Part shown: in pieces, positions 1 through 64,000 of the stretch
Layout of the letters: every line of letters begins with the position of its first letter
Numbering within the stretch: position 1 is the stretch's first letter
Origin: an uncultured Oligoflexia bacterium
GTDB lineage: Bacteria; Bdellovibrionota; Bacteriovoracia; Bacteriovoracales; Bacteriovoracaceae
Direction: 5' to 3'
Length of the DNA: 64,000 nt
NCBI GenBank assembly: GCA_913058265.1
Contig: CAJXPQ010000015.1
Location: 1-64,000 of the forward strand
The notes under the pieces: generated by a model
The model's input: the letters and a program-made list of their open reading frames with translations, nothing else
Database searches by the model: none
Told to the model about the DNA's origin: nothing
Position numbers and translations under genes: made by a program

Positions 1-75
1 CTGTTCATACTTTTTATCAGCATAAGCGCTTTGAGAGCTGACAATAAATAGGATTACTAATAATATATATGGCAT
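1..75 (-). CDS. Secreted protein, N-terminal fragment (cut by window edge)
   Basis: Only the first 25 codons lie in the window. The ATG at 75-73 is preceded by the ribosome binding site AGGAAG. The peptide begins with MPYILLVILF, a hydrophobic core ending in SAYA, followed by a charged stretch (DKKYEQ). This is a typical Sec signal peptide with an Ala-X-Ala cleavage site, so the product is exported. Nothing can be said about its function because the mature part lies outside the window. Confidence 0.7.
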   Translation of the reverse strand, partial: MPYILLVILFIVSSQSAYADKKYEQ

Positions 76-186
76 AAATTCTTCCTCAGTACGTTATTTT
101 TATTACAAGACTATTATCGTCGCAAAACGTATTGAGGTTTATTTATATTATGTATGGAATGTCGGTATTCTTTTATCTTTTGTGAG

Positions 187-207
187 AAGGTCTTGCTAGT
201 AGACCTT
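187..207. other. Perfect 7-bp hairpin between two minus-strand genes
   Basis: AAGGTCT (187-193) and AGACCTT (201-207) form a perfect 7-bp stem with a 7-base loop. The stretch after it on the plus strand is T-rich but has no long T run. It lies downstream of the RDD gene on the minus strand and could end its transcript. That role is inferred. Confidence 0.35.
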
Positions 208-324
208 TAGAGCTTTATTTATTTTTGTAAGAAAACGTGAGCTTGAGTTTATATCCTTAAGAAAATCTTCAGAAACTATTAGAAATTAGGATTTTGCCAA
301 GTTTTTGTGTGGGAGATGAATAAC

Positions 325-1023
325 TTAAGCGACTTGATCTAAGTCTTGAATATCAATAAATACATGTTCACTTTCATGTGTCTTGAACTCTTCAAATTGA
401 GTTAGCCAGTCATCACTTACTGTACGTGAGCCCGATAGGTAATCAGAAAGTCCTCGTTTATCTTCGCTTGAAAAATTAAAGACAAAAAAGACTCCAAATG
501 AAAGAAAGCATAAAAGATATCCAATAGCTCTTTTTGTAGAAGCCTTTAGGTCTAACTCATATGACTCTTGTTTTCTATCTGTAATATAAAGCTCATTAAT
601 AACTCTTAATTTCATTGTCATTTTCCCTAGGGTTTTCCCATTTAGAATAAATGATGTGTATAAAAAATATGTTGTATAAATGAGAGCAAAAGTGAGTAAG
701 TGAAGTACATGAGGCCCCATAGCAAGGTCTAACCTTTTTGCATAGCTCACTGGAATCATGAATTCATTTATAAAAACTCCGTAGGCGACATGAATGGCAG
801 ACTTGACCATAATGATCGCCATAAGATCAATTCCAAAAGCAATCGCTCTCTTGATGATATTACTATCAGGAACGGAGAGGTCTTTGAATTGGTGATTATC
901 TTCAATGGAGACAATCTCTTCTTGGTTGTTAATAAATTCTGCTAAATGTACGACGTTGTTTTGATCTTTCATACAAGGCTTATCGAAAGACTCTTTGGCT
1001 TTACTGAGGTAATGTTTTAGCAT
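325..1023 (-). CDS. RDD family membrane protein
   Basis: This 232-residue protein has the RDD signature: KRAIAFGIDL before the first membrane helix (about residue 58), NGKTLGKMTMKLRVI after the second (about 129-143), and a third helix near 168-185 followed by RGLSDYLSGSRTV. About 55 polar residues precede the membrane domain. RDD proteins are small inner-membrane proteins; some act in ion homeostasis, but the substrate here is unknown. The gene stands alone, with divergent and distant neighbours. No strong ribosome binding site precedes the ATG at 1023. Confidence 0.8.
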   Translation of the reverse strand: MLKHYLSKAKESFDKPCMKDQNNVVHLAEFINNQEEIVSIEDNHQFKDLSVPDSNIIKRAIAFGIDLMAIIMVKSAIHVAYGVFINEFMIPVSYAKRLDLAMGPHVLHLLTFALIYTTYFLYTSFILNGKTLGKMTMKLRVINELYITDRKQESYELDLKASTKRAIGYLLCFLSFGVFFVFNFSSEDKRGLSDYLSGSRTVSDDWLTQFEEFKTHESEHVFIDIQDLDQVA

Positions 1024-1135
1024 GGTATCTATTGCCTAGAAAGTGTTAAATATAATCAGTCAGTTATTATTGAAATATATGCCTCCATAGGTATCTCCTT
1101 AAAATCACATTATACTAAGGTTTAGGAGATCATTT

Positions 1136-2716
1136 ATGCGCACTTTTTTCTTAGGATCAATAATCCCTATTTACGTTTTAGTTTGGGCGCTAGGTAAATA
1201 CTTAGATCGAAGTTTTTGGGGGCTTTTCTTACTTCTTGTACCTCTAACGATACTGGGTCTTAGAGATATTTTTCAGAGAAAACATATTATTTTAAGAAAC
1301 TATCCAATACTTGGTCACTTCAGATTTTTATTAGAATCAATAAGACCTGAGATACAACAATATTTTGTTGAACGCTTTGACGATGGAAGACCTTTTTCAA
1401 GAGAACAACGAAGTATTGTTTATCAAAGAGCTAAAGGGGATTTAGATACCTCCGCTTTTGGAACTCAGCACGATGTTTATGCAGCAGGATCTGAGTGGTT
1501 AGAGCATTCATTGCAAGTTGTTCCTAAGTTAAAAGAAGGAGATGATAGAATTACAGTTGGAAATCATCAATGTAAAAAACCATACTCTGCTTCTAGATTA
1601 AATATTTCGGCCATGAGTTATGGCTCTCTTAGTAAAACCGCAGTTGAGGCCTTAAACTGGGGAGCTAAAGATGGAAATTTTTATCATAACAGCGGAGAAG
1701 GAGGAATTTCTCCCTATCATAAAAAACAAGGTGGAGATCTCTGTTGGCAAGTAGGAACAGGTTATTTTGGCTGCCGTACATCTGAAGGGTTATTTGATAG
1801 AGATATGTTTGCTAAGAAGGCGAGCTTAGATCAAGTCAAAATGATAGAGATTAAACTTTCACAAGGTGCAAAGCCAGGACATGGTGGAATGCTTCCAGGT
1901 GCAAAGGTAAATGAGGAAGTCGCAAAGATTCGTAATGTTGAAGAGGGAATGGATGTTTTATCACCTCCAATTCATTCAGCTTTCGACGGGCCTAAGGGTC
2001 TTCTAAACTTTGTAAAAGATTTAAGAGAACTAAGTGGTGGTAAGCCTATAGGCTTTAAACTCTGTGTTGGTAAAAAATCAGAATTCTTTGCAATTTGTAA
2101 GGCGATGGTGGAGTTAGATATCTATCCAGATTTCATCACAGTTGATGGATCTGAAGGTGGTACAGGATCTAGTCCAAGGGAGTTTACGGACTTCTTGGGT
2201 ACTCCTCTTAATGACGGACTAAGTTTTGTTCACAATGCTTTAGTTGCTGCAGGTATTAGAGATAAGTTAAAAATTATAGCTTCAGGAAAAGTTATCGATG
2301 CATTTAATATGGCCTGTAAGTTTGCTCTCGGCGCTGATATTTGTAATAGTGCCAGAGGAATGATGTTTGCTCTTGGTTGTATTCAAGCACTAAGATGTAA
2401 TTCTAATAATTGTCCAACAGGGGTTGCCACTCAAGACCCTTCACTTTACAAGTTAATTCATATTGAAGGTAAAGCTGAGCGAGTTGCAAGGTACCATAAG
2501 AAAACCATGCTTGAACTTGAGCATCTCATCGGCGCAGCTGGTGTTGATGAAATTATCAAACTGAAAAAAAGACATATCAAGAGAAGACTTGGTCCAGGTA
2601 AAATCACAAACTATGAAAAGCTTTATCCAAAACTAGAGTTTAACTCATTAATGGACAATACTTACGTAGGCCCTTGGTTAGATGATTGGGAAGATTCAAC
2701 TTCTGAAAGATTCTAG
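1136..2716 (+). CDS. Membrane-anchored FMN-binding glutamate synthase-like protein
   Basis: This 526-residue protein carries the FMN-binding domain of glutamate synthase (GltB central domain) without the amidotransferase domain. Visible motifs are ISAMSYGSLS, the glycine-rich HNSGEGGISPYH, KPGHGGMLPG and DGSEGGTGSSP. The iron-sulfur cysteines of GltB are conserved at 415, 421 and 426 (CIQALRCNSNNCPTGVATQ). Two hydrophobic segments within residues 1-45 anchor it in the membrane. A TTAGGAG ribosome binding site precedes the ATG. Stand-alone members of this family are common, but their reaction is not settled. The stop codon overlaps that of the convergent mutS by four bases (CTAG). Confidence 0.85.
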   Translation: MRTFFLGSIIPIYVLVWALGKYLDRSFWGLFLLLVPLTILGLRDIFQRKHIILRNYPILGHFRFLLESIRPEIQQYFVERFDDGRPFSREQRSIVYQRAKGDLDTSAFGTQHDVYAAGSEWLEHSLQVVPKLKEGDDRITVGNHQCKKPYSASRLNISAMSYGSLSKTAVEALNWGAKDGNFYHNSGEGGISPYHKKQGGDLCWQVGTGYFGCRTSEGLFDRDMFAKKASLDQVKMIEIKLSQGAKPGHGGMLPGAKVNEEVAKIRNVEEGMDVLSPPIHSAFDGPKGLLNFVKDLRELSGGKPIGFKLCVGKKSEFFAICKAMVELDIYPDFITVDGSEGGTGSSPREFTDFLGTPLNDGLSFVHNALVAAGIRDKLKIIASGKVIDAFNMACKFALGADICNSARGMMFALGCIQALRCNSNNCPTGVATQDPSLYKLIHIEGKAERVARYHKKTMLELEHLIGAAGVDEIIKLKKRHIKRRLGPGKITNYEKLYPKLEFNSLMDNTYVGPWLDDWEDSTSERF

Positions 2717-5364
2717 CTTAAGTATTGAGTTTTTAATTCATGTAATTTTTGAATAGCTTCCATAGGAGTCATATTCATAGTATCAAGTGCCTCTAACTCA
2801 TCAAAGATTGGAGATGTGGTTTCTTCAAAAACTATCTGAGGTTGAGCTGAGAACATATCAATTTGCTCTCGACTTGCATCGGCACCAGGAATCTTTGTGT
2901 CTTTATGATCCGCTTCAAGTTGAGCTAAAATTTGAGCTGAACGATTAAGGATTTCGTTTGGAAGTCCAGCTAGTTTCGCTACATGAATACCAAAACTTTG
3001 TGCAGCTCCTTCCTCGATTAATTGATATAAGAATTGAACATTGCCATTTTCATTCACAGTTTTTACCGTAAGATTTTTAGCAGACTCTAAGTTATTCACG
3101 AGATCAATAAGTTCATGATAGTGAGTAGAGAATAATGTTAAGGCCTTAGTTTCTTTTGCAAAATACTCTACAAGTGACCAGGCAATACTTAAACCATCGT
3201 ATGTTGAGGTACCACGTCCAATCTCATCAAGAATGATGAGAGAGTTCTCAGTAGCATGTCTGATGATCTCTGCTGTCTCACTCATCTCTACCATAAAGGT
3301 TGATTGTCCTCTGATAATATCATCACTTGCACCAAGTCTTGAGAAAATATAGTCAGTGAGTCCAATGGTCGCACTCTCGGCCGGTACAAAACAACCGACT
3401 TGGGCCAAAAATTGAACGATCGCCATCTCTCTCATGACAGTGGTCTTACCGGCCATATTGGGACCTGTAATAAGACCAAAGAAGTGGGCCTTATCAAGAA
3501 AGAGATCATGATTAACAAATTGGTCTCTAATATTCTTTTTAATCAGAGGATGCCAAGCTTGTTTGATATCGAGTATTTGTTTCTGTTTAATATTTGGTCT
3601 AGAGAAGCCATCTTGAGTTGAAACCCAAGCAAATGATTGAAAGACATCAATAAGGGCCAGGTTTGTGGCAAGCTTTAAGATTTCGTGTGCAGAGTCTACT
3701 ACATTTGTCACAAGGTCATCAAAGATTGATCGCTCTAATTTATAGAGCTTATCTTTTGCACTGAGAACTTCTTTTTCAAACTCTGCTAATTCTGGACTTT
3801 GGTATCGTTCACAGTTAACGAGAGTTTGTCTTCTTACAAAGCCTTCGGGAACTTTACTTGTATGTGACTTACTCACTTCAATAAAATAACCAGCAACATT
3901 ATTATGCTTAATTTTTAAATTTGTAATTCCTGTCTCAGATCGATATTTAGTCTCTAACTCAATTAGCAAACTTGCGGCGTGAGTTGATAGCTTAGCAAGT
4001 TTATCTCGTTTCTTAGAGCAGCCTGCTTTTATAAGATTACCTTTTTCAAGAGCAGCGCCAACTTCATCATTGATTGTTAGAAAAATAGTATCTTCTAAAG
4101 TCTTTAATTTTAATTTTTCACTTTTAGAGAGATGCTCTAAAATTGATTTTGGAAACGATTTTAACTCTTTGGTTAAATCACTAAAGGCAATATTCGCCTT
4201 TGCAAGGTTTATCAAGTCAGATCCATTCACCTTGCCAGTAGATACCTTGGCCATAATTCGTTCAATATCACGAACTTCATAAAGATTTGATCTGACTGAT
4301 TTTAAGCGCTCATGATCGCTCATTAAGTATTCAACAGCATCAAGTCTTTTTTGGATTCTTTCTATATCTCTTAGAGGTGATTGAAATAAAGATTTAAGTC
4401 TTCTTGCACCCATGGCAGTTTTTGTGGAATCAATATGGCCGAGGATACTTTCTTTATAAGTTTCTTTATTTTTTGGGAAAATCTCAAGTCCAACTAGTGT
4501 CGGGTATGTGATTTTCATATCTCTCTCAAAACTCACCATTTGAAACGGTCTCATATGAGAAATATTTTCAAGAGATTGTGTCGAGCAAATATAATAACTA
4601 AGAGCACCGATCGGCGCTAAGATTTTTTTATGAAGTTTAATGACTTGGTCACGCTCATAAGTAGGAATCATTTTTTCAATATAGATACCTGTATATTTTT
4701 CTGAGAAATACTCTTCAGATAAATGGGTACTCAGAATAGCTGTTTTATTGAGATAGTCCGACATCTCTGGATTATTATACCATTGTCCGAGGTAAGAAAT
4801 AAGTTCTTTAGGCTGTAAGAGGTGAAGCTTTTCAATCACTTCATCTATTGATTCAAGTGTTAGGCCGAAAAAGTCACCAGTAGTGTAATCAATTAAGATT
4901 AAATAATATTTTCCTTCAAATACAAAAGCACTGGCCATATAGCTATGGTTCTCAGATTCGCTTTTATCGAGATCGTATGGCATCCCAGGACTAACAACCT
5001 GAGTGACTGCACGTTTTACAATTCCTTTGGCCGCTTTAGGATCTTCAACTTGCTCACAGATTGCAACTTTCTGCCCTTGAGACGTAATGCGATCAATATA
5101 AGTATTAGCAGCGTGATGAGGTATTCCTGACATAGGAATAGGGTATCCACCAAGTTTTCCTCGATGAGTTAAGGATATATTTAAAATCTTAGATGCTTCC
5201 TTAGCGTCCTCAAAAAAGAGTTCATAAAAGTCTCCCATACGGAACATCATAAGAATATCTGGATAGTCTTTTTTGATTGAGTGGTATTGCTCCATCATTG
5301 GAGTTAATTTAACACCTTTAGCAATGATTTCATCAAGGCTTAAACTCTCGATTTTATTACTCAT
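2713..5364 (-). CDS. mutS: DNA mismatch repair protein MutS
   Basis: At 883 residues this is full-length MutS, which binds mismatches and small loops and starts repair. The mismatch-reading GDFYELF motif is near the N-terminus (about residue 44). The clamp and lever region follows. The ATPase domain has Walker A GPNMAGKTTVM, the Walker B/signature region ILDEIGRGTSTYDGLS and FSTHYHEL. AAGGG precedes the ATG. No mutL lies in the window. Confidence 0.97.
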   Translation of the reverse strand: MSNKIESLSLDEIIAKGVKLTPMMEQYHSIKKDYPDILMMFRMGDFYELFFEDAKEASKILNISLTHRGKLGGYPIPMSGIPHHAANTYIDRITSQGQKVAICEQVEDPKAAKGIVKRAVTQVVSPGMPYDLDKSESENHSYMASAFVFEGKYYLILIDYTTGDFFGLTLESIDEVIEKLHLLQPKELISYLGQWYNNPEMSDYLNKTAILSTHLSEEYFSEKYTGIYIEKMIPTYERDQVIKLHKKILAPIGALSYYICSTQSLENISHMRPFQMVSFERDMKITYPTLVGLEIFPKNKETYKESILGHIDSTKTAMGARRLKSLFQSPLRDIERIQKRLDAVEYLMSDHERLKSVRSNLYEVRDIERIMAKVSTGKVNGSDLINLAKANIAFSDLTKELKSFPKSILEHLSKSEKLKLKTLEDTIFLTINDEVGAALEKGNLIKAGCSKKRDKLAKLSTHAASLLIELETKYRSETGITNLKIKHNNVAGYFIEVSKSHTSKVPEGFVRRQTLVNCERYQSPELAEFEKEVLSAKDKLYKLERSIFDDLVTNVVDSAHEILKLATNLALIDVFQSFAWVSTQDGFSRPNIKQKQILDIKQAWHPLIKKNIRDQFVNHDLFLDKAHFFGLITGPNMAGKTTVMREMAIVQFLAQVGCFVPAESATIGLTDYIFSRLGASDDIIRGQSTFMVEMSETAEIIRHATENSLIILDEIGRGTSTYDGLSIAWSLVEYFAKETKALTLFSTHYHELIDLVNNLESAKNLTVKTVNENGNVQFLYQLIEEGAAQSFGIHVAKLAGLPNEILNRSAQILAQLEADHKDTKIPGADASREQIDMFSAQPQIVFEETTSPIFDELEALDTMNMTPMEAIQKLHELKTQYLS

Positions 5365-5368
5365 TAAC

Positions 5369-5398
5369 TTACCCTTAATTACAAAATTTTGTTATAAT
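5369..5398 (+). promoter_or_regulatory. Possible promoter for the lptC-like/lptB operon
   Basis: A perfect -10 box TATAAT (5393-5398) has a weak -35 (TTACCC, 5369-5374) at 18-bp spacing. It lies about 120 bases upstream of the LptC-like gene, in the mutS divergent region. Confidence 0.3.
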
Positions 5399-5513
5399 AG
5401 CTATAGGAATTAGTATCATATTCCGAGAAAAATAGTCAAAGATTAGCACGGGATTATTCCCTTTATTTTCTTCAACTATTTGAAATAATTAATAAAAAAT
5501 TTTATCTCCAAGG

Positions 5514-6509
5514 ATGAAGATAAGAATGTACAATAAAAAAAATTTAGCTGTGATAGGGATGTTTTGCACTCTCTCTATCGTTGTCATCATTATAGGCTTC
5601 ACTAATATCCGTAATGCTGAAAAGCTTTTTAAAGAAAAGGAAGTTGCGGCAGTCATAAAGTCCCACTTTGTTAATGTTCACTATTTTAAGCTTAAAGACG
5701 ATGCACCAAGTATTGAACTTAAATCTGAAGATCTAAATATCGTAAACAATACTATTCTAAGTTTTATTAGGCCCAGTGGAATCTTCTACTCGGGTGAGCG
5801 TAAAATCGACTATAGCGCGAATAACGGCATTTTGAACCAAGTTAGAAAGGACTTAAACCTATCTGGAGACGTTAATGTGCAGGACAATAAGTCTTTCTAT
5901 AAGAGTGATAATATCATCTTCAACTCTGCCCGAGAGACAATATCCGCTAGTGGCAATGTACGAACCAAGTATATAGACGAGAAAACTAAAGATATAATTC
6001 AACTTAAGTCTTCCAAGCTTGTCTCCAAAATCAAGGAGAACCTCTTGCTTTTAAGTGGTGACGTTGAAGGTCGCTTAAACAGAAGCAGGGTCTATGAAGG
6101 GAAGCTAGACTTTAGTGCGCAAGAAATAGAACTTAACTCTCCAGAATCACTTATGAAGCTCTCTACATCAGTGAAATTACATCGCAATAATTATTATTTA
6201 TCTGCCCAAAACGCAGAGATATTCCTAGAAAACTATAACAAAAAGCTCAAGTATTACATACTTTATGACGATGTTAAACTAGAGGAAAAGTTTCTACTTA
6301 AATCTGGAAAAACCAGCTTAAGAAGAGCTTATGCCGAGAAGTTGGAGGCGCACCAGAAAACCGGTAAAGTCTTTTTAACTGGAGCACCTCGAGTTGAGCA
6401 AGGAGATGATATTATCAAAGGTTACCAAATTACTCTGCGAGAGAATGTTGAGATGGTAGAAGTTGATGATTCACAATCGAGCTTTAGCTTAAAAAAGGAC
6501 AAAGAATGA
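5514..6509 (+). CDS. lptC: LptC-like LPS export protein with an LptA-like C-terminal region
   Basis: This 331-residue protein has one N-terminal membrane helix (about residues 10-30) and a long periplasmic beta-rich part. The pattern of a short-helix anchor plus repeated strands ([24 protein letters not shown]) fits the OstA/LptC fold that passes LPS from the inner membrane to the outer membrane. LptC of enteric bacteria has about 190 residues, so this protein is much longer. The extra part ends in [20 protein letters not shown], which resembles the C-terminal motif of LptA. It overlaps lptB by ATGA. A second ATG at 5526, preceded by AAGGA, is an equally good start. Confidence 0.75.
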
Positions 6510-7234
6510 CTAACACAAGTTTTCATGCAAGAGAGCTTAAGAAAATCTACGGACCTCGGACAGTTGTAAAAGATGTCAGTATCGAAGTGAGTAGAGGAGA
6601 AGTTGTCGGATTACTAGGACCTAACGGTGCAGGAAAGACAACCTCATTTTATATGATGGTGGGTTTAGTAAAAGCTGATCATGGAACTATAAGTTTAAAT
6701 GGTGAAGATGTAACAAGTTTACCTCTTCACGAGCGCGCCAAAAAAGGTGTCGGCTATCTGCCTCAAGAAGCCTCTGTTTTTAGAGAGCTTACGGTGGAAG
6801 AAAATATTTATTCAATCTTGGAAATTAGAAATGTTTTCAAGAATGAAAAGAAGAACATTTTAGAGCGATTAATTACGGATTTTGGTTTAAACCATATTAG
6901 AAAGTCCAAAGGTCGAGAGCTCTCAGGTGGAGAAAGAAGAAGAGTCGAAATAGCAAGGTGTTTAGCACTAGAACCAAGTTTCGTCTTACTTGATGAGCCT
7001 TTCGCTGGGGTTGATCCACTTGCAGTAAGTGATATACAAAAAATAATTAAGGACCTGAAGAAAAGAAATATTGGTGTCTTAATTACAGATCACAGCGTTC
7101 GAGAAACTTTAGGTATTGTTGATCGCGCCTATATTATGAGTGCCGGAGAGTTATTAGTAAGTGGTACTCCTGAAGAAATTGTAGAATCTGAAGTAGCGAG
7201 AAAGTTTTATTTAGGTGAAGAATTTAAATTATAA
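6506..7234 (+). CDS. lptB: LPS export ABC transporter ATPase LptB
   Basis: This 242-residue ABC ATPase has Walker [12 protein letters not shown] (about residue 38), the Q-loop region YLPQEASVF, the signature LSGGERRR and Walker [14 protein letters not shown]. The PFAGVDP and [13 protein letters not shown] segments are characteristic of LptB, which powers LPS extraction with LptFG. It overlaps the LptC-like gene by four bases, so the two are translationally coupled. LptF and LptG are not in the window. Confidence 0.93.
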
Positions 7235-7301
7235 TATTTTATGTCTGATGGTCTAGGCACAAATACTCAACAGGGATTGTTCAATAACAGTGGAGTACTT
7301 T

Positions 7302-8747
7302 ATGGCCAAAATGTCGTTGAATCTTAAGCAAAGTCAAAGTTTGATGATGACCCCGCAATTACAGCAGGCAATCAAACTTCTTACTCTAACACATTTAGAA
7401 ATGACGAGTGTTATCGCGCAAGAGATGGTTGAAAACCCTATGCTTGAAGAGTCAGGTAATGAGTCAACACAGGCAGAAGTAGATAAAAGATTATTAGATT
7501 CAAAAGAAAAAAGTGCAGAAGATTTTTCTGCACCAGATATTATCGACAACTCAAAAGATAACTTTGATTGGGACAAATATATCGATACTTATAATTCCAC
7601 ATCTTCAACTCCTCATACGAAAGAATTTAAGTCAAAAGATGATGCTCCTAACTATGAAAATATGGTTTCTCGAGGAGATACGCTACATGAACACTTAGAG
7701 TGGCAATTGAAGATGGAGAACTTAACTGATGAAGAGTGGAAGTTTGCAAAGGCGATTATCTATAATATTAATGAAGAGGGATATCTCGATGAGAATCTAG
7801 AAGAAATTTTAGGTGCATCTAATCTTCATAGGGAGGATGGGCTTGAATTATTAAACATGATTCAAAACCTAGATCCAGTTGGATGTGCTTCTTCAAGTTT
7901 ACAAGAATGTCTTTTGATTCAAGCAAGAGCTTTGGAGGAAACAGTTCCCCTAGTAGAAATACTAATTAAGAATCACCTTGATGATCTGATAAAAAAAGAC
8001 TTCAGTGAAATCTCTAAAGTTACAGGAATTGAAGTTGATCAAATTAAAGAAGCAGAATTTATTTTACACTCATTTAATCCAAAGCCAGGTCGACTAATAA
8101 GTCCTGAAGATACTCAATACGTTGTTCCCGATATTTATATTGCGGAAGTTGGTGGAGAGTTAATGGTGAAACTTAATAACGAAGGTGTACCACGTCTTAA
8201 AGTTTCAAACCTTTATAAGGGATTACTGAAAACATCAAAGAAGGATGACGAAGCTGCTGACTATGTTCAGGATAAGTTGAGATCAGCTTTATGGCTTATC
8301 AAGTCTATCGAGAACAGACAAAAAACAATCGAGAAAGTGGCTCACGCCATCTTGAAATATCAACCAGAGTTCTTTAAGAAAGGAGCTTCTTGTTTGAAGC
8401 CAATGATCTTAAAGGATATTGCGAATGAAATTGGAGTTCATGAATCAACAGTTTCAAGAGTTACAACAAATAAATTTGTTCATACTCCACTTGGAACCTT
8501 TGAATTAAAGTACTTTTTCAATGCCGGTATCGGTGGGAAAAATGGTGGTATCGATATCGCTAGTGAAAGTCTTAAACTTAAAATTAAAGAACTCATTGAT
8601 AACGAAGATAGAAAGAAACCTCTTTCCGATCAAAAAATCGCAGATATCTTGAGTAAGTCGGATATAAAAGTCGCTAGAAGAACAGTGGCAAAGTACCGTG
8701 AAGGATTGAAAATTCTTCCTTCATCTAAACGAAAAATGGCTAGTTAG
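7302..8747 (+). CDS. rpoN: RNA polymerase sigma-54 factor RpoN
   Basis: All three regions of sigma-54 are present: the Gln/Leu-rich activator-binding region I (LNLKQSQSLMMTPQLQQ), the core-binding middle, and the C-terminal DNA-binding part with an exact RpoN box, ARRTVAKYRE. Starting at ATG 7302 gives 481 residues. The GTG at 7290 is in frame, but GGAG at 7292-7295 sits six bases before 7302, so 7302 is preferred. The order lptB - rpoN - hpf is the classical proteobacterial one. Two candidate sigma-54 promoters occur elsewhere in the window. Confidence 0.96.
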   Translation: MAKMSLNLKQSQSLMMTPQLQQAIKLLTLTHLEMTSVIAQEMVENPMLEESGNESTQAEVDKRLLDSKEKSAEDFSAPDIIDNSKDNFDWDKYIDTYNSTSSTPHTKEFKSKDDAPNYENMVSRGDTLHEHLEWQLKMENLTDEEWKFAKAIIYNINEEGYLDENLEEILGASNLHREDGLELLNMIQNLDPVGCASSSLQECLLIQARALEETVPLVEILIKNHLDDLIKKDFSEISKVTGIEVDQIKEAEFILHSFNPKPGRLISPEDTQYVVPDIYIAEVGGELMVKLNNEGVPRLKVSNLYKGLLKTSKKDDEAADYVQDKLRSALWLIKSIENRQKTIEKVAHAILKYQPEFFKKGASCLKPMILKDIANEIGVHESTVSRVTTNKFVHTPLGTFELKYFFNAGIGGKNGGIDIASESLKLKIKELIDNEDRKKPLSDQKIADILSKSDIKVARRTVAKYREGLKILPSSKRKMAS

Positions 8748-8833
8748 TGTCTGGAAAGCATGATTATTATTCTGTTTAAGTAAAATTAAAGAGAAGTAAG
8801 AAATTGTTTAAAGGATGGGAGCTAAAATACCGT

Positions 8834-8866
8834 TATAATAAGTAGTGTTTGTAAAACCCACAAACA
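8834..8866 (+). promoter_or_regulatory. -10 box and leader hairpin of hpf
   Basis: TATAAT at 8834-8839 is followed by a 7-bp perfect hairpin, TGTTTGT (8846-8852) with ACAAACA (8860-8866), in the leader of hpf. No good -35 was seen. Initiation near 8846 would place the hairpin at the very 5' end of the mRNA, where such structures often protect against decay. That effect is inferred. Confidence 0.4.
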
Positions 8867-8896
8867 TAAAGAAAAAAACCATAAGGGGAATTATTT

Positions 8897-9280
8897 ATGA
8901 AGATCGTTAGTACGTTTAAGCAACTTGAGCACACACCAGCTCTTGATGAGAAAATTAACAGCAAGTCGCAAAAATTAAAAAAATACTTTGAGGGTAATTT
9001 TGAAGTTCATTGGACATGCTATGTAAGAGATGATGGTGCTCAATGTGCTGAGATTAAACTGCTAGGGCCTAGCTTTGAATATCATGCAGCGGCTCACTCA
9101 GAAAAATTATATAAGACTTTAGATCTTGCTATTAATAAGATTGAGAAACAAGTTCATAAAAAGAAAGATAAATGGAGAAATCCTATCTCTCATAAGCATG
9201 CACCTTCTGTAAAAGATCATCAGGTCGCAATGTCAGAACAAGATGAAGCGTACTGGGAAGATAAAAAAGAAGCCATTTAA
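8897..9280 (+). CDS. hpf: Ribosome hibernation promoting factor (short HPF/YfiA type)
   Basis: This 127-residue protein fits the HPF/RaiA S30AE domain. A first strand opens at residue 1 (MKIVSTFKQLEHTPALDEKI), a helix ends in KLKKYF, the central strands follow, and a basic helix KIEKQVHKKKDKW closes the domain. It lacks the C-terminal dimerisation domain of long HPF. It binds the small subunit and silences ribosomes in non-growing cells. AAGGGGAA precedes the ATG, and a terminator follows at 9309. Confidence 0.92.
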   Translation: MKIVSTFKQLEHTPALDEKINSKSQKLKKYFEGNFEVHWTCYVRDDGAQCAEIKLLGPSFEYHAAAHSEKLYKTLDLAINKIEKQVHKKKDKWRNPISHKHAPSVKDHQVAMSEQDEAYWEDKKEAI

Positions 9281-9308
9281 AATATAAACTAAAAAGAAAA
9301 ATACTAAT

Positions 9309-9332
9309 GCCCCTCGATTGAGGGGCTTTTTT
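9309..9332 (+). terminator. Rho-independent terminator after hpf
   Basis: A perfect 7-bp stem GCCCCTC / GAGGGGC with a GATT loop (9309-9326) is followed by six T. It closes the lptC-lptB-rpoN-hpf block and separates it from the toxin-antitoxin cassette. Confidence 0.92.
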
Positions 9333-9409
9333 ATGTCCACAAAATTCTTGGCGGTTTTTAGTTATATCGATTGGTTACAGTCTCTATCTATTGCTATAGA
9401 ATATTTTTC

Positions 9410-9447
9410 TTGAGTTAACCAATAGGTTAAGTTATACTATTGGTTAA
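9410..9447 (+). promoter_or_regulatory. Toxin-antitoxin promoter with overlapping inverted-repeat operator
   Basis: The -35 TTGAGT (9410-9415) and -10 TATACT (9433-9438) have 17-bp spacing. A perfect 11-bp inverted repeat, TTAACCAATAG (9415-9425) and CTATTGGTTAA (9437-9447), separated by 11 bases, overlaps both boxes. A further half-site, ATTGGTTA, lies at 9370-9377 and a degenerate direct copy, AATAGGTTAA, at 9421-9430. This layout fits autorepression by the XRE antitoxin. Binding itself is inferred. Confidence 0.75.
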
Positions 9448-9458
9448 TTGGGGGCAGT

Positions 9459-9755
9459 TTGTATAGAGTGTTACTAACAAAAAAATGTTCGAATGAGCTT
9501 TTAAAACAAAGGAAATCAGGTGAGCTTTCAAATAATGATCTCATTACGATAAGAACTTGGGTGAGTGAAATGACTCATTTGGGACCAGAGTATATCGAGT
9601 TTTGTGGTCATTGGAGTGACTATGAGCTGCAGGATGATAGACAGGGCCAAAGATCATCAAGTTTTAGTTCTTCTGGACGTATAATTTATAAAATTAAAAA
9701 TAATAATATCGAGATTAGTGTTGTGAGAATAACAACTGATCATGACTACAGCTAA
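9459..9755 (+). CDS. Type II toxin, RelE/HigB-like mRNA interferase
   Basis: This 98-residue protein has the RelE/ParE fold pattern. The C-terminal half reads DDRQGQRSSSFSSSGRIIYK and then ends in RITTDHDYS, matching the R-S-x-F / G-R-I-I-Y / H-D-Y motifs of HigB-type toxins that cut mRNA on the ribosome. It starts at TTG 9459 behind a GGGGG ribosome binding site. The toxin comes before the antitoxin, as in HigBA. No cleavage activity can be read from the sequence, and the choice between HigB and RelE is uncertain. Confidence 0.75.
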   Translation: MYRVLLTKKCSNELLKQRKSGELSNNDLITIRTWVSEMTHLGPEYIEFCGHWSDYELQDDRQGQRSSSFSSSGRIIYKIKNNNIEISVVRITTDHDYS

Positions 9756-9771
9756 GTCGAGGAAGTACAGT

Positions 9772-10095
9772 ATGACGAAAAAAATTGAAGCATTATCTTT
9801 TTTAGACGGCCTTATTACAGGTAAAGTTACTCCTGGTGCAATTGTTAAGGCCAGAAGAGAGTCTTTGGGATTAACTCAGAAGGATGTATTTGACTTAACA
9901 GGCATTAAAGCGACATTCTTATCAGCAGTTGAAAATGATAAGAGGAATTTAGGTGTTGATACGGCATCTAAAATAGCAGCTGCAATAGGACTTCACCCGT
10001 CATCAATATTATTTCCAGAAAAATTTGATGTAGATAAAGAAATTGCAAAAATCATAAAAAAACGAGAAAAGCTTTTAAAGGGGAAGGCGGCATAA
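9772..10095 (+). CDS. XRE-family antitoxin (HigA-like)
   Basis: The protein has 107 residues when started at ATG 9772, which follows GAGGAAG by six bases. An ATG at 9742 inside the toxin gene is in frame but lacks a good site. The helix-turn-helix is clear: LGLTQKDVFDLTGIKATFLS then VENDKRNLGVDTASKIAAAIG. The Lys-rich tail (KIIKKREKLLKGK) may contact the toxin or DNA. It directly follows the toxin and probably binds the inverted repeat at 9415-9447. Confidence 0.82.
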   Translation: MTKKIEALSFLDGLITGKVTPGAIVKARRESLGLTQKDVFDLTGIKATFLSAVENDKRNLGVDTASKIAAAIGLHPSSILFPEKFDVDKEIAKIIKKREKLLKGKAA

Positions 10096-10098
10096 TAG

Positions 10099-10815
10099 AT
10101 GGCTAAGAAGTTAATAAAACAAAAACATAAATGGAGAAAGTGTCCCTTGGGTTTTCATTGGAGAAACTCATCCGTTGTTGATAAACATGAACGAAGAAAG
10201 GCGACAGTTAAAGAACATTACAGAGGAGGATCTTGTGTTAGAAATAGATCCAAAAAAAATACTTTGTATGCAGATGAAGTCTATATCATGACGAATACTT
10301 ACTTTCTAAAGCGGAAATTAATTATCTCCTCCAATACTCTCGGATATAAGAAAGGCTCTGAATTTGATCATATTATAGATGGATGGGTTACATATTGGAA
10401 TGATATTTTAAAACCAAAAGTTGCGCTTGATCCTGACTTTGTAAAAGTGATGATTGCAACTGAGTCTTCATTTAACACTAAATCAAAAGCCTTTGCAGGG
10501 AAAAGAGCAGGTTACGCCCGGGGATTAATGCAAGTAACCGATCAAACATTAAAGTACTTAAAAGGGCACAAGACAGAAGCTCAAAATCAAACTATTATTC
10601 TTGATGAAGAAGATATGAATGATCCTGTTTTAAACATCGCGGCCGGAGTGAGGTGGTTATATAGAAAGAAAGAGATTGCTGACTCAAGGTATAAAGGAGA
10701 ATCCTCTTGGTTAAAGTCTATAATGCTTTATAAGGGTTATCGTTCGATGAATCACAAACAAGTTCAAAAATTTATTGGATTATACGAAAGGATTAAAAGT
10801 GAAAAAAATAAATAA
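10099..10815 (+). CDS. SLT-type lytic transglycosylase domain protein
   Basis: The C-terminal part is a lysozyme-like SLT domain. The catalytic glutamate lies in MIATESSFN (about residue 121), GLMQVTD follows near 141, and NIAAGVRWLY near 180. The first 55 residues are basic and carry HWRNSSVVDKHERRKATVKEH, a pattern of His/Arg pairs seen in proteins with HWR...V..H.R motifs of unclear role. No signal peptide is visible, which is odd for a peptidoglycan-cleaving enzyme. It starts three bases after the antitoxin stop, so it appears to belong to the toxin-antitoxin operon. Confidence 0.75.
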   Translation: MAKKLIKQKHKWRKCPLGFHWRNSSVVDKHERRKATVKEHYRGGSCVRNRSKKNTLYADEVYIMTNTYFLKRKLIISSNTLGYKKGSEFDHIIDGWVTYWNDILKPKVALDPDFVKVMIATESSFNTKSKAFAGKRAGYARGLMQVTDQTLKYLKGHKTEAQNQTIILDEEDMNDPVLNIAAGVRWLYRKKEIADSRYKGESSWLKSIMLYKGYRSMNHKQVQKFIGLYERIKSEKNK

Positions 10816-11140
10816 AATGCTCTTAATAAATTTGCTCTTACCTGGTATCGCTTTCGCTGGCTCGCACTTTTGTTTTGAGAGAGAGGTTTCAATTCATTGC
10901 GAATCTGAGCTTGGTGAAAATTATTCACTTAATGGTAGCTTTGTGAAAGAAGGTGTGTCCTATGAATTTTCAGCACGAAGAGCCTTTCCTGGTCGCTGGT
11001 GCGAAGAAGCGGTGGAGAGTATTTTAAAGGTTATGAAATCTGGTAATTATTGTATGAAGTTTGAAGAGAAATCAGTCAGTGTCGATTTAACAATTGGTGC
11101 AGTGCTGAGTAAGTCTAAGAAGTGGACTTATTTTCAATAG
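10799..11140 (+). CDS. Small secreted protein with four cysteines
   Basis: I do not recognise a family. Starting at GTG 10799 (AAGGA six bases before) gives 113 residues with a signal peptide KKINKMLLINLLLPGIAFA. The mature part has cysteines in SHFCFER, SIHCESE, RWCEEA and NYCMKF, which could form two disulfides. It overlaps the end of the transglycosylase gene by 17 bases, so the two are probably translated together. A partner or inhibitor of the transglycosylase is possible but speculative. Confidence 0.65.
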   Translation: MKKINKMLLINLLLPGIAFAGSHFCFEREVSIHCESELGENYSLNGSFVKEGVSYEFSARRAFPGRWCEEAVESILKVMKSGNYCMKFEEKSVSVDLTIGAVLSKSKKWTYFQ

Positions 11141-11199
11141 GTCTCAAGGTAGTGTTGCGACCTTAACCAAAGATTAAGATCACAACTAAGAGCCTTTTT

Positions 11200-11706
11200 T
11201 TATTGAAGCGTTGAAGTCACTTCTTCATTGGTTACAACACCGTTTTCAATCATCTTAAAGCTCTCTTGAATATCTCCATTTTCAAGACTCTTAACCACAC
11301 CCTCTGAAAAGAATAGATCAGATACCGAAGTAAGCTTCAACTTACCCTGCTCGCATGATCCAGCATAAGTGAATCGAGCTCCTTCGATAGTACCCTGATG
11401 AGAGTTACCATCAATAATAAATGTATCATTATCAAGCTTATATATTGTTTGCTCTCCATCCTGTGAGAGCTCTCTGTATACTGGCTCAAAATCGGTAGCA
11501 TCTTCTGTATCATTTTGCTTATAAACGCCTCTAATGGCAGGACACTCATCATTAGAGTGATTCATATCAGAGACAATACTTTCTAACTTTTTTGAACCTT
11601 CTTTATTTGAGTTTGAATCGTTATTGCTGTTGCCATCATTACTTAGGTCACAAGATGTACCTATGATTAGAATTGAACTTAGTAAAAATAATTTTGTAAA
11701 TCTCAT
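11200..11706 (-). CDS. Hypothetical lipoprotein
   Basis: This 168-residue protein has a lipoprotein signal, MRFTKLFLLSSILIIGTSC, with the cysteine at 19. An Asn/Ser/Asp-rich linker of about 20 residues follows. The rest looks like a small beta-rich domain with two cysteines (ECPAIRG, GSCEQGK). No family is recognised. It lies 31 bases after the 64-residue gene on the same strand, so both may use the sigma-54 promoter at 11970-11986. Confidence 0.7.
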   Translation of the reverse strand: MRFTKLFLLSSILIIGTSCDLSNDGNSNNDSNSNKEGSKKLESIVSDMNHSNDECPAIRGVYKQNDTEDATDFEPVYRELSQDGEQTIYKLDNDTFIIDGNSHQGTIEGARFTYAGSCEQGKLKLTSVSDLFFSEGVVKSLENGDIQESFKMIENGVVTNEEVTSTLQ

Positions 11707-11737
11707 AATATCTCCGTTGTATTTATATTTGTTGTCT

Positions 11738-11935
11738 TTAGCAGAACATTAAAGTGTGTTGTCTCGCATCTAGGTGAGAGTAGATGGCAGCGTAGGGGAC
11801 GCTGCCATGTATGATGATCTCTGGGACAAAGGATTCATTTGCGTTTTTTAAATCCTTATATTGATTAACTCTGGGGTGGGACTCACTAGCAATTAGTGAG
11901 TTTAGATATGTTTTTAGCTTCTTTAGTAATTTCAT
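11738..11935 (-). CDS. Small protein behind a sigma-54 promoter
   Basis: ATG 11935 follows AAAGGA by six bases and opens a 65-residue protein beginning MKLLKKLKTYLNSLIASES and ending YSHLDARQHTLMFC. There is no signal peptide and no membrane segment; the N-terminal helix is basic and amphipathic. No family is recognised. A near-consensus -24/-12 promoter lies about 36 bases upstream. An in-frame upstream extension to 11995 lacks a ribosome binding site and would run through that promoter, so it is rejected. Confidence 0.6.
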   Translation of the reverse strand: MKLLKKLKTYLNSLIASESHPRVNQYKDLKNANESFVPEIIIHGSVPYAAIYSHLDARQHTLMFC

Positions 11936-11969
11936 TTCGTATCCTTTGTTGTTTGTTACAAAGGAGTAA

Positions 11970-11986
11970 AGCAAGAGGCTTGCCAA
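11970..11986 (-). promoter_or_regulatory. Sigma-54 (-24/-12) promoter
   Basis: Read on the minus strand the element is TTGGCAAGCCTCTTGCT. It has the GG and GC dinucleotides at the required spacing (12 bases from the first G of GG to the G of GC) and matches the consensus TTGGCA-N6-TTGCW. Transcription would start near 11959, leaving a short leader with AAAGGA before the gene at 11935. It shares 14 of 17 bases with the element at 32060-32076. Confidence 0.72.
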
Positions 11987-12062
11987 AAAAAACAAAGTAA
12001 AAACAGAGAGTTAGGGAAGTGTTTTATTCGCTTTCAGAATATCACATGCGGATACCGAATCC

Positions 12063-12077
12063 TGAGTAGGCTACTCA
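12063..12077. promoter_or_regulatory. 15-bp palindrome in a divergent intergenic region
   Basis: TGAGTAG (12063-12069) and CTACTCA (12071-12077) are perfectly complementary around a single G. The site lies between the sigma-54-driven unit on the minus strand and the 24-residue ORF on the plus strand, a natural place for an operator. The binding protein is unknown. Confidence 0.35.
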
Positions 12078-12161
12078 ATCTTAAAATTCTAGTCATTACA
12101 GACGTTTATAACGTATTATGATTCTTAGTTGAATAATGGTTTTTCTAGGAAGGAGAAAATT

Positions 12162-12236
12162 ATGACATTACATCTATCTATTAAGTTAATGGCAGCAGCT
12201 TTACTTGCACTATTAATCTTAAGCCAAACAAACTAA
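12162..12236 (+). CDS. 24-residue membrane microprotein
   Basis: An ATG preceded by the very strong ribosome binding site GGAAGGAGA opens a 24-codon ORF. The peptide starts MTLHLSIKL, continues with a single hydrophobic helix (AAALLALLIL) and ends SQTN. The strong site together with a clean membrane helix argues for a real gene. It stands alone, 17 bases before the end of the convergent 854-residue gene. Function unknown. Confidence 0.55.
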   Translation: MTLHLSIKLMAAALLALLILSQTN

Positions 12237-12253
12237 ATTTCTATTATTTATAA

Positions 12254-14818
12254 TTAGAAAGTATCTCTGAGTGCTTCATATGATGGAGCACTGGATTTAT
12301 CCGTTGTCGTTAAAGTTCCATTCGTTTTTTCATTTAATTGTCTAACTAAGTCCTGAAGGTTATTTCCGTCAAAGGAATCTTTCACATACTTATAGAACAT
12401 CATAAACCTTGCATCTAATTCGTTCTCAGTATGTCTAAATTTAAAAGATCCGTCTGGCCTTTTAAGAATTGTTATTTGATATGGGGAAGCCTGACTCTGG
12501 TCCTCTTCACCTTTACTAAAAAATAAATTAATAGCTTTTGAATTATTTGAATCTAAGAACACTTTGATCTTGTCCGCATTATCAGGGTTTAAATCAATTG
12601 TTCCATTTGTCATCTCACTTTCAGAAAGCTCAACTTCACCTGGCCTAATTAACGCTCTACCTGAACTAGCACCAGCGCCACCAGCAATTGATCTACTAGC
12701 ACCTGCACCTCTAGCACCTGAGCTCGAAGCAACCTTAGCTATAGCAGCTCCCGCCTTAGGGAAGGCATTAGCTCCTTCAGCATTTTTTCTGGCCATAACA
12801 GCTTCAGATGCCGCCATAGTTCCTAATGCCTCTTCATATGATCGACTATACTCAGAGTCAGCAGAGGCTGTATTCGATGTAGGTGTTTCAATAGAAGTCA
12901 CCCCGTTACTTGCAACGTAAGTAGAGGGAGTATCAAAAAATGGATCAACTTGAGGATTAAATGTCGGAGCATCTGGCGACTTTGCAATAAAGCCACGCTT
13001 CTTAGCAGGACCTGGACGTCTTAGAACATCGCTTAAATTTTCTTGAAACTGACTTGATGTTTGTGAGCTTTTCGCTCTTGTAATTCTTCTCGCTACTTCA
13101 CTGAAAACATTATTTGTATTCTCTTGAACTTGAGCGTTGAAACTTTTTCTTACGCTCATCTGCCCTGAGGAATCAGCGCTATCGCTGTTTGAATCATAGT
13201 AACTACTAATTCGTCCTGAGCCTGTTGTATCTCCACTCATAACAACTTCTGTAGAGTCACCTGTTAGGGGAGCTCGCGATTCAAACGGGGCTTCACTAAT
13301 ATTACTTGTCGTTGCAGTATCGCTTAACTCAAGACCCTGAAAGGCTTGAATAATAACTGGCTTTTTTGTGTAGGGATCAAATATCTCTTCCATTTTAATT
13401 GCGGCCTTACCTGCGGCCACCTTTGCAATAAATTGCTCTTGATATTCTGGTGTGCTTTCATCAATTCCAGCTGTCTTTAGCTCATCTATAACTTCTTTTT
13501 CGATATTTGAAATTAAGTTATTAACTTGTGGTTGAAGGAGTGCTTTTGCTGCTTCTCCGTAGATACATTTTTTTGATAGTTGATCTTCATTACATGCTTC
13601 TCTGACATTTTTTAGTACATCGAGTGGTTTGTCTTTGTTGAAGAATTCACAGACTAGGTTTTCAGATTCGATGATTGCATCATTATAATTTTTATCTGCA
13701 ACAGCCTCAAAACTTTCTTGATTTTTCATTTGAGGGGGCAATATCTCTTGTAGTTTATTAAAGTGCGTGTCAAAGTCATTAGAGCTTTCACTGTCGGTAC
13801 ATTTTTTATTAAGAATCATACTAGAGGCTAGGTAATCAGTTACGGAGTCCTCTTCCTGCGCGCTTGACAGTATCGTTCTTAAAGTCGTTGGATCAGATGG
13901 AATTAATTGATCAGAATTAGAACATAGAATATTTTCCATTTCAGTATGTAGGGTGTCACATCGTTTTGTAATATCGTCTCTAATTGCTTCATCAACATTG
14001 CTTGATGTAAACTCAGCAGTAACTAGATCAAGTAAATTTGGAGAGTTTTTATTAGATTTTAAAGTTTCAAAAAATTCTTGATTATTATCAAAGTTCTTGT
14101 ATACAGGGTTTGATCTTAGTTCAGCAGTGATATAGCTTAAATTATCGTTATCATTTTTTTGAAACTTTGAAATCGTCTCAGCCATTGTTGCCGAACTTGA
14201 GAGAGCCTCAAGGAAACTTGCGTCTTGAAAGAGAGCTAGACTCATATTCCTAGTAGCAACAGATTTTAATTTGTTAGTGAACGAATCGGGAATATCAACT
14301 CCACAATCATTTTTATTTTCAGTTCTATCAACTAGGGTGCCTGTTATATCAGGATTGTCATAGCGAGCTTCAATTTCATTATAAAAACTATCATGTAGTT
14401 TCGATGTATATCTTCTCAGTTCGGCTTGAGTTAAGATACTATCACTGTTCGGACAATTCATATTCTTGATTTTTTTAATACTACATAAATTTCCAAGCTC
14501 TCTGTCATTGGCTAAACTATCTATCTCACTAACTACAACGAGATCATTTGCAATAGATAGTAATCCCATATTGGCTTTATCAGACAGTGCATCTAAGAAC
14601 ATTTTTTTTCTTTTTGAGTCAATTATATCAATTGTCGGATTGAATTTTTCAATTTCACTACTTGCGCAGTTACAGGTTAAAAACTCTGGGACTTTAGTAC
14701 AATTATTTGGAGTTAATCCTTTTAGTGTCTCAGTAAGTTCGTTTGTGAGATCACTAAAGTTACAAGCGAATGCTTGAGTGGAAACTATAGAGAATATAAA
14801 GAGAAGTATTTTCTTTAT
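12254..14818 (-). CDS. Large secreted Cys-rich protein with apparent AUA start
   Basis: No family is recognised. The frame extends upstream of the first ATG (14602) through a perfect signal peptide, KKILLFIFSIVSTQAFA then CN, whose first codon at 14818-14816 is ATA. GGAGGA lies just before it and the codon overlaps the upstream stop as ATAA. An in-frame TAA lies nine codons upstream and no ATG, GTG or TTG falls between it and the signal peptide. The protein has 854 residues from here. The first half is rich in cysteines. An Ala/Gly/Ser low-complexity stretch (around GARGAGASRSIAGGAGASSG) precedes a cysteine-free C-terminal domain. It is coupled to the CXXCH gene upstream. Confidence 0.78.
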   Translation of the reverse strand: MKKILLFIFSIVSTQAFACNFSDLTNELTETLKGLTPNNCTKVPEFLTCNCASSEIEKFNPTIDIIDSKRKKMFLDALSDKANMGLLSIANDLVVVSEIDSLANDRELGNLCSIKKIKNMNCPNSDSILTQAELRRYTSKLHDSFYNEIEARYDNPDITGTLVDRTENKNDCGVDIPDSFTNKLKSVATRNMSLALFQDASFLEALSSSATMAETISKFQKNDNDNLSYITAELRSNPVYKNFDNNQEFFETLKSNKNSPNLLDLVTAEFTSSNVDEAIRDDITKRCDTLHTEMENILCSNSDQLIPSDPTTLRTILSSAQEEDSVTDYLASSMILNKKCTDSESSNDFDTHFNKLQEILPPQMKNQESFEAVADKNYNDAIIESENLVCEFFNKDKPLDVLKNVREACNEDQLSKKCIYGEAAKALLQPQVNNLISNIEKEVIDELKTAGIDESTPEYQEQFIAKVAAGKAAIKMEEIFDPYTKKPVIIQAFQGLELSDTATTSNISEAPFESRAPLTGDSTEVVMSGDTTGSGRISSYYDSNSDSADSSGQMSVRKSFNAQVQENTNNVFSEVARRITRAKSSQTSSQFQENLSDVLRRPGPAKKRGFIAKSPDAPTFNPQVDPFFDTPSTYVASNGVTSIETPTSNTASADSEYSRSYEEALGTMAASEAVMARKNAEGANAFPKAGAAIAKVASSSGARGAGASRSIAGGAGASSGRALIRPGEVELSESEMTNGTIDLNPDNADKIKVFLDSNNSKAINLFFSKGEEDQSQASPYQITILKRPDGSFKFRHTENELDARFMMFYKYVKDSFDGNNLQDLVRQLNEKTNGTLTTTDKSSAPSYEALRDTF

Positions 14819-15453
14819 ACTAAGTCCTCCGCATTTTTTGCATTAAAATAATCAACAAGCATGCTTCTTAAATTTGTAATATCTGAGAGGACAAATTTCT
14901 TTTTTGAATCCGGGTCAGCAATAATATCATCTAAATAGTCTAGAACTGTCTCAGGCTCTCCGTTAACGTACTCGATTGCATTGACATCAGTATTAGGACT
15001 ATTTAACAAAAACTTATAGAAAACATGGTTGTGAAGACTAAGTGCAATCGCTCTCTTCATTAAGTGCTCTGTTTCGCGAGTTGCAGAGTCAACTTTACCC
15101 TCACAGATAAAATCATTCTTATTGGCGTTCCAAAAACTGATTATCTTTTCTTGGTATTTTGGTGTATCTCTTGTGATTTTCATATAACCAAGTATTTGAT
15201 CTTCCATTACTTTAACAATATCTTGGCCTCTTTCTCCAGCAGTCATCATATCTATGCATAAATCTTTCGCAAACTCTCTTACTTTTGGATCACCAGTGAG
15301 GTTCGAAAGCTTAGCAACTTCATCTAGAGCAGTATTGCCAGGAAGTCCTTGAAGGCTGTTATGGCATTCTTTACAGTCGTCATGCAGATTCGCTTCTTTG
15401 GCGAAGACAGTTAGACTTAGAGAAAAAAGTAGTACTATCAGTACACTTTTCAT
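14815..15453 (-). CDS. Secreted protein with one CXXCH motif
   Basis: This 212-residue protein has a signal peptide, MKSVLIVLLFSLSLTVFA, then DDCKECHNS soon after. CKECH is the haem c attachment motif, but only one is present and no clear distal Met region was found, so haem binding is uncertain. The C-terminal third (NSPNTDVNAIEYVNGE and LDYLDDI) is faintly ankyrin-like. AAAGGA precedes the ATG. Its stop overlaps the AUA start of the 854-residue gene, so they form a two-gene operon of exported proteins. Confidence 0.65.
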   Translation of the reverse strand: MKSVLIVLLFSLSLTVFAKEANLHDDCKECHNSLQGLPGNTALDEVAKLSNLTGDPKVREFAKDLCIDMMTAGERGQDIVKVMEDQILGYMKITRDTPKYQEKIISFWNANKNDFICEGKVDSATRETEHLMKRAIALSLHNHVFYKFLLNSPNTDVNAIEYVNGEPETVLDYLDDIIADPDSKKKFVLSDITNLRSMLVDYFNAKNAEDLV

Positions 15454-15656
15454 GTGTAATCCTTTGATAAAATTAACCTTTTATTATTAATCGGGTATTA
15501 AATAGCGTTCCTTTAGGGATTAATGAGAAAAAGTGGATTAATTTAGGAGGTTTTAGTGCCATGGTATAAGTCTATGTTGGTGAGTTAAATAAAAAGTATC
15601 TAATTCTTACTAGTTTTTATATCATATGGACTTAAGTAACTACTAAGGAGTATATC

Positions 15657-16208
15657 TTGCGTCTCATCGTCATATTATTCACAACTGCTTTTATTACCCA
15701 ATATTCTCATGCGAGTTATCAGGTCTCTCTTGCATGGTCACATATTACGAGAACAGCGAACTATGAAATAAGTAGTGAGGTGAAATCGGAAGAAACGCGA
15801 AGCCCGATGGAAATAAAGTTTGGAAGTGTTTTGAGTAATAAAATATATTTAGGTGGTATTTATAATATTGGTACTAGAACAGTATCATCGACATCATTGA
15901 CAAGGACAGAGAAGCTGACTGCTTATGGTGCAACTATTGGATATGATCTAGCTGATTGGTATGTTCATCTATCTTATTATTTAAGTGCTGAGTTAGATAC
16001 CGATGATGATAATATTTTTAAAGAGGGCTCTGGCTTCCAAGTAGATATCGGTAAGAAGTTTAAGTGGGGTAGTGTTTTTGTTATCCCTCAAATCGCTTAC
16101 TCAAGTTTAAGTTTTAAAATAAGAGATAACAATGGAACCGAAGCGGATGTAGATTCTTCATCTTTCGGTGGAATCATTCCGCAAATTGCCTTTATGTATG
16201 AATTCTAG
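15657..16208 (+). CDS. Outer-membrane beta-barrel protein
   Basis: It starts at TTG 15657 behind AAGGAG. This 183-residue protein has a signal peptide (MRLIVILFTTAFITQYSHA), alternating strands rich in Gly, Tyr and Ser (KIYLGGIYNIG, LTAYGATIGYD, WYVHLSYYLS) and a C-terminal aromatic residue in FMYEF, the usual sign for BAM-mediated assembly. It resembles the small eight-stranded OmpA/OmpW-type barrels. No substrate can be named. It stands alone, two bases from the convergent next gene. Confidence 0.7.
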   Translation: MRLIVILFTTAFITQYSHASYQVSLAWSHITRTANYEISSEVKSEETRSPMEIKFGSVLSNKIYLGGIYNIGTRTVSSTSLTRTEKLTAYGATIGYDLADWYVHLSYYLSAELDTDDDNIFKEGSGFQVDIGKKFKWGSVFVIPQIAYSSLSFKIRDNNGTEADVDSSSFGGIIPQIAFMYEF

Positions 16209-16210
16209 GG

Positions 16211-16735
16211 CTAATAACCTAGAAGAGAATCATGTGGAGCTGCTCTTTTCCAGAACTCCATTTCCATTTCAGATACACATTCAAAGACACCGTCCATTAA
16301 TTTCTCTGCGTATGATCCGCGAGAGCTAACAATATCAGAGACATTGAATAGGTTGGAGATTGTACATGTCTTTGTGTAGTGAAGGTTGCGTGAATAGTTT
16401 TCGTCTGTGTCACTGTAGATATCAGAGTAAGTGCTAAGCATAATCTTTTCGTATTTCATCCAGCTATTAAGTCGTTGAACATCTTGCTCGTCTGATAGAT
16501 CAAGGTCTTCAGTGTAGAACTGCTCAATAAGTTCCATATCTAGGGAACATACACCTTTGTCTAGATCACAGCGAAGGTTATCGTGTGCCCAGTTGAAGTC
16601 ACCTTCACAATATGTATCTCCACATATATTATCAATATCTAGTGCAACTCGATCAAGAATTTTTTGATCAATTGTGGTTGCAAAAAGACTTGTTGAGATG
16701 AGTAGTAATGGGATAATTGAGCAGAGATTTTTCAT
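16211..16735 (-). CDS. Hypothetical secreted protein
   Basis: This 174-residue protein has a signal peptide, MKNLCSIIPLLLISTSLFA, and a mature acidic part with six cysteines (NICGDTYCEGD, LRCDL, GVCSL, KTCTIS, FECVSE). That pattern suggests disulfide-stabilised folding in the periplasm or outside the cell. TAGGAA precedes the ATG. No family is recognised and no operon partner is present. Confidence 0.6.
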   Translation of the reverse strand: MKNLCSIIPLLLISTSLFATTIDQKILDRVALDIDNICGDTYCEGDFNWAHDNLRCDLDKGVCSLDMELIEQFYTEDLDLSDEQDVQRLNSWMKYEKIMLSTYSDIYSDTDENYSRNLHYTKTCTISNLFNVSDIVSSRGSYAEKLMDGVFECVSEMEMEFWKRAAPHDSLLGY

Positions 16736-16855
16736 ATAAATTCCTATTTAGTAGATGTTTGAGCTAAATTGCCATGAGGAATAGATATTGAATAGAGAAC
16801 TTGAAATTTTTACTTACTGCTAGCTAGATAAAGGGCTTTTAACATAGGATAACTT

Positions 16856-17758
16856 ATGAATTTTCCAATCCAATATGATGAACCAGTATTCAGACCTCCG
16901 AGCGAGGGGAAAGCCTTTCTTATTCAGGTGACTATTGGTTGCTCTAATAATTTATGCACCTATTGTGATATGTACAGATCAAAGAAGTATAGTGTTCGTG
17001 CTATTGCGGATATTGAAAGTGATCTAGATAAATCGGCAGCTTACTTTAAGCAAATGGGTTATTCTCCAAAACGATTATTTTTATGTGATGGAGACGCTCT
17101 TGGGGCCCCGATGGATGTACTTGTTCCTGTGGTTCAAAAGATCAATGAGCTTTTTCCAGAACTAGAGCGTATTGGAATCTATGCTACGGCACAGAATATG
17201 CTTGATAAATCAGATGATGAATTAAGTCTACTTGCTTCAATGAAACTTAATATGGCCTATCTTGGAATGGAGTCAGGAAGTGATAAAGTTCTGCATATGG
17301 TTGTGAAGGGTAATAATCAGTCAGATATGATTGAGGGTTCTTTAAAAGTTAAAAAAAATGGTTGGAAGTTATCGACTATTGCGATGTTGGGACTAGGTGG
17401 AAAAAAGCATAGTGCTGAGCATATTAGAGAGACGATCAAAGTTATAAATGAAACATCTCCGGAGTATTTTTCATTTTTAACGACTATGGCATTACCTGGA
17501 ACACCTTATCACCGCATGGTTGATAGAGGATCTCTTGAGATGTTAACAACTAAGGAATTATTGGGTGAGATGAAAGAGATTATAGCTGGATTAAGGCCAA
17601 GGCTTAATCCTATCCTTTTTCGAGCAAATCACGTTTCAAATCAATATCCACTTGGAGGTACACTTCCAAATGATAATACGCAAATCGTACAAACTTTAAC
17701 TTCATGGATTGATCAGACACCTGAGGGTGTGTTTCCTCCAATGCCGAGCTCGATGTGA
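16856..17758 (+). CDS. Radical SAM protein
   Basis: This 300-residue protein has the 4Fe-4S motif CSNNLCTYC near residue 29, a C-x4-C-x2-C spacing found in a subgroup of Elp3/MiaB-like radical SAM enzymes (TIGCSNN-CTYCDMYRSKK pattern). Later motifs fit the same barrel: GDALGAPMDVL, LGMESGSDKVL (SAM-binding region) and MLGLGGKKH. The substrate is unknown. The next gene, a DUF985 cupin, starts at its stop codon (TGATG), so the pair is co-translated. AGGA precedes the ATG. Confidence 0.85.
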   Translation: MNFPIQYDEPVFRPPSEGKAFLIQVTIGCSNNLCTYCDMYRSKKYSVRAIADIESDLDKSAAYFKQMGYSPKRLFLCDGDALGAPMDVLVPVVQKINELFPELERIGIYATAQNMLDKSDDELSLLASMKLNMAYLGMESGSDKVLHMVVKGNNQSDMIEGSLKVKKNGWKLSTIAMLGLGGKKHSAEHIRETIKVINETSPEYFSFLTTMALPGTPYHRMVDRGSLEMLTTKELLGEMKEIIAGLRPRLNPILFRANHVSNQYPLGGTLPNDNTQIVQTLTSWIDQTPEGVFPPMPSSM

Positions 17759-18276
17759 TGAAAAATAAAACAGCAATAGAGATTATTGAAAAATTAGGAC
17801 TGATTCCACTACCTGAAGAGGGCGGCTACTTTAAAGAAACCTTCAAGTCTAAGAGACTTGTAAAATCAAGTGAACTTGGTCAGATGAGTGAGTGTACTTG
17901 TATATATTATCTCATTACTGAAGATAGTTTTTCTGCTCTTCATAAAGTGGATATGGATGAAATCTTTCATTTTTATGGAGGCTCAGCTGTAGAGATGTTT
18001 CAGATTGATGAGGCAGGTGAAGGAAAACTAATTACAATTGGTGGTGATTTATTTAATGATGAGATTCCTCAGCTTGTTGTCCCTCGTAATATCTGGCAGG
18101 GAACTAAGCTTAAGAATCCGAGTAAAGATGCGTGGGCACTTTTAGGTTGTACAGTCTCTCCTGGTTTTGAAATCCAAAACTTTCATATAGAAAATAAAGA
18201 TAAATTAAAAGAGATGTATCCAAAACATAGTGATCTGATTGAAATATTTGGTCGGGATAAGCCTAAAGCTCTTTAA
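17758..18276 (+). CDS. DUF985 cupin-like protein
   Basis: The gene starts at ATG 17758, sharing its A with the stop of the radical SAM gene, and encodes 172 residues. The family pattern is clear: an N-terminal helix, PLPEEGGYFKETFKS, CIYYLITEDSFSALHKVDMDEIFHF, then LVVPRNIWQGTKL and LLGCTVSPGFE. These are the beta strands of a cupin barrel. Members may act on sugar nucleotides or small metabolites, but this is not established. Its end overlaps the convergent metallopeptidase gene by 14 bases. Confidence 0.82.
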   Translation: MKNKTAIEIIEKLGLIPLPEEGGYFKETFKSKRLVKSSELGQMSECTCIYYLITEDSFSALHKVDMDEIFHFYGGSAVEMFQIDEAGEGKLITIGGDLFNDEIPQLVVPRNIWQGTKLKNPSKDAWALLGCTVSPGFEIQNFHIENKDKLKEMYPKHSDLIEIFGRDKPKAL

Positions 18277-19831
18277 TATCTTTTGCCACAAAATCTTTAT
18301 AGTCTTCACGGACAAGCTTTCCGAAACGTTGATATTCATACGCTGTATCAGTGAATCTTTTTTGCCAAAGAGGTGAGTTTTGAATGATTTCCAGTCCATC
18401 TTCAACAGCTACTTTAAGGTCAGTTAATAGATCATCGGTCATTGCCAGTAATTTTGAATTATGATCAATCATCCTCTTTGAGACTGCATTAATAACGGTT
18501 TGCTTCTTAATTAGCTTTTGAATGATGAGCTCATAAGAGTCTTTAGTGAGACTCACTTCTTCAAGGTGAAAGGCCCTATCTAATTCATCAGCGAGCTTTG
18601 TACCATTCGTTTTTGTGAGATCAATTTTTTCAAAGTCTTTGGTGTATTTTATTCGCAGTTTTCCTCGAGCTTCTAATATGCTTTGGGCCGCTTCTCTCAT
18701 CGTGTTTGAAAGAAAGTCACTCATCATATGATTTGTGCTTGGGTTTACAATTGAGACAAATACCGCCTCATCTATGTTTTGTACGACGTCATGGTTTTGA
18801 TTTGTGAAACGTACTTTTATTTGTGATGTATCTGAAATGTCTGCCTCTTTCATTAGTTTAATAAAGACCTCACTCACTTCGTCACTTTGCTTAAGTATTG
18901 GAGATGTCTTCTTGATATAACTCTGAATTCCTTGAATATCATTTAAAGAGTCCTTGATATTATAGCTCTCTAGCTTTTTAATCCTGGCAGATGCCCAGTA
19001 AGGATTATTAGCGTAATTATAGATCTCTTCCACTGACATATATGTGTTGTAGATGGAAGTATCTGAACTGGATAAAGCGGATTGGTTTAAACTAATATAT
19101 TGGGGATGATAAATTGAATCTTGCCCCTTGGCGCGCATATTTGCAAAACCAGCATGTTTGAATTCGTGTTTTGTAACCATTGTTACAATATCATCGACAG
19201 CGATATTTCTAACTCCTCTAATTCCTAAGTCAACAAGTCTCTTGTCTGCCCTTGAAAATCCGGCCGAGCCCATTTGAATATTTTGAAAGAAATCAAACGT
19301 AACTGTCTTCGTATTCATGGCACTCATATAACGACTCAATAACTTGTTTGCAAATGAAGATGAACCTGCGTTTGGAATGAGTTCAAGATATTTTACTTTC
19401 ACTCCATCACCAAAATCTTTAAAACGAATTTGTACTGAAACTCCTACGTCCTCAAGGACGAGCTTTGATTGATTTGTTATAAAGTTAATATGTTCTTTGT
19501 GCTTTGAGATAACCTCAAGATAGGCTTCTCTATAGAGCTTCTGAATTGCTTCTTGATCAAGGTTTTGTGACTGAATAAGAACTTTGATTTGTTGATCATT
19601 ATTGGTAATAATATTTGAAATGAGAGCGTACTCTTCTTCTATTAAGTCGAGTTTCTCCCTTTTGTCTGTCGCCGCAAGAATTCTCTTTTTAAACTTTCTA
19701 AAGCTTCCTCTTCTGATTTTTTCAACAGCTTCGATGGAGTTTGTTTTATAGTTATTATAGAAAGCTAGTTCACATGAATTCGAGAAGACTTGTGTTGGTA
19801 GTAAGAATAGTAAGATCAGGGCTTTTATCAC
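18263..19831 (-). CDS. Putative secreted HEXXH zinc metallopeptidase
   Basis: This 522-residue protein starts at GTG 19831 and has a signal peptide, MIKALILLFLLPTQVFS. The key motif is TKHEFKHAGFA, with HEXXH at residues 222-226. About 42 residues later YMSVEEIYNYA offers a glutamate suitable as third zinc ligand, a gluzincin-like layout. The rest is helical and charged. No known peptidase family is recognised, so peptidase activity is inferred from these motifs. No ribosome binding site is visible before the GTG. Confidence 0.62.
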   Translation of the reverse strand: MIKALILLFLLPTQVFSNSCELAFYNNYKTNSIEAVEKIRRGSFRKFKKRILAATDKREKLDLIEEEYALISNIITNNDQQIKVLIQSQNLDQEAIQKLYREAYLEVISKHKEHINFITNQSKLVLEDVGVSVQIRFKDFGDGVKVKYLELIPNAGSSSFANKLLSRYMSAMNTKTVTFDFFQNIQMGSAGFSRADKRLVDLGIRGVRNIAVDDIVTMVTKHEFKHAGFANMRAKGQDSIYHPQYISLNQSALSSSDTSIYNTYMSVEEIYNYANNPYWASARIKKLESYNIKDSLNDIQGIQSYIKKTSPILKQSDEVSEVFIKLMKEADISDTSQIKVRFTNQNHDVVQNIDEAVFVSIVNPSTNHMMSDFLSNTMREAAQSILEARGKLRIKYTKDFEKIDLTKTNGTKLADELDRAFHLEEVSLTKDSYELIIQKLIKKQTVINAVSKRMIDHNSKLLAMTDDLLTDLKVAVEDGLEIIQNSPLWQKRFTDTAYEYQRFGKLVREDYKDFVAKDIKEL

Positions 19832-19916
19832 ATAGTACTTATCGTATTTCTGTCAGTAGACCTTTAATGAGCTTTTGCCAGTTCTGTCTTGTAATAACAG
19901 TAGCTTAGGTGTAGTA

Positions 19917-19925
19917 TGCTATAAT
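19917..19925 (+). promoter_or_regulatory. Extended -10 promoter
   Basis: TGCTATAAT (19917-19925) is a perfect extended -10 box, placed 25 bases before the lipoprotein gene at 19951. No good -35 is seen, which is acceptable for an extended -10 promoter. Confidence 0.5.
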
Positions 19926-19950
19926 ATATTTTCACTTAGTAGAGAGTCTT

Positions 19951-20526
19951 ATGAAGTCTTTTATTTTAATTTTTTTCTTTTTGTCTTGTGCAAGTTCTAA
20001 AGTTGCAGAGCTGAGCCAAAAAGAGCGAATCAAAATTCAAATTAAGTATATCAAAACCCTTAGGCCTATTTTGAAGTCTGATGAATTTGCGTTTATGAAG
20101 TGTACGGAACTTGGGCGAACGAATGTGGATAAGCCAAAGGATTTCGATGTAGATACTTGGAAGGGCTTCGGTATCATTGAATTGCGTGAGGCGGGCCATA
20201 AAGCGGGAGCTAATATTCTAGCGACTAATCATCTTGAAGTTGGATCAAAGAATAGATTTAATGGAATATATTATCGATGTGAAAATACGAATACTATAAA
20301 TGAAGTTGATGGCCCCATTGGAATGTGTGGAGCATCAGAAGAGCGTATCTTTTCGCTAAAGTATCCAAATGATGACACCCGAGAGTTTGGAAAAGAAATG
20401 TTAAAGCAGAAAATTAAATATCACGGTTTATCAAATCATTATATTAGTTTTAGTGTCGTCGATATGAAGTATAGTTTTACAAGAAAAGAGTTTCAGGCCA
20501 AAGGCTATTTTTTCAAATGCCTATAA
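19951..20526 (+). CDS. Hypothetical lipoprotein (DUF4156-like)
   Basis: This 191-residue protein has a short lipoprotein signal, MKSFILIFFFLSC, with cysteine 13 as the lipidation site. ELREAGHKAGANILATNHLE resembles the DUF4156/YbjP-type fold, where a helix with Ala-Gly-Ala-Asn leads into a strand. Further cysteines occur in YYRCENT, MCGAS and the C-terminal FKCL. Function unknown; the DUF4156 similarity is tentative. AGAGAG precedes the ATG. Confidence 0.6.
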   Translation: MKSFILIFFFLSCASSKVAELSQKERIKIQIKYIKTLRPILKSDEFAFMKCTELGRTNVDKPKDFDVDTWKGFGIIELREAGHKAGANILATNHLEVGSKNRFNGIYYRCENTNTINEVDGPIGMCGASEERIFSLKYPNDDTREFGKEMLKQKIKYHGLSNHYISFSVVDMKYSFTRKEFQAKGYFFKCL

Positions 20527-20564
20527 TAAACTGTACTTTAAATTAAACAATCTCTAGAATCACA

Positions 20565-20656
20565 TTAAGCATCAATTGGAAGTTCGGTTAATGTCCGACG
20601 CTGTCCCGCAACTGTAAAGCCAGATACAATTTTTGCATAATATTGACTCGCGGAGG
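20565..20656 (+). promoter_or_regulatory. Cobalamin riboswitch
   Basis: The core CGCTGTCCCGCAACTGTAA (20599-20617) matches the conserved cobalamin riboswitch stretch. It is preceded by GGAAGTTCGGTTAATGTCCGA, which contains the stem TCGG (20584-20587) / CCGA (20595-20598). AAAGCCAGATAC (20616-20627) is the B12-box region, shorter than the usual AGYCMGGAGACC. The element ends in CGCGGAGG, the ribosome binding site of the receptor gene, so control of translation by exposing or hiding that site is likely (inferred). It directly precedes a BtuB-like gene. Confidence 0.85.
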
Positions 20657-20662
20657 TTATTT

Positions 20663-22423
20663 TTGAAAGTATTACTTGCACTTGTGGGAGTTTTTTCTAC
20701 CACCGTTACTTTTTCTCAAACATTAGATCCCATCGTTTTTAGCTCAAAGTCAGAAACCTCTACAGAGAATATGACGAGTTCATACTTTATCTATGATGTT
20801 AATGAATTAGAAAAGAAGACACATTCTAGAACAGTGGATTTACTCAAACAAATTCCTGGTGTTGAGTATAGTCAGACGGGTCTGCTGGGCGGACAAGCTG
20901 CACTTTATATCCGAGGTCTCGAATCTAAACATACAATCGTTTTAATCGATGGTGTCAGATATTATGATGCCTCTAATACCGATAAGCAGCTTAATACTGC
21001 CACTTTGAATTCACTTGATATTGAGAAAATGGAAGTTTTGAAAGGATCTCAGGGAGTGCTTTATGGTGCTGATGCTATTGGTGGTGTGATTAATATTATT
21101 ACTAAAAGCGGTAAGATGAATAATACCATCTCTTACTCTGATGGTTATTATCGACAGTTAAGCCTTGAAAATACTTTTGATTTTGGAGATCACTTATTTC
21201 AATTAAGTGGTTTTTATCAGCAAAGTGAATTTGCAAGTGAAGTGAAGGATGGAGATGAAAATGATGCCCATATCGCAAAGGGTATTTCTCTAAATCACAG
21301 TGTCGAGTATAAAAAAATTCAATTTAAATCCTATTTGAAATTAAACTCAGCTTTCTCAGAAGTGGACGGGGATCAAGTTGACGATGATGAGGCCTACGGG
21401 AAAGATGAATCAATTTTTGTTAAAGAAGGAATTGAATATAATTATAATGAAAATACACAAGTTAAATTTGATATAAGTTATCATAAGATCGAACGAGAAA
21501 ATAAGTATTTTGATTCTTTTACAACATCTAGCTATCAAACGCCTGAGTATGTCTCAATTTTATTTAATAGAGAGCTTAGTCTCTTATCCAAGGTTTCTGA
21601 TGGAACTTGGCTCTATGGTATTAGTCATAACACTGAAACTGTAGATACTAGTGATATAGACTCTAAAGAGAATACTCTCGTTGACACTTATTTTAATCGT
21701 GTTCTTAAGAGAGATATTAGTACTTATAATTTTGGAGCGAGGCTGGCGTCTAATGATGACTTTGGATCTCATTTAATTTATCAGCTGGGATATAAAAGAC
21801 AGTTAAATAAAAAACATACTGTGAAGTTTTCAAGTGGAACAGGTTTTAAGACACCTTCTATTTTTCAAAAACTTGATCCGACCTATGGAAACAAAAACTT
21901 ATCTCCAGAGAAATCTTATAATGTAGATGTAAGCTATGAGTATGAAGACCTAAATTACTTATTCTCTAGTACTGTTTACCAATCAGAAGTTGAGAACGTT
22001 ATTGGATTTACTTCAAAATATGCCAATGTCGATTCAGGAAAGTATAAAGGGGTTGAGTTTTATACCTCAACAAAGGATGAGATCAAAAATATTTCTATGA
22101 GTTTAAATTTTGTGAATATCAAACTCTCTGATGGAAAGGAAGCTTCTAGAAGACCTAACTTTACTTACCAAACAACATACTCTGAAAAGTATAATGATAA
22201 TCACCAATATAAAATAAATTGGGAGTGGAAAGGTAGACGGTTTGATATTAATGAAAAAGAAATGAAACCTTTTGATCTTTGGAGCTTAGATTATATTTAT
22301 AGTGCCAAAGAAATTCAATTCATTACAAGCTTTAAAAATATATTTGATCGTGAGTATGAAGTGGCGAGAGGGTACTCTACTCTTGGTAGGTCTTTACAGG
22401 TCACTTTTCAGTATAAATATTAG
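20663..22423 (+). CDS. btuB: BtuB-like TonB-dependent cobalamin receptor
   Basis: The start is TTG 20663, six bases after GGAGG; an upstream in-frame TTG at 20633 lies inside the riboswitch. The 586-residue protein has a signal peptide, a TonB-box-like TLDPIVFSS, a plug domain (LKQIPGVEYSQTG, GGQAALYIRGLES, VLIDGVRYYDAS, GVLYGADAIGGVINIITKSG) and a long beta-barrel ending in an aromatic residue. The riboswitch in front supports cobalamin or a related corrinoid as substrate. No btuFCD or cob genes lie nearby. The stop overlaps the convergent gene by four bases. Confidence 0.9.
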   Translation: MKVLLALVGVFSTTVTFSQTLDPIVFSSKSETSTENMTSSYFIYDVNELEKKTHSRTVDLLKQIPGVEYSQTGLLGGQAALYIRGLESKHTIVLIDGVRYYDASNTDKQLNTATLNSLDIEKMEVLKGSQGVLYGADAIGGVINIITKSGKMNNTISYSDGYYRQLSLENTFDFGDHLFQLSGFYQQSEFASEVKDGDENDAHIAKGISLNHSVEYKKIQFKSYLKLNSAFSEVDGDQVDDDEAYGKDESIFVKEGIEYNYNENTQVKFDISYHKIERENKYFDSFTTSSYQTPEYVSILFNRELSLLSKVSDGTWLYGISHNTETVDTSDIDSKENTLVDTYFNRVLKRDISTYNFGARLASNDDFGSHLIYQLGYKRQLNKKHTVKFSSGTGFKTPSIFQKLDPTYGNKNLSPEKSYNVDVSYEYEDLNYLFSSTVYQSEVENVIGFTSKYANVDSGKYKGVEFYTSTKDEIKNISMSLNFVNIKLSDGKEASRRPNFTYQTTYSEKYNDNHQYKINWEWKGRRFDINEKEMKPFDLWSLDYIYSAKEIQFITSFKNIFDREYEVARGYSTLGRSLQVTFQYKY

Positions 22424-22665
22424 TGATTGTGATCGTCTATTTCTGCGACAACAGACTCTGCATAGTCTAGCAGGTCTTCGTTTTCGATTCCTAGGGTGTC
22501 GCAAAGAGTTTGTGTTACAGTTGGAATTTTTAAGCTAATATCTAGGCCCATTTCATCAAGCTCTGTTGCTTTAATTTGGGCAGCTTCCGATTCTTCAAAA
22601 GAGAACTCATACATTGTTTCACCTGTTGTGTTCTCAATGATTTTAATTTTTGAGGGCATCGACAT
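22420..22665 (-). CDS. Small hypothetical protein
   Basis: This 81-residue acidic protein opens MSMPSKIKIIENTTGETMYE, has a helix full of Glu and Ala, and ends EIDDHNH, a possible metal-binding tail. AAAGGA precedes the ATG. There is no signal peptide or membrane helix. The good ribosome binding site and the four-base stop overlap with the receptor gene support a real gene. Function unknown. Confidence 0.55.
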   Translation of the reverse strand: MSMPSKIKIIENTTGETMYEFSFEESEAAQIKATELDEMGLDISLKIPTVTQTLCDTLGIENEDLLDYAESVVAEIDDHNH

Positions 22666-22737
22666 GCTGCTATCCTTTATGTTAGATACGGTGATGATAG
22701 CTGAGAATGATCAGTTTTAATAGTTTGGAGTCAGATA

Positions 22738-23109
22738 ATGAGTGGAATTAAGTTAAATCAAATATTTCTATTACATTCTGTTAAGTTTGTGTGCGAAGCG
22801 TTAGGAGTCCACGCCAAAAACTCAGACGTTTCAATCTATACTTTAGATGGGCCAACAAACCTTTCTTTTTTCATTGAAGATATGAAGCCTCAAGTGGTCT
22901 TAATAAGAGAGGAGGACTTGGGTGACCAGTTAGATGCTTTTTTAGCTGAGTTTAAAGATCATCCTAAAATTTTAAAAGTCCTTTGGAGTAAAAGTGATGA
23001 CTCAGAAATGGGAAGGAGCTTTGATGCTGTCTTGTCTGAGCCTATCTCACCGCGAACAATTTTTTCTGAACTTGAAGGCCTGCTTGAATCTTATGTGAAA
23101 AGCCATTAG
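22738..23109 (+). CDS. Degenerate receiver-like protein
   Basis: This 123-residue protein follows the alternating strand/helix order of a response-regulator receiver: PQVVLIREEDL at the place of strand 3, LKVLWSKSDD at strand 4 and DAVLSEPISPRTIFSELEGLL at strand 5/helix 5. The phospho-Asp position holds another residue and the conserved Lys before Pro is Glu (SEP). If the assignment is right, it cannot be phosphorylated in the usual way. The similarity is by pattern only. GGAG precedes the ATG. Confidence 0.5.
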   Translation: MSGIKLNQIFLLHSVKFVCEALGVHAKNSDVSIYTLDGPTNLSFFIEDMKPQVVLIREEDLGDQLDAFLAEFKDHPKILKVLWSKSDDSEMGRSFDAVLSEPISPRTIFSELEGLLESYVKSH

Positions 23110-23118
23110 AATACTTAG

Positions 23119-23217
23119 ATGGATAGAGATAAACTTTATGCCCTAGGCGGCATTTGCATAGTCATTATATTTTTCTTGTTAACGATGTACTTTAGATCAG
23201 GCGCTTTTGGAAATTGA
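23119..23217 (+). CDS. 32-residue single-helix membrane peptide
   Basis: This ORF starts nine bases after the receiver-like gene. It encodes MDRDKLYALG, one hydrophobic helix (GICIVIIFFLLTMY) and FRSGAFGN. No clear ribosome binding site is present, so it would depend on coupling to the upstream gene. It overlaps the end of the convergent DnaA-N gene by 21 bases. Charged N-terminus plus a clean helix suggest a real microprotein, but evidence is thin. Confidence 0.35.
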   Translation: MDRDKLYALGGICIVIIFFLLTMYFRSGAFGN

Positions 23218-23556
23218 AGTGACTTTCTTTTTTGGTGCAATAAAAAAACAACTATATTTTCTATCATGTGTAAGAATCACTGTATCTACAAGTTCTTGGT
23301 AATGTGTGTTAATCCATTGAGCAGCGAATTGTGTTTCTGTTTGTAAAAGCAAAATATTATCTTTAAGAACAATCGGCTGAATATTCTTAAACCATTGAGT
23401 GTGGACTTCAGCATCCAGGATAGTTCTTAATTGCTCACTTAGGATTTGCCATGTTACAAATGCTTTTAGTACAGGGTTATCAGATGTTCTTTCAAGTGTA
23501 TTTTTAAACTCATTTTGTATTTTTAATTTTAATTTATCATCAATCGCTTGATTCAT
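23197..23556 (-). CDS. Stand-alone DnaA N-terminal-like domain protein
   Basis: Starting at ATG 23556 (GGAG five bases before) the protein has 119 residues. The central part matches the DnaA domain I pattern: a Trp-Phe turn after a helix (HTQWFKNIQPIVLKDNILLLQ) followed by TETQFAAQWINTHYQELVD, corresponding to the WF...P......L.L..P....W....Y motif. No AAA+ or DNA-binding domain follows. In DnaA this domain binds DnaB and regulators such as DiaA or HU. A role as a DnaA partner or decoy is inferred. Confidence 0.6.
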   Translation of the reverse strand: MNQAIDDKLKLKIQNEFKNTLERTSDNPVLKAFVTWQILSEQLRTILDAEVHTQWFKNIQPIVLKDNILLLQTETQFAAQWINTHYQELVDTVILTHDRKYSCFFIAPKKKVTSISKSA

Positions 23557-23666
23557 TTCAGCTCCACAATTACGAACCGGAATACTACGAGAATCAGTGC
23601 ACTTAGACAAGAACAATTTTAAACAATGACTGCTTTATTTAGACTTCGCTTAAAAGTTAGCAGAAA

Positions 23667-24992
23667 TTAGTTGTTATCAAAAATACTGCTTCGAGGGTCG
23701 TTAGGAGCGAGTACAAAGCTAGCTAAACCTAGTTGATGAAAAATAAAATCAGGGATTCTTATTCTATAAAATGTTCCAAGTTCGTGGTGATGCGTTGTGA
23801 TTATATTTGCGTTACCAAGTAATTTAGAATGTGCATCGCCATTTACATAAGGAACAAAGAGGTCAAAGTGTTCCTGCTTAGAAAGAAAGTAGTCAATAAC
23901 GTATTCTCTAAGGCCTTTGATGTCCTCTGGATCTATTGCTGAAACGAGAAAGCTGGCTTTCAGATTTCTCATAACGATTTTGGGAAGGAAAGCGTCTTGA
24001 ACCTTATCTTTTTTTGTGAATACTATGATTTGGTCTTTGTTTTCAATATTTAATTCATCAATGACTTCTTGGGTTACCTCTAAATGTTTTTTATAGTTTG
24101 GATCAGATAAATCACACACAACTATTAGTAGGTCTGCTTCAAGTGCCGATTCAAGAGTGGTCTTAAACCCCTGAACAAGTGTACTGGGAAGGTTTTGGAT
24201 AAATCCAACTGTATCAATTAAAACCATTGGTGGTTTTGAGTCAGGGTTTAGAGTTCTATAAGTTGCATCAAGTGTAGCAAAGAGTTTATCTTCAGCTAAT
24301 ACATCAACCTTACAAAGTTTATTCATAAGAGTTGATTTTCCTGCATTGGTATATCCAATGAGGGCAGCAGTTACGACTTTGTTCTCACGTCTTTTACGCT
24401 GCTCTGTTCTAGTCTTTTCAATTTCAACAAGCTGCTTCTTATAGAAGATGATTCGATCTCGAATAATACGTCTGTCGAGCTCGAGTTGTTGCTCTCCTTC
24501 ACCTTTTTGATAGGCACCACCTCTTTGCTTTGAAAAATGGGTCCAAAGGGTTTGCAGGCGAGGAAGCATATAGTTAAGTCTGGAGATTTCAATTTGTATT
24601 TTTGCCTCTTTAGTCCTGGCATGATGGGCAAAGATTTCAAGAATAACCATACAGCGATCGATTACTTCTAGTTGGGTAATCTTTTTAATATTTCTCATCT
24701 GGCTGGCAGTAAGTTCAAAGTCAAACACGAGCAGACTTGAATTATCTCTTCTGGCGGCGTCAGCAATTTCTTGCAGCTTACCTTCTCCAAGCATAGTTGC
24801 CGGATCAAGCTTATTTCTATTTTGATAGAACTGCCCTCCAGACTCAACGCCTAGAGTTCTGAGTAACTCGTGCAATTCGGCCAAGGAACTTTCTGTTTGT
24901 GCTAAGGTCTTGTGGAATTCAAAGTTATCGCACACTATACTCACAAGAGTGGCTTTTTTATCGAGTTTTACATTATAGTCGTCAAAGTTCAT
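23667..24992 (-). CDS. hflX: GTPase HflX
   Basis: This 441-residue protein has the HflX N-terminal domain (LRTLGVESGGQFYQNR, TMLGEGKLQEI), the coiled linker with KQRGGAYQKGEGEQQLELDR, and the G domain: P-loop GYTNAGKSTLMNKL, TLDATYRT, DTVGFIQNLP, and FTKKDKV in the NKxD position. HflX splits stalled or stress-damaged ribosomes. A C-terminal extension of about 70 residues follows the G domain. AGGAAA precedes the ATG. hfq, its partner in enteric bacteria, is absent here. Confidence 0.95.
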   Translation of the reverse strand: MNFDDYNVKLDKKATLVSIVCDNFEFHKTLAQTESSLAELHELLRTLGVESGGQFYQNRNKLDPATMLGEGKLQEIADAARRDNSSLLVFDFELTASQMRNIKKITQLEVIDRCMVILEIFAHHARTKEAKIQIEISRLNYMLPRLQTLWTHFSKQRGGAYQKGEGEQQLELDRRIIRDRIIFYKKQLVEIEKTRTEQRKRRENKVVTAALIGYTNAGKSTLMNKLCKVDVLAEDKLFATLDATYRTLNPDSKPPMVLIDTVGFIQNLPSTLVQGFKTTLESALEADLLIVVCDLSDPNYKKHLEVTQEVIDELNIENKDQIIVFTKKDKVQDAFLPKIVMRNLKASFLVSAIDPEDIKGLREYVIDYFLSKQEHFDLFVPYVNGDAHSKLLGNANIITTHHHELGTFYRIRIPDFIFHQLGLASFVLAPNDPRSSIFDNN

Positions 24993-25037
24993 TTATTTCC
25001 TAAGTTAAGCTCAGTTTATAAGATAAAAATTGGCCCT

Positions 25038-25880
25038 ATGCAACGAGAAACTCAAAAGCTATGCATTGCATCTATCTGTTTTCTGGAAAAGGGCCAACCA
25101 AAGTGCTATATAAGAGCTATGTCTATCAACGCACACATACTTAAGGGAGACTCAATCTTCACAAGCTTTAGGTCCATCAATGGCCTAGTAGTAGGACTTT
25201 GTGATCATAAGGCGAGAGTTTTATCCCAGATAAATGAAAGCTACTTTCAAAAACGATTTGATACCAAGTACCTAGAAGATTACTTTCTTAAAGATTTATC
25301 AGAATATATTGAGCAGCATCCCAATCATTATATCCGGGTGACATTTTATCCTTCCAGCAAAGATTTGAGATTGGGGATTGTAGACCTTGAAGTTTTGTTT
25401 TCAAGTAGCGTGATTCCAGTAAAAACTAAAGAGTTAAAGCTAAAGCAAATGTCTTCACCTTACTCTAAGCATCATAAACCAGTTAAAGCTGGAAGCTATT
25501 TTCAAGTGCTCGATCTAAAACGTGAAGTTTCAAGAAATGGCTTTGATGATGTCTTGTTAAGTATTGGGGATATGATAACTGAAGCCAGTACTTCAACAGT
25601 TATTCTAGAGAAAAATGGATTCTTTATCATTCCCATGCATGCAACGAATCTTGAAAGTGTAACCCTAAAGCAATTTGTTAACTATCTCACTTTGAAAAAT
25701 ATTCCCTATGAGGAAAGAGTGGTTACAAAGAATGAACTAAGCCATTGTGATCATCTTTATCTTTTAAACAGTATTAATTTTATTTCTGGAGTTAGACAGG
25801 TTGATCTAATGCCATTTAAAATGAATAATAACTTAATAAACAATTTTAAAAACTATTTAGAGGAGCTTTGTCGTGAGTAG
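25038..25880 (+). CDS. Aminotransferase class IV (PabC/branched-chain type)
   Basis: Starting at ATG 25038 the protein has 280 residues. Fold type IV PLP signatures are visible: GDSIFTSFRSINGLVVG, the likely PLP lysine in KPVKAGSYFQVLDLKRE, DVLLSIGDMITEASTSTV, and LYLLNSINFISGVRQVD. This pattern fits 4-amino-4-deoxychorismate lyase (folate synthesis) or a branched-chain/D-amino acid aminotransferase; the usual arginine and Thr-Pro motifs are too divergent to decide. The start is uncertain because no good site precedes it (alternative ATG 25119). It overlaps yacG by eight bases. Confidence 0.75.
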   Translation: MQRETQKLCIASICFLEKGQPKCYIRAMSINAHILKGDSIFTSFRSINGLVVGLCDHKARVLSQINESYFQKRFDTKYLEDYFLKDLSEYIEQHPNHYIRVTFYPSSKDLRLGIVDLEVLFSSSVIPVKTKELKLKQMSSPYSKHHKPVKAGSYFQVLDLKREVSRNGFDDVLLSIGDMITEASTSTVILEKNGFFIIPMHATNLESVTLKQFVNYLTLKNIPYEERVVTKNELSHCDHLYLLNSINFISGVRQVDLMPFKMNNNLINNFKNYLEELCRE

Positions 25881-26097
25881 TTCTAAAGTCATTATGGTGA
25901 AATGCCCAACTTGTACAAAAGAGTTCTCTTACTATTCATCTGAGTCCAGACCATTTTGTACTGATCGATGTAAGATGATAGATGCTGGGCATTGGTTGAA
26001 TGAAACTTATGCTATCCCAGGAAAAGATAACACTGTTTATATTGAAGACAGTGAGAACCTTGAAAAACTTCTAGAAGACACTGATGAAAATTACTAA
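25873..26097 (+). CDS. yacG: Zinc-binding protein YacG
   Basis: This 74-residue protein starts at GTG 25873, behind GAGGAG. It carries the four-Cys zinc motif VKCPTCTKEF and RPFCTDRCKMIDAGHWL, followed by the conserved Tyr-x-Ile-Pro (YAIPG). In enteric bacteria YacG inhibits DNA gyrase. It overlaps its neighbours on both sides, so it belongs to a three-gene unit with the aminotransferase and the inositol phosphatase. Confidence 0.9.
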   Translation: MSSSKVIMVKCPTCTKEFSYYSSESRPFCTDRCKMIDAGHWLNETYAIPGKDNTVYIEDSENLEKLLEDTDENY

Positions 26098-26932
26098 AAA
26101 AAATATTAATGAAACTTTAGTTTTCCTACAAGATGTGGCCTATGAGGCCGGTGAGGAAATTCTAAAGTATCAAAAAAATCGTCAAAATCTTGGAATTATT
26201 AATAAGGGTGCCGACGGTATTGCATCTGAGGCGGACGAGGCTTCGGAAATTATTATTCTAAGAGCGATTAAAGAAAAGTTTCCTAAACATAAAATACTTT
26301 CAGAAGAAGAATTCTCAAAAAGAAAAGTTTCTACTTTTGATCAGGCAAAAAAATCAGAATTTATCTGGTTGATTGATCCACTAGATGGAACAAATAATTT
26401 TGTGAATGGTATTCCTATTTATGCTGTCTCAATTGCTCTTATGCATAAAACGCAAGTTCTTCTTGGTCTTGTTTATAATCCACTTTCTGGTGAATGTTTT
26501 TACGCTGGAAAAGGTGTGGGAAGTTTTTTAATTGATTTCAGAATTAACCCACTAAAAAAATATGAACTTAAAAATAAAAAAAATACCAAAGACATGAGTG
26601 CTTGTATTTTTTCCCCTGCACCTGTTTATGAAATTAATAATAAATTCGAAAGGCAGTTATCAGTCTTCAAGAAAAATATAACTGGCGCTAGAGCGGTTAG
26701 AAGATTGGGCTCAGCTGCACTTGAGCTTTGTTATGTCGCTTGTGGAAACTTTGATGCCTATTGGGAAAAAAATATGAAGCCTTGGGATCTTGCTGCAGGA
26801 ATAATTATTTGCACTGAGGCCGGAGTCAAAGTAACAGAGTTCAATGGTCGGGCGATTACTCCATACAAAGACTCAATTATTGCCGCATCTGAGCCATTAC
26901 ACTCCAAAATCTTAGGAAAAATCAAGGCCTAA
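26084..26932 (+). CDS. Inositol monophosphatase family protein
   Basis: This 282-residue protein shows the metal-dependent phosphatase motifs: ILSEEE for the first metal glutamate, WLIDPLDGTNNFVNGIP with the Asp pair, and KPWDLAAGIIICTEAGVKV near the C-terminus. This is the SuhB/CysQ superfamily. The substrate (inositol phosphate, PAP or fructose bisphosphate) cannot be told. It overlaps yacG by 14 bases, which implies coupling. Confidence 0.9.
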   Translation: MKITKKNINETLVFLQDVAYEAGEEILKYQKNRQNLGIINKGADGIASEADEASEIIILRAIKEKFPKHKILSEEEFSKRKVSTFDQAKKSEFIWLIDPLDGTNNFVNGIPIYAVSIALMHKTQVLLGLVYNPLSGECFYAGKGVGSFLIDFRINPLKKYELKNKKNTKDMSACIFSPAPVYEINNKFERQLSVFKKNITGARAVRRLGSAALELCYVACGNFDAYWEKNMKPWDLAAGIIICTEAGVKVTEFNGRAITPYKDSIIAASEPLHSKILGKIKA

Positions 26933-26961
26933 GAGGTAGAATCTTTCACATTCCAAAGCAT

Positions 26962-26990
26962 TTGCAAATAGCTCTCTAAATACCTATAAT
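26962..26990 (+). promoter_or_regulatory. Sigma-70 promoter
   Basis: TTGCAA (26962-26967) and a perfect TATAAT (26985-26990) have 17-bp spacing. It lies about 25 bases upstream of the ribosome binding site of the coiled-coil protein gene at 27023. Confidence 0.75.
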
Positions 26991-27022
26991 TAAGTTGATA
27001 AGATTGTCCATGGAGGGATAGC

Positions 27023-27916
27023 TTGAATTCGATGATTAATTATATTGATAAGTACACGACTCAAATATTTATGCTGCAAATGGGTCTTCTTGTTATTCTG
27101 GCAGCGATTATAATATGGGTTTATTACTATAATAGAAAAAAATATCATAATCTAAAACATCAGATTCCAGCTTCGGTTGTAAAAAATTATCTAGATTCAA
27201 TAATTCAAAATTCAACAGCATTAAAGTCATCTCTTTTTAGAGGTGGAGGACTTGACGTTGATCCTTCGAGCATTCCTTCTGTAATGCCTTTAGATCAGCT
27301 TCAAGCTGGTGCTTCTGTTAGTCTTGGATTTGCGCCGGGTGAAGGCGGAGATGAGGCTTTACAAGCAGAAATTGCAAAGTTGCAATCACAGCTTTCAGAA
27401 AAAACAAGTATCATCAAAGATCTTGAGGCCAAGAATGTTGACCTTGAGGGAACTGTTAAAGCAAAGCAAGAGCGTATAGAGGAACTTGAAAAACTTCTAG
27501 CTGATGCGCAGGCAGGAGCTCCAGCTGGCGCAGCAGGAGATGCAGAGTTACAATCTCAACTGGATGAAGTTACAAAAGAGAGAGATCAACTTAAAACGGA
27601 TTTAGAGCAATATAATGTTATTGAAGATGACCTCGCAGATCTTAAACGATTAAAGCAAGAGAATGAGCAATTAAAGCAATCTCTTGGTGGTGAAGCAGCT
27701 CCAGCTGTTGAAGAGCCTACGGCAGCGGTTGAAGAGCCTGCAGCGGAAGCGGCAGAAGAACCTGCAGCAGAAGCGGCAGCGGCAGCGGCAGTTGAAGAGC
27801 CTGCAGCAGAAGCGGGAACTGAAGAGGTTGAGGCAGCAGCGGCCGAGGAAACTGAGCCTGCTGACGAGAAGTCTCCGGAAGATCTTCTAAGTGAATTTGA
27901 AAAAATGCTCGGATAA
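27023..27916 (+). CDS. Membrane-anchored coiled-coil protein with Ala/Glu-rich tail
   Basis: It starts at TTG 27023, five bases after GGAGGG. This 297-residue protein has one membrane helix (about residues 13-33), a spacer, a coiled coil (about residues 112-225, with AEIAKLQSQLSEKTSIIKDL and further heptads) and a tail of imperfect EEPAAEA repeats. The tail is richer in G+C than its surroundings. The end, SPEDLLSEFEKMLG, may be a short docking helix. The layout suggests a cytoplasmic scaffold tied to the inner membrane. No family is recognised. Confidence 0.65.
   Translation: MNSMINYIDKYTTQIFMLQMGLLVILAAIIIWVYYYNRKKYHNLKHQIPASVVKNYLDSIIQNSTALKSSLFRGGGLDVDPSSIPSVMPLDQLQAGASVSLGFAPGEGGDEALQAEIAKLQSQLSEKTSIIKDLEAKNVDLEGTVKAKQERIEELEKLLADAQAGAPAGAAGDAELQSQLDEVTKERDQLKTDLEQYNVIEDDLADLKRLKQENEQLKQSLGGEAAPAVEEPTAAVEEPAAEAAEEPAAEAAAAAAVEEPAAEAGTEEVEAAAAEETEPADEKSPEDLLSEFEKMLG
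27700..27860 (+). repeat. In-frame imperfect repeat coding for EEPAAEA units
   Basis: Units of about 24-30 bases built from GAAGAGCCTGCAGC and GAAGCGGCAGC recur four times. All length differences are multiples of three, so the reading frame is kept. Such tracts can expand or shrink by slippage. Confidence 0.75.
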
Positions 27917-27977
27917 TAGTTAAATAGTATTTAAGTATTACGAGTACTGTTGCTTGTAATTAGATTGGATATATCAT

Positions 27978-28808
27978 ATGAAGTTAATTTTGTGCTCGCT
28001 ACTTATTAGTGGTGTTGCTCTTGCAAGCAAAAAAGAAAACTGGGTTCCAAAATACCAACAAAAAACAATCATAAAGAAAATTTCAAAGACTCTTCAGACT
28101 TCGAATATAAAAAGTGGCATGAAGATAAAAATGCCTTCAACCGCATTGGAAGCTTTATATATGAAGAAAGGTAAGGGAGCTGCCTTTGCCAAGAAACTAA
28201 AAACTGAAACGTTAAAGCTAAAACAAAAAGCTGTTCCTACATTAACTAAAGTTATGAAGAGTGCAGATTTCCCAGATGGGAACCGTTGGATAGCAACATA
28301 TATGCTAGGGCGGATAATGGGGAAAAAATCAGCTCCTTTCATTTCAAAGTTTAGTAAGCATCCCAATTGGATGATGAGACTAGCTTCACTTAAAGTTTTA
28401 CTTCATTTAGATCAAAAACAATACAAGGGTATATATGCACGACTTCTAGAAGATAAGTCGTTAATTGTGAGACATCAGGCCTTACAGAATATCAAAGAGT
28501 TTCAACTGAAAGGACTTGCTCCTTATGTTTGGAAAATGCTTTATAATAAACAGAACTATGTTGGTATGAAGGGTAAAAGAAAGCGAAGTAATATCATCCG
28601 CGATGCTATTAAGCTTGTTGGAGATTTAAAATTCTCTGAAGCTAAAAAGCCAATGCTTAAGATGATGAAAAATAAAAAATATCGAGATGTTTATACTGAA
28701 CTTGATTATGCTCTATCAAAAGTCTCTCAGAAGTCTTCTCCAAATGGTTCAATGACTGAGAAAAAGCATTTTTGGAATAGAGAATTACTTAAGTCGACAA
28801 CTATTTAG
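27978..28808 (+). CDS. Secreted HEAT-repeat protein
   Basis: This 276-residue protein has a signal peptide, MKLILCSLLISGVALA, then helical repeats with the HEAT pattern: RWIATYMLGRIMGKKS, WMMRLASLKVLLHLD, LIVRHQALQNIKEF and NIIRDAIKLVGDLKF. Such repeats form binding scaffolds. The protein is Lys-rich. The binding partner is unknown. Its stop overlaps that of the convergent lipoprotein gene by four bases (TTAG). Confidence 0.72.
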   Translation: MKLILCSLLISGVALASKKENWVPKYQQKTIIKKISKTLQTSNIKSGMKIKMPSTALEALYMKKGKGAAFAKKLKTETLKLKQKAVPTLTKVMKSADFPDGNRWIATYMLGRIMGKKSAPFISKFSKHPNWMMRLASLKVLLHLDQKQYKGIYARLLEDKSLIVRHQALQNIKEFQLKGLAPYVWKMLYNKQNYVGMKGKRKRSNIIRDAIKLVGDLKFSEAKKPMLKMMKNKKYRDVYTELDYALSKVSQKSSPNGSMTEKKHFWNRELLKSTTI

Positions 28809-29320
28809 AAGCTTTCTAATTGTTCTTTTTCTCTGGCGTCATCAATCTCTTTTAACTTATTTTGATTCTCAATTATGACGCCGATACGGTAGAGAAGTGT
28901 CTTCTCCTGGATACCATCTGTCGGGATTTCCTTCCAGCCTTGAAGAAAGTCTCTTTCAACTCTTTGACGCTTATAGATTGTAACCTTTGCTACTTTACGG
29001 CCATAGCTAAAGCCTTCAGAGACATTGATCAGAAGTTTAAACTCTGCTGCTTTAACGGCATCACTATTACCAAATGAATCTGTGAAGTTTACTTGAAGTG
29101 TATTATCCATCCAGCGAGTTTTAATTTTACCAGCTTCTTGATTTTGGAAAGCAATATCAAATCGCTTCATAATTTGTATCACGGCTTCCCAAGTAAGATT
29201 AAAATCAGCACGATAGATTTCTGATGGGATTTCTAGTTCCTCAGTCACTTGTCGATACTTCTCGTAAGATGCACATGAGGAAAAAAGAAATAGAGCTAAT
29301 AAGCTAAGAGTTTTTATCAT
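28805..29320 (-). CDS. Lipoprotein, BamC-like fold possible
   Basis: This 171-residue protein has a lipobox, MIKTLSLLALFLFSSC. The mature part has the order helix (FNLTWEAVIQIMKRFDIAF) then strands (GKIKTRWMD, AEFKLLINVSEG, KVTIYKRQRVERDF), which fits the small helix-grip domain of NlpB/BamC-type outer-membrane lipoproteins. That assignment is tentative. The gene overlaps lnt by 17 bases, so a lipoprotein is co-translated with the enzyme that finishes lipoprotein acylation. Confidence 0.6.
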   Translation of the reverse strand: MIKTLSLLALFLFSSCASYEKYRQVTEELEIPSEIYRADFNLTWEAVIQIMKRFDIAFQNQEAGKIKTRWMDNTLQVNFTDSFGNSDAVKAAEFKLLINVSEGFSYGRKVAKVTIYKRQRVERDFLQGWKEIPTDGIQEKTLLYRIGVIIENQNKLKEIDDAREKEQLESF

Positions 29321-30917
29321 AGTCTAATTTTATCAGTATTATGTGAAAAATAAAGTAGAGGAACCAGATGGGTAAAATTCCCCAAAATCCGTACTGTTGA
29401 AAGAAGGTAGGGGCAAGTAATTGATCTTTCTTTGGTAGTTTAAGACTTAAGTCTAGGTTCCCCGTCTCATTATAAGCTAATCTTCTTACTTCTTGACCGT
29501 TGTGGCCGATGAAGGTTGAGATACCACTGTTAGTAGCACGTAGGATAGGAAGGTTGAATTCAATTGCTCTCCATCTGGCCAAAAATAAATGTAGTTCTGG
29601 CTCAACCGTATCTCCATACCATGAATCATTTGTGAGATTAATCATAAGATTAGGGAATTTGACCGTATTATTTAAGTACTCTCTTACAAACTCTGGGCGT
29701 AAGATTTCGTAACAGATGGAACTGATGAAATGTACATGATTGTCAGTTTCAAAAATTGGTTTTTTACTTCCTTCTGCAAAAAAAGCCATCTCAGGAACAT
29801 AGTTACTTATAACTTCATTTAAAGGTCCAAAAGGAAGGGTTTCTCCAAAAGGAATAAGGACATGCTTATGATAAACCTCTTCAAGTTGTCCGAGTGTATT
29901 GAAATACAGTGAAGCATTGTATTCAGTTTTAAAGTAGCTTCCGTTTGAATTCTCTTTGTTGTGATCATATCCACCAATAAGCATTGCAGCGTTACTCTTA
30001 TAAATAATATTTTGAATAAGAGGTGGTACTGGTGATGCCAGAATATTCTTCTTATTTGTTCTAATAGGGTAAGGGTAAGCTGTCTCAGGCCAAACAATTA
30101 AATCTAATTTTTTATCTACGATATTAAATGGTTTTAAACTTAGTTCTTCATACCTTTCTAGAACCGCCTTGACTGAAGCTGGACCGCCACCTTCTGAATC
30201 AAGTTTTAAAAAATTACTTATATTTGCTTGTACCAGTCTAATGTTGAAAGACTTAAATTCATTTTCATTAATTCGCTGAACAAGAAAGGGATTAATAAAA
30301 ATAAATATAAGAACTGAAGATAAATTGATGAAGGAAGCTTTTCTTTTTAGTCTCATGCGAATCATTTCAAGAGCGACTAAATAGCTTAAGAATGAGAATA
30401 CAGGTAACCCAAGGTACGTAGCAGCTCCAAGGTAGTCTGATAGTACTATCCACGGCTGACCTAGCATGACAGGAAACTGTTGCGGTAAAAAATATTCAAT
30501 ACTAGTTAAGAAGATCGCCAAAAAGACATTGAATAGTCCTGTGGAGAAGAAAAACTTATTTAAATGTGGAAGGTGAGTATCCTTCCAATGTAAGAAGAAA
30601 ATGAGGACAAAATAGTGTGGATTGAATACAAGTGCATAGCATGCGTTCATTAGCGCCGCTACGATCCATGGAAGTCCTCCAAACTCTTGAAGGGTGTTCG
30701 TAATCCAATAAAAGCTTAGGAGAGTTATGATTAAGTTATAGTAAAGATAGTAAAGTAATCTTTGTTTCGTTGTTGGCAGCGTAAATATATAGTAAAGAAT
30801 GATGGCGGTAGCAATGATTGGAGTAAAAGGAATTAGAATTCCAAAAATATTGGGAAAGCCAAGAGTGTAGAGTACTGCGGCTAAAAGTAAAAAAGCGTAC
30901 GGTTTATATTTTTCCAT
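29304..30917 (-). CDS. lnt: Apolipoprotein N-acyltransferase Lnt
   Basis: This 537-residue protein has several N-terminal membrane helices and a periplasmic nitrilase domain with the expected catalytic triad: Glu in DLIVWPETAYPYP, Lys in YHKHVLIPFGETLPFG and Cys in SSICYEILRPEFV. Lnt adds the third acyl chain to lipoproteins. No ribosome binding site precedes the ATG; instead a -10 box TAGAAT (30929-30924) ends six bases before it, so the mRNA may be leaderless. Confidence 0.94.
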   Translation of the reverse strand: MEKYKPYAFLLLAAVLYTLGFPNIFGILIPFTPIIATAIILYYIFTLPTTKQRLLYYLYYNLIITLLSFYWITNTLQEFGGLPWIVAALMNACYALVFNPHYFVLIFFLHWKDTHLPHLNKFFFSTGLFNVFLAIFLTSIEYFLPQQFPVMLGQPWIVLSDYLGAATYLGLPVFSFLSYLVALEMIRMRLKRKASFINLSSVLIFIFINPFLVQRINENEFKSFNIRLVQANISNFLKLDSEGGGPASVKAVLERYEELSLKPFNIVDKKLDLIVWPETAYPYPIRTNKKNILASPVPPLIQNIIYKSNAAMLIGGYDHNKENSNGSYFKTEYNASLYFNTLGQLEEVYHKHVLIPFGETLPFGPLNEVISNYVPEMAFFAEGSKKPIFETDNHVHFISSICYEILRPEFVREYLNNTVKFPNLMINLTNDSWYGDTVEPELHLFLARWRAIEFNLPILRATNSGISTFIGHNGQEVRRLAYNETGNLDLSLKLPKKDQLLAPTFFQQYGFWGILPIWFLYFIFHIILIKLDYDKNS

Positions 30918-30954
30918 ACGCTTATTCTATGTTGTTTGATCTAAAATTTATATA

Positions 30955-32022
30955 TTATTTTTTTGCTACTGATCTACTTCTTTTTGGGTAAAGTCTTTGG
31001 TTGATGAATCCTGCAACTTCAAGAGCTCTCGCCGCATCAAGTTTTCCGCCACCAAGTATTTTTCCCTTAAGCTTCTGAACCTTTCTTGAAGAACTAAGGA
31101 TGATATTTTTTACTTGATCATAGTTTAATAAAGGGTAGTTTGATTTAATTAAAGCGGCCACACCTGTAACAAAGGCAGTTGCTTGGCTCGTCCCAGTCAT
31201 AAGTCCTGCTCCGTTTCCTGGGATAGCTGATTTAATTCTAAAACCTGGTGCAGCAATATCTACTGATTTCTCACCAAAGTTAGAAGAAGCTATTACTTGA
31301 TTGTACTCGTCGTGTGCACCTACAGTAATAATATTTGAGAAGCCATAACTTGCAGGATAGTAAGCATTTTCTCTTTGATCGATATTTGATTTTTCATTAC
31401 CAGCAGCTGCTATAACAAGAATACCTTTTCTTTCTGCTTGGAGAAGAACTGCTTTTTCTTCAGCTGAAGGCTCTGGTCCACCACCAGAATAGTTTATAAT
31501 ATCTACATTATTATCAACAGCATACTTTAGCGCCTTAATTGTTGAGTTTAAGTTTGCTTGTCCTGATGCATGTGGGTTGTAATATTTTAATGAAAGAATT
31601 TTAACGTCTGGAAAGATACTTTTAACGATACCAGAAACGTGAGTTCCGTGACCATGACTATCTTTTGGTGTTTTTAGAATCGATTTCTGTGAGAAATCTA
31701 ATCCGTAGTTTGTAGCTGAAGTAGCTCCCTCTGGTACAAATAAATTATCTTTAAGGAATGGGTGATTAAATTGAATTCCCGTATCAATTACCGCAACAAC
31801 AATGTCTTTTTGTTTCTTGAATTTTTTCCATGAATCTTTCAGATTAATAGAGCCTTTCTTGTAGCTTGGATCAATTCCCCAGCTAGAGAAGGGACTATTT
31901 AATAGTTGCTCTGAGTAAGCAAGCTTGTCACTCTTAGTTTTAGTAGGAGCAGCAATTGCCATGGATGCACTTAGGATCGTTGTAGATAGTGCCAGCGTCA
32001 AAATAGAGTTTAACTTAGTCAT
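30955..32022 (-). CDS. Secreted subtilisin-like serine protease (S8)
   Basis: This 355-residue protein has a signal peptide ending SMAIAA, a short pro-region, and a complete peptidase S8 domain: Asp in VAVIDTGIQFNHP, His in DSHGHGTHVSGI, the oxyanion Asn in IAAAGNEKS and Ser in MTGTSQATAFVTG. After the catalytic domain only a short basic tail follows. It is likely secreted through Sec and processed. A sigma-54 promoter lies about 39 bases upstream, and AAAGGA precedes the ATG. A role in prey or host digestion would fit the inferred lifestyle but is not shown. Confidence 0.92.
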   Translation of the reverse strand: MTKLNSILTLALSTTILSASMAIAAPTKTKSDKLAYSEQLLNSPFSSWGIDPSYKKGSINLKDSWKKFKKQKDIVVAVIDTGIQFNHPFLKDNLFVPEGATSATNYGLDFSQKSILKTPKDSHGHGTHVSGIVKSIFPDVKILSLKYYNPHASGQANLNSTIKALKYAVDNNVDIINYSGGGPEPSAEEKAVLLQAERKGILVIAAAGNEKSNIDQRENAYYPASYGFSNIITVGAHDEYNQVIASSNFGEKSVDIAAPGFRIKSAIPGNGAGLMTGTSQATAFVTGVAALIKSNYPLLNYDQVKNIILSSSRKVQKLKGKILGGGKLDAARALEVAGFINQRLYPKRSRSVAKK

Positions 32023-32059
32023 AATGTCTCATTCCTTTAATTGTTTCTAATGTTATAGA

Positions 32060-32076
32060 AGCAAGAACATTGCCAA
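32060..32076 (-). promoter_or_regulatory. Sigma-54 (-24/-12) promoter of the subtilisin-like protease
   Basis: Read on the minus strand the element is TTGGCAATGTTCTTGCT, with GG and GC at exact -24/-12 spacing and 11 of 12 strongly conserved consensus positions outside the CG pair. Initiation near 32049 gives a leader of about 27 bases containing AAAGGA. An enhancer-binding activator would be needed; its site was not found. Confidence 0.72.
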
Positions 32077-32225
32077 CCGCTCTTAAGTAATATTAAGTGT
32101 TTAGTACCACTTAATGGGATTCTGACCGACTAAAAAGCAGCAACTGTATAAGTTTTATACATTTTAGAGTGCTGTAAAGGTGAGGAATTTCAGTATGTTA
32201 TATGAGTATTGTTTAGTTTTTGATT

Positions 32226-32250
32226 AAAAAAAAGACGCCCTTAAGCGTCT
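32226..32250 (-). terminator. Rho-independent terminator of the DksA-like gene
   Basis: On the minus strand a perfect AGACGC / GCGTCT stem (32250-32245 and 32238-32233) is followed by a run of eight T. It lies 27 bases after the stop of the DksA-like gene. Confidence 0.9.
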
Positions 32251-32276
32251 CTATAGTATATGTGAATGTATTGAGT

Positions 32277-32642
32277 TTAAGCTTTTCTCTTTAGCATCTC
32301 TCTTTCATGCTCTTCCGCTACTTCAATACAGAATTCGGCCCAAGGCTGAGTCTCTAGTCTTTTGTTCTCAATCTCTTCACCAGACTCTATACAGAGGCCG
32401 TAGCTTCCATCTTCAACTCTCGCTAAAGCAGCATCTATTCTTCTTAGCTTATTCATCTCTTTTTCACGAATGCTAAATGTAATTTGTTGATTTATCGTAT
32501 TTGCTGCTAGATCTGCTTCGTCAGCTAAATCTTCTGATTTGATTTTTAAGTCATCGAAATTACTTAGAACACCGCTGTTCACAATTTGGTTTCTGGCCTT
32601 AAGTAATTTATCTCTAAAGTGCTTTAATTTCTTATCATCCAT
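32277..32642 (-). CDS. DksA/TraR-family protein lacking half of the zinc cysteines
   Basis: The start at ATG 32642, behind CAGGAGGAG, gives 121 residues. The coiled-coil N-terminal part (DDKKLKHFRDKLLKARNQI, then DEADLAANTINQQITF) and the pseudo-zinc-finger GSYGLCIESGEEIENKRLET and WAEFCIEVAEEHER fit DksA. DksA normally has C-x2-C twice; here the second cysteine of each pair is Ser or Val. Cysteine-poor DksA variants are known to act without zinc. It probably tunes RNA polymerase with ppGpp. DksA proper may be elsewhere. Confidence 0.85.
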   Translation of the reverse strand: MDDKKLKHFRDKLLKARNQIVNSGVLSNFDDLKIKSEDLADEADLAANTINQQITFSIREKEMNKLRRIDAALARVEDGSYGLCIESGEEIENKRLETQPWAEFCIEVAEEHEREMLKRKA

Positions 32643-32791
32643 CTTAATCTCCTCCTGACGAGATATATAACCACGATCCATAGTAGTTATATAATTGTAC
32701 CGTCTATCATCGGTTGAAAGCAAAAAAACTTAAACTAGGCAAAATTTGTAAGAGTTTGTTTGTTTAAGGGTTGAAGCAGGAAGTTTCTTAT

Positions 32792-32821
32792 TTGACATAT
32801 ACATGAGTAAATCAATAAAAT
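32792..32821 (+). promoter_or_regulatory. Sigma-70 promoter, possibly leaderless
   Basis: A perfect -35 TTGACA (32792-32797) and TAAAAT (32816-32821) have 18-bp spacing. Transcription would start at about 32828-32830, the ATG chosen for the next gene, which has no ribosome binding site. Confidence 0.6.
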
Positions 32822-32829
32822 TTATACAT

Positions 32830-34194
32830 ATGAATTTATTATCAAAACTCTTAGTATTCGCATTATTATTCAACCTTAGCTCATGTGGTAAAAAGCCAGG
32901 TGGTGCTAGCGAGTCAAGTAAGAAGCCAGAGCGTGAAGAGCGGGATGTTGTCATTGGTGACTACCTTAAGCTTCAGCAGTTAAAGTGTCATAAGGATGAT
33001 GAGTGTCCAGAGTATTTAGTGAAAGTTATTGTAGAGAATGCCGGTGTTAGAACCCAGTGTTCTGGAGTACTAATCGACGATAATCAAATTCTAACTAGTG
33101 CTAGTTGTCTGCCAAGAAGATTTAGAATTCCTCAGCTCAAGTGTGCAAACAAGATTTTCGCAATATTTCCTGAAACAAAAAATATAAGAAGTGAAGTTTT
33201 TGGATGCTCAAGAGTAAAAGAAGTTAGTAATAATATATTTAGTGAACAAAGCTTATGGAAAAGTGACTTTCTCATTTTTAGTTTAGATAGAGAAGTTAAA
33301 CGTAGTAGCAGTAGAACTTCTATATTAGGCTTAAAAAATAATGAAGAGTTAGACATCTGGAAGATTGAAAATAAGTCAGACTACCTAGGAATAATTAAAA
33401 AGGACAAGTGTAGTATTATACATGAATCATATTTGAATCCTTTTGCTGATCATCACTTCTCTCCCATGCATGTTGCCAGAGATTGTAACTTATCAAGCTC
33501 TCAGTCTGGAACTCCTTTGATGAGAAATAATATCGTTGCAGGAGTCTACTCAACAGAGATGAATAAGAGTATGTATGATTATCTCAGGTCTGGAGATCTT
33601 TTATCTGAGACACTTGCTAGATACTTTCATATTTCAAATACAGTTTGTTCTCGTTACTTGAATTTTAATGTGTTAAATCGCGGTGAGATTACGCCTCCTG
33701 AATGTAACCCTGTTATTAGTCATGGCCGTCTGGATCGTTTAAGATCAAATATTCTTAAAGGACAAAGTATTCATCAAGGTAATATGACTCAGATTCAGGA
33801 TGAAATTGAATTACCTCAGAGATACTTTAAGTGGGATGTTAAATTTTTTACTGATACGAGAACCAACCGTTTTGAAGGAAATCTAACAAGACCAAAGTGT
33901 ATCTTTAAGAGCTCTGATTGGGCATGGGAATTTAGATCTAGAGTGACAAGAAGATACTTTACTTATGGCCGTATCGAATTCAGTACCCCCTCATTTGAAC
34001 TTAAGACTAAGTTAAACGCAAACCTTAAGCCTGTCTCTGTAGTTAATGCTACTGATGAAAAGCTTTATATTGTTGAGTTTAATCCGGCCAGTGCTCACAT
34101 TCAGAAGGTCACAGATGTAACAATAACATCGAAGCTTTTCGGTAAAGAAATTGTGAAGATGTATGATGGTGTTACTACTGATTGTACTAACTAA
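32830..34194 (+). CDS. Trypsin-like (S1) lipoprotein with lost catalytic histidine
   Basis: The start at ATG 32830 gives 454 residues with a lipobox, FALLFNLSSC. The chymotrypsin-like order is visible: CSGVLIDDNQILTSASCL (where TAAHC is expected), KSDFLIFSLDREV (catalytic Asp) and SSSQSGTPLM (GDSGGP region, Ser kept). The histidine is replaced by Ser, so classical protease activity is unlikely. About 170 further residues follow, of unknown fold. An ATG at 32803 is in frame, but the promoter box lies downstream of it. Confidence 0.68.
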   Translation: MNLLSKLLVFALLFNLSSCGKKPGGASESSKKPEREERDVVIGDYLKLQQLKCHKDDECPEYLVKVIVENAGVRTQCSGVLIDDNQILTSASCLPRRFRIPQLKCANKIFAIFPETKNIRSEVFGCSRVKEVSNNIFSEQSLWKSDFLIFSLDREVKRSSSRTSILGLKNNEELDIWKIENKSDYLGIIKKDKCSIIHESYLNPFADHHFSPMHVARDCNLSSSQSGTPLMRNNIVAGVYSTEMNKSMYDYLRSGDLLSETLARYFHISNTVCSRYLNFNVLNRGEITPPECNPVISHGRLDRLRSNILKGQSIHQGNMTQIQDEIELPQRYFKWDVKFFTDTRTNRFEGNLTRPKCIFKSSDWAWEFRSRVTRRYFTYGRIEFSTPSFELKTKLNANLKPVSVVNATDEKLYIVEFNPASAHIQKVTDVTITSKLFGKEIVKMYDGVTTDCTN

Positions 34195-34195
34195 G

Positions 34196-35236
34196 TTATT
34201 TCTTTTTCTGTTTGAGATCTCTCCAGCTTTTACCAACTCTGTTCTTTCTATTACGTTGCCAGTAATCAACTGCTTTTAGATGCTCTTTATAAGTCGAAGT
34301 AAATTTATGAGTTCCATCGTTCTTACTTACAAAATAAATATACTTATGCTGCTCTGGATTCATGACAGCTTTAATGGCGGCTAAACTTGGATTCGCAATT
34401 GGCCCGAGTGGAAGGCCATTAATTTTATAAGTGTTGTAGGGTGTCTTTTCAAGTAAGTGTCTTCTTCTTAGATTGCCGTTGTAGGTTTCCCAGATACCGT
34501 AGATGGTTGTAGGATCAGCTTGAAGCCTCATCTTTTTTACCAGTCTATTTAAGTAAACACCTGCAATGATAGGGCGCTCCCATTTCGCGCCAGTTTCTTT
34601 CTCAACAATTGAGGCGAGAATAACGACTTCATGGGGACTGAGAAAGCTATGGTTAAGATCAATATCTTTGGTCTGCTTTCTAAATTGTTTCAGCATAGTC
34701 ACAATAATTTCTTTAACGGATGTCTCTGGTGAAAACATATATGTTTCAGGGAAGAGATAACCTTCAAGTGAAGGACCATCTACGCCTAAAACAGCTTTCA
34801 TCTTTTGTGATTTAGAAAGCTGAATAAACTCTTTGGCATCAACGAGTCCCTTGGCCTCAAAAATTTTTGCAACTTCATACATATTCTTTCCCTCAGGAAT
34901 AGTCACCCTAGTTAATATGGGCACTCCTTCTGTGAGAATAGTGAGTACCTCAGACATCGTTGCACCTTGAGGAATGGTGTATGTTCCAACTTTTAAAGAA
35001 GACATCTTATTTTTAAACTTGGTATAGCGATGAAAGATTCGAGGTGAAGAGATAATCTTTGCAGATATAAGTCTGCCGTTTACCGATGAGAAACCTTCCC
35101 CTGATCTTACAGTAAAGGCTACTTCGTTACCTTCGTAAGGAGCATAGAATTGCTTCATAATAATTACACTGCCACCAATGGCGACAATTATGGGAAGTAC
35201 AACAAACGTAAAAATTAAAATATTCTTTTTTGACAT
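34196..35236 (-). CDS. mltG: Endolytic murein transglycosylase MltG
   Basis: This 346-residue protein has one N-terminal membrane helix and the YceG domain: VRSGEGFSSVNGRLISAKII, IPQGATMSEVL, TIPEGKNMYEVAKIF, GYLFPETYMF, ILASIVEKETGAKWERPIIAGVYLNRL (catalytic Glu) and TYKINGLPLGPIANPSLAAI. It cuts nascent peptidoglycan strands and may set glycan length. AGAGGATG precedes the ATG. ruvX lies upstream on the same strand, with a 44-base gap. Confidence 0.95.
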   Translation of the reverse strand: MSKKNILIFTFVVLPIIVAIGGSVIIMKQFYAPYEGNEVAFTVRSGEGFSSVNGRLISAKIISSPRIFHRYTKFKNKMSSLKVGTYTIPQGATMSEVLTILTEGVPILTRVTIPEGKNMYEVAKIFEAKGLVDAKEFIQLSKSQKMKAVLGVDGPSLEGYLFPETYMFSPETSVKEIIVTMLKQFRKQTKDIDLNHSFLSPHEVVILASIVEKETGAKWERPIIAGVYLNRLVKKMRLQADPTTIYGIWETYNGNLRRRHLLEKTPYNTYKINGLPLGPIANPSLAAIKAVMNPEQHKYIYFVSKNDGTHKFTSTYKEHLKAVDYWQRNRKNRVGKSWRDLKQKKK

Positions 35237-35280
35237 GAATCATCCTCTAAATTAAACAGTTAAATTTTAAGAGAAGAAAA

Positions 35281-35736
35281 TTAATTTGACGAGTTTATAA
35301 CGAATTGCTCAAGTATTATTGTGGCGCTCAGTTCATCTATTTTTTTCATATCGACTTTGAAGTTGTAGCGGGGATCATTCTCCATCCTTTGCTTTGCCTC
35401 GAAAGTCGTAAGTGTTTCATCTACAAGATACAAGGGAATTGGGAGGGCACTTTCTAGCGCGGTGCCAAATATTTTTATCTCTTTGGTCAGAGTTGATTCC
35501 TTTCCATCAGTGAAGTGAGGGACACCAAGTACAAATATATCGATGAACTCATCATTAACAAGCTGAACTAGCTCTTTAATAAGTTGCTTGTCATTCTCAT
35601 AACCAACCCTTCCCCAAGGGATAGGATAGGGATCATTTCCATACTTAAAGGTCGCGACACCTGTAAATTTGCGCCCATAGTCAATTGCCATAATATGCTT
35701 ATTTACAAATTGAGCTTTATCCAGTCTTTCGTCCAT
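35281..35736 (-). CDS. ruvX: RuvX/YqgF family RNase H-like nuclease
   Basis: This 151-residue protein shows the YqgF pattern: MAIDYGRKFTGVA (first catalytic Asp), IFVLGVPHFTDGKES, LYLVDETLTTFEAKQRM (Glu) and KKIDELSATIILEQFV (Asp/Glu end). Family members take part in rRNA maturation or Holliday junction processing. No strong ribosome binding site precedes the ATG at 35736; an ATG at 35691 would remove 15 residues and still keep the domain. Confidence 0.88.
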   Translation of the reverse strand: MDERLDKAQFVNKHIMAIDYGRKFTGVATFKYGNDPYPIPWGRVGYENDKQLIKELVQLVNDEFIDIFVLGVPHFTDGKESTLTKEIKIFGTALESALPIPLYLVDETLTTFEAKQRMENDPRYNFKVDMKKIDELSATIILEQFVINSSN

Positions 35737-35777
35737 ATATTTAGCTTATTATCAGTGAGAAAAGGTCTTTGTAAAGC

Positions 35778-35805
35778 TTGACAACATTTCTTTTAAGGTT
35801 ATTAT
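35778..35805 (+). promoter_or_regulatory. rho promoter
   Basis: A perfect -35 TTGACA (35778-35783) and TATTAT (35800-35805) have 16-bp spacing. The leader of about 83 bases contains a 6-bp hairpin, TCATTC (35843-35848) with GAATGA (35855-35860). In enteric bacteria rho is autoregulated in its leader; whether that holds here is unknown. Confidence 0.75.
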
Positions 35806-35894
35806 GAAGATAATCAATAAATATAAATTTACTAACATAAATTCATTCACATCCGAATGACCTTTTCCGAATTTTAATTCCTGGAGTAAAATTA

Positions 35895-37142
35895 ATGCAT
35901 TTAACGGAACTTAGAGAAAAAGACATCAAAGAATTAACTAAAATGGCTTCAAAAACTGGTGTTGATAATAGCGCTAGTATGAAGAAGCATGAGATCATCT
36001 TCGCACTTTTAAAGAAAAGTTCTGAGGAAGACGTTTCCATTTATGGTGACGGAGTTCTTGATATCCTACCAGACGGTTTTGGATTCTTAAGATCACCAAT
36101 TTATAATTACCTACCTGGTGCAGATGATATGTATGTAAGTCCATCTCAGATAAGAAGGTTTGGTCTTAGAACTGGTGACACAATCACTGGTGAGATTAGA
36201 CCTCCTAAAGAGGGAGAGAGATACTTCGCTTTATTAAAGATTGAAACGATTAATACTCAAACACCTGAGAAGCATAAGCAGACAGTTCTCTTTGATAACT
36301 TGACGCCACTTTACCCTGAACAAAAAATTAATCTTGAAGGTGAGCCAACAGGTTATAGCACAAGAATTATTGATCTTTTTGTTCCTCAAGGTTTTGGACA
36401 AAGATGTTTAATCGTTGCCCCACCAAAAGCAGGTAAGACAGTTCTTCTGCAAGATATTGCAAACTCTATCGCTCACAACCATAAGGATGCAAAACTAATT
36501 GTACTTCTTATTGACGAGAGACCGGAAGAAGTTACAGACATGAAAAGAAGTGTAAAAGCGGAAGTTATATCGAGTACATTTGATGAGCCAGCTTCTCGAC
36601 ACGTACAAGTTGCAGAGATGGTTATTGAAAAGTCTAAAAGACTTGTTGAAGCAGGACAAGACGTCATTATCCTTCTTGACTCAATCACAAGACTTGCAAG
36701 AGCATACAACACAGTTATTCCACCAAGTGGAAAGATTTTATCTGGTGGTGTTGATTCAAACGCACTTCATAAGCCTAAGAGATTCTTTGGTGCCGCTAGA
36801 AATATAGAATTTGGTGGATCCCTTACGATTATTGCAACAGCACTAATTGATACAGGTTCTAGAATGGATGAAGTCATCTTTGAGGAATTCAAAGGGACGG
36901 GTAACTCTGAAATTCAACTTGATAGAAAACTTATGGAGAAAAGAATTTTCCCTTGTTTAGATATTAATAAATCAGCAACAAGAAAAGAAGACCTTCTTGT
37001 TGATCCTGCAGACCTTTCAAAAGTATTCGTATTAAGAAGAGTCCTTCACCCAATGAATACTATTGATTCTATGGAGTTTGTTTTAGATAAAATTAAAAAC
37101 AGTAAAACAAACGATGCTTTCATGGAGTCCATGAACGGGTAA
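35895..37142 (+). CDS. rho: Transcription termination factor Rho
   Basis: This 415-residue protein has an N-terminal Rho_N helix domain ([20 protein letters not shown]), the cold-shock-like RNA-binding domain ([18 protein letters not shown]), Walker A ([15 protein letters not shown]), Walker B ([18 protein letters not shown]) and the R-loop region ([20 protein letters not shown]). It has no insertion in the N-terminal part, unlike Rho of high-GC bacteria. TGGAG precedes the ATG. It leads the rho - DUF1385 - prfA - prmC - murA - HIT block. Confidence 0.97.
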
Positions 37143-37145
37143 TAA

Positions 37146-38318
37146 ATGTTACAAAGCTTGAAAAGGATTTCAATTCTAATCGCTAAGCAATACACAAGTA
37201 TTGGTGGGCAAGCAGTAATTGAGGGGGTCATGATGAGATCTCCTAATGCCTTTGTTGTTGCAGTAAAAAAACCTGATGGAAACATCCGCCTTCGTCGTGA
37301 CCAGTGGTATGGCATATCCCAAAAACTTAACTTTATGAAAAAGCCTTTTTTAAGAGGTGTTGTAATGTTAATTGAAGCGATGGCAAATGGAATTGTGTCT
37401 CTGAATTACTCGGCCAATATTGCCATGGATGAGGAGATGAAAGATAAAGCCCTAAAAAAGGGCAAGACAGAAGAAGAGTACGAAGCAGAAAAGAAGAAAT
37501 CAGAAAAAATTGATTGGGTAACATTTCTAACAATTGCCACAAGTTTTGCTTTTGGAATGGGACTATTTGTTTTTGTTCCTCATGCCGCTACAGAAGGAAT
37601 AAATCAAGTTTTTACTCTGAACTGGAACCTTGATGGTTTTATGTTTCATTTCATTGATGGAATTATTAAGGCCTGTATTTTTATTTTATATATATGGATA
37701 ATTGGTTTTATTCCAGATATCAAAAGAGTTTTTCAATATCACGGTGCTGAACATAAATCGATTTCAACTTTTGAAGCCGGCGAAGACTTAATCGTTGAAA
37801 ATGCACAAAAGTACACGACGCTACATCCAAGATGTGGAACATCATTTATCTTTTTTGTTCTTTTTATCTCTATTATTTTATTCTCAGTTTTATTTGTCAT
37901 TATACCCGTAGAAGCATGGGTAAATACTTGGATACCTCAAGGCGGATCTGGATTTATTGCAGAACGAGTATATCCAAATGTTAAACATATTGTTGCGATT
38001 TTTATTAAAATCCCAGTCATGTTACCGGTTGCAGGTATAGCTTATGAAATTATTAAGTATGCTGGAAAAAATGCTGGTAATCCTCTATGTAAGGCACTTA
38101 GTTTTCCTGGAATGATGTTACAAAAGCTAACTACGAGAGAGCCTGATGATGAACAACTCGAAGTTGCATTGGCTTCAATTAAAGCAGTTCTTTTTTTAGA
38201 AGAAAAATATAAGCTAAAAGATGTAAAAGAAAAAGTTCTTAGCATGGAAGAAATAGATATAGAAAATATCTCTGCTATGGAAGAATCCAATTCTACATTA
38301 AACGATTTCTTGGAGTAA
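37146..38318 (+). CDS. DUF1385 membrane protein
   Basis: This 390-residue protein has the family opening SIGGQAVIEGVMMRSPNAF, then MKKPFLRGVVMLIEAMANG, several membrane helices, and the strongly conserved QYHGAEHKSISTFEAGEDL and HPRCGTSFIFFV. DUF1385 proteins often sit beside prfA, as here, but their role is not established; the conserved His and Cys suggest a metal or a catalytic centre. The N-terminus is extended by about 17 residues relative to the core. It follows rho by three bases. Confidence 0.9.
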   Translation: MLQSLKRISILIAKQYTSIGGQAVIEGVMMRSPNAFVVAVKKPDGNIRLRRDQWYGISQKLNFMKKPFLRGVVMLIEAMANGIVSLNYSANIAMDEEMKDKALKKGKTEEEYEAEKKKSEKIDWVTFLTIATSFAFGMGLFVFVPHAATEGINQVFTLNWNLDGFMFHFIDGIIKACIFILYIWIIGFIPDIKRVFQYHGAEHKSISTFEAGEDLIVENAQKYTTLHPRCGTSFIFFVLFISIILFSVLFVIIPVEAWVNTWIPQGGSGFIAERVYPNVKHIVAIFIKIPVMLPVAGIAYEIIKYAGKNAGNPLCKALSFPGMMLQKLTTREPDDEQLEVALASIKAVLFLEEKYKLKDVKEKVLSMEEIDIENISAMEESNSTLNDFLE

Positions 38319-38322
38319 TGAC

Positions 38323-39396
38323 GTGTCGATGTTTGATAAATTAGATGAAGTTGTAAAGAGGTTTGAGGAGCTTACTGAGAAGTTGGCCGACCCTACTATT
38401 TATGATCGTCAAAAGGAATTTAAGCAAGTATCAGAGGAGCGCGGTAGTATAGAAGACTTGGTGAACTGTTACCAAATTTACAGAAAGATTAAAGGCGATC
38501 TCGACGGAGCTAAAGAAATTTTAGCGGAAGAGAAAGATGAAGAGATGCGTGAGATGGCCAAGGAAGAAATCTCTGAATATGAAGGTCAAATTCCAGGCTT
38601 AGAAGAAGAATTAAGACTTCTTCTACTCCCAAAAGATCCACTTGATAGTAAAAACTGTATGGTTGAGCTTCGAGCTGGTGCTGGTGGAGATGAATCATCA
38701 ATCTTTGTTGGTGATATTTGGAGAATGTACAAAAATTATTGGTCAACTCTCGGGTTTAAAGCAGAACTTGTATCTGCAAGTGAATCAGACTCAGGTTATA
38801 AGGAAGTTATACTTAATGTCGTCGGAGATAAAGTCTATTCAGTTATGAAATATGAATCGGGTGTTCATAGAGTTCAGCGAGTTCCTGAAACAGAGTCTCA
38901 GGGGAGAGTTCATACTTCCACAATTACTGTTGCAGTTATGCCTGAAGCAGACGAAGTTGAGTTTGAATTAAATATGAATGAAGTTCGTATTGATGTCTAT
39001 CGTTCAGGTGGTAAGGGTGGTCAATCAGTAAATACAACCGATTCAGCAGTTAGAGTCGTACATGAACCAACTCAAACAATTGTCGCCATTCAGGATGAAA
39101 AATCTCAACTAAAAAATAAAGAAAAAGCATTGAAGATTTTGCGAAATAGAATCTTTGACCGCATGGTACAAGCTGCACATGATATTGAGTCAGCTGAAAG
39201 AAAAGGTCTCGTTGGTACTGGAGATCGATCGGAGAGAATTAGAACTTATAACTTTCCTCAAGGAAGATTGACTGATCATCGTATTGGCTTAACTCTTTAC
39301 TCACTAGATAAAATAATTGAAGGTGATCTTGCTCCAGTTACAAATGCACTTGTGGCGCATAATCAAGCTCAATTACTTAAGGGTGCTGACGAATAA
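38323..39396 (+). CDS. prfA: Peptide chain release factor 1
   Basis: This 357-residue protein starts at GTG 38323, seven bases after GGAG, with an ATG two codons later. It has the GGQ motif in SGGKGGQSVN and the domain 2 region GVHRVQRVPETESQGRVHTS that includes the PxT-type stop-codon recognition segment of RF1 (PET). It releases peptides at UAA and UAG. PrmC, the GGQ glutamine methylase, is encoded directly downstream. Confidence 0.97.
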   Translation: MSMFDKLDEVVKRFEELTEKLADPTIYDRQKEFKQVSEERGSIEDLVNCYQIYRKIKGDLDGAKEILAEEKDEEMREMAKEEISEYEGQIPGLEEELRLLLLPKDPLDSKNCMVELRAGAGGDESSIFVGDIWRMYKNYWSTLGFKAELVSASESDSGYKEVILNVVGDKVYSVMKYESGVHRVQRVPETESQGRVHTSTITVAVMPEADEVEFELNMNEVRIDVYRSGGKGGQSVNTTDSAVRVVHEPTQTIVAIQDEKSQLKNKEKALKILRNRIFDRMVQAAHDIESAERKGLVGTGDRSERIRTYNFPQGRLTDHRIGLTLYSLDKIIEGDLAPVTNALVAHNQAQLLKGADE

Positions 39397-39409
39397 GGGC
39401 ATTACTATA

Positions 39410-40255
39410 TTGCAATCTGTACAAGACTATATTTCTGATTATTTCACTAAAAATAATGAACATTTAAGTAAGTTTTATCCTGGTATAACTTCGTCTCGAC
39501 TATTATTGGCATTTTCGGATACGTGTAAAGTAGTGGGCAGTGATACTTACTTAGGACAGGGTTTCGAATTTTTTAAAGATTTAGAACGAGGGAAACCTCT
39601 TGAATACATAGATCATAATGCTTATTTCTATCGTAGTAATTTTTATGTGGATAAAAGAGTTCTTATTCCAAGGTCAGAAACCGAAATCCTCGTTGGTGAT
39701 GCGCTTAATATAGTAAAGAAAAACTATCACGAAGAGTATAGTATTGCCGAGGTTGGCGTTGGCTCTTTTGCTATTGGTCTTTCTCTTCTTATGGATTTTG
39801 ATAAGAAAATAAACCTCTGGGGAGGGGATATTTCTCTTGATGCATTAAAAGTTGCTGAGATAAATTTATTTCGCCATCAATCAAGACTTCATCCTGAAGC
39901 GAGTGTCATAATCGAGAAAAGTGATAGATTCGAAAAACTAAATCATAAGGTTGATCTTATTATTACGAATCCTCCTTATATTAAGGTCAGTGCAGGAAAA
40001 GTCGGTGTACATATTCAGGCGGAAATATATGAACCAAAAATTGCACTTTATCTGGAAGATGGAGAATATGATCTTTGGTATGATGACTTTTTTAGGGACG
40101 GGAGTCTGAAACTTCGAGAGAAGGGTCTCTTTTTAATGGAGGGGCATGAAGATTGTCTTTTGGATTTAAAAGAGATTGCGATAAAATACTTTAACCATGT
40201 AGAAATAAAAAATGACTATACTGGGCGGCAACGCTTTTTACATGCATCTTTATAG
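39410..40255 (+). CDS. prmC: Release factor glutamine methyltransferase PrmC
   Basis: Starting at TTG 39410 (AAGGG overlapping the prfA stop) the protein has 281 residues. PrmC signatures are RGKPLEYIDHNAYFYRSNFY, VLIPRSETEILVGDAL and the catalytic LIITNPPYIK. The SAM-binding glycine motif is altered: SIAEVGVGSFAIGLS instead of DLGTGSG. An in-frame GTG at 39383 inside prfA is an alternative start, but its ribosome binding site spacing is poor. Confidence 0.88.
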   Translation: MQSVQDYISDYFTKNNEHLSKFYPGITSSRLLLAFSDTCKVVGSDTYLGQGFEFFKDLERGKPLEYIDHNAYFYRSNFYVDKRVLIPRSETEILVGDALNIVKKNYHEEYSIAEVGVGSFAIGLSLLMDFDKKINLWGGDISLDALKVAEINLFRHQSRLHPEASVIIEKSDRFEKLNHKVDLIITNPPYIKVSAGKVGVHIQAEIYEPKIALYLEDGEYDLWYDDFFRDGSLKLREKGLFLMEGHEDCLLDLKEIAIKYFNHVEIKNDYTGRQRFLHASL

Positions 40256-40264
40256 GGAAATAAA

Positions 40265-41533
40265 ATGGATAAATTAATTATAAATGGACCGAATACATTA
40301 TCTGGAACTGTCAGCATCTCAAGTGCGAAAAATGCTTGCTTACCAATACTAGCTGCAACGATTTTATTTCCACAAGATATTACTTTTAACAAACTTCCGA
40401 ACCTAAGTGATATAAGTTTCTTTGTTCAGATTTTAGAGAGTTTAGGCGCGGGGACAGAAGGCGATCTAGATAAGAAGACGATTTACTCTGCACGAATTGA
40501 CAAAACAACAGCTGATTACGATCTAGTAAGAAAGATGAGAGCATCTATATTAGTACTGGGTCCTTTATTATCTCGATTTAAGGAAGCTAAGGTTTCCCTA
40601 CCTGGTGGATGCGCTATAGGCTCTCGTCCTGTCGACATTCACTTGAGTGGGCTTGAAAAAATGGGAGCAGAGATAACAATTGAAAAAGGCTATGTTCATG
40701 CCAAAACAAATGGGCTTAAAGGTGCTGATATTTCTTTGGCGTTTCCATCTGTAGGCGCGACTGAAAACTTAATGATGGCAGCTGTATGGGCAGAGGGCAT
40801 TACGACCTTAGATAATGCAGCAAGAGAGCCTGAGATTGTCGATCTAGCAAACTTTCTCATTCAGTTTGGAACCAAGGTCGAAGGAGCAGGCTCTAAGCAA
40901 ATTAAAATTCACGGAAGAGCTCTAAAGGATTATAAAAATGTAGAAAGTAACGAATATCAAATCATAGGTGATCGAATTGAAGCTGCAACTTATGTCATTG
41001 CAGGGCTTATGACTAATTCCGATATTCGAGTACAAGACTTTAGTCCACAACATATATCGGCGGTACTTGATACATTAACTGAAATGGGAGCGAAGCTCGA
41101 AATAGATGAAAATGGAGTTAGAACTCTTCCATCTGGAAAACTTAAGGGAACAAATATTGATACAGCTCCATTCCCTGGCTTTCCAACAGACGCTCAAGCC
41201 CAACTTATGGCCTTGATGGGAGTTTCTGAATGCAGTTCAAAAGTGAGTGAACATATTTTTGAAAATCGCTTTATGCATGTACCAGAGCTTGTACGAATGG
41301 GAATGGATATTAAGCTTGATGGAGGCTCAGCAATTATAAGCGGCGTTGATTCTTTAGAGTGTGCACCAGTCATGTGTACTGATCTTAGAGCAAGTGCAGC
41401 TCTTATTTTATCGGGATTAGTTGCAGAAGGTGAAACTCATATAAGCAGAATTTATCATTTAGATCGAGGTTATGAAAAACTCTTTGAAAAATTTTTAGCA
41501 CTTGGTGCAAAGATTCAAAGAGTTAAGGCATAG
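40265..41533 (+). CDS. murA: UDP-N-acetylglucosamine 1-carboxyvinyltransferase MurA
   Basis: This 422-residue protein catalyses the first committed step of peptidoglycan synthesis. It has the N-terminal SSAKNACLPILAATIL, the catalytic loop LPGGCAIGSRPVDIHLSGLE with the cysteine that fosfomycin attacks, and APFPGFPTDAQAQLMALM and DLRASAALILSGLVAEGET. Cysteine at that site predicts fosfomycin sensitivity of the enzyme. It follows prmC by nine bases. Confidence 0.97.
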   Translation: MDKLIINGPNTLSGTVSISSAKNACLPILAATILFPQDITFNKLPNLSDISFFVQILESLGAGTEGDLDKKTIYSARIDKTTADYDLVRKMRASILVLGPLLSRFKEAKVSLPGGCAIGSRPVDIHLSGLEKMGAEITIEKGYVHAKTNGLKGADISLAFPSVGATENLMMAAVWAEGITTLDNAAREPEIVDLANFLIQFGTKVEGAGSKQIKIHGRALKDYKNVESNEYQIIGDRIEAATYVIAGLMTNSDIRVQDFSPQHISAVLDTLTEMGAKLEIDENGVRTLPSGKLKGTNIDTAPFPGFPTDAQAQLMALMGVSECSSKVSEHIFENRFMHVPELVRMGMDIKLDGGSAIISGVDSLECAPVMCTDLRASAALILSGLVAEGETHISRIYHLDRGYEKLFEKFLALGAKIQRVKA

Positions 41534-41542
41534 GAATTAGAT

Positions 41543-41875
41543 ATGGACTGTTTATTTTGTAAAATTATTGCAGGCGAAATTCCTTCAAAAAAAGTATTTG
41601 AAAATGATAAGGTTTATGCATTTGAAGATATATCTCCGATGGCAAAAGATCACTATCTCTTTGTATCAAAAACACATACTAAAAATGTTAATGAAACCCC
41701 AACAGAACTCATTAGTGACATTTATTTTGGAATTAAAGAATTCACTCAAGATAAAAACTTAGAATCTAGTGGGTTTAGAGTTGTGACAAATGTTAATCAG
41801 CATGGTGGTCAAACGATTTTTCATACTCACTTCCATGTCTTGGGTGGTGAGCAATTAAAAGGTTTTGGTTCTTAG
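41543..41875 (+). CDS. HIT family protein (HinT-like)
   Basis: This 110-residue protein opens with CLFCKIIAGEIPSKKVFEND, a HinT-type start, and has the histidine triad FHTHFHVLGG. HinT enzymes hydrolyse aminoacyl-AMP and similar nucleotide phosphoramidates. Length and motifs are normal. It follows murA by nine bases and its stop overlaps the convergent histidine kinase gene by four bases (TTAG). Confidence 0.92.
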   Translation: MDCLFCKIIAGEIPSKKVFENDKVYAFEDISPMAKDHYLFVSKTHTKNVNETPTELISDIYFGIKEFTQDKNLESSGFRVVTNVNQHGGQTIFHTHFHVLGGEQLKGFGS

Positions 41876-42837
41876 TTTAGGTACTTAGGAAGAGTAATTT
41901 TAAAGCCTGTATGATTATCTTTTTCTTCATAGATGAGTTCTCCTCTATGAGCATTTATAATTTTAGTCGAAATACTTAATCCAAGACCAGTTCCTTTATC
42001 GACATCCTTAGTTGTAAAGAATGGCAGAAATAACTGTTCTACAATCTCTGGTGCTATTCCGGTTCCTGAGTCCGTGTGATGAATGATTATGTTATCACCT
42101 GCAAAATAAGTGTAAACCCGTATCCATCTTTTAGATAGATCTTCAATTGCATCAATAGAGTTATTAATTAAATTTAAAATGACCTGCGATATTTGTACAC
42201 TTTTACATGAGATTGTTATTTCTTGATCTAGTACCAATTCAAACGAGACCTGCTTCTCTTTAAGCTTTATATTCGCAAAATCTAGGGTTTGACTGTAGAG
42301 GGCCGAAATAGTTATTTCTGTGAATGATTCATCCTCGGAGTGTCTAGAATAGCGACTTAGTCCATTGATGATCTTATTCATACGATCAACAGTATTAACT
42401 ATTGGTAAAAGTAGGTCTTTTAGCTTGTCATGGGTCAGTTCATTTTTACTCGATAACCTGTCTATTACCTGAATAAAACCGCTTATAACGAATAATGGAT
42501 TCTTTAGTTCATGGGCAAGACCACTGCTCATTTCTCCTAAGGCAGCAAGCTTTGCAGAGTGTAGTTGTTTTTCTTTTTCTATATTGAGTTCACCTTCTAT
42601 TTCATCTTGTCTCTTGCCCGCAAAAGATGAGAATAAACCTAAGAAAAAAGGAGCGGTATCTATAATCCATAGTAATGGGTGGCCGTAAGTTGTCTGAGCT
42701 TCAATAAGAGAGCAGTTATGATCATACGCCCATATCAATGTGGCAATAATGGGAAAGCAAAGCCCAAATAATGCTCCATAATATGAATACTTTAAAGTAT
42801 TACTTTGATCGAATGGTCTTAGTAATTTACTTCGCAT
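41872..42837 (-). CDS. Membrane sensor histidine kinase
   Basis: This 321-residue protein has two N-terminal membrane helices (about residues 18-36 and 50-66), a short coiled linker, the H-box GLAHELKNPLFVISGFIQ, the N-box VILNLINNSIDAIED, and the ATP lid region HTDSGTGIAPEIV and DKGTGLGLSISTKI. No periplasmic sensor domain of any size is present. No response regulator is adjacent; the gene upstream on the same strand encodes an unknown 255-residue protein and lies three bases away. Confidence 0.9.
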   Translation of the reverse strand: MRSKLLRPFDQSNTLKYSYYGALFGLCFPIIATLIWAYDHNCSLIEAQTTYGHPLLWIIDTAPFFLGLFSSFAGKRQDEIEGELNIEKEKQLHSAKLAALGEMSSGLAHELKNPLFVISGFIQVIDRLSSKNELTHDKLKDLLLPIVNTVDRMNKIINGLSRYSRHSEDESFTEITISALYSQTLDFANIKLKEKQVSFELVLDQEITISCKSVQISQVILNLINNSIDAIEDLSKRWIRVYTYFAGDNIIIHHTDSGTGIAPEIVEQLFLPFFTTKDVDKGTGLGLSISTKIINAHRGELIYEEKDNHTGFKITLPKYLN

Positions 42838-42840
42838 TTA

Positions 42841-43608
42841 TTATTCTGCCTGTAACCCCGTGAATAGAGCAATTAGTACTGATTGTTGTAATTGATTAAG
42901 GTTTGGAAGGTTTGCCATTATAAGAACTGGACTTAAATTAATTTTTGCGCAAGCAACAATCTGACCTTTATCTTTTGAATACTCGGTAATATGAAACTGA
43001 TCGGTAAAGTCATTAGTGTACTCTTTCACTAAAACCGTATCAGCTTGGTCTCCAGGGACAATATTAGGAACTTTTGTACCTATGACTTTAGAATAACAAA
43101 GAACTGGTTTTTCACCTTTCTCTTCTTGCTTTTTAGTTGGCTCTTTAAGATCATGAAAGATCATAGAAAGTTCCGTCGTGGCCATATTAGTTTTAAGTAG
43201 AAACCATAATTCTTCAAAAAAAGTATTTCTATCTTTAACCCATAAGTCTTTTAAGTATGAAATTGTAGGATAAAGCTGCTCAATCGCCTTAATATTGTTA
43301 TTTAAGATCCATCTTGCTGAGACTTTTGAGTATACAGCTTCAAAGTCAGTTGCTTCCATCATTTGGACGGCATCTATATCTAAATTTAGTACATCAAGGT
43401 TTATTATTGGGTAAAACTTATCTTCTTTATTTAAAATGTTTTGAATCGAACTAAGGTCTTCTGAAGTATTTAAAAGTAGAAGGTTTAGACTCTCATCGCT
43501 AATAGAGTGAGTATCCGCTTTTTTTGACTCTATAGAGTTGCTCAGGGTATTAACTGAGTAAACTTGTATTTGATTTGCTGTTTCTACACAACCTACATTT
43601 ATAAACAT
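42841..43608 (-). CDS. Unknown protein paired with a histidine kinase
   Basis: I do not recognise a family in this 255-residue protein. It has no signal peptide or membrane segment and is acidic, with long helices. One segment, LTGLQAE at the end, and ILMANLPNLNQLQQSVLIAL before it, look like a helical packing domain. AGAGGAAA precedes the ATG. It lies three bases before the histidine kinase gene, so it is probably a regulatory partner or substrate of it (inferred). Confidence 0.6.
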   Translation of the reverse strand: MFINVGCVETANQIQVYSVNTLSNSIESKKADTHSISDESLNLLLLNTSEDLSSIQNILNKEDKFYPIINLDVLNLDIDAVQMMEATDFEAVYSKVSARWILNNNIKAIEQLYPTISYLKDLWVKDRNTFFEELWFLLKTNMATTELSMIFHDLKEPTKKQEEKGEKPVLCYSKVIGTKVPNIVPGDQADTVLVKEYTNDFTDQFHITEYSKDKGQIVACAKINLSPVLIMANLPNLNQLQQSVLIALFTGLQAE

Positions 43609-43682
43609 GGTATTTCCTCTAATATTTTGATCGGATCTATTTCTGTATTCTATCAGAGCAATTTTTAAGATACAATATAGAT

Positions 43683-44318
43683 ATGCGTATTATCATTTGT
43701 TTCGCACTATGTTGTTTGTCCCTCACAGTATCCTCTCAGGATGAGCGATATTACCGTGACATTTTTACAGGCGATATTAATAAAAATCTCAAAAAAGACT
43801 TTAAGTATAAAGTTGAAGTGATGAGTCCAAAGTATATGATCGATCTAACTAGGGATGGGGTTGAAGACTCACTTCAAGTGGTAAAAAAAGACGGAGTTGA
43901 TTTCATTAGAATTAATAATTCTCATGGCAAATCAATGTTTGAGCAAAAACTCGAGGTGAAAGGAAAGAGAAGTCGAATCTTTAAGGCACACTTAAGAAAG
44001 GTATCTTCTAGCGCTGACGTACTTGTACTCCATTATTACGAAGGACACAACGAAGCTGCTATTTTTGAAGGAAGTGCCAGGCTATACTTTGTTACGATTC
44101 GTGGAAGATCCCTTAAAAAAATTAGTATGACTAAGGGACCATTCTTTTGGTCTGAGCGTGAGAGTGCTGCTGATAAATATTTTAAATATTGGCGAAAGAG
44201 ATATCAAGTTAATATTCTTGATTATAATAAAGATGGGATAAACGAAATCTCTGTAAGTTTTAACAAGTCATCCCAAGTTTATTTTTATTTAAGTGATGGA
44301 GCTTGGAGTAAACTCTAA
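43683..44318 (+). CDS. Secreted protein with EF-hand-like motif
   Basis: This 211-residue protein has a signal peptide, MRIIICFALCCLSLTVSS, and two loops resembling calcium-binding repeats: DLTRDGVEDSLQ and the better DYNKDGINEISVS (D-x-N-x-D-G). The rest is basic and beta-rich. No ribosome binding site precedes the ATG; a -10 box TACAAT (43671-43676) ends six bases before it, so the mRNA may be leaderless. Its stop overlaps the convergent gene by four bases. Confidence 0.65.
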   Translation: MRIIICFALCCLSLTVSSQDERYYRDIFTGDINKNLKKDFKYKVEVMSPKYMIDLTRDGVEDSLQVVKKDGVDFIRINNSHGKSMFEQKLEVKGKRSRIFKAHLRKVSSSADVLVLHYYEGHNEAAIFEGSARLYFVTIRGRSLKKISMTKGPFFWSERESAADKYFKYWRKRYQVNILDYNKDGINEISVSFNKSSQVYFYLSDGAWSKL

Positions 44319-44719
44319 GATGCCTTCTTTACATCATCAGACTCAGAGCTTTTTCTATAATCATCTAAACTAGTAACTGGTGAACTATTCACATCCAACT
44401 CTTCGGTTGCATACTGTGCTTTTTGTTGTTGAGTAGTACCTTTGAAACCTACAATACTAAACCATAATAAAAAGGGAAGTGAAGCAAATGCTCCTAAACC
44501 AATAATGCTAAACCAAGAGGAAGATGCGATTTGAGCTTCACCTTGTGCTACGGATTCAATTTTGTTACCAAAATTGAATAAAACTTCTGTACCCTTTGGT
44601 GTTTTTTTATAAGTTTCAGATTCGACTCCAACAAAGTCTTCAACAGCTGGCTTTCTACCTTGAGCAAAAGCGCATACAGAAAATAGTAATGTAAATGTTA
44701 ATAGTGACCTTAAAATCAT
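44315..44719 (-). CDS. Hypothetical membrane protein with signal peptide
   Basis: Starting at ATG 44719, behind AGAGGA, the protein has 134 residues: a signal peptide (MILRSLLTFTLLFSVCAFA), about 50 periplasmic residues, one membrane helix (SIIGLGAFASLPFLLWFSIV) and a Ser/Asp-rich cytoplasmic tail. No family is recognised. An in-frame ATG at 44824 would bury the signal peptide and is rejected. Confidence 0.6.
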   Translation of the reverse strand: MILRSLLTFTLLFSVCAFAQGRKPAVEDFVGVESETYKKTPKGTEVLFNFGNKIESVAQGEAQIASSSWFSIIGLGAFASLPFLLWFSIVGFKGTTQQQKAQYATEELDVNSSPVTSLDDYRKSSESDDVKKAS

Positions 44720-44973
44720 ACTAATCCTCTTGTCGTTGTTAAATCTCATAGAGCTTTCGGTAATGCAGAGAAATAACTTTATTAGTTGAACGGAGTAGTC
44801 GGTCGATTGGCATAAGTCTTTCAAATTGCATTAGACAGTGAAGCGCAATACCGACTCCTTATATAAGTATAACATATAACCCCTGCTCAAAGCATCTAAG
44901 CAATTAAATCCCTAAAGTTTTTTGATTTGTATCCGAAATGTTCCATAAGATTAGACCTCTAAGGTGAGACTAT

Positions 44974-45675
44974 ATGAAAGAACTAACATTATTTAGCGTT
45001 TTAACTTTTATTTTTGCGTATGCCGTAGGCGAAGCCGGGCTCTGGGATGAGTTCAAGCAAAGAGCTGCAACTGTGCATCAGTATGAATATAAATCATTAG
45101 AACTTGCTAAGAAAGTCAGAGAGCTGCAACTCGAAAACCACAAGCTGAAGACACAAATCTCACGACTAACGGATGAAAAAGAGCATCTAGCAATGAATTT
45201 AACTGGAAAACAGGCAAGAACAATTGCAAGTATTCCATCTAAATCAGCAAATGATCTTGTTAATTTTGAATTGTATAAGTGGACTGCAGATAAGCTGTTA
45301 GGTGTTGGAAAGCAGGCCTTACACTTCAAAAAATATGACAAATCAGCACAATACTATCAAGCATTAGTTAAAAATTATCCTAGACATAAAGCTATAAATG
45401 ACAAGGTTCTATTTGAGGCTGGTATTGCAGCATATGAATCAAAGATTCATTACAAGTGGGCGCAAAATCATTTTAGCGCTCTTGTTGAAAGATATCCAAA
45501 ATCAAAGTATCACCTTGGTGCAAAGCTCTGGCTTGGGCTTTCACACTTTTATCAAGGTGATCAAGAAAAATTTGTAGCAACAGTAGATGAATTCAGAAAG
45601 AAATATCGAAACACAAGAGAGTGGAAAGTTCTTAGTAAATACTATGAAGAATTAAACTATAAATATAAAAAATAG
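44974..45675 (+). CDS. TPR protein with signal anchor and coiled coil
   Basis: This 233-residue protein has an N-terminal hydrophobic segment (LTLFSVLTFIFAYAVG), a coiled coil (LAKKVRELQLENHKLKTQIS) and about three TPR-like repeats (ALHFKKYDKSAQYYQALVKN, AGIAAYESKIHYKWAQNHFS, LWLGLSHFYQGDQEKFV). The layout resembles YbgF/CpoB, which works with the Tol-Pal system, but no tol genes are nearby. It precedes a FecR-domain gene by seven bases and probably forms an operon with it. Confidence 0.75.
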   Translation: MKELTLFSVLTFIFAYAVGEAGLWDEFKQRAATVHQYEYKSLELAKKVRELQLENHKLKTQISRLTDEKEHLAMNLTGKQARTIASIPSKSANDLVNFELYKWTADKLLGVGKQALHFKKYDKSAQYYQALVKNYPRHKAINDKVLFEAGIAAYESKIHYKWAQNHFSALVERYPKSKYHLGAKLWLGLSHFYQGDQEKFVATVDEFRKKYRNTREWKVLSKYYEELNYKYKK

Positions 45676-45682
45676 GTACTAA

Positions 45683-46798
45683 ATGAAGTTATTAATCATC
45701 GCCATTTTAAGTATTTCATTCACTGCTCAAGCGACAATTGTTGCAAGAGTTATCTCTGTGGAAGGAAATGCATTTTCATTTTCAGGTAATCAGTCAAAAA
45801 CACTTGCTTATGGAAGTCGTATTATGGATCTCTCAGAGATTATGGTTGAGGATGGATCTACATTATCTGTTTCTTCTGTTGATGGATATATCATACATAT
45901 TAACGGCGGAAGTCTAGTAAAGTTTTTTAAAAAGAATATAGAGTTAAAAAACGGTCATATTTGGATTAACAACACAAATAATATTGTTGGAACTGTAAGT
46001 TCTGCGAACAGTGTTGCTGGTTTTAAGCAAGGACAGTTTATCTATTCATTTGATAATATTTCAGGTCGAACACAATTACTTGTTTTGACTGGTAATATGA
46101 AACTTGCAAATGCTCTTGAACCAGCTCTACAAATTAATATTCCTTCGGGACATTTCTCCTTAATCGATAAAGAGTATGAGAGAGGTTTGCCAAGGGGAGC
46201 TACTAAAGTTGGGTTAAAGTCTTACAAGCAAATGAAAAATGTTTTTGCAAACTTTAAAAACCTTGAGGATTCAAAACTAGATGAAATGCTTATTACTAAG
46301 ACTAAAGTGAAGAGGGCCATCGCTTCAGTTGCAGCTAAGTACAACTCTAAAAAAGCGAGCTCAGTTCGAAGTCACAATCACAAAAGAGGAAAACTTATAA
46401 CTGTGACAACATTTAAGTCTTCTCGAACTCCTGCTTCTACAGGTCCGATGAATTACTATTTAGGAATTAAGAAGAGTGAGGCGAAGCGGAATAAGCCACA
46501 GAAGACAGGTAATGAAGCCATTATTAATTATTACGGTCGAACTTGGAACAAATCTTCAAGAGTTACTAGACCTAGTAAAGCTGTTAGAAAACCTGCGAGT
46601 GTTAAGCCTATAAGTATAAAAAGAGAAAGAGTTCCTGCTTCAGTTAGTAAGTCGAACTTGATCAATGATTTAAGAAGTTCAGGCTTTGAGAAAAGCCTTG
46701 ATAGGGAAACTCCAAAAATTCAAAGACATACTAATGAAGTCAATCATCTCATTGACGAGTTAAATTCTTTCAAACAGGACTATAACAAGAAGTATTAA
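45683..46798 (+). CDS. FecR-domain secreted protein
   Basis: This 371-residue protein has a signal peptide ending FTAQA and a FecR-like domain: VARVISVEGNAFSFSGNQ, MVEDGSTLSVSSVDGYIIHI, IWINNTNNIVGTVSSANSV and an exit strand INIPSGHFSLID. The rest (from about residue 165) is basic, poorly structured and ends in a short coiled coil. There is no membrane helix and no sigma factor neighbour, so this is not a signalling FecR; a surface or peptidoglycan-facing role is more likely. It follows the TPR gene by seven bases. Confidence 0.72.
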   Translation: MKLLIIAILSISFTAQATIVARVISVEGNAFSFSGNQSKTLAYGSRIMDLSEIMVEDGSTLSVSSVDGYIIHINGGSLVKFFKKNIELKNGHIWINNTNNIVGTVSSANSVAGFKQGQFIYSFDNISGRTQLLVLTGNMKLANALEPALQINIPSGHFSLIDKEYERGLPRGATKVGLKSYKQMKNVFANFKNLEDSKLDEMLITKTKVKRAIASVAAKYNSKKASSVRSHNHKRGKLITVTTFKSSRTPASTGPMNYYLGIKKSEAKRNKPQKTGNEAIINYYGRTWNKSSRVTRPSKAVRKPASVKPISIKRERVPASVSKSNLINDLRSSGFEKSLDRETPKIQRHTNEVNHLIDELNSFKQDYNKKY

Positions 46799-46836
46799 TC
46801 AATTCGAAATTCTGTCCTATCTATCTAAACAGTTGA

Positions 46837-48351
<1,515 letters not shown>

Positions 48352-48370
48352 AAATTAAAAGGTATAAAAT

Positions 48371-49912
48371 ATGTCATCGATATGGATAGTTGATTTTGGT
48401 TCCCAGTACACACAGTTAATTACAAGAAAATCTAGAGAGCTTGGCTTTGCAAGTGAGATTATGCTTGTTGAGGATTGTATAAAAAAACTTAAAAACGAAA
48501 AACCCTCCGCAATTATATTGTCAGGTGGACCCAATTCTATTTTTGAAGATATTACTGATTACTCGACAATCTTTGATACGAAGCTGCCTATACTTGGAAT
48601 TTGCTATGGAATGCAATTAATAAGTAATCACTTTGGTGGAAAGGTTGAAAGAGGTATCCAGGGAGAGTATGGACTTGCCAGCGTACATGGAGAAGGTGAA
48701 TTTACAATCCCGGGAGCAAAGACAAGTATTAATACATGGATGAGTCACTTTGATCATGTTACTGAAGTTCCTCCAGGATTTAAAACAATATTGAAAAGTG
48801 ATAATGGTTTAATTGCTGGTATTGAAAGTACAGAGAAGAAAATAATGGCGCTACAGTTTCATCCTGAAGTAGAGCATACTGAGCACGGCAAAGATATTCT
48901 TCTTCATTTCTTTAAAGACATTGCGAACTTAAAAACGAACTGGTCCAACGAAGTTATGCTCGAGGGCTGTATTAAAGAAGTTAGTGAAGTGAAGGGCTCA
49001 AAGGTTCTATGTGCATTCTCTGGTGGAGTTGATTCTCTTGTCGCAGCGACAATTGCTCATAAAGTTTTAGGAGATGACCTGTATTGTTTCTTTGTTGATA
49101 ATGGACTTCTCAGACCACAAGATTATCATCATATAGAATTACTTAAAAAAGAAACACCTCTGAACATTGAAGTGATAGATGCTAAAGAACTTTTCTTTGC
49201 AAAATTAAAAGATGTTCCTGATCCTGAAAAAAAACGAAAGGCGATTGGGGTAACTTTTATTGAAGTGTTCGAGCAAAAAGTACATCAGTTTGAAACTGAA
49301 CAAAATATAAAATTTGAATATTTACTTCAAGGAACATTATATCCAGACGTTATTGAATCAGTATCACCTCATAAGAAAGGTGGTAAGTCAGTAACAATCA
49401 AGTCCCATCATAATGTTGGGGGACTTCCAGAGAGAATGAAATTAAAGTTACTAGAACCCTTAAAGTTTCTTTTTAAAGATGAGGTTCGAGTTTTAGGTGA
49501 GGCGGTTGATTTAAAATACGACTGGGTTCATCGTCATCCTTTTCCTGGTCCAGGTATCGGTGTAAGAATTCTAGGAGAAGTCTTCCCTGAGAGTGTACTT
49601 AAAGTTCAAGAGTCAGATCAAATACTTTTTGAAGAGTTAAAAAATCAACATTTATATGAGGCTTGTTGGCAAGCCTTTACCGTGCTTCTGCCTGTGAAAA
49701 CAGTTGGGGTTAAAGGTGATACTCGTGCCTATGAAGAGGTTATTTGTATCAGAATAGTTAATTCAACCGATGGTATGACGGCAACTTGGACGGACCTTCC
49801 TTATGAGTTTCTATCTAAGGCTTCAGCCCGAATTACCAATGAAGTGTCTGGGGTGACTAGAGTTGTATATGATATTACATCTAAACCACCTGGAACTATT
49901 GAATGGGAGTAA
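48371..49912 (+). CDS. guaA: GMP synthase (glutamine-hydrolysing)
   Basis: This 513-residue protein has the glutaminase domain with LGICYGMQLISNHFGG (catalytic Cys) and MALQFHPEVEHTEHG (His/Glu), the ATP-pyrophosphatase P-loop CAFSGGVDSLVAA, and the C-terminal dimerisation domain ending in DITSKPPGTIEWE. It converts XMP to GMP. Length is normal and all active-site motifs are intact. Confidence 0.97.
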   Translation: MSSIWIVDFGSQYTQLITRKSRELGFASEIMLVEDCIKKLKNEKPSAIILSGGPNSIFEDITDYSTIFDTKLPILGICYGMQLISNHFGGKVERGIQGEYGLASVHGEGEFTIPGAKTSINTWMSHFDHVTEVPPGFKTILKSDNGLIAGIESTEKKIMALQFHPEVEHTEHGKDILLHFFKDIANLKTNWSNEVMLEGCIKEVSEVKGSKVLCAFSGGVDSLVAATIAHKVLGDDLYCFFVDNGLLRPQDYHHIELLKKETPLNIEVIDAKELFFAKLKDVPDPEKKRKAIGVTFIEVFEQKVHQFETEQNIKFEYLLQGTLYPDVIESVSPHKKGGKSVTIKSHHNVGGLPERMKLKLLEPLKFLFKDEVRVLGEAVDLKYDWVHRHPFPGPGIGVRILGEVFPESVLKVQESDQILFEELKNQHLYEACWQAFTVLLPVKTVGVKGDTRAYEEVICIRIVNSTDGMTATWTDLPYEFLSKASARITNEVSGVTRVVYDITSKPPGTIEWE

Positions 49913-50064
49913 CTAACTCCCCATTTTGTAGGCAAAACGGCGCTTATTAGTGTTAAAACTTGTTGATCCGTCTTTTTCCTAAACTTCATAAGTATTTGAA
50001 AATAAAATGATTTTTTATTTAGTTCATATTTTTATAAGATCCCTTCCATTCTATTTTAAAATGA

Positions 50065-50104
50065 ATTTATTGATTTATTGATTTATTGATTTATTGATTT
50101 ATTG
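50065..50104 (+). repeat. Tandem 8-bp repeat, five perfect copies of ATTTATTG
   Basis: Five uninterrupted copies of ATTTATTG fill 50065-50104. They end 22 bases before the ATG of the small gene at 50127 and ten bases before its ribosome binding site. Each copy adds one TTGATT, a -35-like box. Copy-number change by slippage would alter spacing in the promoter region. Confidence 0.95.
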
Positions 50105-50126
50105 ATACGAATGTCGGAGGAAAATT

Positions 50127-50372
50127 ATGATTGATCAAGAGATCCTTCTTGATACTCTTAGGGAGGAATACCCTGAAGAAGTAACAGAAATTATTTACTC
50201 ATGCCAATTTGCTGGTAAGCATTATCTCGATACCCGGGGATTAAACAATAGACTGAAATCACTTAAAATCTTTCATTTTAACGCAACCTTAAGTGAAAAT
50301 GATTGGTATGAACTAGTATACGAGCTAACTCCTGAAATTTACGATGATTTATCTTATGGCCAGGCCGCTTAA
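50127..50372 (+). CDS. Small hypothetical protein
   Basis: This 81-residue protein starts MIDQEILLDTLREEYPEEV and has two Tyr/Leu-rich helical segments (SLKIFHFNATLSENDWYELV, LTPEIYDDLSYGQAA). GGAGGA precedes the ATG and a terminator follows at 50405. There is no signal peptide. No family is recognised. The tandem repeat just upstream suggests variable expression. Confidence 0.65.
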   Translation: MIDQEILLDTLREEYPEEVTEIIYSCQFAGKHYLDTRGLNNRLKSLKIFHFNATLSENDWYELVYELTPEIYDDLSYGQAA

Positions 50373-50404
50373 TCCTTAGAATTGAGGCTAAGCATTTATA
50401 GGTC

Positions 50405-50433
50405 AAAAACGCCTCCTTGTGGGGCGTTTTTTT
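50405..50433 (+). terminator. Rho-independent terminator
   Basis: AAAACGCC (50406-50413) pairs with GGCGTTTT (50423-50430), followed by more T to 50433. It ends the small gene at 50127 and isolates dnaE. Confidence 0.88.
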
Positions 50434-50536
50434 ATTTCTTTAAACCCCGTAATATAGACCATTTATAGTGCTTCGACTCTTTAAAATCTGTGGCAAAAGT
50501 GGCATAAATAAAGGACACACAGAATTTGAGAGGCCT

Positions 50537-53500
50537 ATGAAAAATCCACTTCAGTACCCAGAGTTAAAGATAGCTCAAGATCATGATAGCAGCTTTGTTC
50601 ATCTTCATTTACATACTCAATATTCACTTTTAGACGGGGCATTAAGACTAGATGACCTTTTCGAACAAGCGAAGAAATTTAATATGCCTGCGATTGCCAT
50701 GACTGATCACGGGAATATGTTTGGAGCCATAGATTTTTATACGAGAGCGATCAAAAGTGGAATCAAACCCATTCTGGGATCAGAGGTTTACTTTACACCG
50801 GGATCTCGTTTTGATCGCAAAGCACCAAAAAATACTAAGGTCGTCTCTTCTCAAGATGAAGTTGAGGGAAGGCACCAAATACATCACCTTGTTTTGTTGT
50901 GTAAGAGTAACAAGGGTTATGAAAACTTATGTAAACTATTATCAGTTGCTTACCTTGAGGGCTTTTACTACAAACCTCGGATTGATCTTGACCTTCTTAA
51001 GGAGTACTCCGAGGGACTAATTGCAACAACCGCCTGTTTGAAGGGGGAAGCTGCTTATAACTTTTTTACAAATCAAGATGATAAGGCCCATCAAGCCATT
51101 CAAAAGCTTAAAGATATTTTTCAAGATGACTTCTATCTTGAGGTCCAAAGACATGGACTTGAGGAAGAAAAGGTTTATGATCAATTAATTGATTATGCCA
51201 AAGTTCACGATATAAAACTTGTGGCCACAAATGATTGTCATTATTTAACAAGAGATGATGCTGCTGCTCAAGAAGTCTTACTTTGTGTTCAGACAGGAAA
51301 AACTTTTGCTGACGAAAAGCGAATGAAGCTCACAACTGATGAATTCTACTTTAAGTCTTCTGAAGAGATGAGAGAAACATTTAAAGACATGCCAGAAGTT
51401 TGTGATCGAACATTAGAAATAGCCGATAAATGTAACTTGGAAATAACATGGGAAGATGAGGACGGGAAACAGGTTTACCATCTACCAGATTTTGATGAGC
51501 AAATCACAACAGATGAAAATACTGAAGAGTACTTTGTAAGAATATCTAGAGAAGGCTTGGAGAAGAGATTCACAGGTCCGCACTTTAGAAACCTTATCAC
51601 TCTTCCCAACTGGGAATTAGAGTTAAAAGCAGAGTACTACGATAGGTTACAAATAGAACTGGATACAATCTTACAAATGGGATTCCCAGGATATTTTTGT
51701 ATTGTTGCAGACTTTATTCAATGGTCTAAAGAAAATAATATTCCTGTTGGTCCTGGACGTGGCTCTGGTGCCGGATCTCTTGTTGCCTATGCACTCGACA
51801 TCACAAATATAAACCCGCTACCTTACAACTTACTTTTTGAGCGTTTTATAAATCTAGAACGTATCTCTATGCCCGATTTTGATATCGATTTTTGCCAAGA
51901 TAGAAGGCCAGAAGTTATTGATTATGTAACTGAAAAATATGGTGCAGAAAGAGTTGGTCAAATAATTACATTTGGTAAACTTCAAGCAAAAGCTGTCCTG
52001 CGAGATGTATCACGTGTTTATGGACTTCCTTATGCTGAAAGTGATGCTCTTGCTAAACTTATTCCTGATGAGCTTGGAATCAATTTGGAGAAAGCACTTG
52101 AGATGGAGCCAAAGCTTCTTGAACTTTCAGAAAAAGATCCAAAAATAAGACGAATAATTCAAATTTCTAGAAGACTAGAAGGCTTGTTAAGACATGCATC
52201 TATCCATGCTGCTGGGGTTATTATTACAAGTGAACCTCTTGTTAAGTATTGTCCTTTATACAAAGGTCGAGAGGGTGAGCAAGTCGTTCAGTTTGATAAA
52301 GATTTCTCAGAGCAAATCGGGTTAGTTAAATTTGATTTTCTTGGTCTTAAAACCTTAACCGTTGTTGATAAAGCATCTAATTTTATTCGACGTGATTTTG
52401 ATCCAGATTTTGATATTGAATCAATCGATATTGAAGATAGTTCTGTTTACGACTATATCTCGGATGGGAAAACCACTGGTGTTTTTCAACTCGAGTCTTC
52501 TGGTATGAAAGACTTATGTTCTAGGCTACAGCCAGGAACAATCGATGATATTACCGCAATTAATGCTCTCTATCGTCCGGGACCAATGGGACTAGGGATG
52601 CATGATGAATTCATCGAGCGTAAATTTGGTCGTAAAGAGGTTGATTACTTTTTTGAAGGCGAAAGAAGCTTAGAGCCAATACTCAAAGATACTTATGGAA
52701 TTATTGTCTACCAAGAGCAAGTTATGAACATTGCTCGTACAGTTGGTGGCTACTCTTTGGGAGAAGCTGATCTTCTGAGAAGAGCAATGGGGAAGAAGAA
52801 AGAATCAGAAATGGCCCGGCATAGAGAAATCTTTCTCGCAGGAGCAAAGAGCGGTGGATATGATTTGAAGCGTGCTGAAGAAATTTATGATCTGATGGCC
52901 GAATTCGCTAAGTATGGATTTAATAAATCTCACGCCGTTGCCTACGCGGTAATTGCCTATCAAACAGCTTTTCTTAAGACATATTATCCTGCTTGTTTCT
53001 TTGCGGCCCTTCTAGGAACAGAGATGAATAACATGGATAAAATTACCATGTATATTAATGATGCAAGGGAGATCGGAATTGAAATTCTACCTCCTGATGT
53101 CAATGAGTCACTTTATTTATTCAATGTTATTGAAGATAAGATTCGCTTCGGAATGGGAGCAATTAAAAATGTAGGATCAAACCCTGTTAACGCCATCATT
53201 TCTGAGCGAATTGATGGAGGTCCTTTTACAGGCTTTATAAATTTCTGCGAAAGAGTGAGTATGAAGTCTTGTAATAAAAGAGTTCTTGAATCGCTTATCA
53301 AGGTTGGGGCTTTTGATGAATGTGAAAAGCTTAACCGAGCTACACTTCTAGAAAGTCTCGAACTAATCACAACCTATGCTTCTAAAAAACAACATGAAAA
53401 AGAAATGGGGCAAGTAAATCTCTTTGATATGGGAGATTCTCCTGAATCTACAGAGGAAATGCTAAATATAAATGAGGTTTCAGACTTTGATGATAAAGAA

Positions 53501-54211
53501 AAATTAGGCTATGAACAACAACTTCTAGGTATCTATGTTTCAGGACATCCACTTGATAAATTTGGAGATATATTAACTGAACTTATCTCTATGCCAATTT
53601 CAGAGATTCATTCTCTCCCTCAGATGACTAAGCCAGACTTTGACTTTAGAAACAAAGGTGCAAAGAAGAAAGATCCAAGCCAGCGTAGTTTAACCATTGC
53701 TGGAATGATAACTGAGAAGAAGGTTATTAATACCAAGAAAGGCGATAAAATGGCCTTTGTTACCATTGAGGATCTATCAGGTAAAATCGAATGTATCTTC
53801 TTTCCTAATTCTTATATGGAGAATTTTGAGCTACTAGAGACAGATGAACCTGTGGTTCTTCGCGGATATGTAAGGCTGTCGGATGATCGTCGAAGTTTTT
53901 ATGTGGACAAGGGACAGGAGCTGACAGCAGAGTCTGATGAGCGAGTATCAGCAGTAAGAATAAGTCTCGAGACGAATAGGCTAAATGATCATGTTCTTCC
54001 AAGACTTAAGCAGGTACTTTTGAGCTATCGTGGAAGTGTTCCCGCGCATATTATATTTGAAGCTGAGGATGGCCGTGCTAGAATGAATTTGAATGAAAAT
54101 TACCTTGTAAACCCTACGCCACAGATGGCGGCTAAGGTTAATGAGTTATTAAATACAAACTCAGTGAGTTTTATTGTTGATGGAAAGATAGAAAGGCCAG
54201 CAACACACTAA
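50537..54211 (+). CDS. dnaE: DNA polymerase III subunit alpha (DnaE)
   Basis: The preferred start, ATG 50537 (GAGAGG just before), gives 1224 residues; an in-frame GTG at 50468 would add 23. The PHP domain opens with HLHLHTQYSLLDGALRL and MTDHGNMFGAIDFY. The polymerase core has VGPGRGSGAGSLVAYAL and the catalytic PDFDIDFCQDRR. GQVNLFDMG fits a clamp-binding motif. The OB fold follows (TIAGMITEKKVINTKKGDKM). This is the DnaE1 replicative type. Confidence 0.96.
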   Translation: MKNPLQYPELKIAQDHDSSFVHLHLHTQYSLLDGALRLDDLFEQAKKFNMPAIAMTDHGNMFGAIDFYTRAIKSGIKPILGSEVYFTPGSRFDRKAPKNTKVVSSQDEVEGRHQIHHLVLLCKSNKGYENLCKLLSVAYLEGFYYKPRIDLDLLKEYSEGLIATTACLKGEAAYNFFTNQDDKAHQAIQKLKDIFQDDFYLEVQRHGLEEEKVYDQLIDYAKVHDIKLVATNDCHYLTRDDAAAQEVLLCVQTGKTFADEKRMKLTTDEFYFKSSEEMRETFKDMPEVCDRTLEIADKCNLEITWEDEDGKQVYHLPDFDEQITTDENTEEYFVRISREGLEKRFTGPHFRNLITLPNWELELKAEYYDRLQIELDTILQMGFPGYFCIVADFIQWSKENNIPVGPGRGSGAGSLVAYALDITNINPLPYNLLFERFINLERISMPDFDIDFCQDRRPEVIDYVTEKYGAERVGQIITFGKLQAKAVLRDVSRVYGLPYAESDALAKLIPDELGINLEKALEMEPKLLELSEKDPKIRRIIQISRRLEGLLRHASIHAAGVIITSEPLVKYCPLYKGREGEQVVQFDKDFSEQIGLVKFDFLGLKTLTVVDKASNFIRRDFDPDFDIESIDIEDSSVYDYISDGKTTGVFQLESSGMKDLCSRLQPGTIDDITAINALYRPGPMGLGMHDEFIERKFGRKEVDYFFEGERSLEPILKDTYGIIVYQEQVMNIARTVGGYSLGEADLLRRAMGKKKESEMARHREIFLAGAKSGGYDLKRAEEIYDLMAEFAKYGFNKSHAVAYAVIAYQTAFLKTYYPACFFAALLGTEMNNMDKITMYINDAREIGIEILPPDVNESLYLFNVIEDKIRFGMGAIKNVGSNPVNAIISERIDGGPFTGFINFCERVSMKSCNKRVLESLIKVGAFDECEKLNRATLLESLELITTYASKKQHEKEMGQVNLFDMGDSPESTEEMLNINEVSDFDDKEKLGYEQQLLGIYVSGHPLDKFGDILTELISMPISEIHSLPQMTKPDFDFRNKGAKKKDPSQRSLTIAGMITEKKVINTKKGDKMAFVTIEDLSGKIECIFFPNSYMENFELLETDEPVVLRGYVRLSDDRRSFYVDKGQELTAESDERVSAVRISLETNRLNDHVLPRLKQVLLSYRGSVPAHIIFEAEDGRARMNLNENYLVNPTPQMAAKVNELLNTNSVSFIVDGKIERPATH

Positions 54212-54224
54212 AAGGATTTAGTTC

Positions 54225-55538
54225 ATGAAGTGTACTCTTTTTTTATTACTCATACTTAATATTGGTTTAAGTTATGCTGACTTTACTCGAGGTGAAGGGC
54301 GCTTTTATGCTTCGGATGATGATAATCATCAATTCATAAAATCCCAATTGATCTATCAAGGTTTCAAAAATATACTTTCAAAAGAGATAGAAAAAATCGG
54401 TTTAAATAAGGAACTTTTTTGGAATAAATATAACGAAAAACTTGAAGTTGCTTACACAGAAAGAGAGACTTCCCTCAGAGAAAAATATAAAATAACGCCA
54501 GAATCATCTCCTAAAGAGAAGCAGAACTTTCAGAAAAGACTAAGGAAATCTAAATTATTAATTCAAAGGAAATTTGGTAAGCTAGATAATATCGTTCCTA
54601 AATATGCCATCAAGAAAGTTTCTAGATCTCAACAAAATTCGAAACTAAGATTTATTAGAATGGAGGGAGAAGTTAATATCGCAAGGTTGACTAAACTATA
54701 CTACACCTTCGTTAAGGGGAAATCATCCTCTGAGTATGGAACATTATTTATAAATGCCAACTTTGATCGAAATAAATTCTCATATTCAGACCTTGGAATT
54801 GATAATGACAAAGACTTTGAAGGTGTGGTCCTGAATAATTGGTTAGAATGGTTTGAGAAAAATAAACCTCAAAATATTGCAAATGTAGAAATTCTTGGTA
54901 CAGATAAGCAGAGTAAGTTACAAGACTATCAAAAACTTCCTTATGAAAATATGCTCGCAAATGTTCCTGAGGTTTTTGTAAATTCTCTATTTCTTGATAT
55001 CGAAGTTTCTATCGAGAAAACACGCTATAACGAAAAAACAAAAGAGTTTTCATTTTCTTATGCAGGTTCTGCATACCTAAAGGATCTGCAAACTAACCTG
55101 ATTATTAATACATATAAATTTAACTCTTTCGACAAGACATATAGAGATTCACCGGATGTCAAACTCGCGAATGTCGTGGCGACTCATGTTTATGGAATGG
55201 CAAAGGATAATTTTTTAAAAGTTCAAGGACATATTAAAAACTTAACACCTATAAATTCTATTCAAAGAATGGTCTTAACTGATTATCGAAGTATAGATCG
55301 TGTGAATGATTTTATTACTCTGTTGGAATCAAGGGGAATTAAGTATTCTATTCGAGCAAAAGTAGACTCGATTGGAATGAATCGAGCTGACATAATCGCC
55401 TATTATGATGGCAAAGAAACAGACCTAAAGGCTCTACTAAGCAGCTTGCAGTCGGCAAAAAAAGACCTACCATTTGAGCTTGTTGATAGTAGTAGCAGTA
55501 TTGGTATAAAATTTAAGAGTATAGTGGAAAATCTATAA
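54225..55538 (+). CDS. Hypothetical secreted protein in the dnaE operon
   Basis: This 437-residue protein has a signal peptide, MKCTLFLLLILNIGLSYA, and begins DFTRGEGRFYASDDDNHQFI, which resembles the start of FlgT- and FlgP-type proteins (short strand, then a helix with QLIYQGFKNIL). A basic helical stretch (about residues 75-135) and a beta-rich part follow. No family is firmly recognised. AAAGGA precedes the ATG; it lies 13 bases after dnaE and 18 before the FlgT-like lipoprotein, so the two exported proteins probably act together. Confidence 0.6.
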   Translation: MKCTLFLLLILNIGLSYADFTRGEGRFYASDDDNHQFIKSQLIYQGFKNILSKEIEKIGLNKELFWNKYNEKLEVAYTERETSLREKYKITPESSPKEKQNFQKRLRKSKLLIQRKFGKLDNIVPKYAIKKVSRSQQNSKLRFIRMEGEVNIARLTKLYYTFVKGKSSSEYGTLFINANFDRNKFSYSDLGIDNDKDFEGVVLNNWLEWFEKNKPQNIANVEILGTDKQSKLQDYQKLPYENMLANVPEVFVNSLFLDIEVSIEKTRYNEKTKEFSFSYAGSAYLKDLQTNLIINTYKFNSFDKTYRDSPDVKLANVVATHVYGMAKDNFLKVQGHIKNLTPINSIQRMVLTDYRSIDRVNDFITLLESRGIKYSIRAKVDSIGMNRADIIAYYDGKETDLKALLSSLQSAKKDLPFELVDSSSSIGIKFKSIVENL

Positions 55539-55556
55539 CTTAAAAGGATTACTGTA

Positions 55557-56501
55557 GTGAAACTCTTAGCTGTTCTATTCGGACTTATTTTCTTTATCTC
55601 TGCTTGTACAAATCAACCGGTAAGAAGAAGAAACTCGGGGTACTCTAACACTCGTCCACCCACTAATTATAATAAAACTAAAAATAATAACCTATTCAGC
55701 CCTATAAAGAAGAAAGTAGCTCTCCTTAATATTTATAATGAATCACCTTTTGGAAAAGAGGATTTAGCGATTCATGCAACTGAGCATATGCGTTTTGAGA
55801 TCTCAAGAACGAAAGATTTTGTTGTTGATCCAGAAGCTAGTTCACTTTTTGGTAACTCAAAAGAAATCTATGCCGGAGGAGGACTTAAGTTAGCTCAGCT
55901 TTCAAGAAAGGCAAAGCTGTCTGGAGTTAACCTTGTTATTTTTGGACGAATTACCCATGCTAGAGTCAGACAGAATGCAGATGAAATTGGTTTTGTTCGA
56001 AAAACAAAATCCTATGCCGAGTCAGTCATTGAACTACGTGTATTTGATGTTGTGGCCAATAAAGAAATTTTTTCTGAAAAAGTCGATGGAAATATTAACG
56101 ATTCTTCTTTTCGATTTTTCATGAGCGAGCGAGATGCTCATATTGATTATAGACGTGGACTACTAAGATATTCTGTTAAGGTCGCGGTACGAAGAATTAT
56201 TCCGAAATTAGTGAAGTTAGGAGAAAAACTTGATTGGACTGGTCGAGTCGCTCGAATAATTGGTTCAAAAGTTTATGTTAACGCTGGAAGGAAATCGGGG
56301 CTTAATGTTGGTGATATTTTAAAAATTATGACAGAGGGGCAGGAAATATATGATCCGGAATCTGGTGCTTTACTTGGAGTAAGTGAAGGGCAGGTCAAGG
56401 GCACTCTCGAAGTTATCGATTATTTTGGCCCTGACGGTGCCGTAAGTATTCTTCACTCTGGTGGTTCAGTCACAGAAGGTGACTTCGTCCAACTCTATTA
56501 A
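55557..56501 (+). CDS. FlgT-like lipoprotein
   Basis: This 314-residue protein starts at GTG behind AAAGGA and has a lipobox, LIFFISAC. The middle part resembles the FlgT/CsgG-type nucleotide-fold domain (KKVALLNIYNESPFGKEDL, VNLVIFGRITHARV). The C-terminal part fits FlgT_C: WTGRVARIIGSKVYVNAGRK, SGLNVGDILKIM, YDPESGALLGVSEGQVKGTL. FlgT supports the outer ring of sheathed or polar flagella in Vibrio. A motility or surface role is inferred; no flagellar genes are adjacent. Confidence 0.65.
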   Translation: MKLLAVLFGLIFFISACTNQPVRRRNSGYSNTRPPTNYNKTKNNNLFSPIKKKVALLNIYNESPFGKEDLAIHATEHMRFEISRTKDFVVDPEASSLFGNSKEIYAGGGLKLAQLSRKAKLSGVNLVIFGRITHARVRQNADEIGFVRKTKSYAESVIELRVFDVVANKEIFSEKVDGNINDSSFRFFMSERDAHIDYRRGLLRYSVKVAVRRIIPKLVKLGEKLDWTGRVARIIGSKVYVNAGRKSGLNVGDILKIMTEGQEIYDPESGALLGVSEGQVKGTLEVIDYFGPDGAVSILHSGGSVTEGDFVQLY

Positions 56502-56502
56502 T

Positions 56503-56763
56503 CTATTTTTTAGCTGCCTTCATTTGCGATCTCTTTGCCTTATTTGATGATCTTAGTGCTTCCATTGATGTCTTATGAGTCTTACGACAAGCTTTCATGC
56601 CATCTTTATCTGATGATGAACTCATACATGACTTAAGAGTATTCATTGTCGCGATTCTTTTATCAAGATTCTCTAACGCCATTTTTTTTCGTTGCTCAAA
56701 GTTTTCACCAGCTGCAAAAGCGGCCGAAGCAAAAAGTACACTTGTGATCATTAATGTTTTCAT
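56503..56763 (-). CDS. Small secreted Lys-rich protein
   Basis: Starting at ATG 56763, behind AAAGGAG, the protein has 86 residues: a signal peptide (MKTLMITSVLFASAAFA), then a helical, basic mature part with two cysteines (LKSCMSSSSDKDGMKACRK) that could form a loop, and a C-terminal KRSQMKAAKK. No family is recognised. Its stop lies one base from the convergent FlgT-like gene. An in-frame start upstream at 56838, inside queC, is rejected. Confidence 0.68.
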   Translation of the reverse strand: MKTLMITSVLFASAAFAAGENFEQRKKMALENLDKRIATMNTLKSCMSSSSDKDGMKACRKTHKTSMEALRSSNKAKRSQMKAAKK

Positions 56764-56774
56764 ATTTATCTCCT

Positions 56775-57455
56775 TTAAAGATATTGAATTGGGTCTTTTA
56801 GGCCTAGTTCTGTAAAAGCTCTTAATCTTAAAGCGCAAGAATCACAAACCCCACACGCTTTGTCTTCTCTTGCATAACAAGACCAGCTTAGTTCAAGGGG
56901 TGCATTTAACTTCTTTGCCTCTTTTATAATTTCTGTTTTCTTCATCATGATAACAGGAGTTTCAATTGAGATATCTCCATGTTTGGTTCCCTTAGCAATC
57001 AATTGATTATAGGCCTCGTAGTATTCTGGCCTGCAGTCTGGATATCCTGGAGAGTCTTCATAGTTAGCACCTATAAAAATCTTTTTTGCCCCAATAACTT
57101 CTGCCCAAGAAACAGCAATAGCTATAATATGTGTATTTCTAAAAGGTACGTATGAGCTTGGTATAATATCAGAATCGCCGTTAAAGTCGGAAACATTAAT
57201 ACTATTGTCTGTAAGAGAGCTGCCTCCAATTTGTTGGAGAAAAGTCATGTCGACTACTTTTATATTTTCTTTGGTAACTTCATAAAAAGAGCAGATTTTA
57301 TCAAAGCAAGCACGTTCTTTGTTTTTTGTTTTTTGGCCGTAATCAAGATGAAGAAAAGCTAAATTCTCATACATCTCATTGGCCATGGCCGCTACCGCCA
57401 CTGAATCCATGCCTCCACTAACTAAAACAATAGCTAATTCTTTCAATTTACTCAC
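56775..57455 (-). CDS. queC: 7-cyano-7-deazaguanine synthase QueC
   Basis: This 226-residue protein makes preQ0 for queuosine in tRNA. It starts at GTG 57455 behind AAGGA. Visible are the PP-loop VLVSGGMDSVAVA, HLDYGQK, the YVPFRNTHIIAIAVSWAE motif, and the zinc cysteines in SCYAREDKACGVCDSCALRLRAF. It follows the phosphohexomutase gene by one base. Other que genes are not in the window. Confidence 0.94.
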   Translation of the reverse strand: MSKLKELAIVLVSGGMDSVAVAAMANEMYENLAFLHLDYGQKTKNKERACFDKICSFYEVTKENIKVVDMTFLQQIGGSSLTDNSINVSDFNGDSDIIPSSYVPFRNTHIIAIAVSWAEVIGAKKIFIGANYEDSPGYPDCRPEYYEAYNQLIAKGTKHGDISIETPVIMMKKTEIIKEAKKLNAPLELSWSCYAREDKACGVCDSCALRLRAFTELGLKDPIQYL

Positions 57456-57456
57456 T

Positions 57457-59229
57457 TTATAGTTCCTTAATCTTCTGATGGATAAATGACTCTACATCCT
57501 TAATAAGCTGTTTAGCTTTTAATTTTTTAGATTTAAGGTCACCCTCTTTAACTTGTACCATTGTATAGAATTTAATTTTTGGCTCTGTTCCGGAAGGTCT
57601 TACAAATAATTGATTACCATTTTCAAAAACAAAACCAAGAACATTACTCGAGGTCATCTCAATCACTTTCTCGGTATTTTCAAATAGATCTTTTTCGATG
57701 AGAGGTTTAAAGTCTGAGAACTTACATATTTTATTTTCAGCAATATCAGAACTGAAGTTTTTTCTAAAGTAGCTCATGATATTATTGATTTTTTCTTTTC
57801 CACTTATCCCTTCAAATGTAAGTGCAATCAAGCTCTCTTGAGCATAACCATACTCTTCATAAATTGAATCAAGCGCCTCAATTAAGTTTTTGCCATTAAG
57901 TTTATGGTATAAAGTGACTTCATTCATAAGAGCAATTGATGCAACAGCATCCTTATCTCTAACAACATTGTGAGGCATATAACCAAATGATTCTTCACTG
58001 GCAAAAACAAAATTATAGTCGGTTCCTGCTTCTTCTAACTCTCTCCAAAGTTTTGCCATCCATTTGAATCCTGTCAGTGTATCAAGGACAGTCCCTCCGA
58101 ATGACTCTACAATTGTTTTTTGCATTGGACTTGTCACTATACTTTTAATAACAAGTGGATTTTTAGGAAGAGTGCCAGCTTCTTTTCTCTGAGTGAAAAT
58201 ATAGTGAATCATTAAAATAGATATCTGATTCCCATTTAAATAATGCTCAATCCCTTTATTGTTCACCACAACTCCGAGACGGTCACCGTCAGGGTCTGTC
58301 CCATAAGCAACATCAGCGTTACCTTCTTTCATAAGTGCAACCGCTAGCTCAAGGGCTTCTGGGTCCTCAGGGTTTGGTGTTGTTTTTAAAGTGGAAAACT
58401 CTGAGTCAAATTCTGCTTGAGACTGAACGATTTCAAAGTTAGTGAAACCTAGTCTTTTAGAAATAGTTTCACAAGGTATATAACCTGTTCCGTGAAGGGG
58501 TGTGTAGATAAAGTGAACCTTCCCACCGTTTTCTTTACACATTTTTGGGTTAATAGTGTGGTCTTCAGTAACTTGGTAGAAGCTTTCAATGCATTCTTCA
58601 TCAATCCAAGAGATCATTCCAGCTTTCATTAACTCATCAAAGTCTCCGGATTTAACTAAGTTCCAATCTTTAAGATTGTTGTATTCATCAATAATATATT
58701 GATCTTCTGGGGGGGTGATCTGTGCACCATCACTCCAATAAGCTTTGAATCCGTTGTATTGTTTCGGGTTATGACTTGCTGTCAGCATAACGCCGCAATT
58801 GGCTTCATAATATCTAACGGCATAAGATAGCATCGGTGTCGGCATGAGAGTGTTATAGATATAACACTTAATTCCATTGGCAGCATAAACAGATGCAACT
58901 TCCCGGGCAAACTCAACAGAGAATCTTCTACAGTCGTGAGATACGCAAGCCTTTGGATTTGTAGGATTGTCTTTCAAAGCAATATTACACATTGCTTGGG
59001 TCGCTTTTCTTATATTGTATTTATTCATTCGGTTGGAGCCGAACCCAATGACGGCCCTCATTCCACCTGTACCAAACTCTAGGTCTTGATAGAAGCTTTC
59101 CGTAATATTTTCTTCATTTTGTTCATAGTCACCGAGAAGATCTTTTAGTTGTTGACGGTCATTTTCGTCAAAATACGTATTTTCTGACCATGATTTGGCC
59201 AACTCTAATGCATTTTCTTTCATATACAT
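57457..59229 (-). CDS. Phosphohexomutase (phosphoglucomutase/phosphomannomutase, PgcA type)
   Basis: This 590-residue protein belongs to the alpha-D-phosphohexomutases. It has the N-terminal LEFGTGGMRAVIGFGSNRMN, the phosphoserine loop LTASHNPKQYNGFKAY, the metal loop GTDPDGDRLGVVV, the sugar loop VFASEESFGYM and the phosphate-binding RPSGTEPKIKFY. Length and motifs fit PgcA/Pgm2. It interconverts sugar 1- and 6-phosphates. AAAGGA precedes the ATG at 59229; a second in-frame ATG is two codons later. Confidence 0.93.
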   Translation of the reverse strand: MYMKENALELAKSWSENTYFDENDRQQLKDLLGDYEQNEENITESFYQDLEFGTGGMRAVIGFGSNRMNKYNIRKATQAMCNIALKDNPTNPKACVSHDCRRFSVEFAREVASVYAANGIKCYIYNTLMPTPMLSYAVRYYEANCGVMLTASHNPKQYNGFKAYWSDGAQITPPEDQYIIDEYNNLKDWNLVKSGDFDELMKAGMISWIDEECIESFYQVTEDHTINPKMCKENGGKVHFIYTPLHGTGYIPCETISKRLGFTNFEIVQSQAEFDSEFSTLKTTPNPEDPEALELAVALMKEGNADVAYGTDPDGDRLGVVVNNKGIEHYLNGNQISILMIHYIFTQRKEAGTLPKNPLVIKSIVTSPMQKTIVESFGGTVLDTLTGFKWMAKLWRELEEAGTDYNFVFASEESFGYMPHNVVRDKDAVASIALMNEVTLYHKLNGKNLIEALDSIYEEYGYAQESLIALTFEGISGKEKINNIMSYFRKNFSSDIAENKICKFSDFKPLIEKDLFENTEKVIEMTSSNVLGFVFENGNQLFVRPSGTEPKIKFYTMVQVKEGDLKSKKLKAKQLIKDVESFIHQKIKEL

Positions 59230-59321
59230 TTTTTCCTTTGTAAGCTATAGTCCCAAGATATTAGTAAATTATCTCTAAAAGGGAAAGTTGAAGCTTTAAG
59301 ATTTAGTCGGAGGAAATATAT

Positions 59322-59576
59322 ATGGCAAATGCTGAAATGAAACATCCAGAAAATATCGAAGGTCGTTTTTATTGCACTGACCCAGATGATGATAATGGAG
59401 AGGGATGTATTGCGTGTAATGTTTGTTATAATGGGGCTCCTGACTTCTATGCAGAAGATGAAGATGGTAATGCCTATGTTGTTAAGCAACCTGAAACAGA
59501 AGAAGAAATAGAATTGTGCATCGAGCAATTAGAAGCTTGTCCAGTTTGCTCAATTGGCGATAAAACTCAAGAATAA
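59322..59576 (+). CDS. 4Fe-4S ferredoxin-like protein
   Basis: This 84-residue acidic protein has the cluster cysteines GCIACNVCYNGAP (about residues 29-35) and EACPVCSIGD (about 71-75), the usual pattern C-x2-C-x2-C ... C-P for one 4Fe-4S cluster. An extra cysteine near residue 18 (FYCTD) may be structural. CGGAGGAAA precedes the ATG. The electron donor and acceptor are unknown; no reductase lies next to it. Confidence 0.85.
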   Translation: MANAEMKHPENIEGRFYCTDPDDDNGEGCIACNVCYNGAPDFYAEDEDGNAYVVKQPETEEEIELCIEQLEACPVCSIGDKTQE

Positions 59577-59666
59577 TTCACAAAAAAATATTATTTTTCA
59601 ATAGCATTAATTTATGTTTGCCCTAAACTATATAATAGTTATTAATTTTTATAAGGGGTTACAGCG

Positions 59667-60986
59667 ATGATGGACTTAGTGCTTGAAACTATCACTGGTG
59701 ATAGAACTGTTCAAGTTGTGGGTACTGCGTTATTTGGTATTGCAGTTATTCATACATTTTTAGTGAAAAAATTCGAGCATATTGCTCATAAATTTCCTAA
59801 GGGATCTCCAGCGGGGGAATTCTTCCACTTCCTGGGAGAGGTTGAAGCCGTTTTTGGTATGTGGGCCGCAGTATTGGTGCTCTTCTTACTTGGGACTTTT
59901 GGCGGGTCTGGTCCAATTCTATATCTTGAATCATTAAACTTTACTGAGCCGGCTTTTGTTTTCGTTATTATGGCCATGGCCGGAACTAGACCTGTTATTA
60001 AGTTTGCAGAGCAAATTATTGTTCTGTTCTCTAAACTAATACCACTACCTGGAAGAATGCCATTTTATATGTCGGCGCTAATAGTTGGGCCAATCTTAGG
60101 ATCTTTCATCACAGAGCCAGCGGCAATGACGGTAACAGCTTTAATCTTACAAAAAAACTTTTATGCTAACGATGATGAGCAAGAAATGTCCATGGCATTT
60201 AAATATGCAACTCTAGGTCTATTGTTTGTAAATATATCAATCGGTGGAACGTTAACTCACTTTGCAGCACCTCCTGTACTAATGGTAGCTACAACGTGGG
60301 GTTGGGGTATGTCACATATGCTAGGTCACTTTGGTTATAAAGCGGTAATTGCTGTCATTATTAGTACTTGTATAATTGCTTTTAGATATAGAAAAGAGTT
60401 AACAGGGTCATTTAATTTAAGAGAAGAAAGAGATGATAAAATGCACCCACCTTGGTGGATTACTCTTGTTCATTTAATATTTTTAGCTTTAGTGGTAGCA
60501 ACAGCTCACCATATGGTAGTTTTCCTAGGTTTATTTTTATTCTTCTTAGGATTTGCAACTGTTACTCAAGAGTTTCAAGATACATTAAAATTGAAAGAAT
60601 CTTTATTGGTTGGATTTTTTCTTGGAGGACTAGTGACTCTGGGGAACCTTCAAGCTTGGTGGTTACAACCACTTCTAACTAGCTTAGATAATATGCCACT
60701 TTACTTTGGATCGACAGCTTTAACTGCCATAACGGATAATGCAGCATTAACATACCTGGGGTCTTTGGTAACAGGTATTACTGATGAACAAAAGTACTAC
60801 CTTGTTGCTGGTGCAGTAGCTGGTGGTGGTTTAACAGTTATTGCAAATGCTCCAAATCCAGCAGGTTTTGGGATTTTAAAAGGTGACTTTGGTAAGGATG
60901 GAATTTCACCAATAGGTCTATTAAAATCAGCACTTGTACCAACTATCATTGCTTTAATTTGTTTTAAGTTCTTTGTTCACTTATAA
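59667..60986 (+). CDS. Putative Na+/H+ antiporter (ion transporter superfamily)
   Basis: This 439-residue protein has about eleven predicted membrane helices and the sequence style of the Na+/H+ antiporter family found in Chlamydiae and Bdellovibrionota: FPKGSPAGEFFHFLGEVEAV, TRPVIKFAEQIIV, ITEPAAMTVTALIL, SIGGTLTHFAAPPVLMVA, LTAITDNAALTYLGSLV and VIANAPNPAGFGIL. The paired motifs with Glu/Pro and Asp/Asn are typical of the IT superfamily (NhaD-like). The ion specificity is inferred. AAGGGG precedes the ATG. Confidence 0.82.
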   Translation: MMDLVLETITGDRTVQVVGTALFGIAVIHTFLVKKFEHIAHKFPKGSPAGEFFHFLGEVEAVFGMWAAVLVLFLLGTFGGSGPILYLESLNFTEPAFVFVIMAMAGTRPVIKFAEQIIVLFSKLIPLPGRMPFYMSALIVGPILGSFITEPAAMTVTALILQKNFYANDDEQEMSMAFKYATLGLLFVNISIGGTLTHFAAPPVLMVATTWGWGMSHMLGHFGYKAVIAVIISTCIIAFRYRKELTGSFNLREERDDKMHPPWWITLVHLIFLALVVATAHHMVVFLGLFLFFLGFATVTQEFQDTLKLKESLLVGFFLGGLVTLGNLQAWWLQPLLTSLDNMPLYFGSTALTAITDNAALTYLGSLVTGITDEQKYYLVAGAVAGGGLTVIANAPNPAGFGILKGDFGKDGISPIGLLKSALVPTIIALICFKFFVHL

Positions 60987-61011
60987 ACATACCGATTTAG
61001 TTTGCTAATAT

Positions 61012-61031
61012 AGGGGCCGTTTCTGGCCCCT
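61012..61031 (+). terminator. Strong hairpin after the antiporter gene
   Basis: AGGGGCC (61012-61018) pairs perfectly with GGCCCCT (61025-61031) around a six-base loop. It is followed by TACCATTTG rather than a T run, so termination may be weak or need help. It lies 26 bases after the stop of the antiporter. Confidence 0.5.
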
Positions 61032-61119
61032 TACCATTTGTGATGTTCATTTTTACTCAGTTTAAGTATCATTAGAGACAAGATATAATATTTATAGCAA
61101 GGAGACGGAGTTTGTTGCT

Positions 61120-61452
61120 GTGAAACTAATATTAGGATTATTTTTTATTTTTCTAAGTTCAACCTGCTTCGGGAAGATCTATCTTGATGAAGAAGAATAC
61201 CCTATATCTAAATATCAATCTAAAGTTTTTGATAAGACAAGAGATGCTCTTTTGTCTGTGGACTATATTGAAGAGAGAGCAGATTATTTTGTTTTCAAAT
61301 TAAAAAATCTAACTTTTGGCGAATACGCTGAGGATGTTATGTATGTTGCACCTCTTTTTACAGGGCGCTTTGAAGTGAGGGCATTTAATTTTAATCTTTA
61401 CTATAATACCTTTCAAGAGAAAGGTGGTTTAAAATACAAAGTCTCTTTCTGA
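61120..61452 (+). CDS. Small secreted protein upstream of a FecR gene
   Basis: This 110-residue protein starts at GTG 61120 behind AAGGAGACGGAG. It has a signal peptide, MKLILGLFFIFLSSTCFG, and a beta-rich mature part with many Tyr and Phe (KLKNLTFGEYAEDVMYV, RAFNFNLYYNTF). No family is recognised. Its stop overlaps the FecR gene start (TGATG), so the two are co-translated and may form one exported unit. Confidence 0.65.
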   Translation: MKLILGLFFIFLSSTCFGKIYLDEEEYPISKYQSKVFDKTRDALLSVDYIEERADYFVFKLKNLTFGEYAEDVMYVAPLFTGRFEVRAFNFNLYYNTFQEKGGLKYKVSF

Positions 61453-62360
61453 TGAAATTTATTCTCTTATTTATAATGTTCACTTTTATAATACAGTCTG
61501 TGTTGGCAAGCTCTGCAAATGTTTTATTTTCAAAAGGAATAAATTATAAAATCACATCAGTAAACAAAAAACTAATACTTTCAAAAGGTATGAAGGTGTT
61601 TACTAACGATACTATCCATACAGAGCAGAATGGATTTCTTATCTTAAAGATTGATGGCCACTCGATGATAAGGATAGAGGAAGATTCACAGGTTATTGTG
61701 AGCGAATTACCTGTGTTTAATAAAGAGGCTAAGGATCTTGAGAAAGGAGGAAGTTTCCTTTTAAAAATAGGAACTATTCTTGTCGACGTAGAAAAAGAGT
61801 TCGATACAGAAGCTGTAAATGTAAAAACGAGTAATAGTATTTTTGGAGTGAGAGGGACAAGATTCTTAGTTTCAAGAGACAGTGATACATTGATTACTGT
61901 CAATTCTGGCACTGTTGAGGCGATAAATACATTAATAAATCAAAACGATTTTATTGAAAAGGGTGAATCAATTCATATTGAAAAAGATATGAATTTTACC
62001 GCCAGACAAAAATACGATAATACCAAAAGTATTGATTGGAATGTTAGGTCAGAAAAAAGAAAGACGAAGTTCAAAAATCTTCGCGCGAACCTTAAAGGAG
62101 AGTTCAAAAAGAAAAGAAAAAGATGGAAGAAAAATTCAAAAAGAACTGAGCAGTTTAAAAAGAAATGGAATAAAAAGAGAGCATCTTTTCTAAAGAAACG
62201 TGGATTGAATAAAAAATCACCTAGACCAAATAATAGTTTAAGGGAAAAGAGGAAGCAGGGACAAAAAGCATCTCCGCTTAGAAGGAATTCAAACAGTTTA
62301 AAACCTCAAAGAAATAAACCTAATAGAAGTAAATCGAGAAATAATAAACCCAGGCCTTAG
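61452..62360 (+). CDS. FecR-domain secreted protein with very basic tail
   Basis: This 302-residue protein has a signal peptide ending SVLA, then a FecR domain: KLILSKGMKVFTNDTIHTEQ, LKIDGHSMIRIEEDSQVIVS, FLLKIGTILVDVEKEF and the family motif VKTSNSIFGVRGTRFLVS. From about residue 190 to the end the chain is strongly basic and disordered (KKKRKRWKKNSKRTEQFKKK and further Lys/Arg/Asn/Pro). Such a tail could bind nucleic acid, LPS or teichoic-type polyanions. There is no sigma factor partner. A second FecR-domain gene lies at 45683. Confidence 0.75.
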   Translation: MKFILLFIMFTFIIQSVLASSANVLFSKGINYKITSVNKKLILSKGMKVFTNDTIHTEQNGFLILKIDGHSMIRIEEDSQVIVSELPVFNKEAKDLEKGGSFLLKIGTILVDVEKEFDTEAVNVKTSNSIFGVRGTRFLVSRDSDTLITVNSGTVEAINTLINQNDFIEKGESIHIEKDMNFTARQKYDNTKSIDWNVRSEKRKTKFKNLRANLKGEFKKKRKRWKKNSKRTEQFKKKWNKKRASFLKKRGLNKKSPRPNNSLREKRKQGQKASPLRRNSNSLKPQRNKPNRSKSRNNKPRP

Positions 62361-62379
62361 TGAGTAGTAATTAGAAACA

Positions 62380-62454
62380 TGGTGGTCGTAACAAGGATTG
62401 AACTTGTGACCCCCTCGATGTCAACGAGGTGCTCTCCCGCTGAGCTATACGACC
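62380..62454 (-). tRNA. tRNA-Val(GAC)
   Basis: A complete cloverleaf is visible on the minus strand: acceptor GGTCGTA / TACGACC (62454-62448 and 62390-62384), D stem GCTC / GAGC, anticodon stem CCTCG / CGAGG with loop TTGACAT (anticodon GAC), T stem ACAAG / CTTGT with loop TTCAATC, discriminator A and encoded CCA (62382-62380). GAC reads the valine codons GUC and GUU. Confidence 0.97.
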
Positions 62455-62469
62455 ATTTGAACTGTTGAA

Positions 62470-62498
62470 ATTCTAGTTTTTAAGCCTAAATACGTCAA
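62470..62498 (-). promoter_or_regulatory. tRNA-Val promoter
   Basis: On the minus strand TTGACG (62498-62493) and TAGAAT (62475-62470) have 17-bp spacing. The -10 box ends 15 bases before the tRNA 5' end. Confidence 0.8.
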
Positions 62499-62558
62499 GT
62501 TCCATTGGAGTGATAACTTCACTTTGTTCTTATGCTTATTCTCTGCTATATTTATCCG

Positions 62559-64000
62559 ATGCATCACCGTTTACAACGTTCATTTGGACCATGGCTCGTA
62601 TTTCATATTTTGGAGTACTGGTATTTTTATATTGCAGGGACTGTATGTCTTTATTCTCTTCATTATTTCTCGAGTGACTTACCATTAATGGCCAAATCTT
62701 TAGGTGATATGGCCATGAGTAATAAATTGTCTGATATCAAAATTTCAGACTTCATTTTACTCGCAGTTTATATTCTTTTTTTTAGAACCATGTCGCGTCT
62801 ACTTTTCTTCTATCCTGCGAGAGTGCAACAACGAAACCTTAGGATGGAACTAGTAAATCGTTTAGAAAATTCTTTACCGCGAAATTTTGCTAAGTATAAT
62901 GAGGGTATGTTATTTCAAACGATTTGGAATGACCTCAATCGAATTCGTGGCTTTATGGGCTTTGCAGTTCTTCAGATCGGAAATATCATTATTGCAGGTA
63001 CGATATTCATACCTAAAATTCGTGAATTCAACTCCGACTTCTTAATAGCGTTTACGCCATTATTACTCTGTGTCTTCTGCTTCTCAATTATTGTATATCT
63101 TTTCTATCCTTTAACGAGAAGAAATATGGATGAATATGCAGATGTTCAGAAATTTTTAATTGAATGTTATGAAGCCAAGAAAACAATTCAAAATTATCAC
63201 TCAGAGCAAGATTTTTATAAGGTATTCAGCGATACATCAAACAAAGAACTTAGAACCTTTTTTATCGCATCATTCGGTAGAGTCCTTTCTTTTCCTATGA
63301 TCAAAATAGGTGTTGGAGCTTCCTTAGTTTGGGCAGCACTGATAGTAAAACAGGGTAACCTTCCTGTAAGTGATCTAATTTTCTTCTCATCCTTTCTTTT
63401 CTTAATACTAGAACCGTTAATGTTTCTTTCATGGATGGGAATTGTGACAACTCAAGGCTACGCCGCTTGGACAAGGATCAGGGAACTTGTAACTGATTTA
63501 GGAAAAGAAGTTGATGATGAGTTTTTAAAGAATAATGACTTTACTCGTCCCGAACTTCCGTTATGGGATAACAAGATAAAACTCAATTTTCCTAATAGTC
63601 AGTGGACTGTTCTGATAGGTGATACTGGGTGTGGAAAGTCTTGGTTACTTGAAAAAATGGCGGAGTTACTTCACTTTAATAAGCTTCGGTTCAGTTTAAT
63701 TCATCAGGAACCATATATCTATAATGATACCGTTGCTGGAAATATTTTTCTTGGCCTTGATATAACAGATGCTAGTTTGACCAAGGCAAAGTTTTACTTA
63801 AAAGAGTTTGGACTGGATACATTAAATCCAAATTTAGACGATCTATTAAAAATGGAATTAGGTGAAAATGGTAAGCGAATTTCTGGCGGACAGGCTAAGC
63901 GTATCGCACTCATTCGCTCAATAGTTTCAGATGCTGAATATATTTTATGGGATGATCCATTCTCATCTGTAGATTTAATATTGGAGTCAGACATTGTGGA
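62559..64000 (+). CDS. ABC transporter, fused permease and ATPase (cut by window edge)
   Basis: The frame is open from ATG 62559 to the window end (480 codons). The first 310 residues form a six-helix exporter-type membrane domain; the loop after helix 2 has NLRMELVNRLENSL. The ATPase has Walker A GDTGCGKSWLL, Q-loop HQEPYIYNDTV, signature RISGGQAKRIAL and Walker B YILWDDPFSSVD. The catalytic Glu after Walker B is Asp. No ribosome binding site is seen; a TTGTTC/TATATT promoter (62524-62552, 17-bp spacing) ends six bases before the ATG. The substrate is unknown. Confidence 0.85.
   Translation, partial: MHHRLQRSFGPWLVFHILEYWYFYIAGTVCLYSLHYFSSDLPLMAKSLGDMAMSNKLSDIKISDFILLAVYILFFRTMSRLLFFYPARVQQRNLRMELVNRLENSLPRNFAKYNEGMLFQTIWNDLNRIRGFMGFAVLQIGNIIIAGTIFIPKIREFNSDFLIAFTPLLLCVFCFSIIVYLFYPLTRRNMDEYADVQKFLIECYEAKKTIQNYHSEQDFYKVFSDTSNKELRTFFIASFGRVLSFPMIKIGVGASLVWAALIVKQGNLPVSDLIFFSSFLFLILEPLMFLSWMGIVTTQGYAAWTRIRELVTDLGKEVDDEFLKNNDFTRPELPLWDNKIKLNFPNSQWTVLIGDTGCGKSWLLEKMAELLHFNKLRFSLIHQEPYIYNDTVAGNIFLGLDITDASLTKAKFYLKEFGLDTLNPNLDDLLKMELGENGKRISGGQAKRIALIRSIVSDAEYILWDDPFSSVDLILESDIV

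Follow-up and report, generated by a model that had tools for sequence, protein, structure and literature searches.

Apparent AUA start codon in a stop/start overlap ahead of a secreted-protein gene in a Bdellovibrionota family

Two-gene module at the locus

The window, which is the whole stretch of DNA analyzed (64,000 nucleotides), is from an uncultured marine Oligoflexia bacterium (contig CAJXPQ010000015.1 of assembly GCA_913058265.1; the genome is denoted G000). On its minus strand, a gene for a large secreted protein and its upstream neighbor (Table 1) make up a two-gene module of secreted proteins that is conserved across one Bdellovibrionota family (Halobacteriovoraceae-like). At every readable junction of this module, a secreted protein lies directly downstream, with a length of about 800 to 900 amino acids where complete. 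Neither protein has a match in Pfam or NCBIfam. A cell-envelope or secreted role for the pair is suggested by the signal peptides and cysteines.

The family profile of the upstream protein matches 20-odd genomes. The first-pass annotation had named its gene after a CXXCH motif; the first cysteine of this motif alone is invariant, and the motif is absent from most relatives and from the gammaproteobacterial homologs, so the protein is not regarded as a conserved cytochrome. Its structure model has a pLDDT of 80 with no solved (PDB) relative found by Foldseek, and an ankyrin-like reading based on the C-terminal sequence was dropped on these grounds. Stand-alone homologs of the upstream protein, lacking the large partner, are found in gammaproteobacteria and Flavobacteriia (L080 5001-5546, L077, L082, and L084), including one in NOR5-3 with 59% identity over residues 46 to 208 and tandem copies in Rheinheimera. 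These stand-alone homologs likely result from horizontal transfer.

The reading frame of the large protein is open from ATA over 854 codons, with no stop or frameshift. The predicted signal peptide read from ATA is (M)KKILLFIFSIVSTQAFA, followed after the cleavage site by CNF, with the initiator residue presumably being fMet. A direct search with the 854-amino-acid protein brought up no convincing relative, either among 129 genomes of the family or among GTDB contigs; its relatives were reached via the upstream gene. The large proteins of the modules are placed in one family because nine cysteines are invariant across the eight aligned homologs and because the two halves of the family, compared profile to profile, match with a probability of 98.9% over the first ~320 residues. 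The structure model of the large protein was too poor for use (pLDDT of 44).

Table 1. Coordinates of the features of the locus and of other genes in G000 with putative AUA starts
Feature	Position	Strand	Basis or remark
Upstream gene, 212-aa exported protein, mostly helical	14815..15453	-	ORF; family profile
Shine-Dalgarno (SD) sequence GGAGGA	14825..14830	-	Sequence; ~7 nt ahead of ATA
Putative AUA start codon	14816..14818	-	Inside stop/start overlap ATAA 14818-14815; same ATAA in G021
Signal peptide IKKILLFIFSIVSTQAFA	14765..14818	-	Translation; same position as in all homologs; cleavage site predicted
Large secreted Cys-rich protein, 854 aa	12254..14818, including stop 12256-12254	-	Uninterrupted frame; invariant cysteines
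First canonical in-frame start, ATG, codon 73	14600..14602	-	Rejected as main start
infC (IF3), ATA start	G000 C3:166332-166402, L256	+	After GGAGGT
cpaC-type secretin (PF00263) after cpaB (PF16976)	G000 C6:27962, L185	-	ATAA; ATA the only start before signal-peptide core
Outer-membrane-type protein after LolA-like gene (PF17131)	G000 C1:51101, L215	-	ATA in ATAA overlap
Sensor histidine kinase, apparent ATA start	G000 C10:8577	-	SD-like sequence upstream; no upstream overlap

Start site and its state in relatives

The minus strand reads GCGGAGGACTTAGTATAAAGAAAATA and, around the junction of the two genes, GCGGAGGACTTAGTATAAAGAAAATACTTCTC. The upstream gene ends in GAC TTA GTA TAA, its stop being TAA 14817-14815, which gives the ATAA junction, and the downstream gene is read in the -1 register as GGA GGA CTT AGT ATA AAG AAA ATA. 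An in-frame TAA lies nine codons 5' of the ATA, and the codons between them (TGC AAA AAA TGC GGA GGA CTT AGT) include no start codon; no ATG, GTG, or TTG in frame with the large protein occurs before ATG 14602. The duplex of GGAGGA with the anti-SD sequence has a free energy of -9.5 kcal/mol, corresponding to a strong SD at normal spacing. A local hairpin over the start was no better than those of shuffled sequences (z of -0.84). The geometry given in the first-pass annotation (GGAGGA at 14830-14825, ATA at 14818-14816, and an ATAA overlap with the upstream TAA) is exact, and its claim of an in-frame signal peptide with no ATG, GTG, or TTG ahead of it is borne out by the translation. ATAA is common at this register, being found in 50 of 133 NTAA junctions in the -1 register, so the codon match alone says little. 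The signal lies in the combination: ATA with no alternative start, a strong and normally spaced SD, and a signal peptide that starts there.

Counting that of the window, 20 modules could be read, and their junctions are ATGA in 13, ATAA in 2, GTGA, TTGA, and TGATG in 1 each, and non-overlapping in 2, which start with ATG or TTG. In 17 modules, stop and start thus form a four-base overlap in the -1 register, and in 18 the start is canonical. The two ATAA junctions are those of the window and of G021, which belongs to another genus, although G021 has a weaker SD (-4.9 kcal/mol), and its actual start could be ATT, the codon just before the ATA. Congeners of both genomes have canonical junctions, ATGA in G001 (for G000) and TTGA in G074 (for G021). 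In a cpaC-based tree, G000 and G021 belong to separate clades, both of which are set apart by a branch with 100/98 support, and two separate changes to ATAA are needed. The ancestral state of the junction was probably ATGA, and the AUAA overlap for secreted proteins probably arose twice at this one junction. An alignment of the junction in relatives had been proposed as a check on the AUA reading, and it returned the recurrence in G021 against a majority of ATGA. The first-pass annotation had also offered, as an alternative, that ATGA was changed to ATAA by a point mutation; with ATGA being the common state, this is probably the correct history, but not as a strain accident or an assembly error, as the change looks fixed and functional.

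AUA starts elsewhere in the genome

The strongest single point for AUA as a working start codon, as judged from gene sequences, is infC. Its start is ATA after GGAGGT in all four members of the genus; elsewhere in the family, it is ATC in G021 and ATT or ATC in most other relatives examined. Two changes to the decoding machinery were considered and rejected: an altered initiator tRNA, since the initiator tRNA is standard, and reassignment of AUA to Met, since internal ATA codons align with Ile.

A census of ATA starts covered 2.06 Mb of G000 (64% of the genome), with genes called by codon composition. The four-base junctions without another canonical start nearby were 53 ATGA, 11 GTGA, 6 TTGA, 8 ATAA, 2 TTAA, 2 CTAA, and 1 GTAA. 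A signal peptide follows three of the eight ATAA junctions and none of the other NTAA junctions, the three cases being the window gene, the cpaC-type secretin, and the outer-membrane-type protein. Orthologs of cpaC have ATGA (G003) or GTGA (G018) at the same place, and in G001, too, no start other than ATA precedes the signal-peptide core. The ortholog in G143 C226 (L210) has CTG where relatives start with GTG, possibly representing a CTG start. Orthologs of the outer-membrane-type protein start with ATG in most relatives examined, and G023 has ATAA without a recognizable SD. In addition, a redoxin-domain lipoprotein of G000 has an apparent ATA start with the SD TAAGGA and no upstream overlap.

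In a blind test of N-terminal extensions without canonical starts, ATA was found at SD spacing 9 times versus 2.1 times expected from internal control sites (P = 2.5e-4), with only about four of the nine hits being convincing as starts by eye.

Other unusual starts were observed in the same genome. A second sensor histidine kinase (C1:255491, minus strand) has an apparent ATC start with an SD-like sequence upstream. A RelA/SpoT-type gene (C2:43049, plus strand) has an apparent ATT start with the SD AAGGAG just past the upstream TAG stop, and its first canonical start falls inside the HD domain. A solute-binding-type protein (C17:18115-18964, plus strand, L100) has a signal peptide and GGGAG, and neither a canonical nor an ATN codon where its start would be expected.

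Interpretation of the AUA initiation

AUA is hardly ever used as a bacterial start codon. Translation of the 854-amino-acid exported protein nevertheless very probably starts at AUA 14818-14816, by genuine, low-efficiency, IF3-sensitive initiation. A start at this AUA had been the central proposal of the first-pass annotation, and it is supported by the recurrence of ATAA in another genus, by the additional ATA-start genes in the genome, and by the genus-wide ATA of infC. Because relatives and other genes of the genome, including infC, start at ATA, the start appears to reflect a lineage habit rather than a sequencing error.

An error that hides a G at 14816 and an ordinary ATGA junction is thus very improbable. 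ATGA is the majority state and a single base decides; however, the same ATAA stands in G021, ATA starts occur in several unrelated genes of G000, and infC has ATA in four species. Moreover, the assembly comprises 25 contigs at 99.6% completeness, and the 854 codons otherwise form an intact frame. It is also quite unlikely that the AUA is real but a recent down-mutation that cripples the gene and leads to its loss in this strain. In the two other congeners, G002 and G003, the module is missing or was not detected, and the AUA yield in Staphylococcus aureus is about a tenth to a third (PMC13009471), as this reading would have it; however, no stop or frameshift has accumulated, the cysteines are conserved, the signal peptide is intact, the same change persists in another genus, and the core-type genes infC and cpaC use ATA.

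Two further readings do without the AUA altogether. Gene callers would annotate ATG 14602, the first canonical start, which would leave the stretch upstream of it untranslated and the product cytoplasmic. Such a product would lack the signal peptide found in all homologs as well as Cys19, Cys40, and Cys49, which all lie upstream of this ATG and are invariant in all eight aligned homologs, making this start highly implausible. Equally, a -1 frameshift close to the upstream stop would fuse both proteins and need no start codon, and the downstream frame is indeed -1 relative to the upstream gene. The fusion is nonetheless most unlikely because GAG GAC TTA GTA TAA contains no slippery heptamer and because relatives have separate starts, with a canonical codon there in 18 of 20 modules; the signal peptide would also be buried in the fusion.

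For initiation at AUA 14818-14816, ordinary fMet-tRNA would suffice. The AUA would be placed in the P site either by a ribosome that has just terminated upstream translation at the overlapping UAA or by a new 30S subunit bound through GGAGGA, and IF3 would only partly reject the C.A mismatch at the third position. The AUA would be tolerated owing to the strong SD and the terminating ribosomes delivered to the site. In evolutionary terms, one G-to-A transition in AUGA would convert AUG to AUA and UGA to UAA at once, such that the upstream stop would survive the change and the downstream gene would be turned down, not off. The conserved overlap makes coupling to the upstream gene plausible. Coupling would not be required for AUA starts in G000, since infC, the lipoprotein, and the sensor kinase appear to start at ATA with no upstream gene overlapping them. 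By analogy with other bacteria, expression of the secreted protein is probably reduced and IF3-sensitive. In S. aureus, yields of roughly 10 to 30% of the AUG level have been measured for natural AUA starts with extended SD motifs (PMC13009471), and in Escherichia coli, excess IF3 represses noncanonical starts as well as reinitiation, with a smaller effect in the presence of an SD (PMC2268962).

Starts at AUA, infC genes with AUN starts, and AUGA overlaps are all known individually. E. coli infC starts with AUU and is autoregulated by IF3. The infC genes of the family, which start with ATT, ATC, or ATA, resemble it in having an AUN start of the kind discriminated by IF3, whereas the window gene encodes a secreted protein that is not known to act in translation. 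The four-base AUGA stop/start overlap serves termination-reinitiation coupling. The window junction has the same geometry and frame relation, and AUGA is the state in most relatives, but it combines an AUA start with a UAA stop instead of AUG with UGA. Natural AUA starts have been described for infC, ccpN, and citZ of S. aureus (PMC13009471). Like these genes, the window gene has AUA for AUG, a strong SD, and no canonical alternative, and infC has AUA both in S. aureus and in the genus of the window. The window gene differs from them in its AUAA stop overlap, its signal peptide, and its unrelated gram-negative lineage, and its AUA start is a prediction from sequence. An AUAA overlap for secreted proteins, occurring twice at one junction and in other genes, was not found in the open-access literature searched, and earlier reports are possible.

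More tentatively, the lineage may discriminate less strictly among start codons, or it may possess a set of AUA-start genes tuned by IF3 (infC and those for the secretin, the outer-membrane-type protein, and the secreted protein) whose output would rise as IF3 falls; AUAA may then be a recurrent, evolvable stop/start switch, one base from AUGA. Gene callers limited to ATG, GTG, and TTG starts do not see AUA starts. In this family, they would overlook the signal peptides of several exported proteins and assign those proteins to the wrong cell compartment. The AUAA overlap, if confirmed, illustrates how a single transition can convert the stop UGA to UAA and throttle the next gene at the same time, and the AUA-start genes would provide a natural test set for the start-codon stringency of IF3 outside E. 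coli and Staphylococcus.
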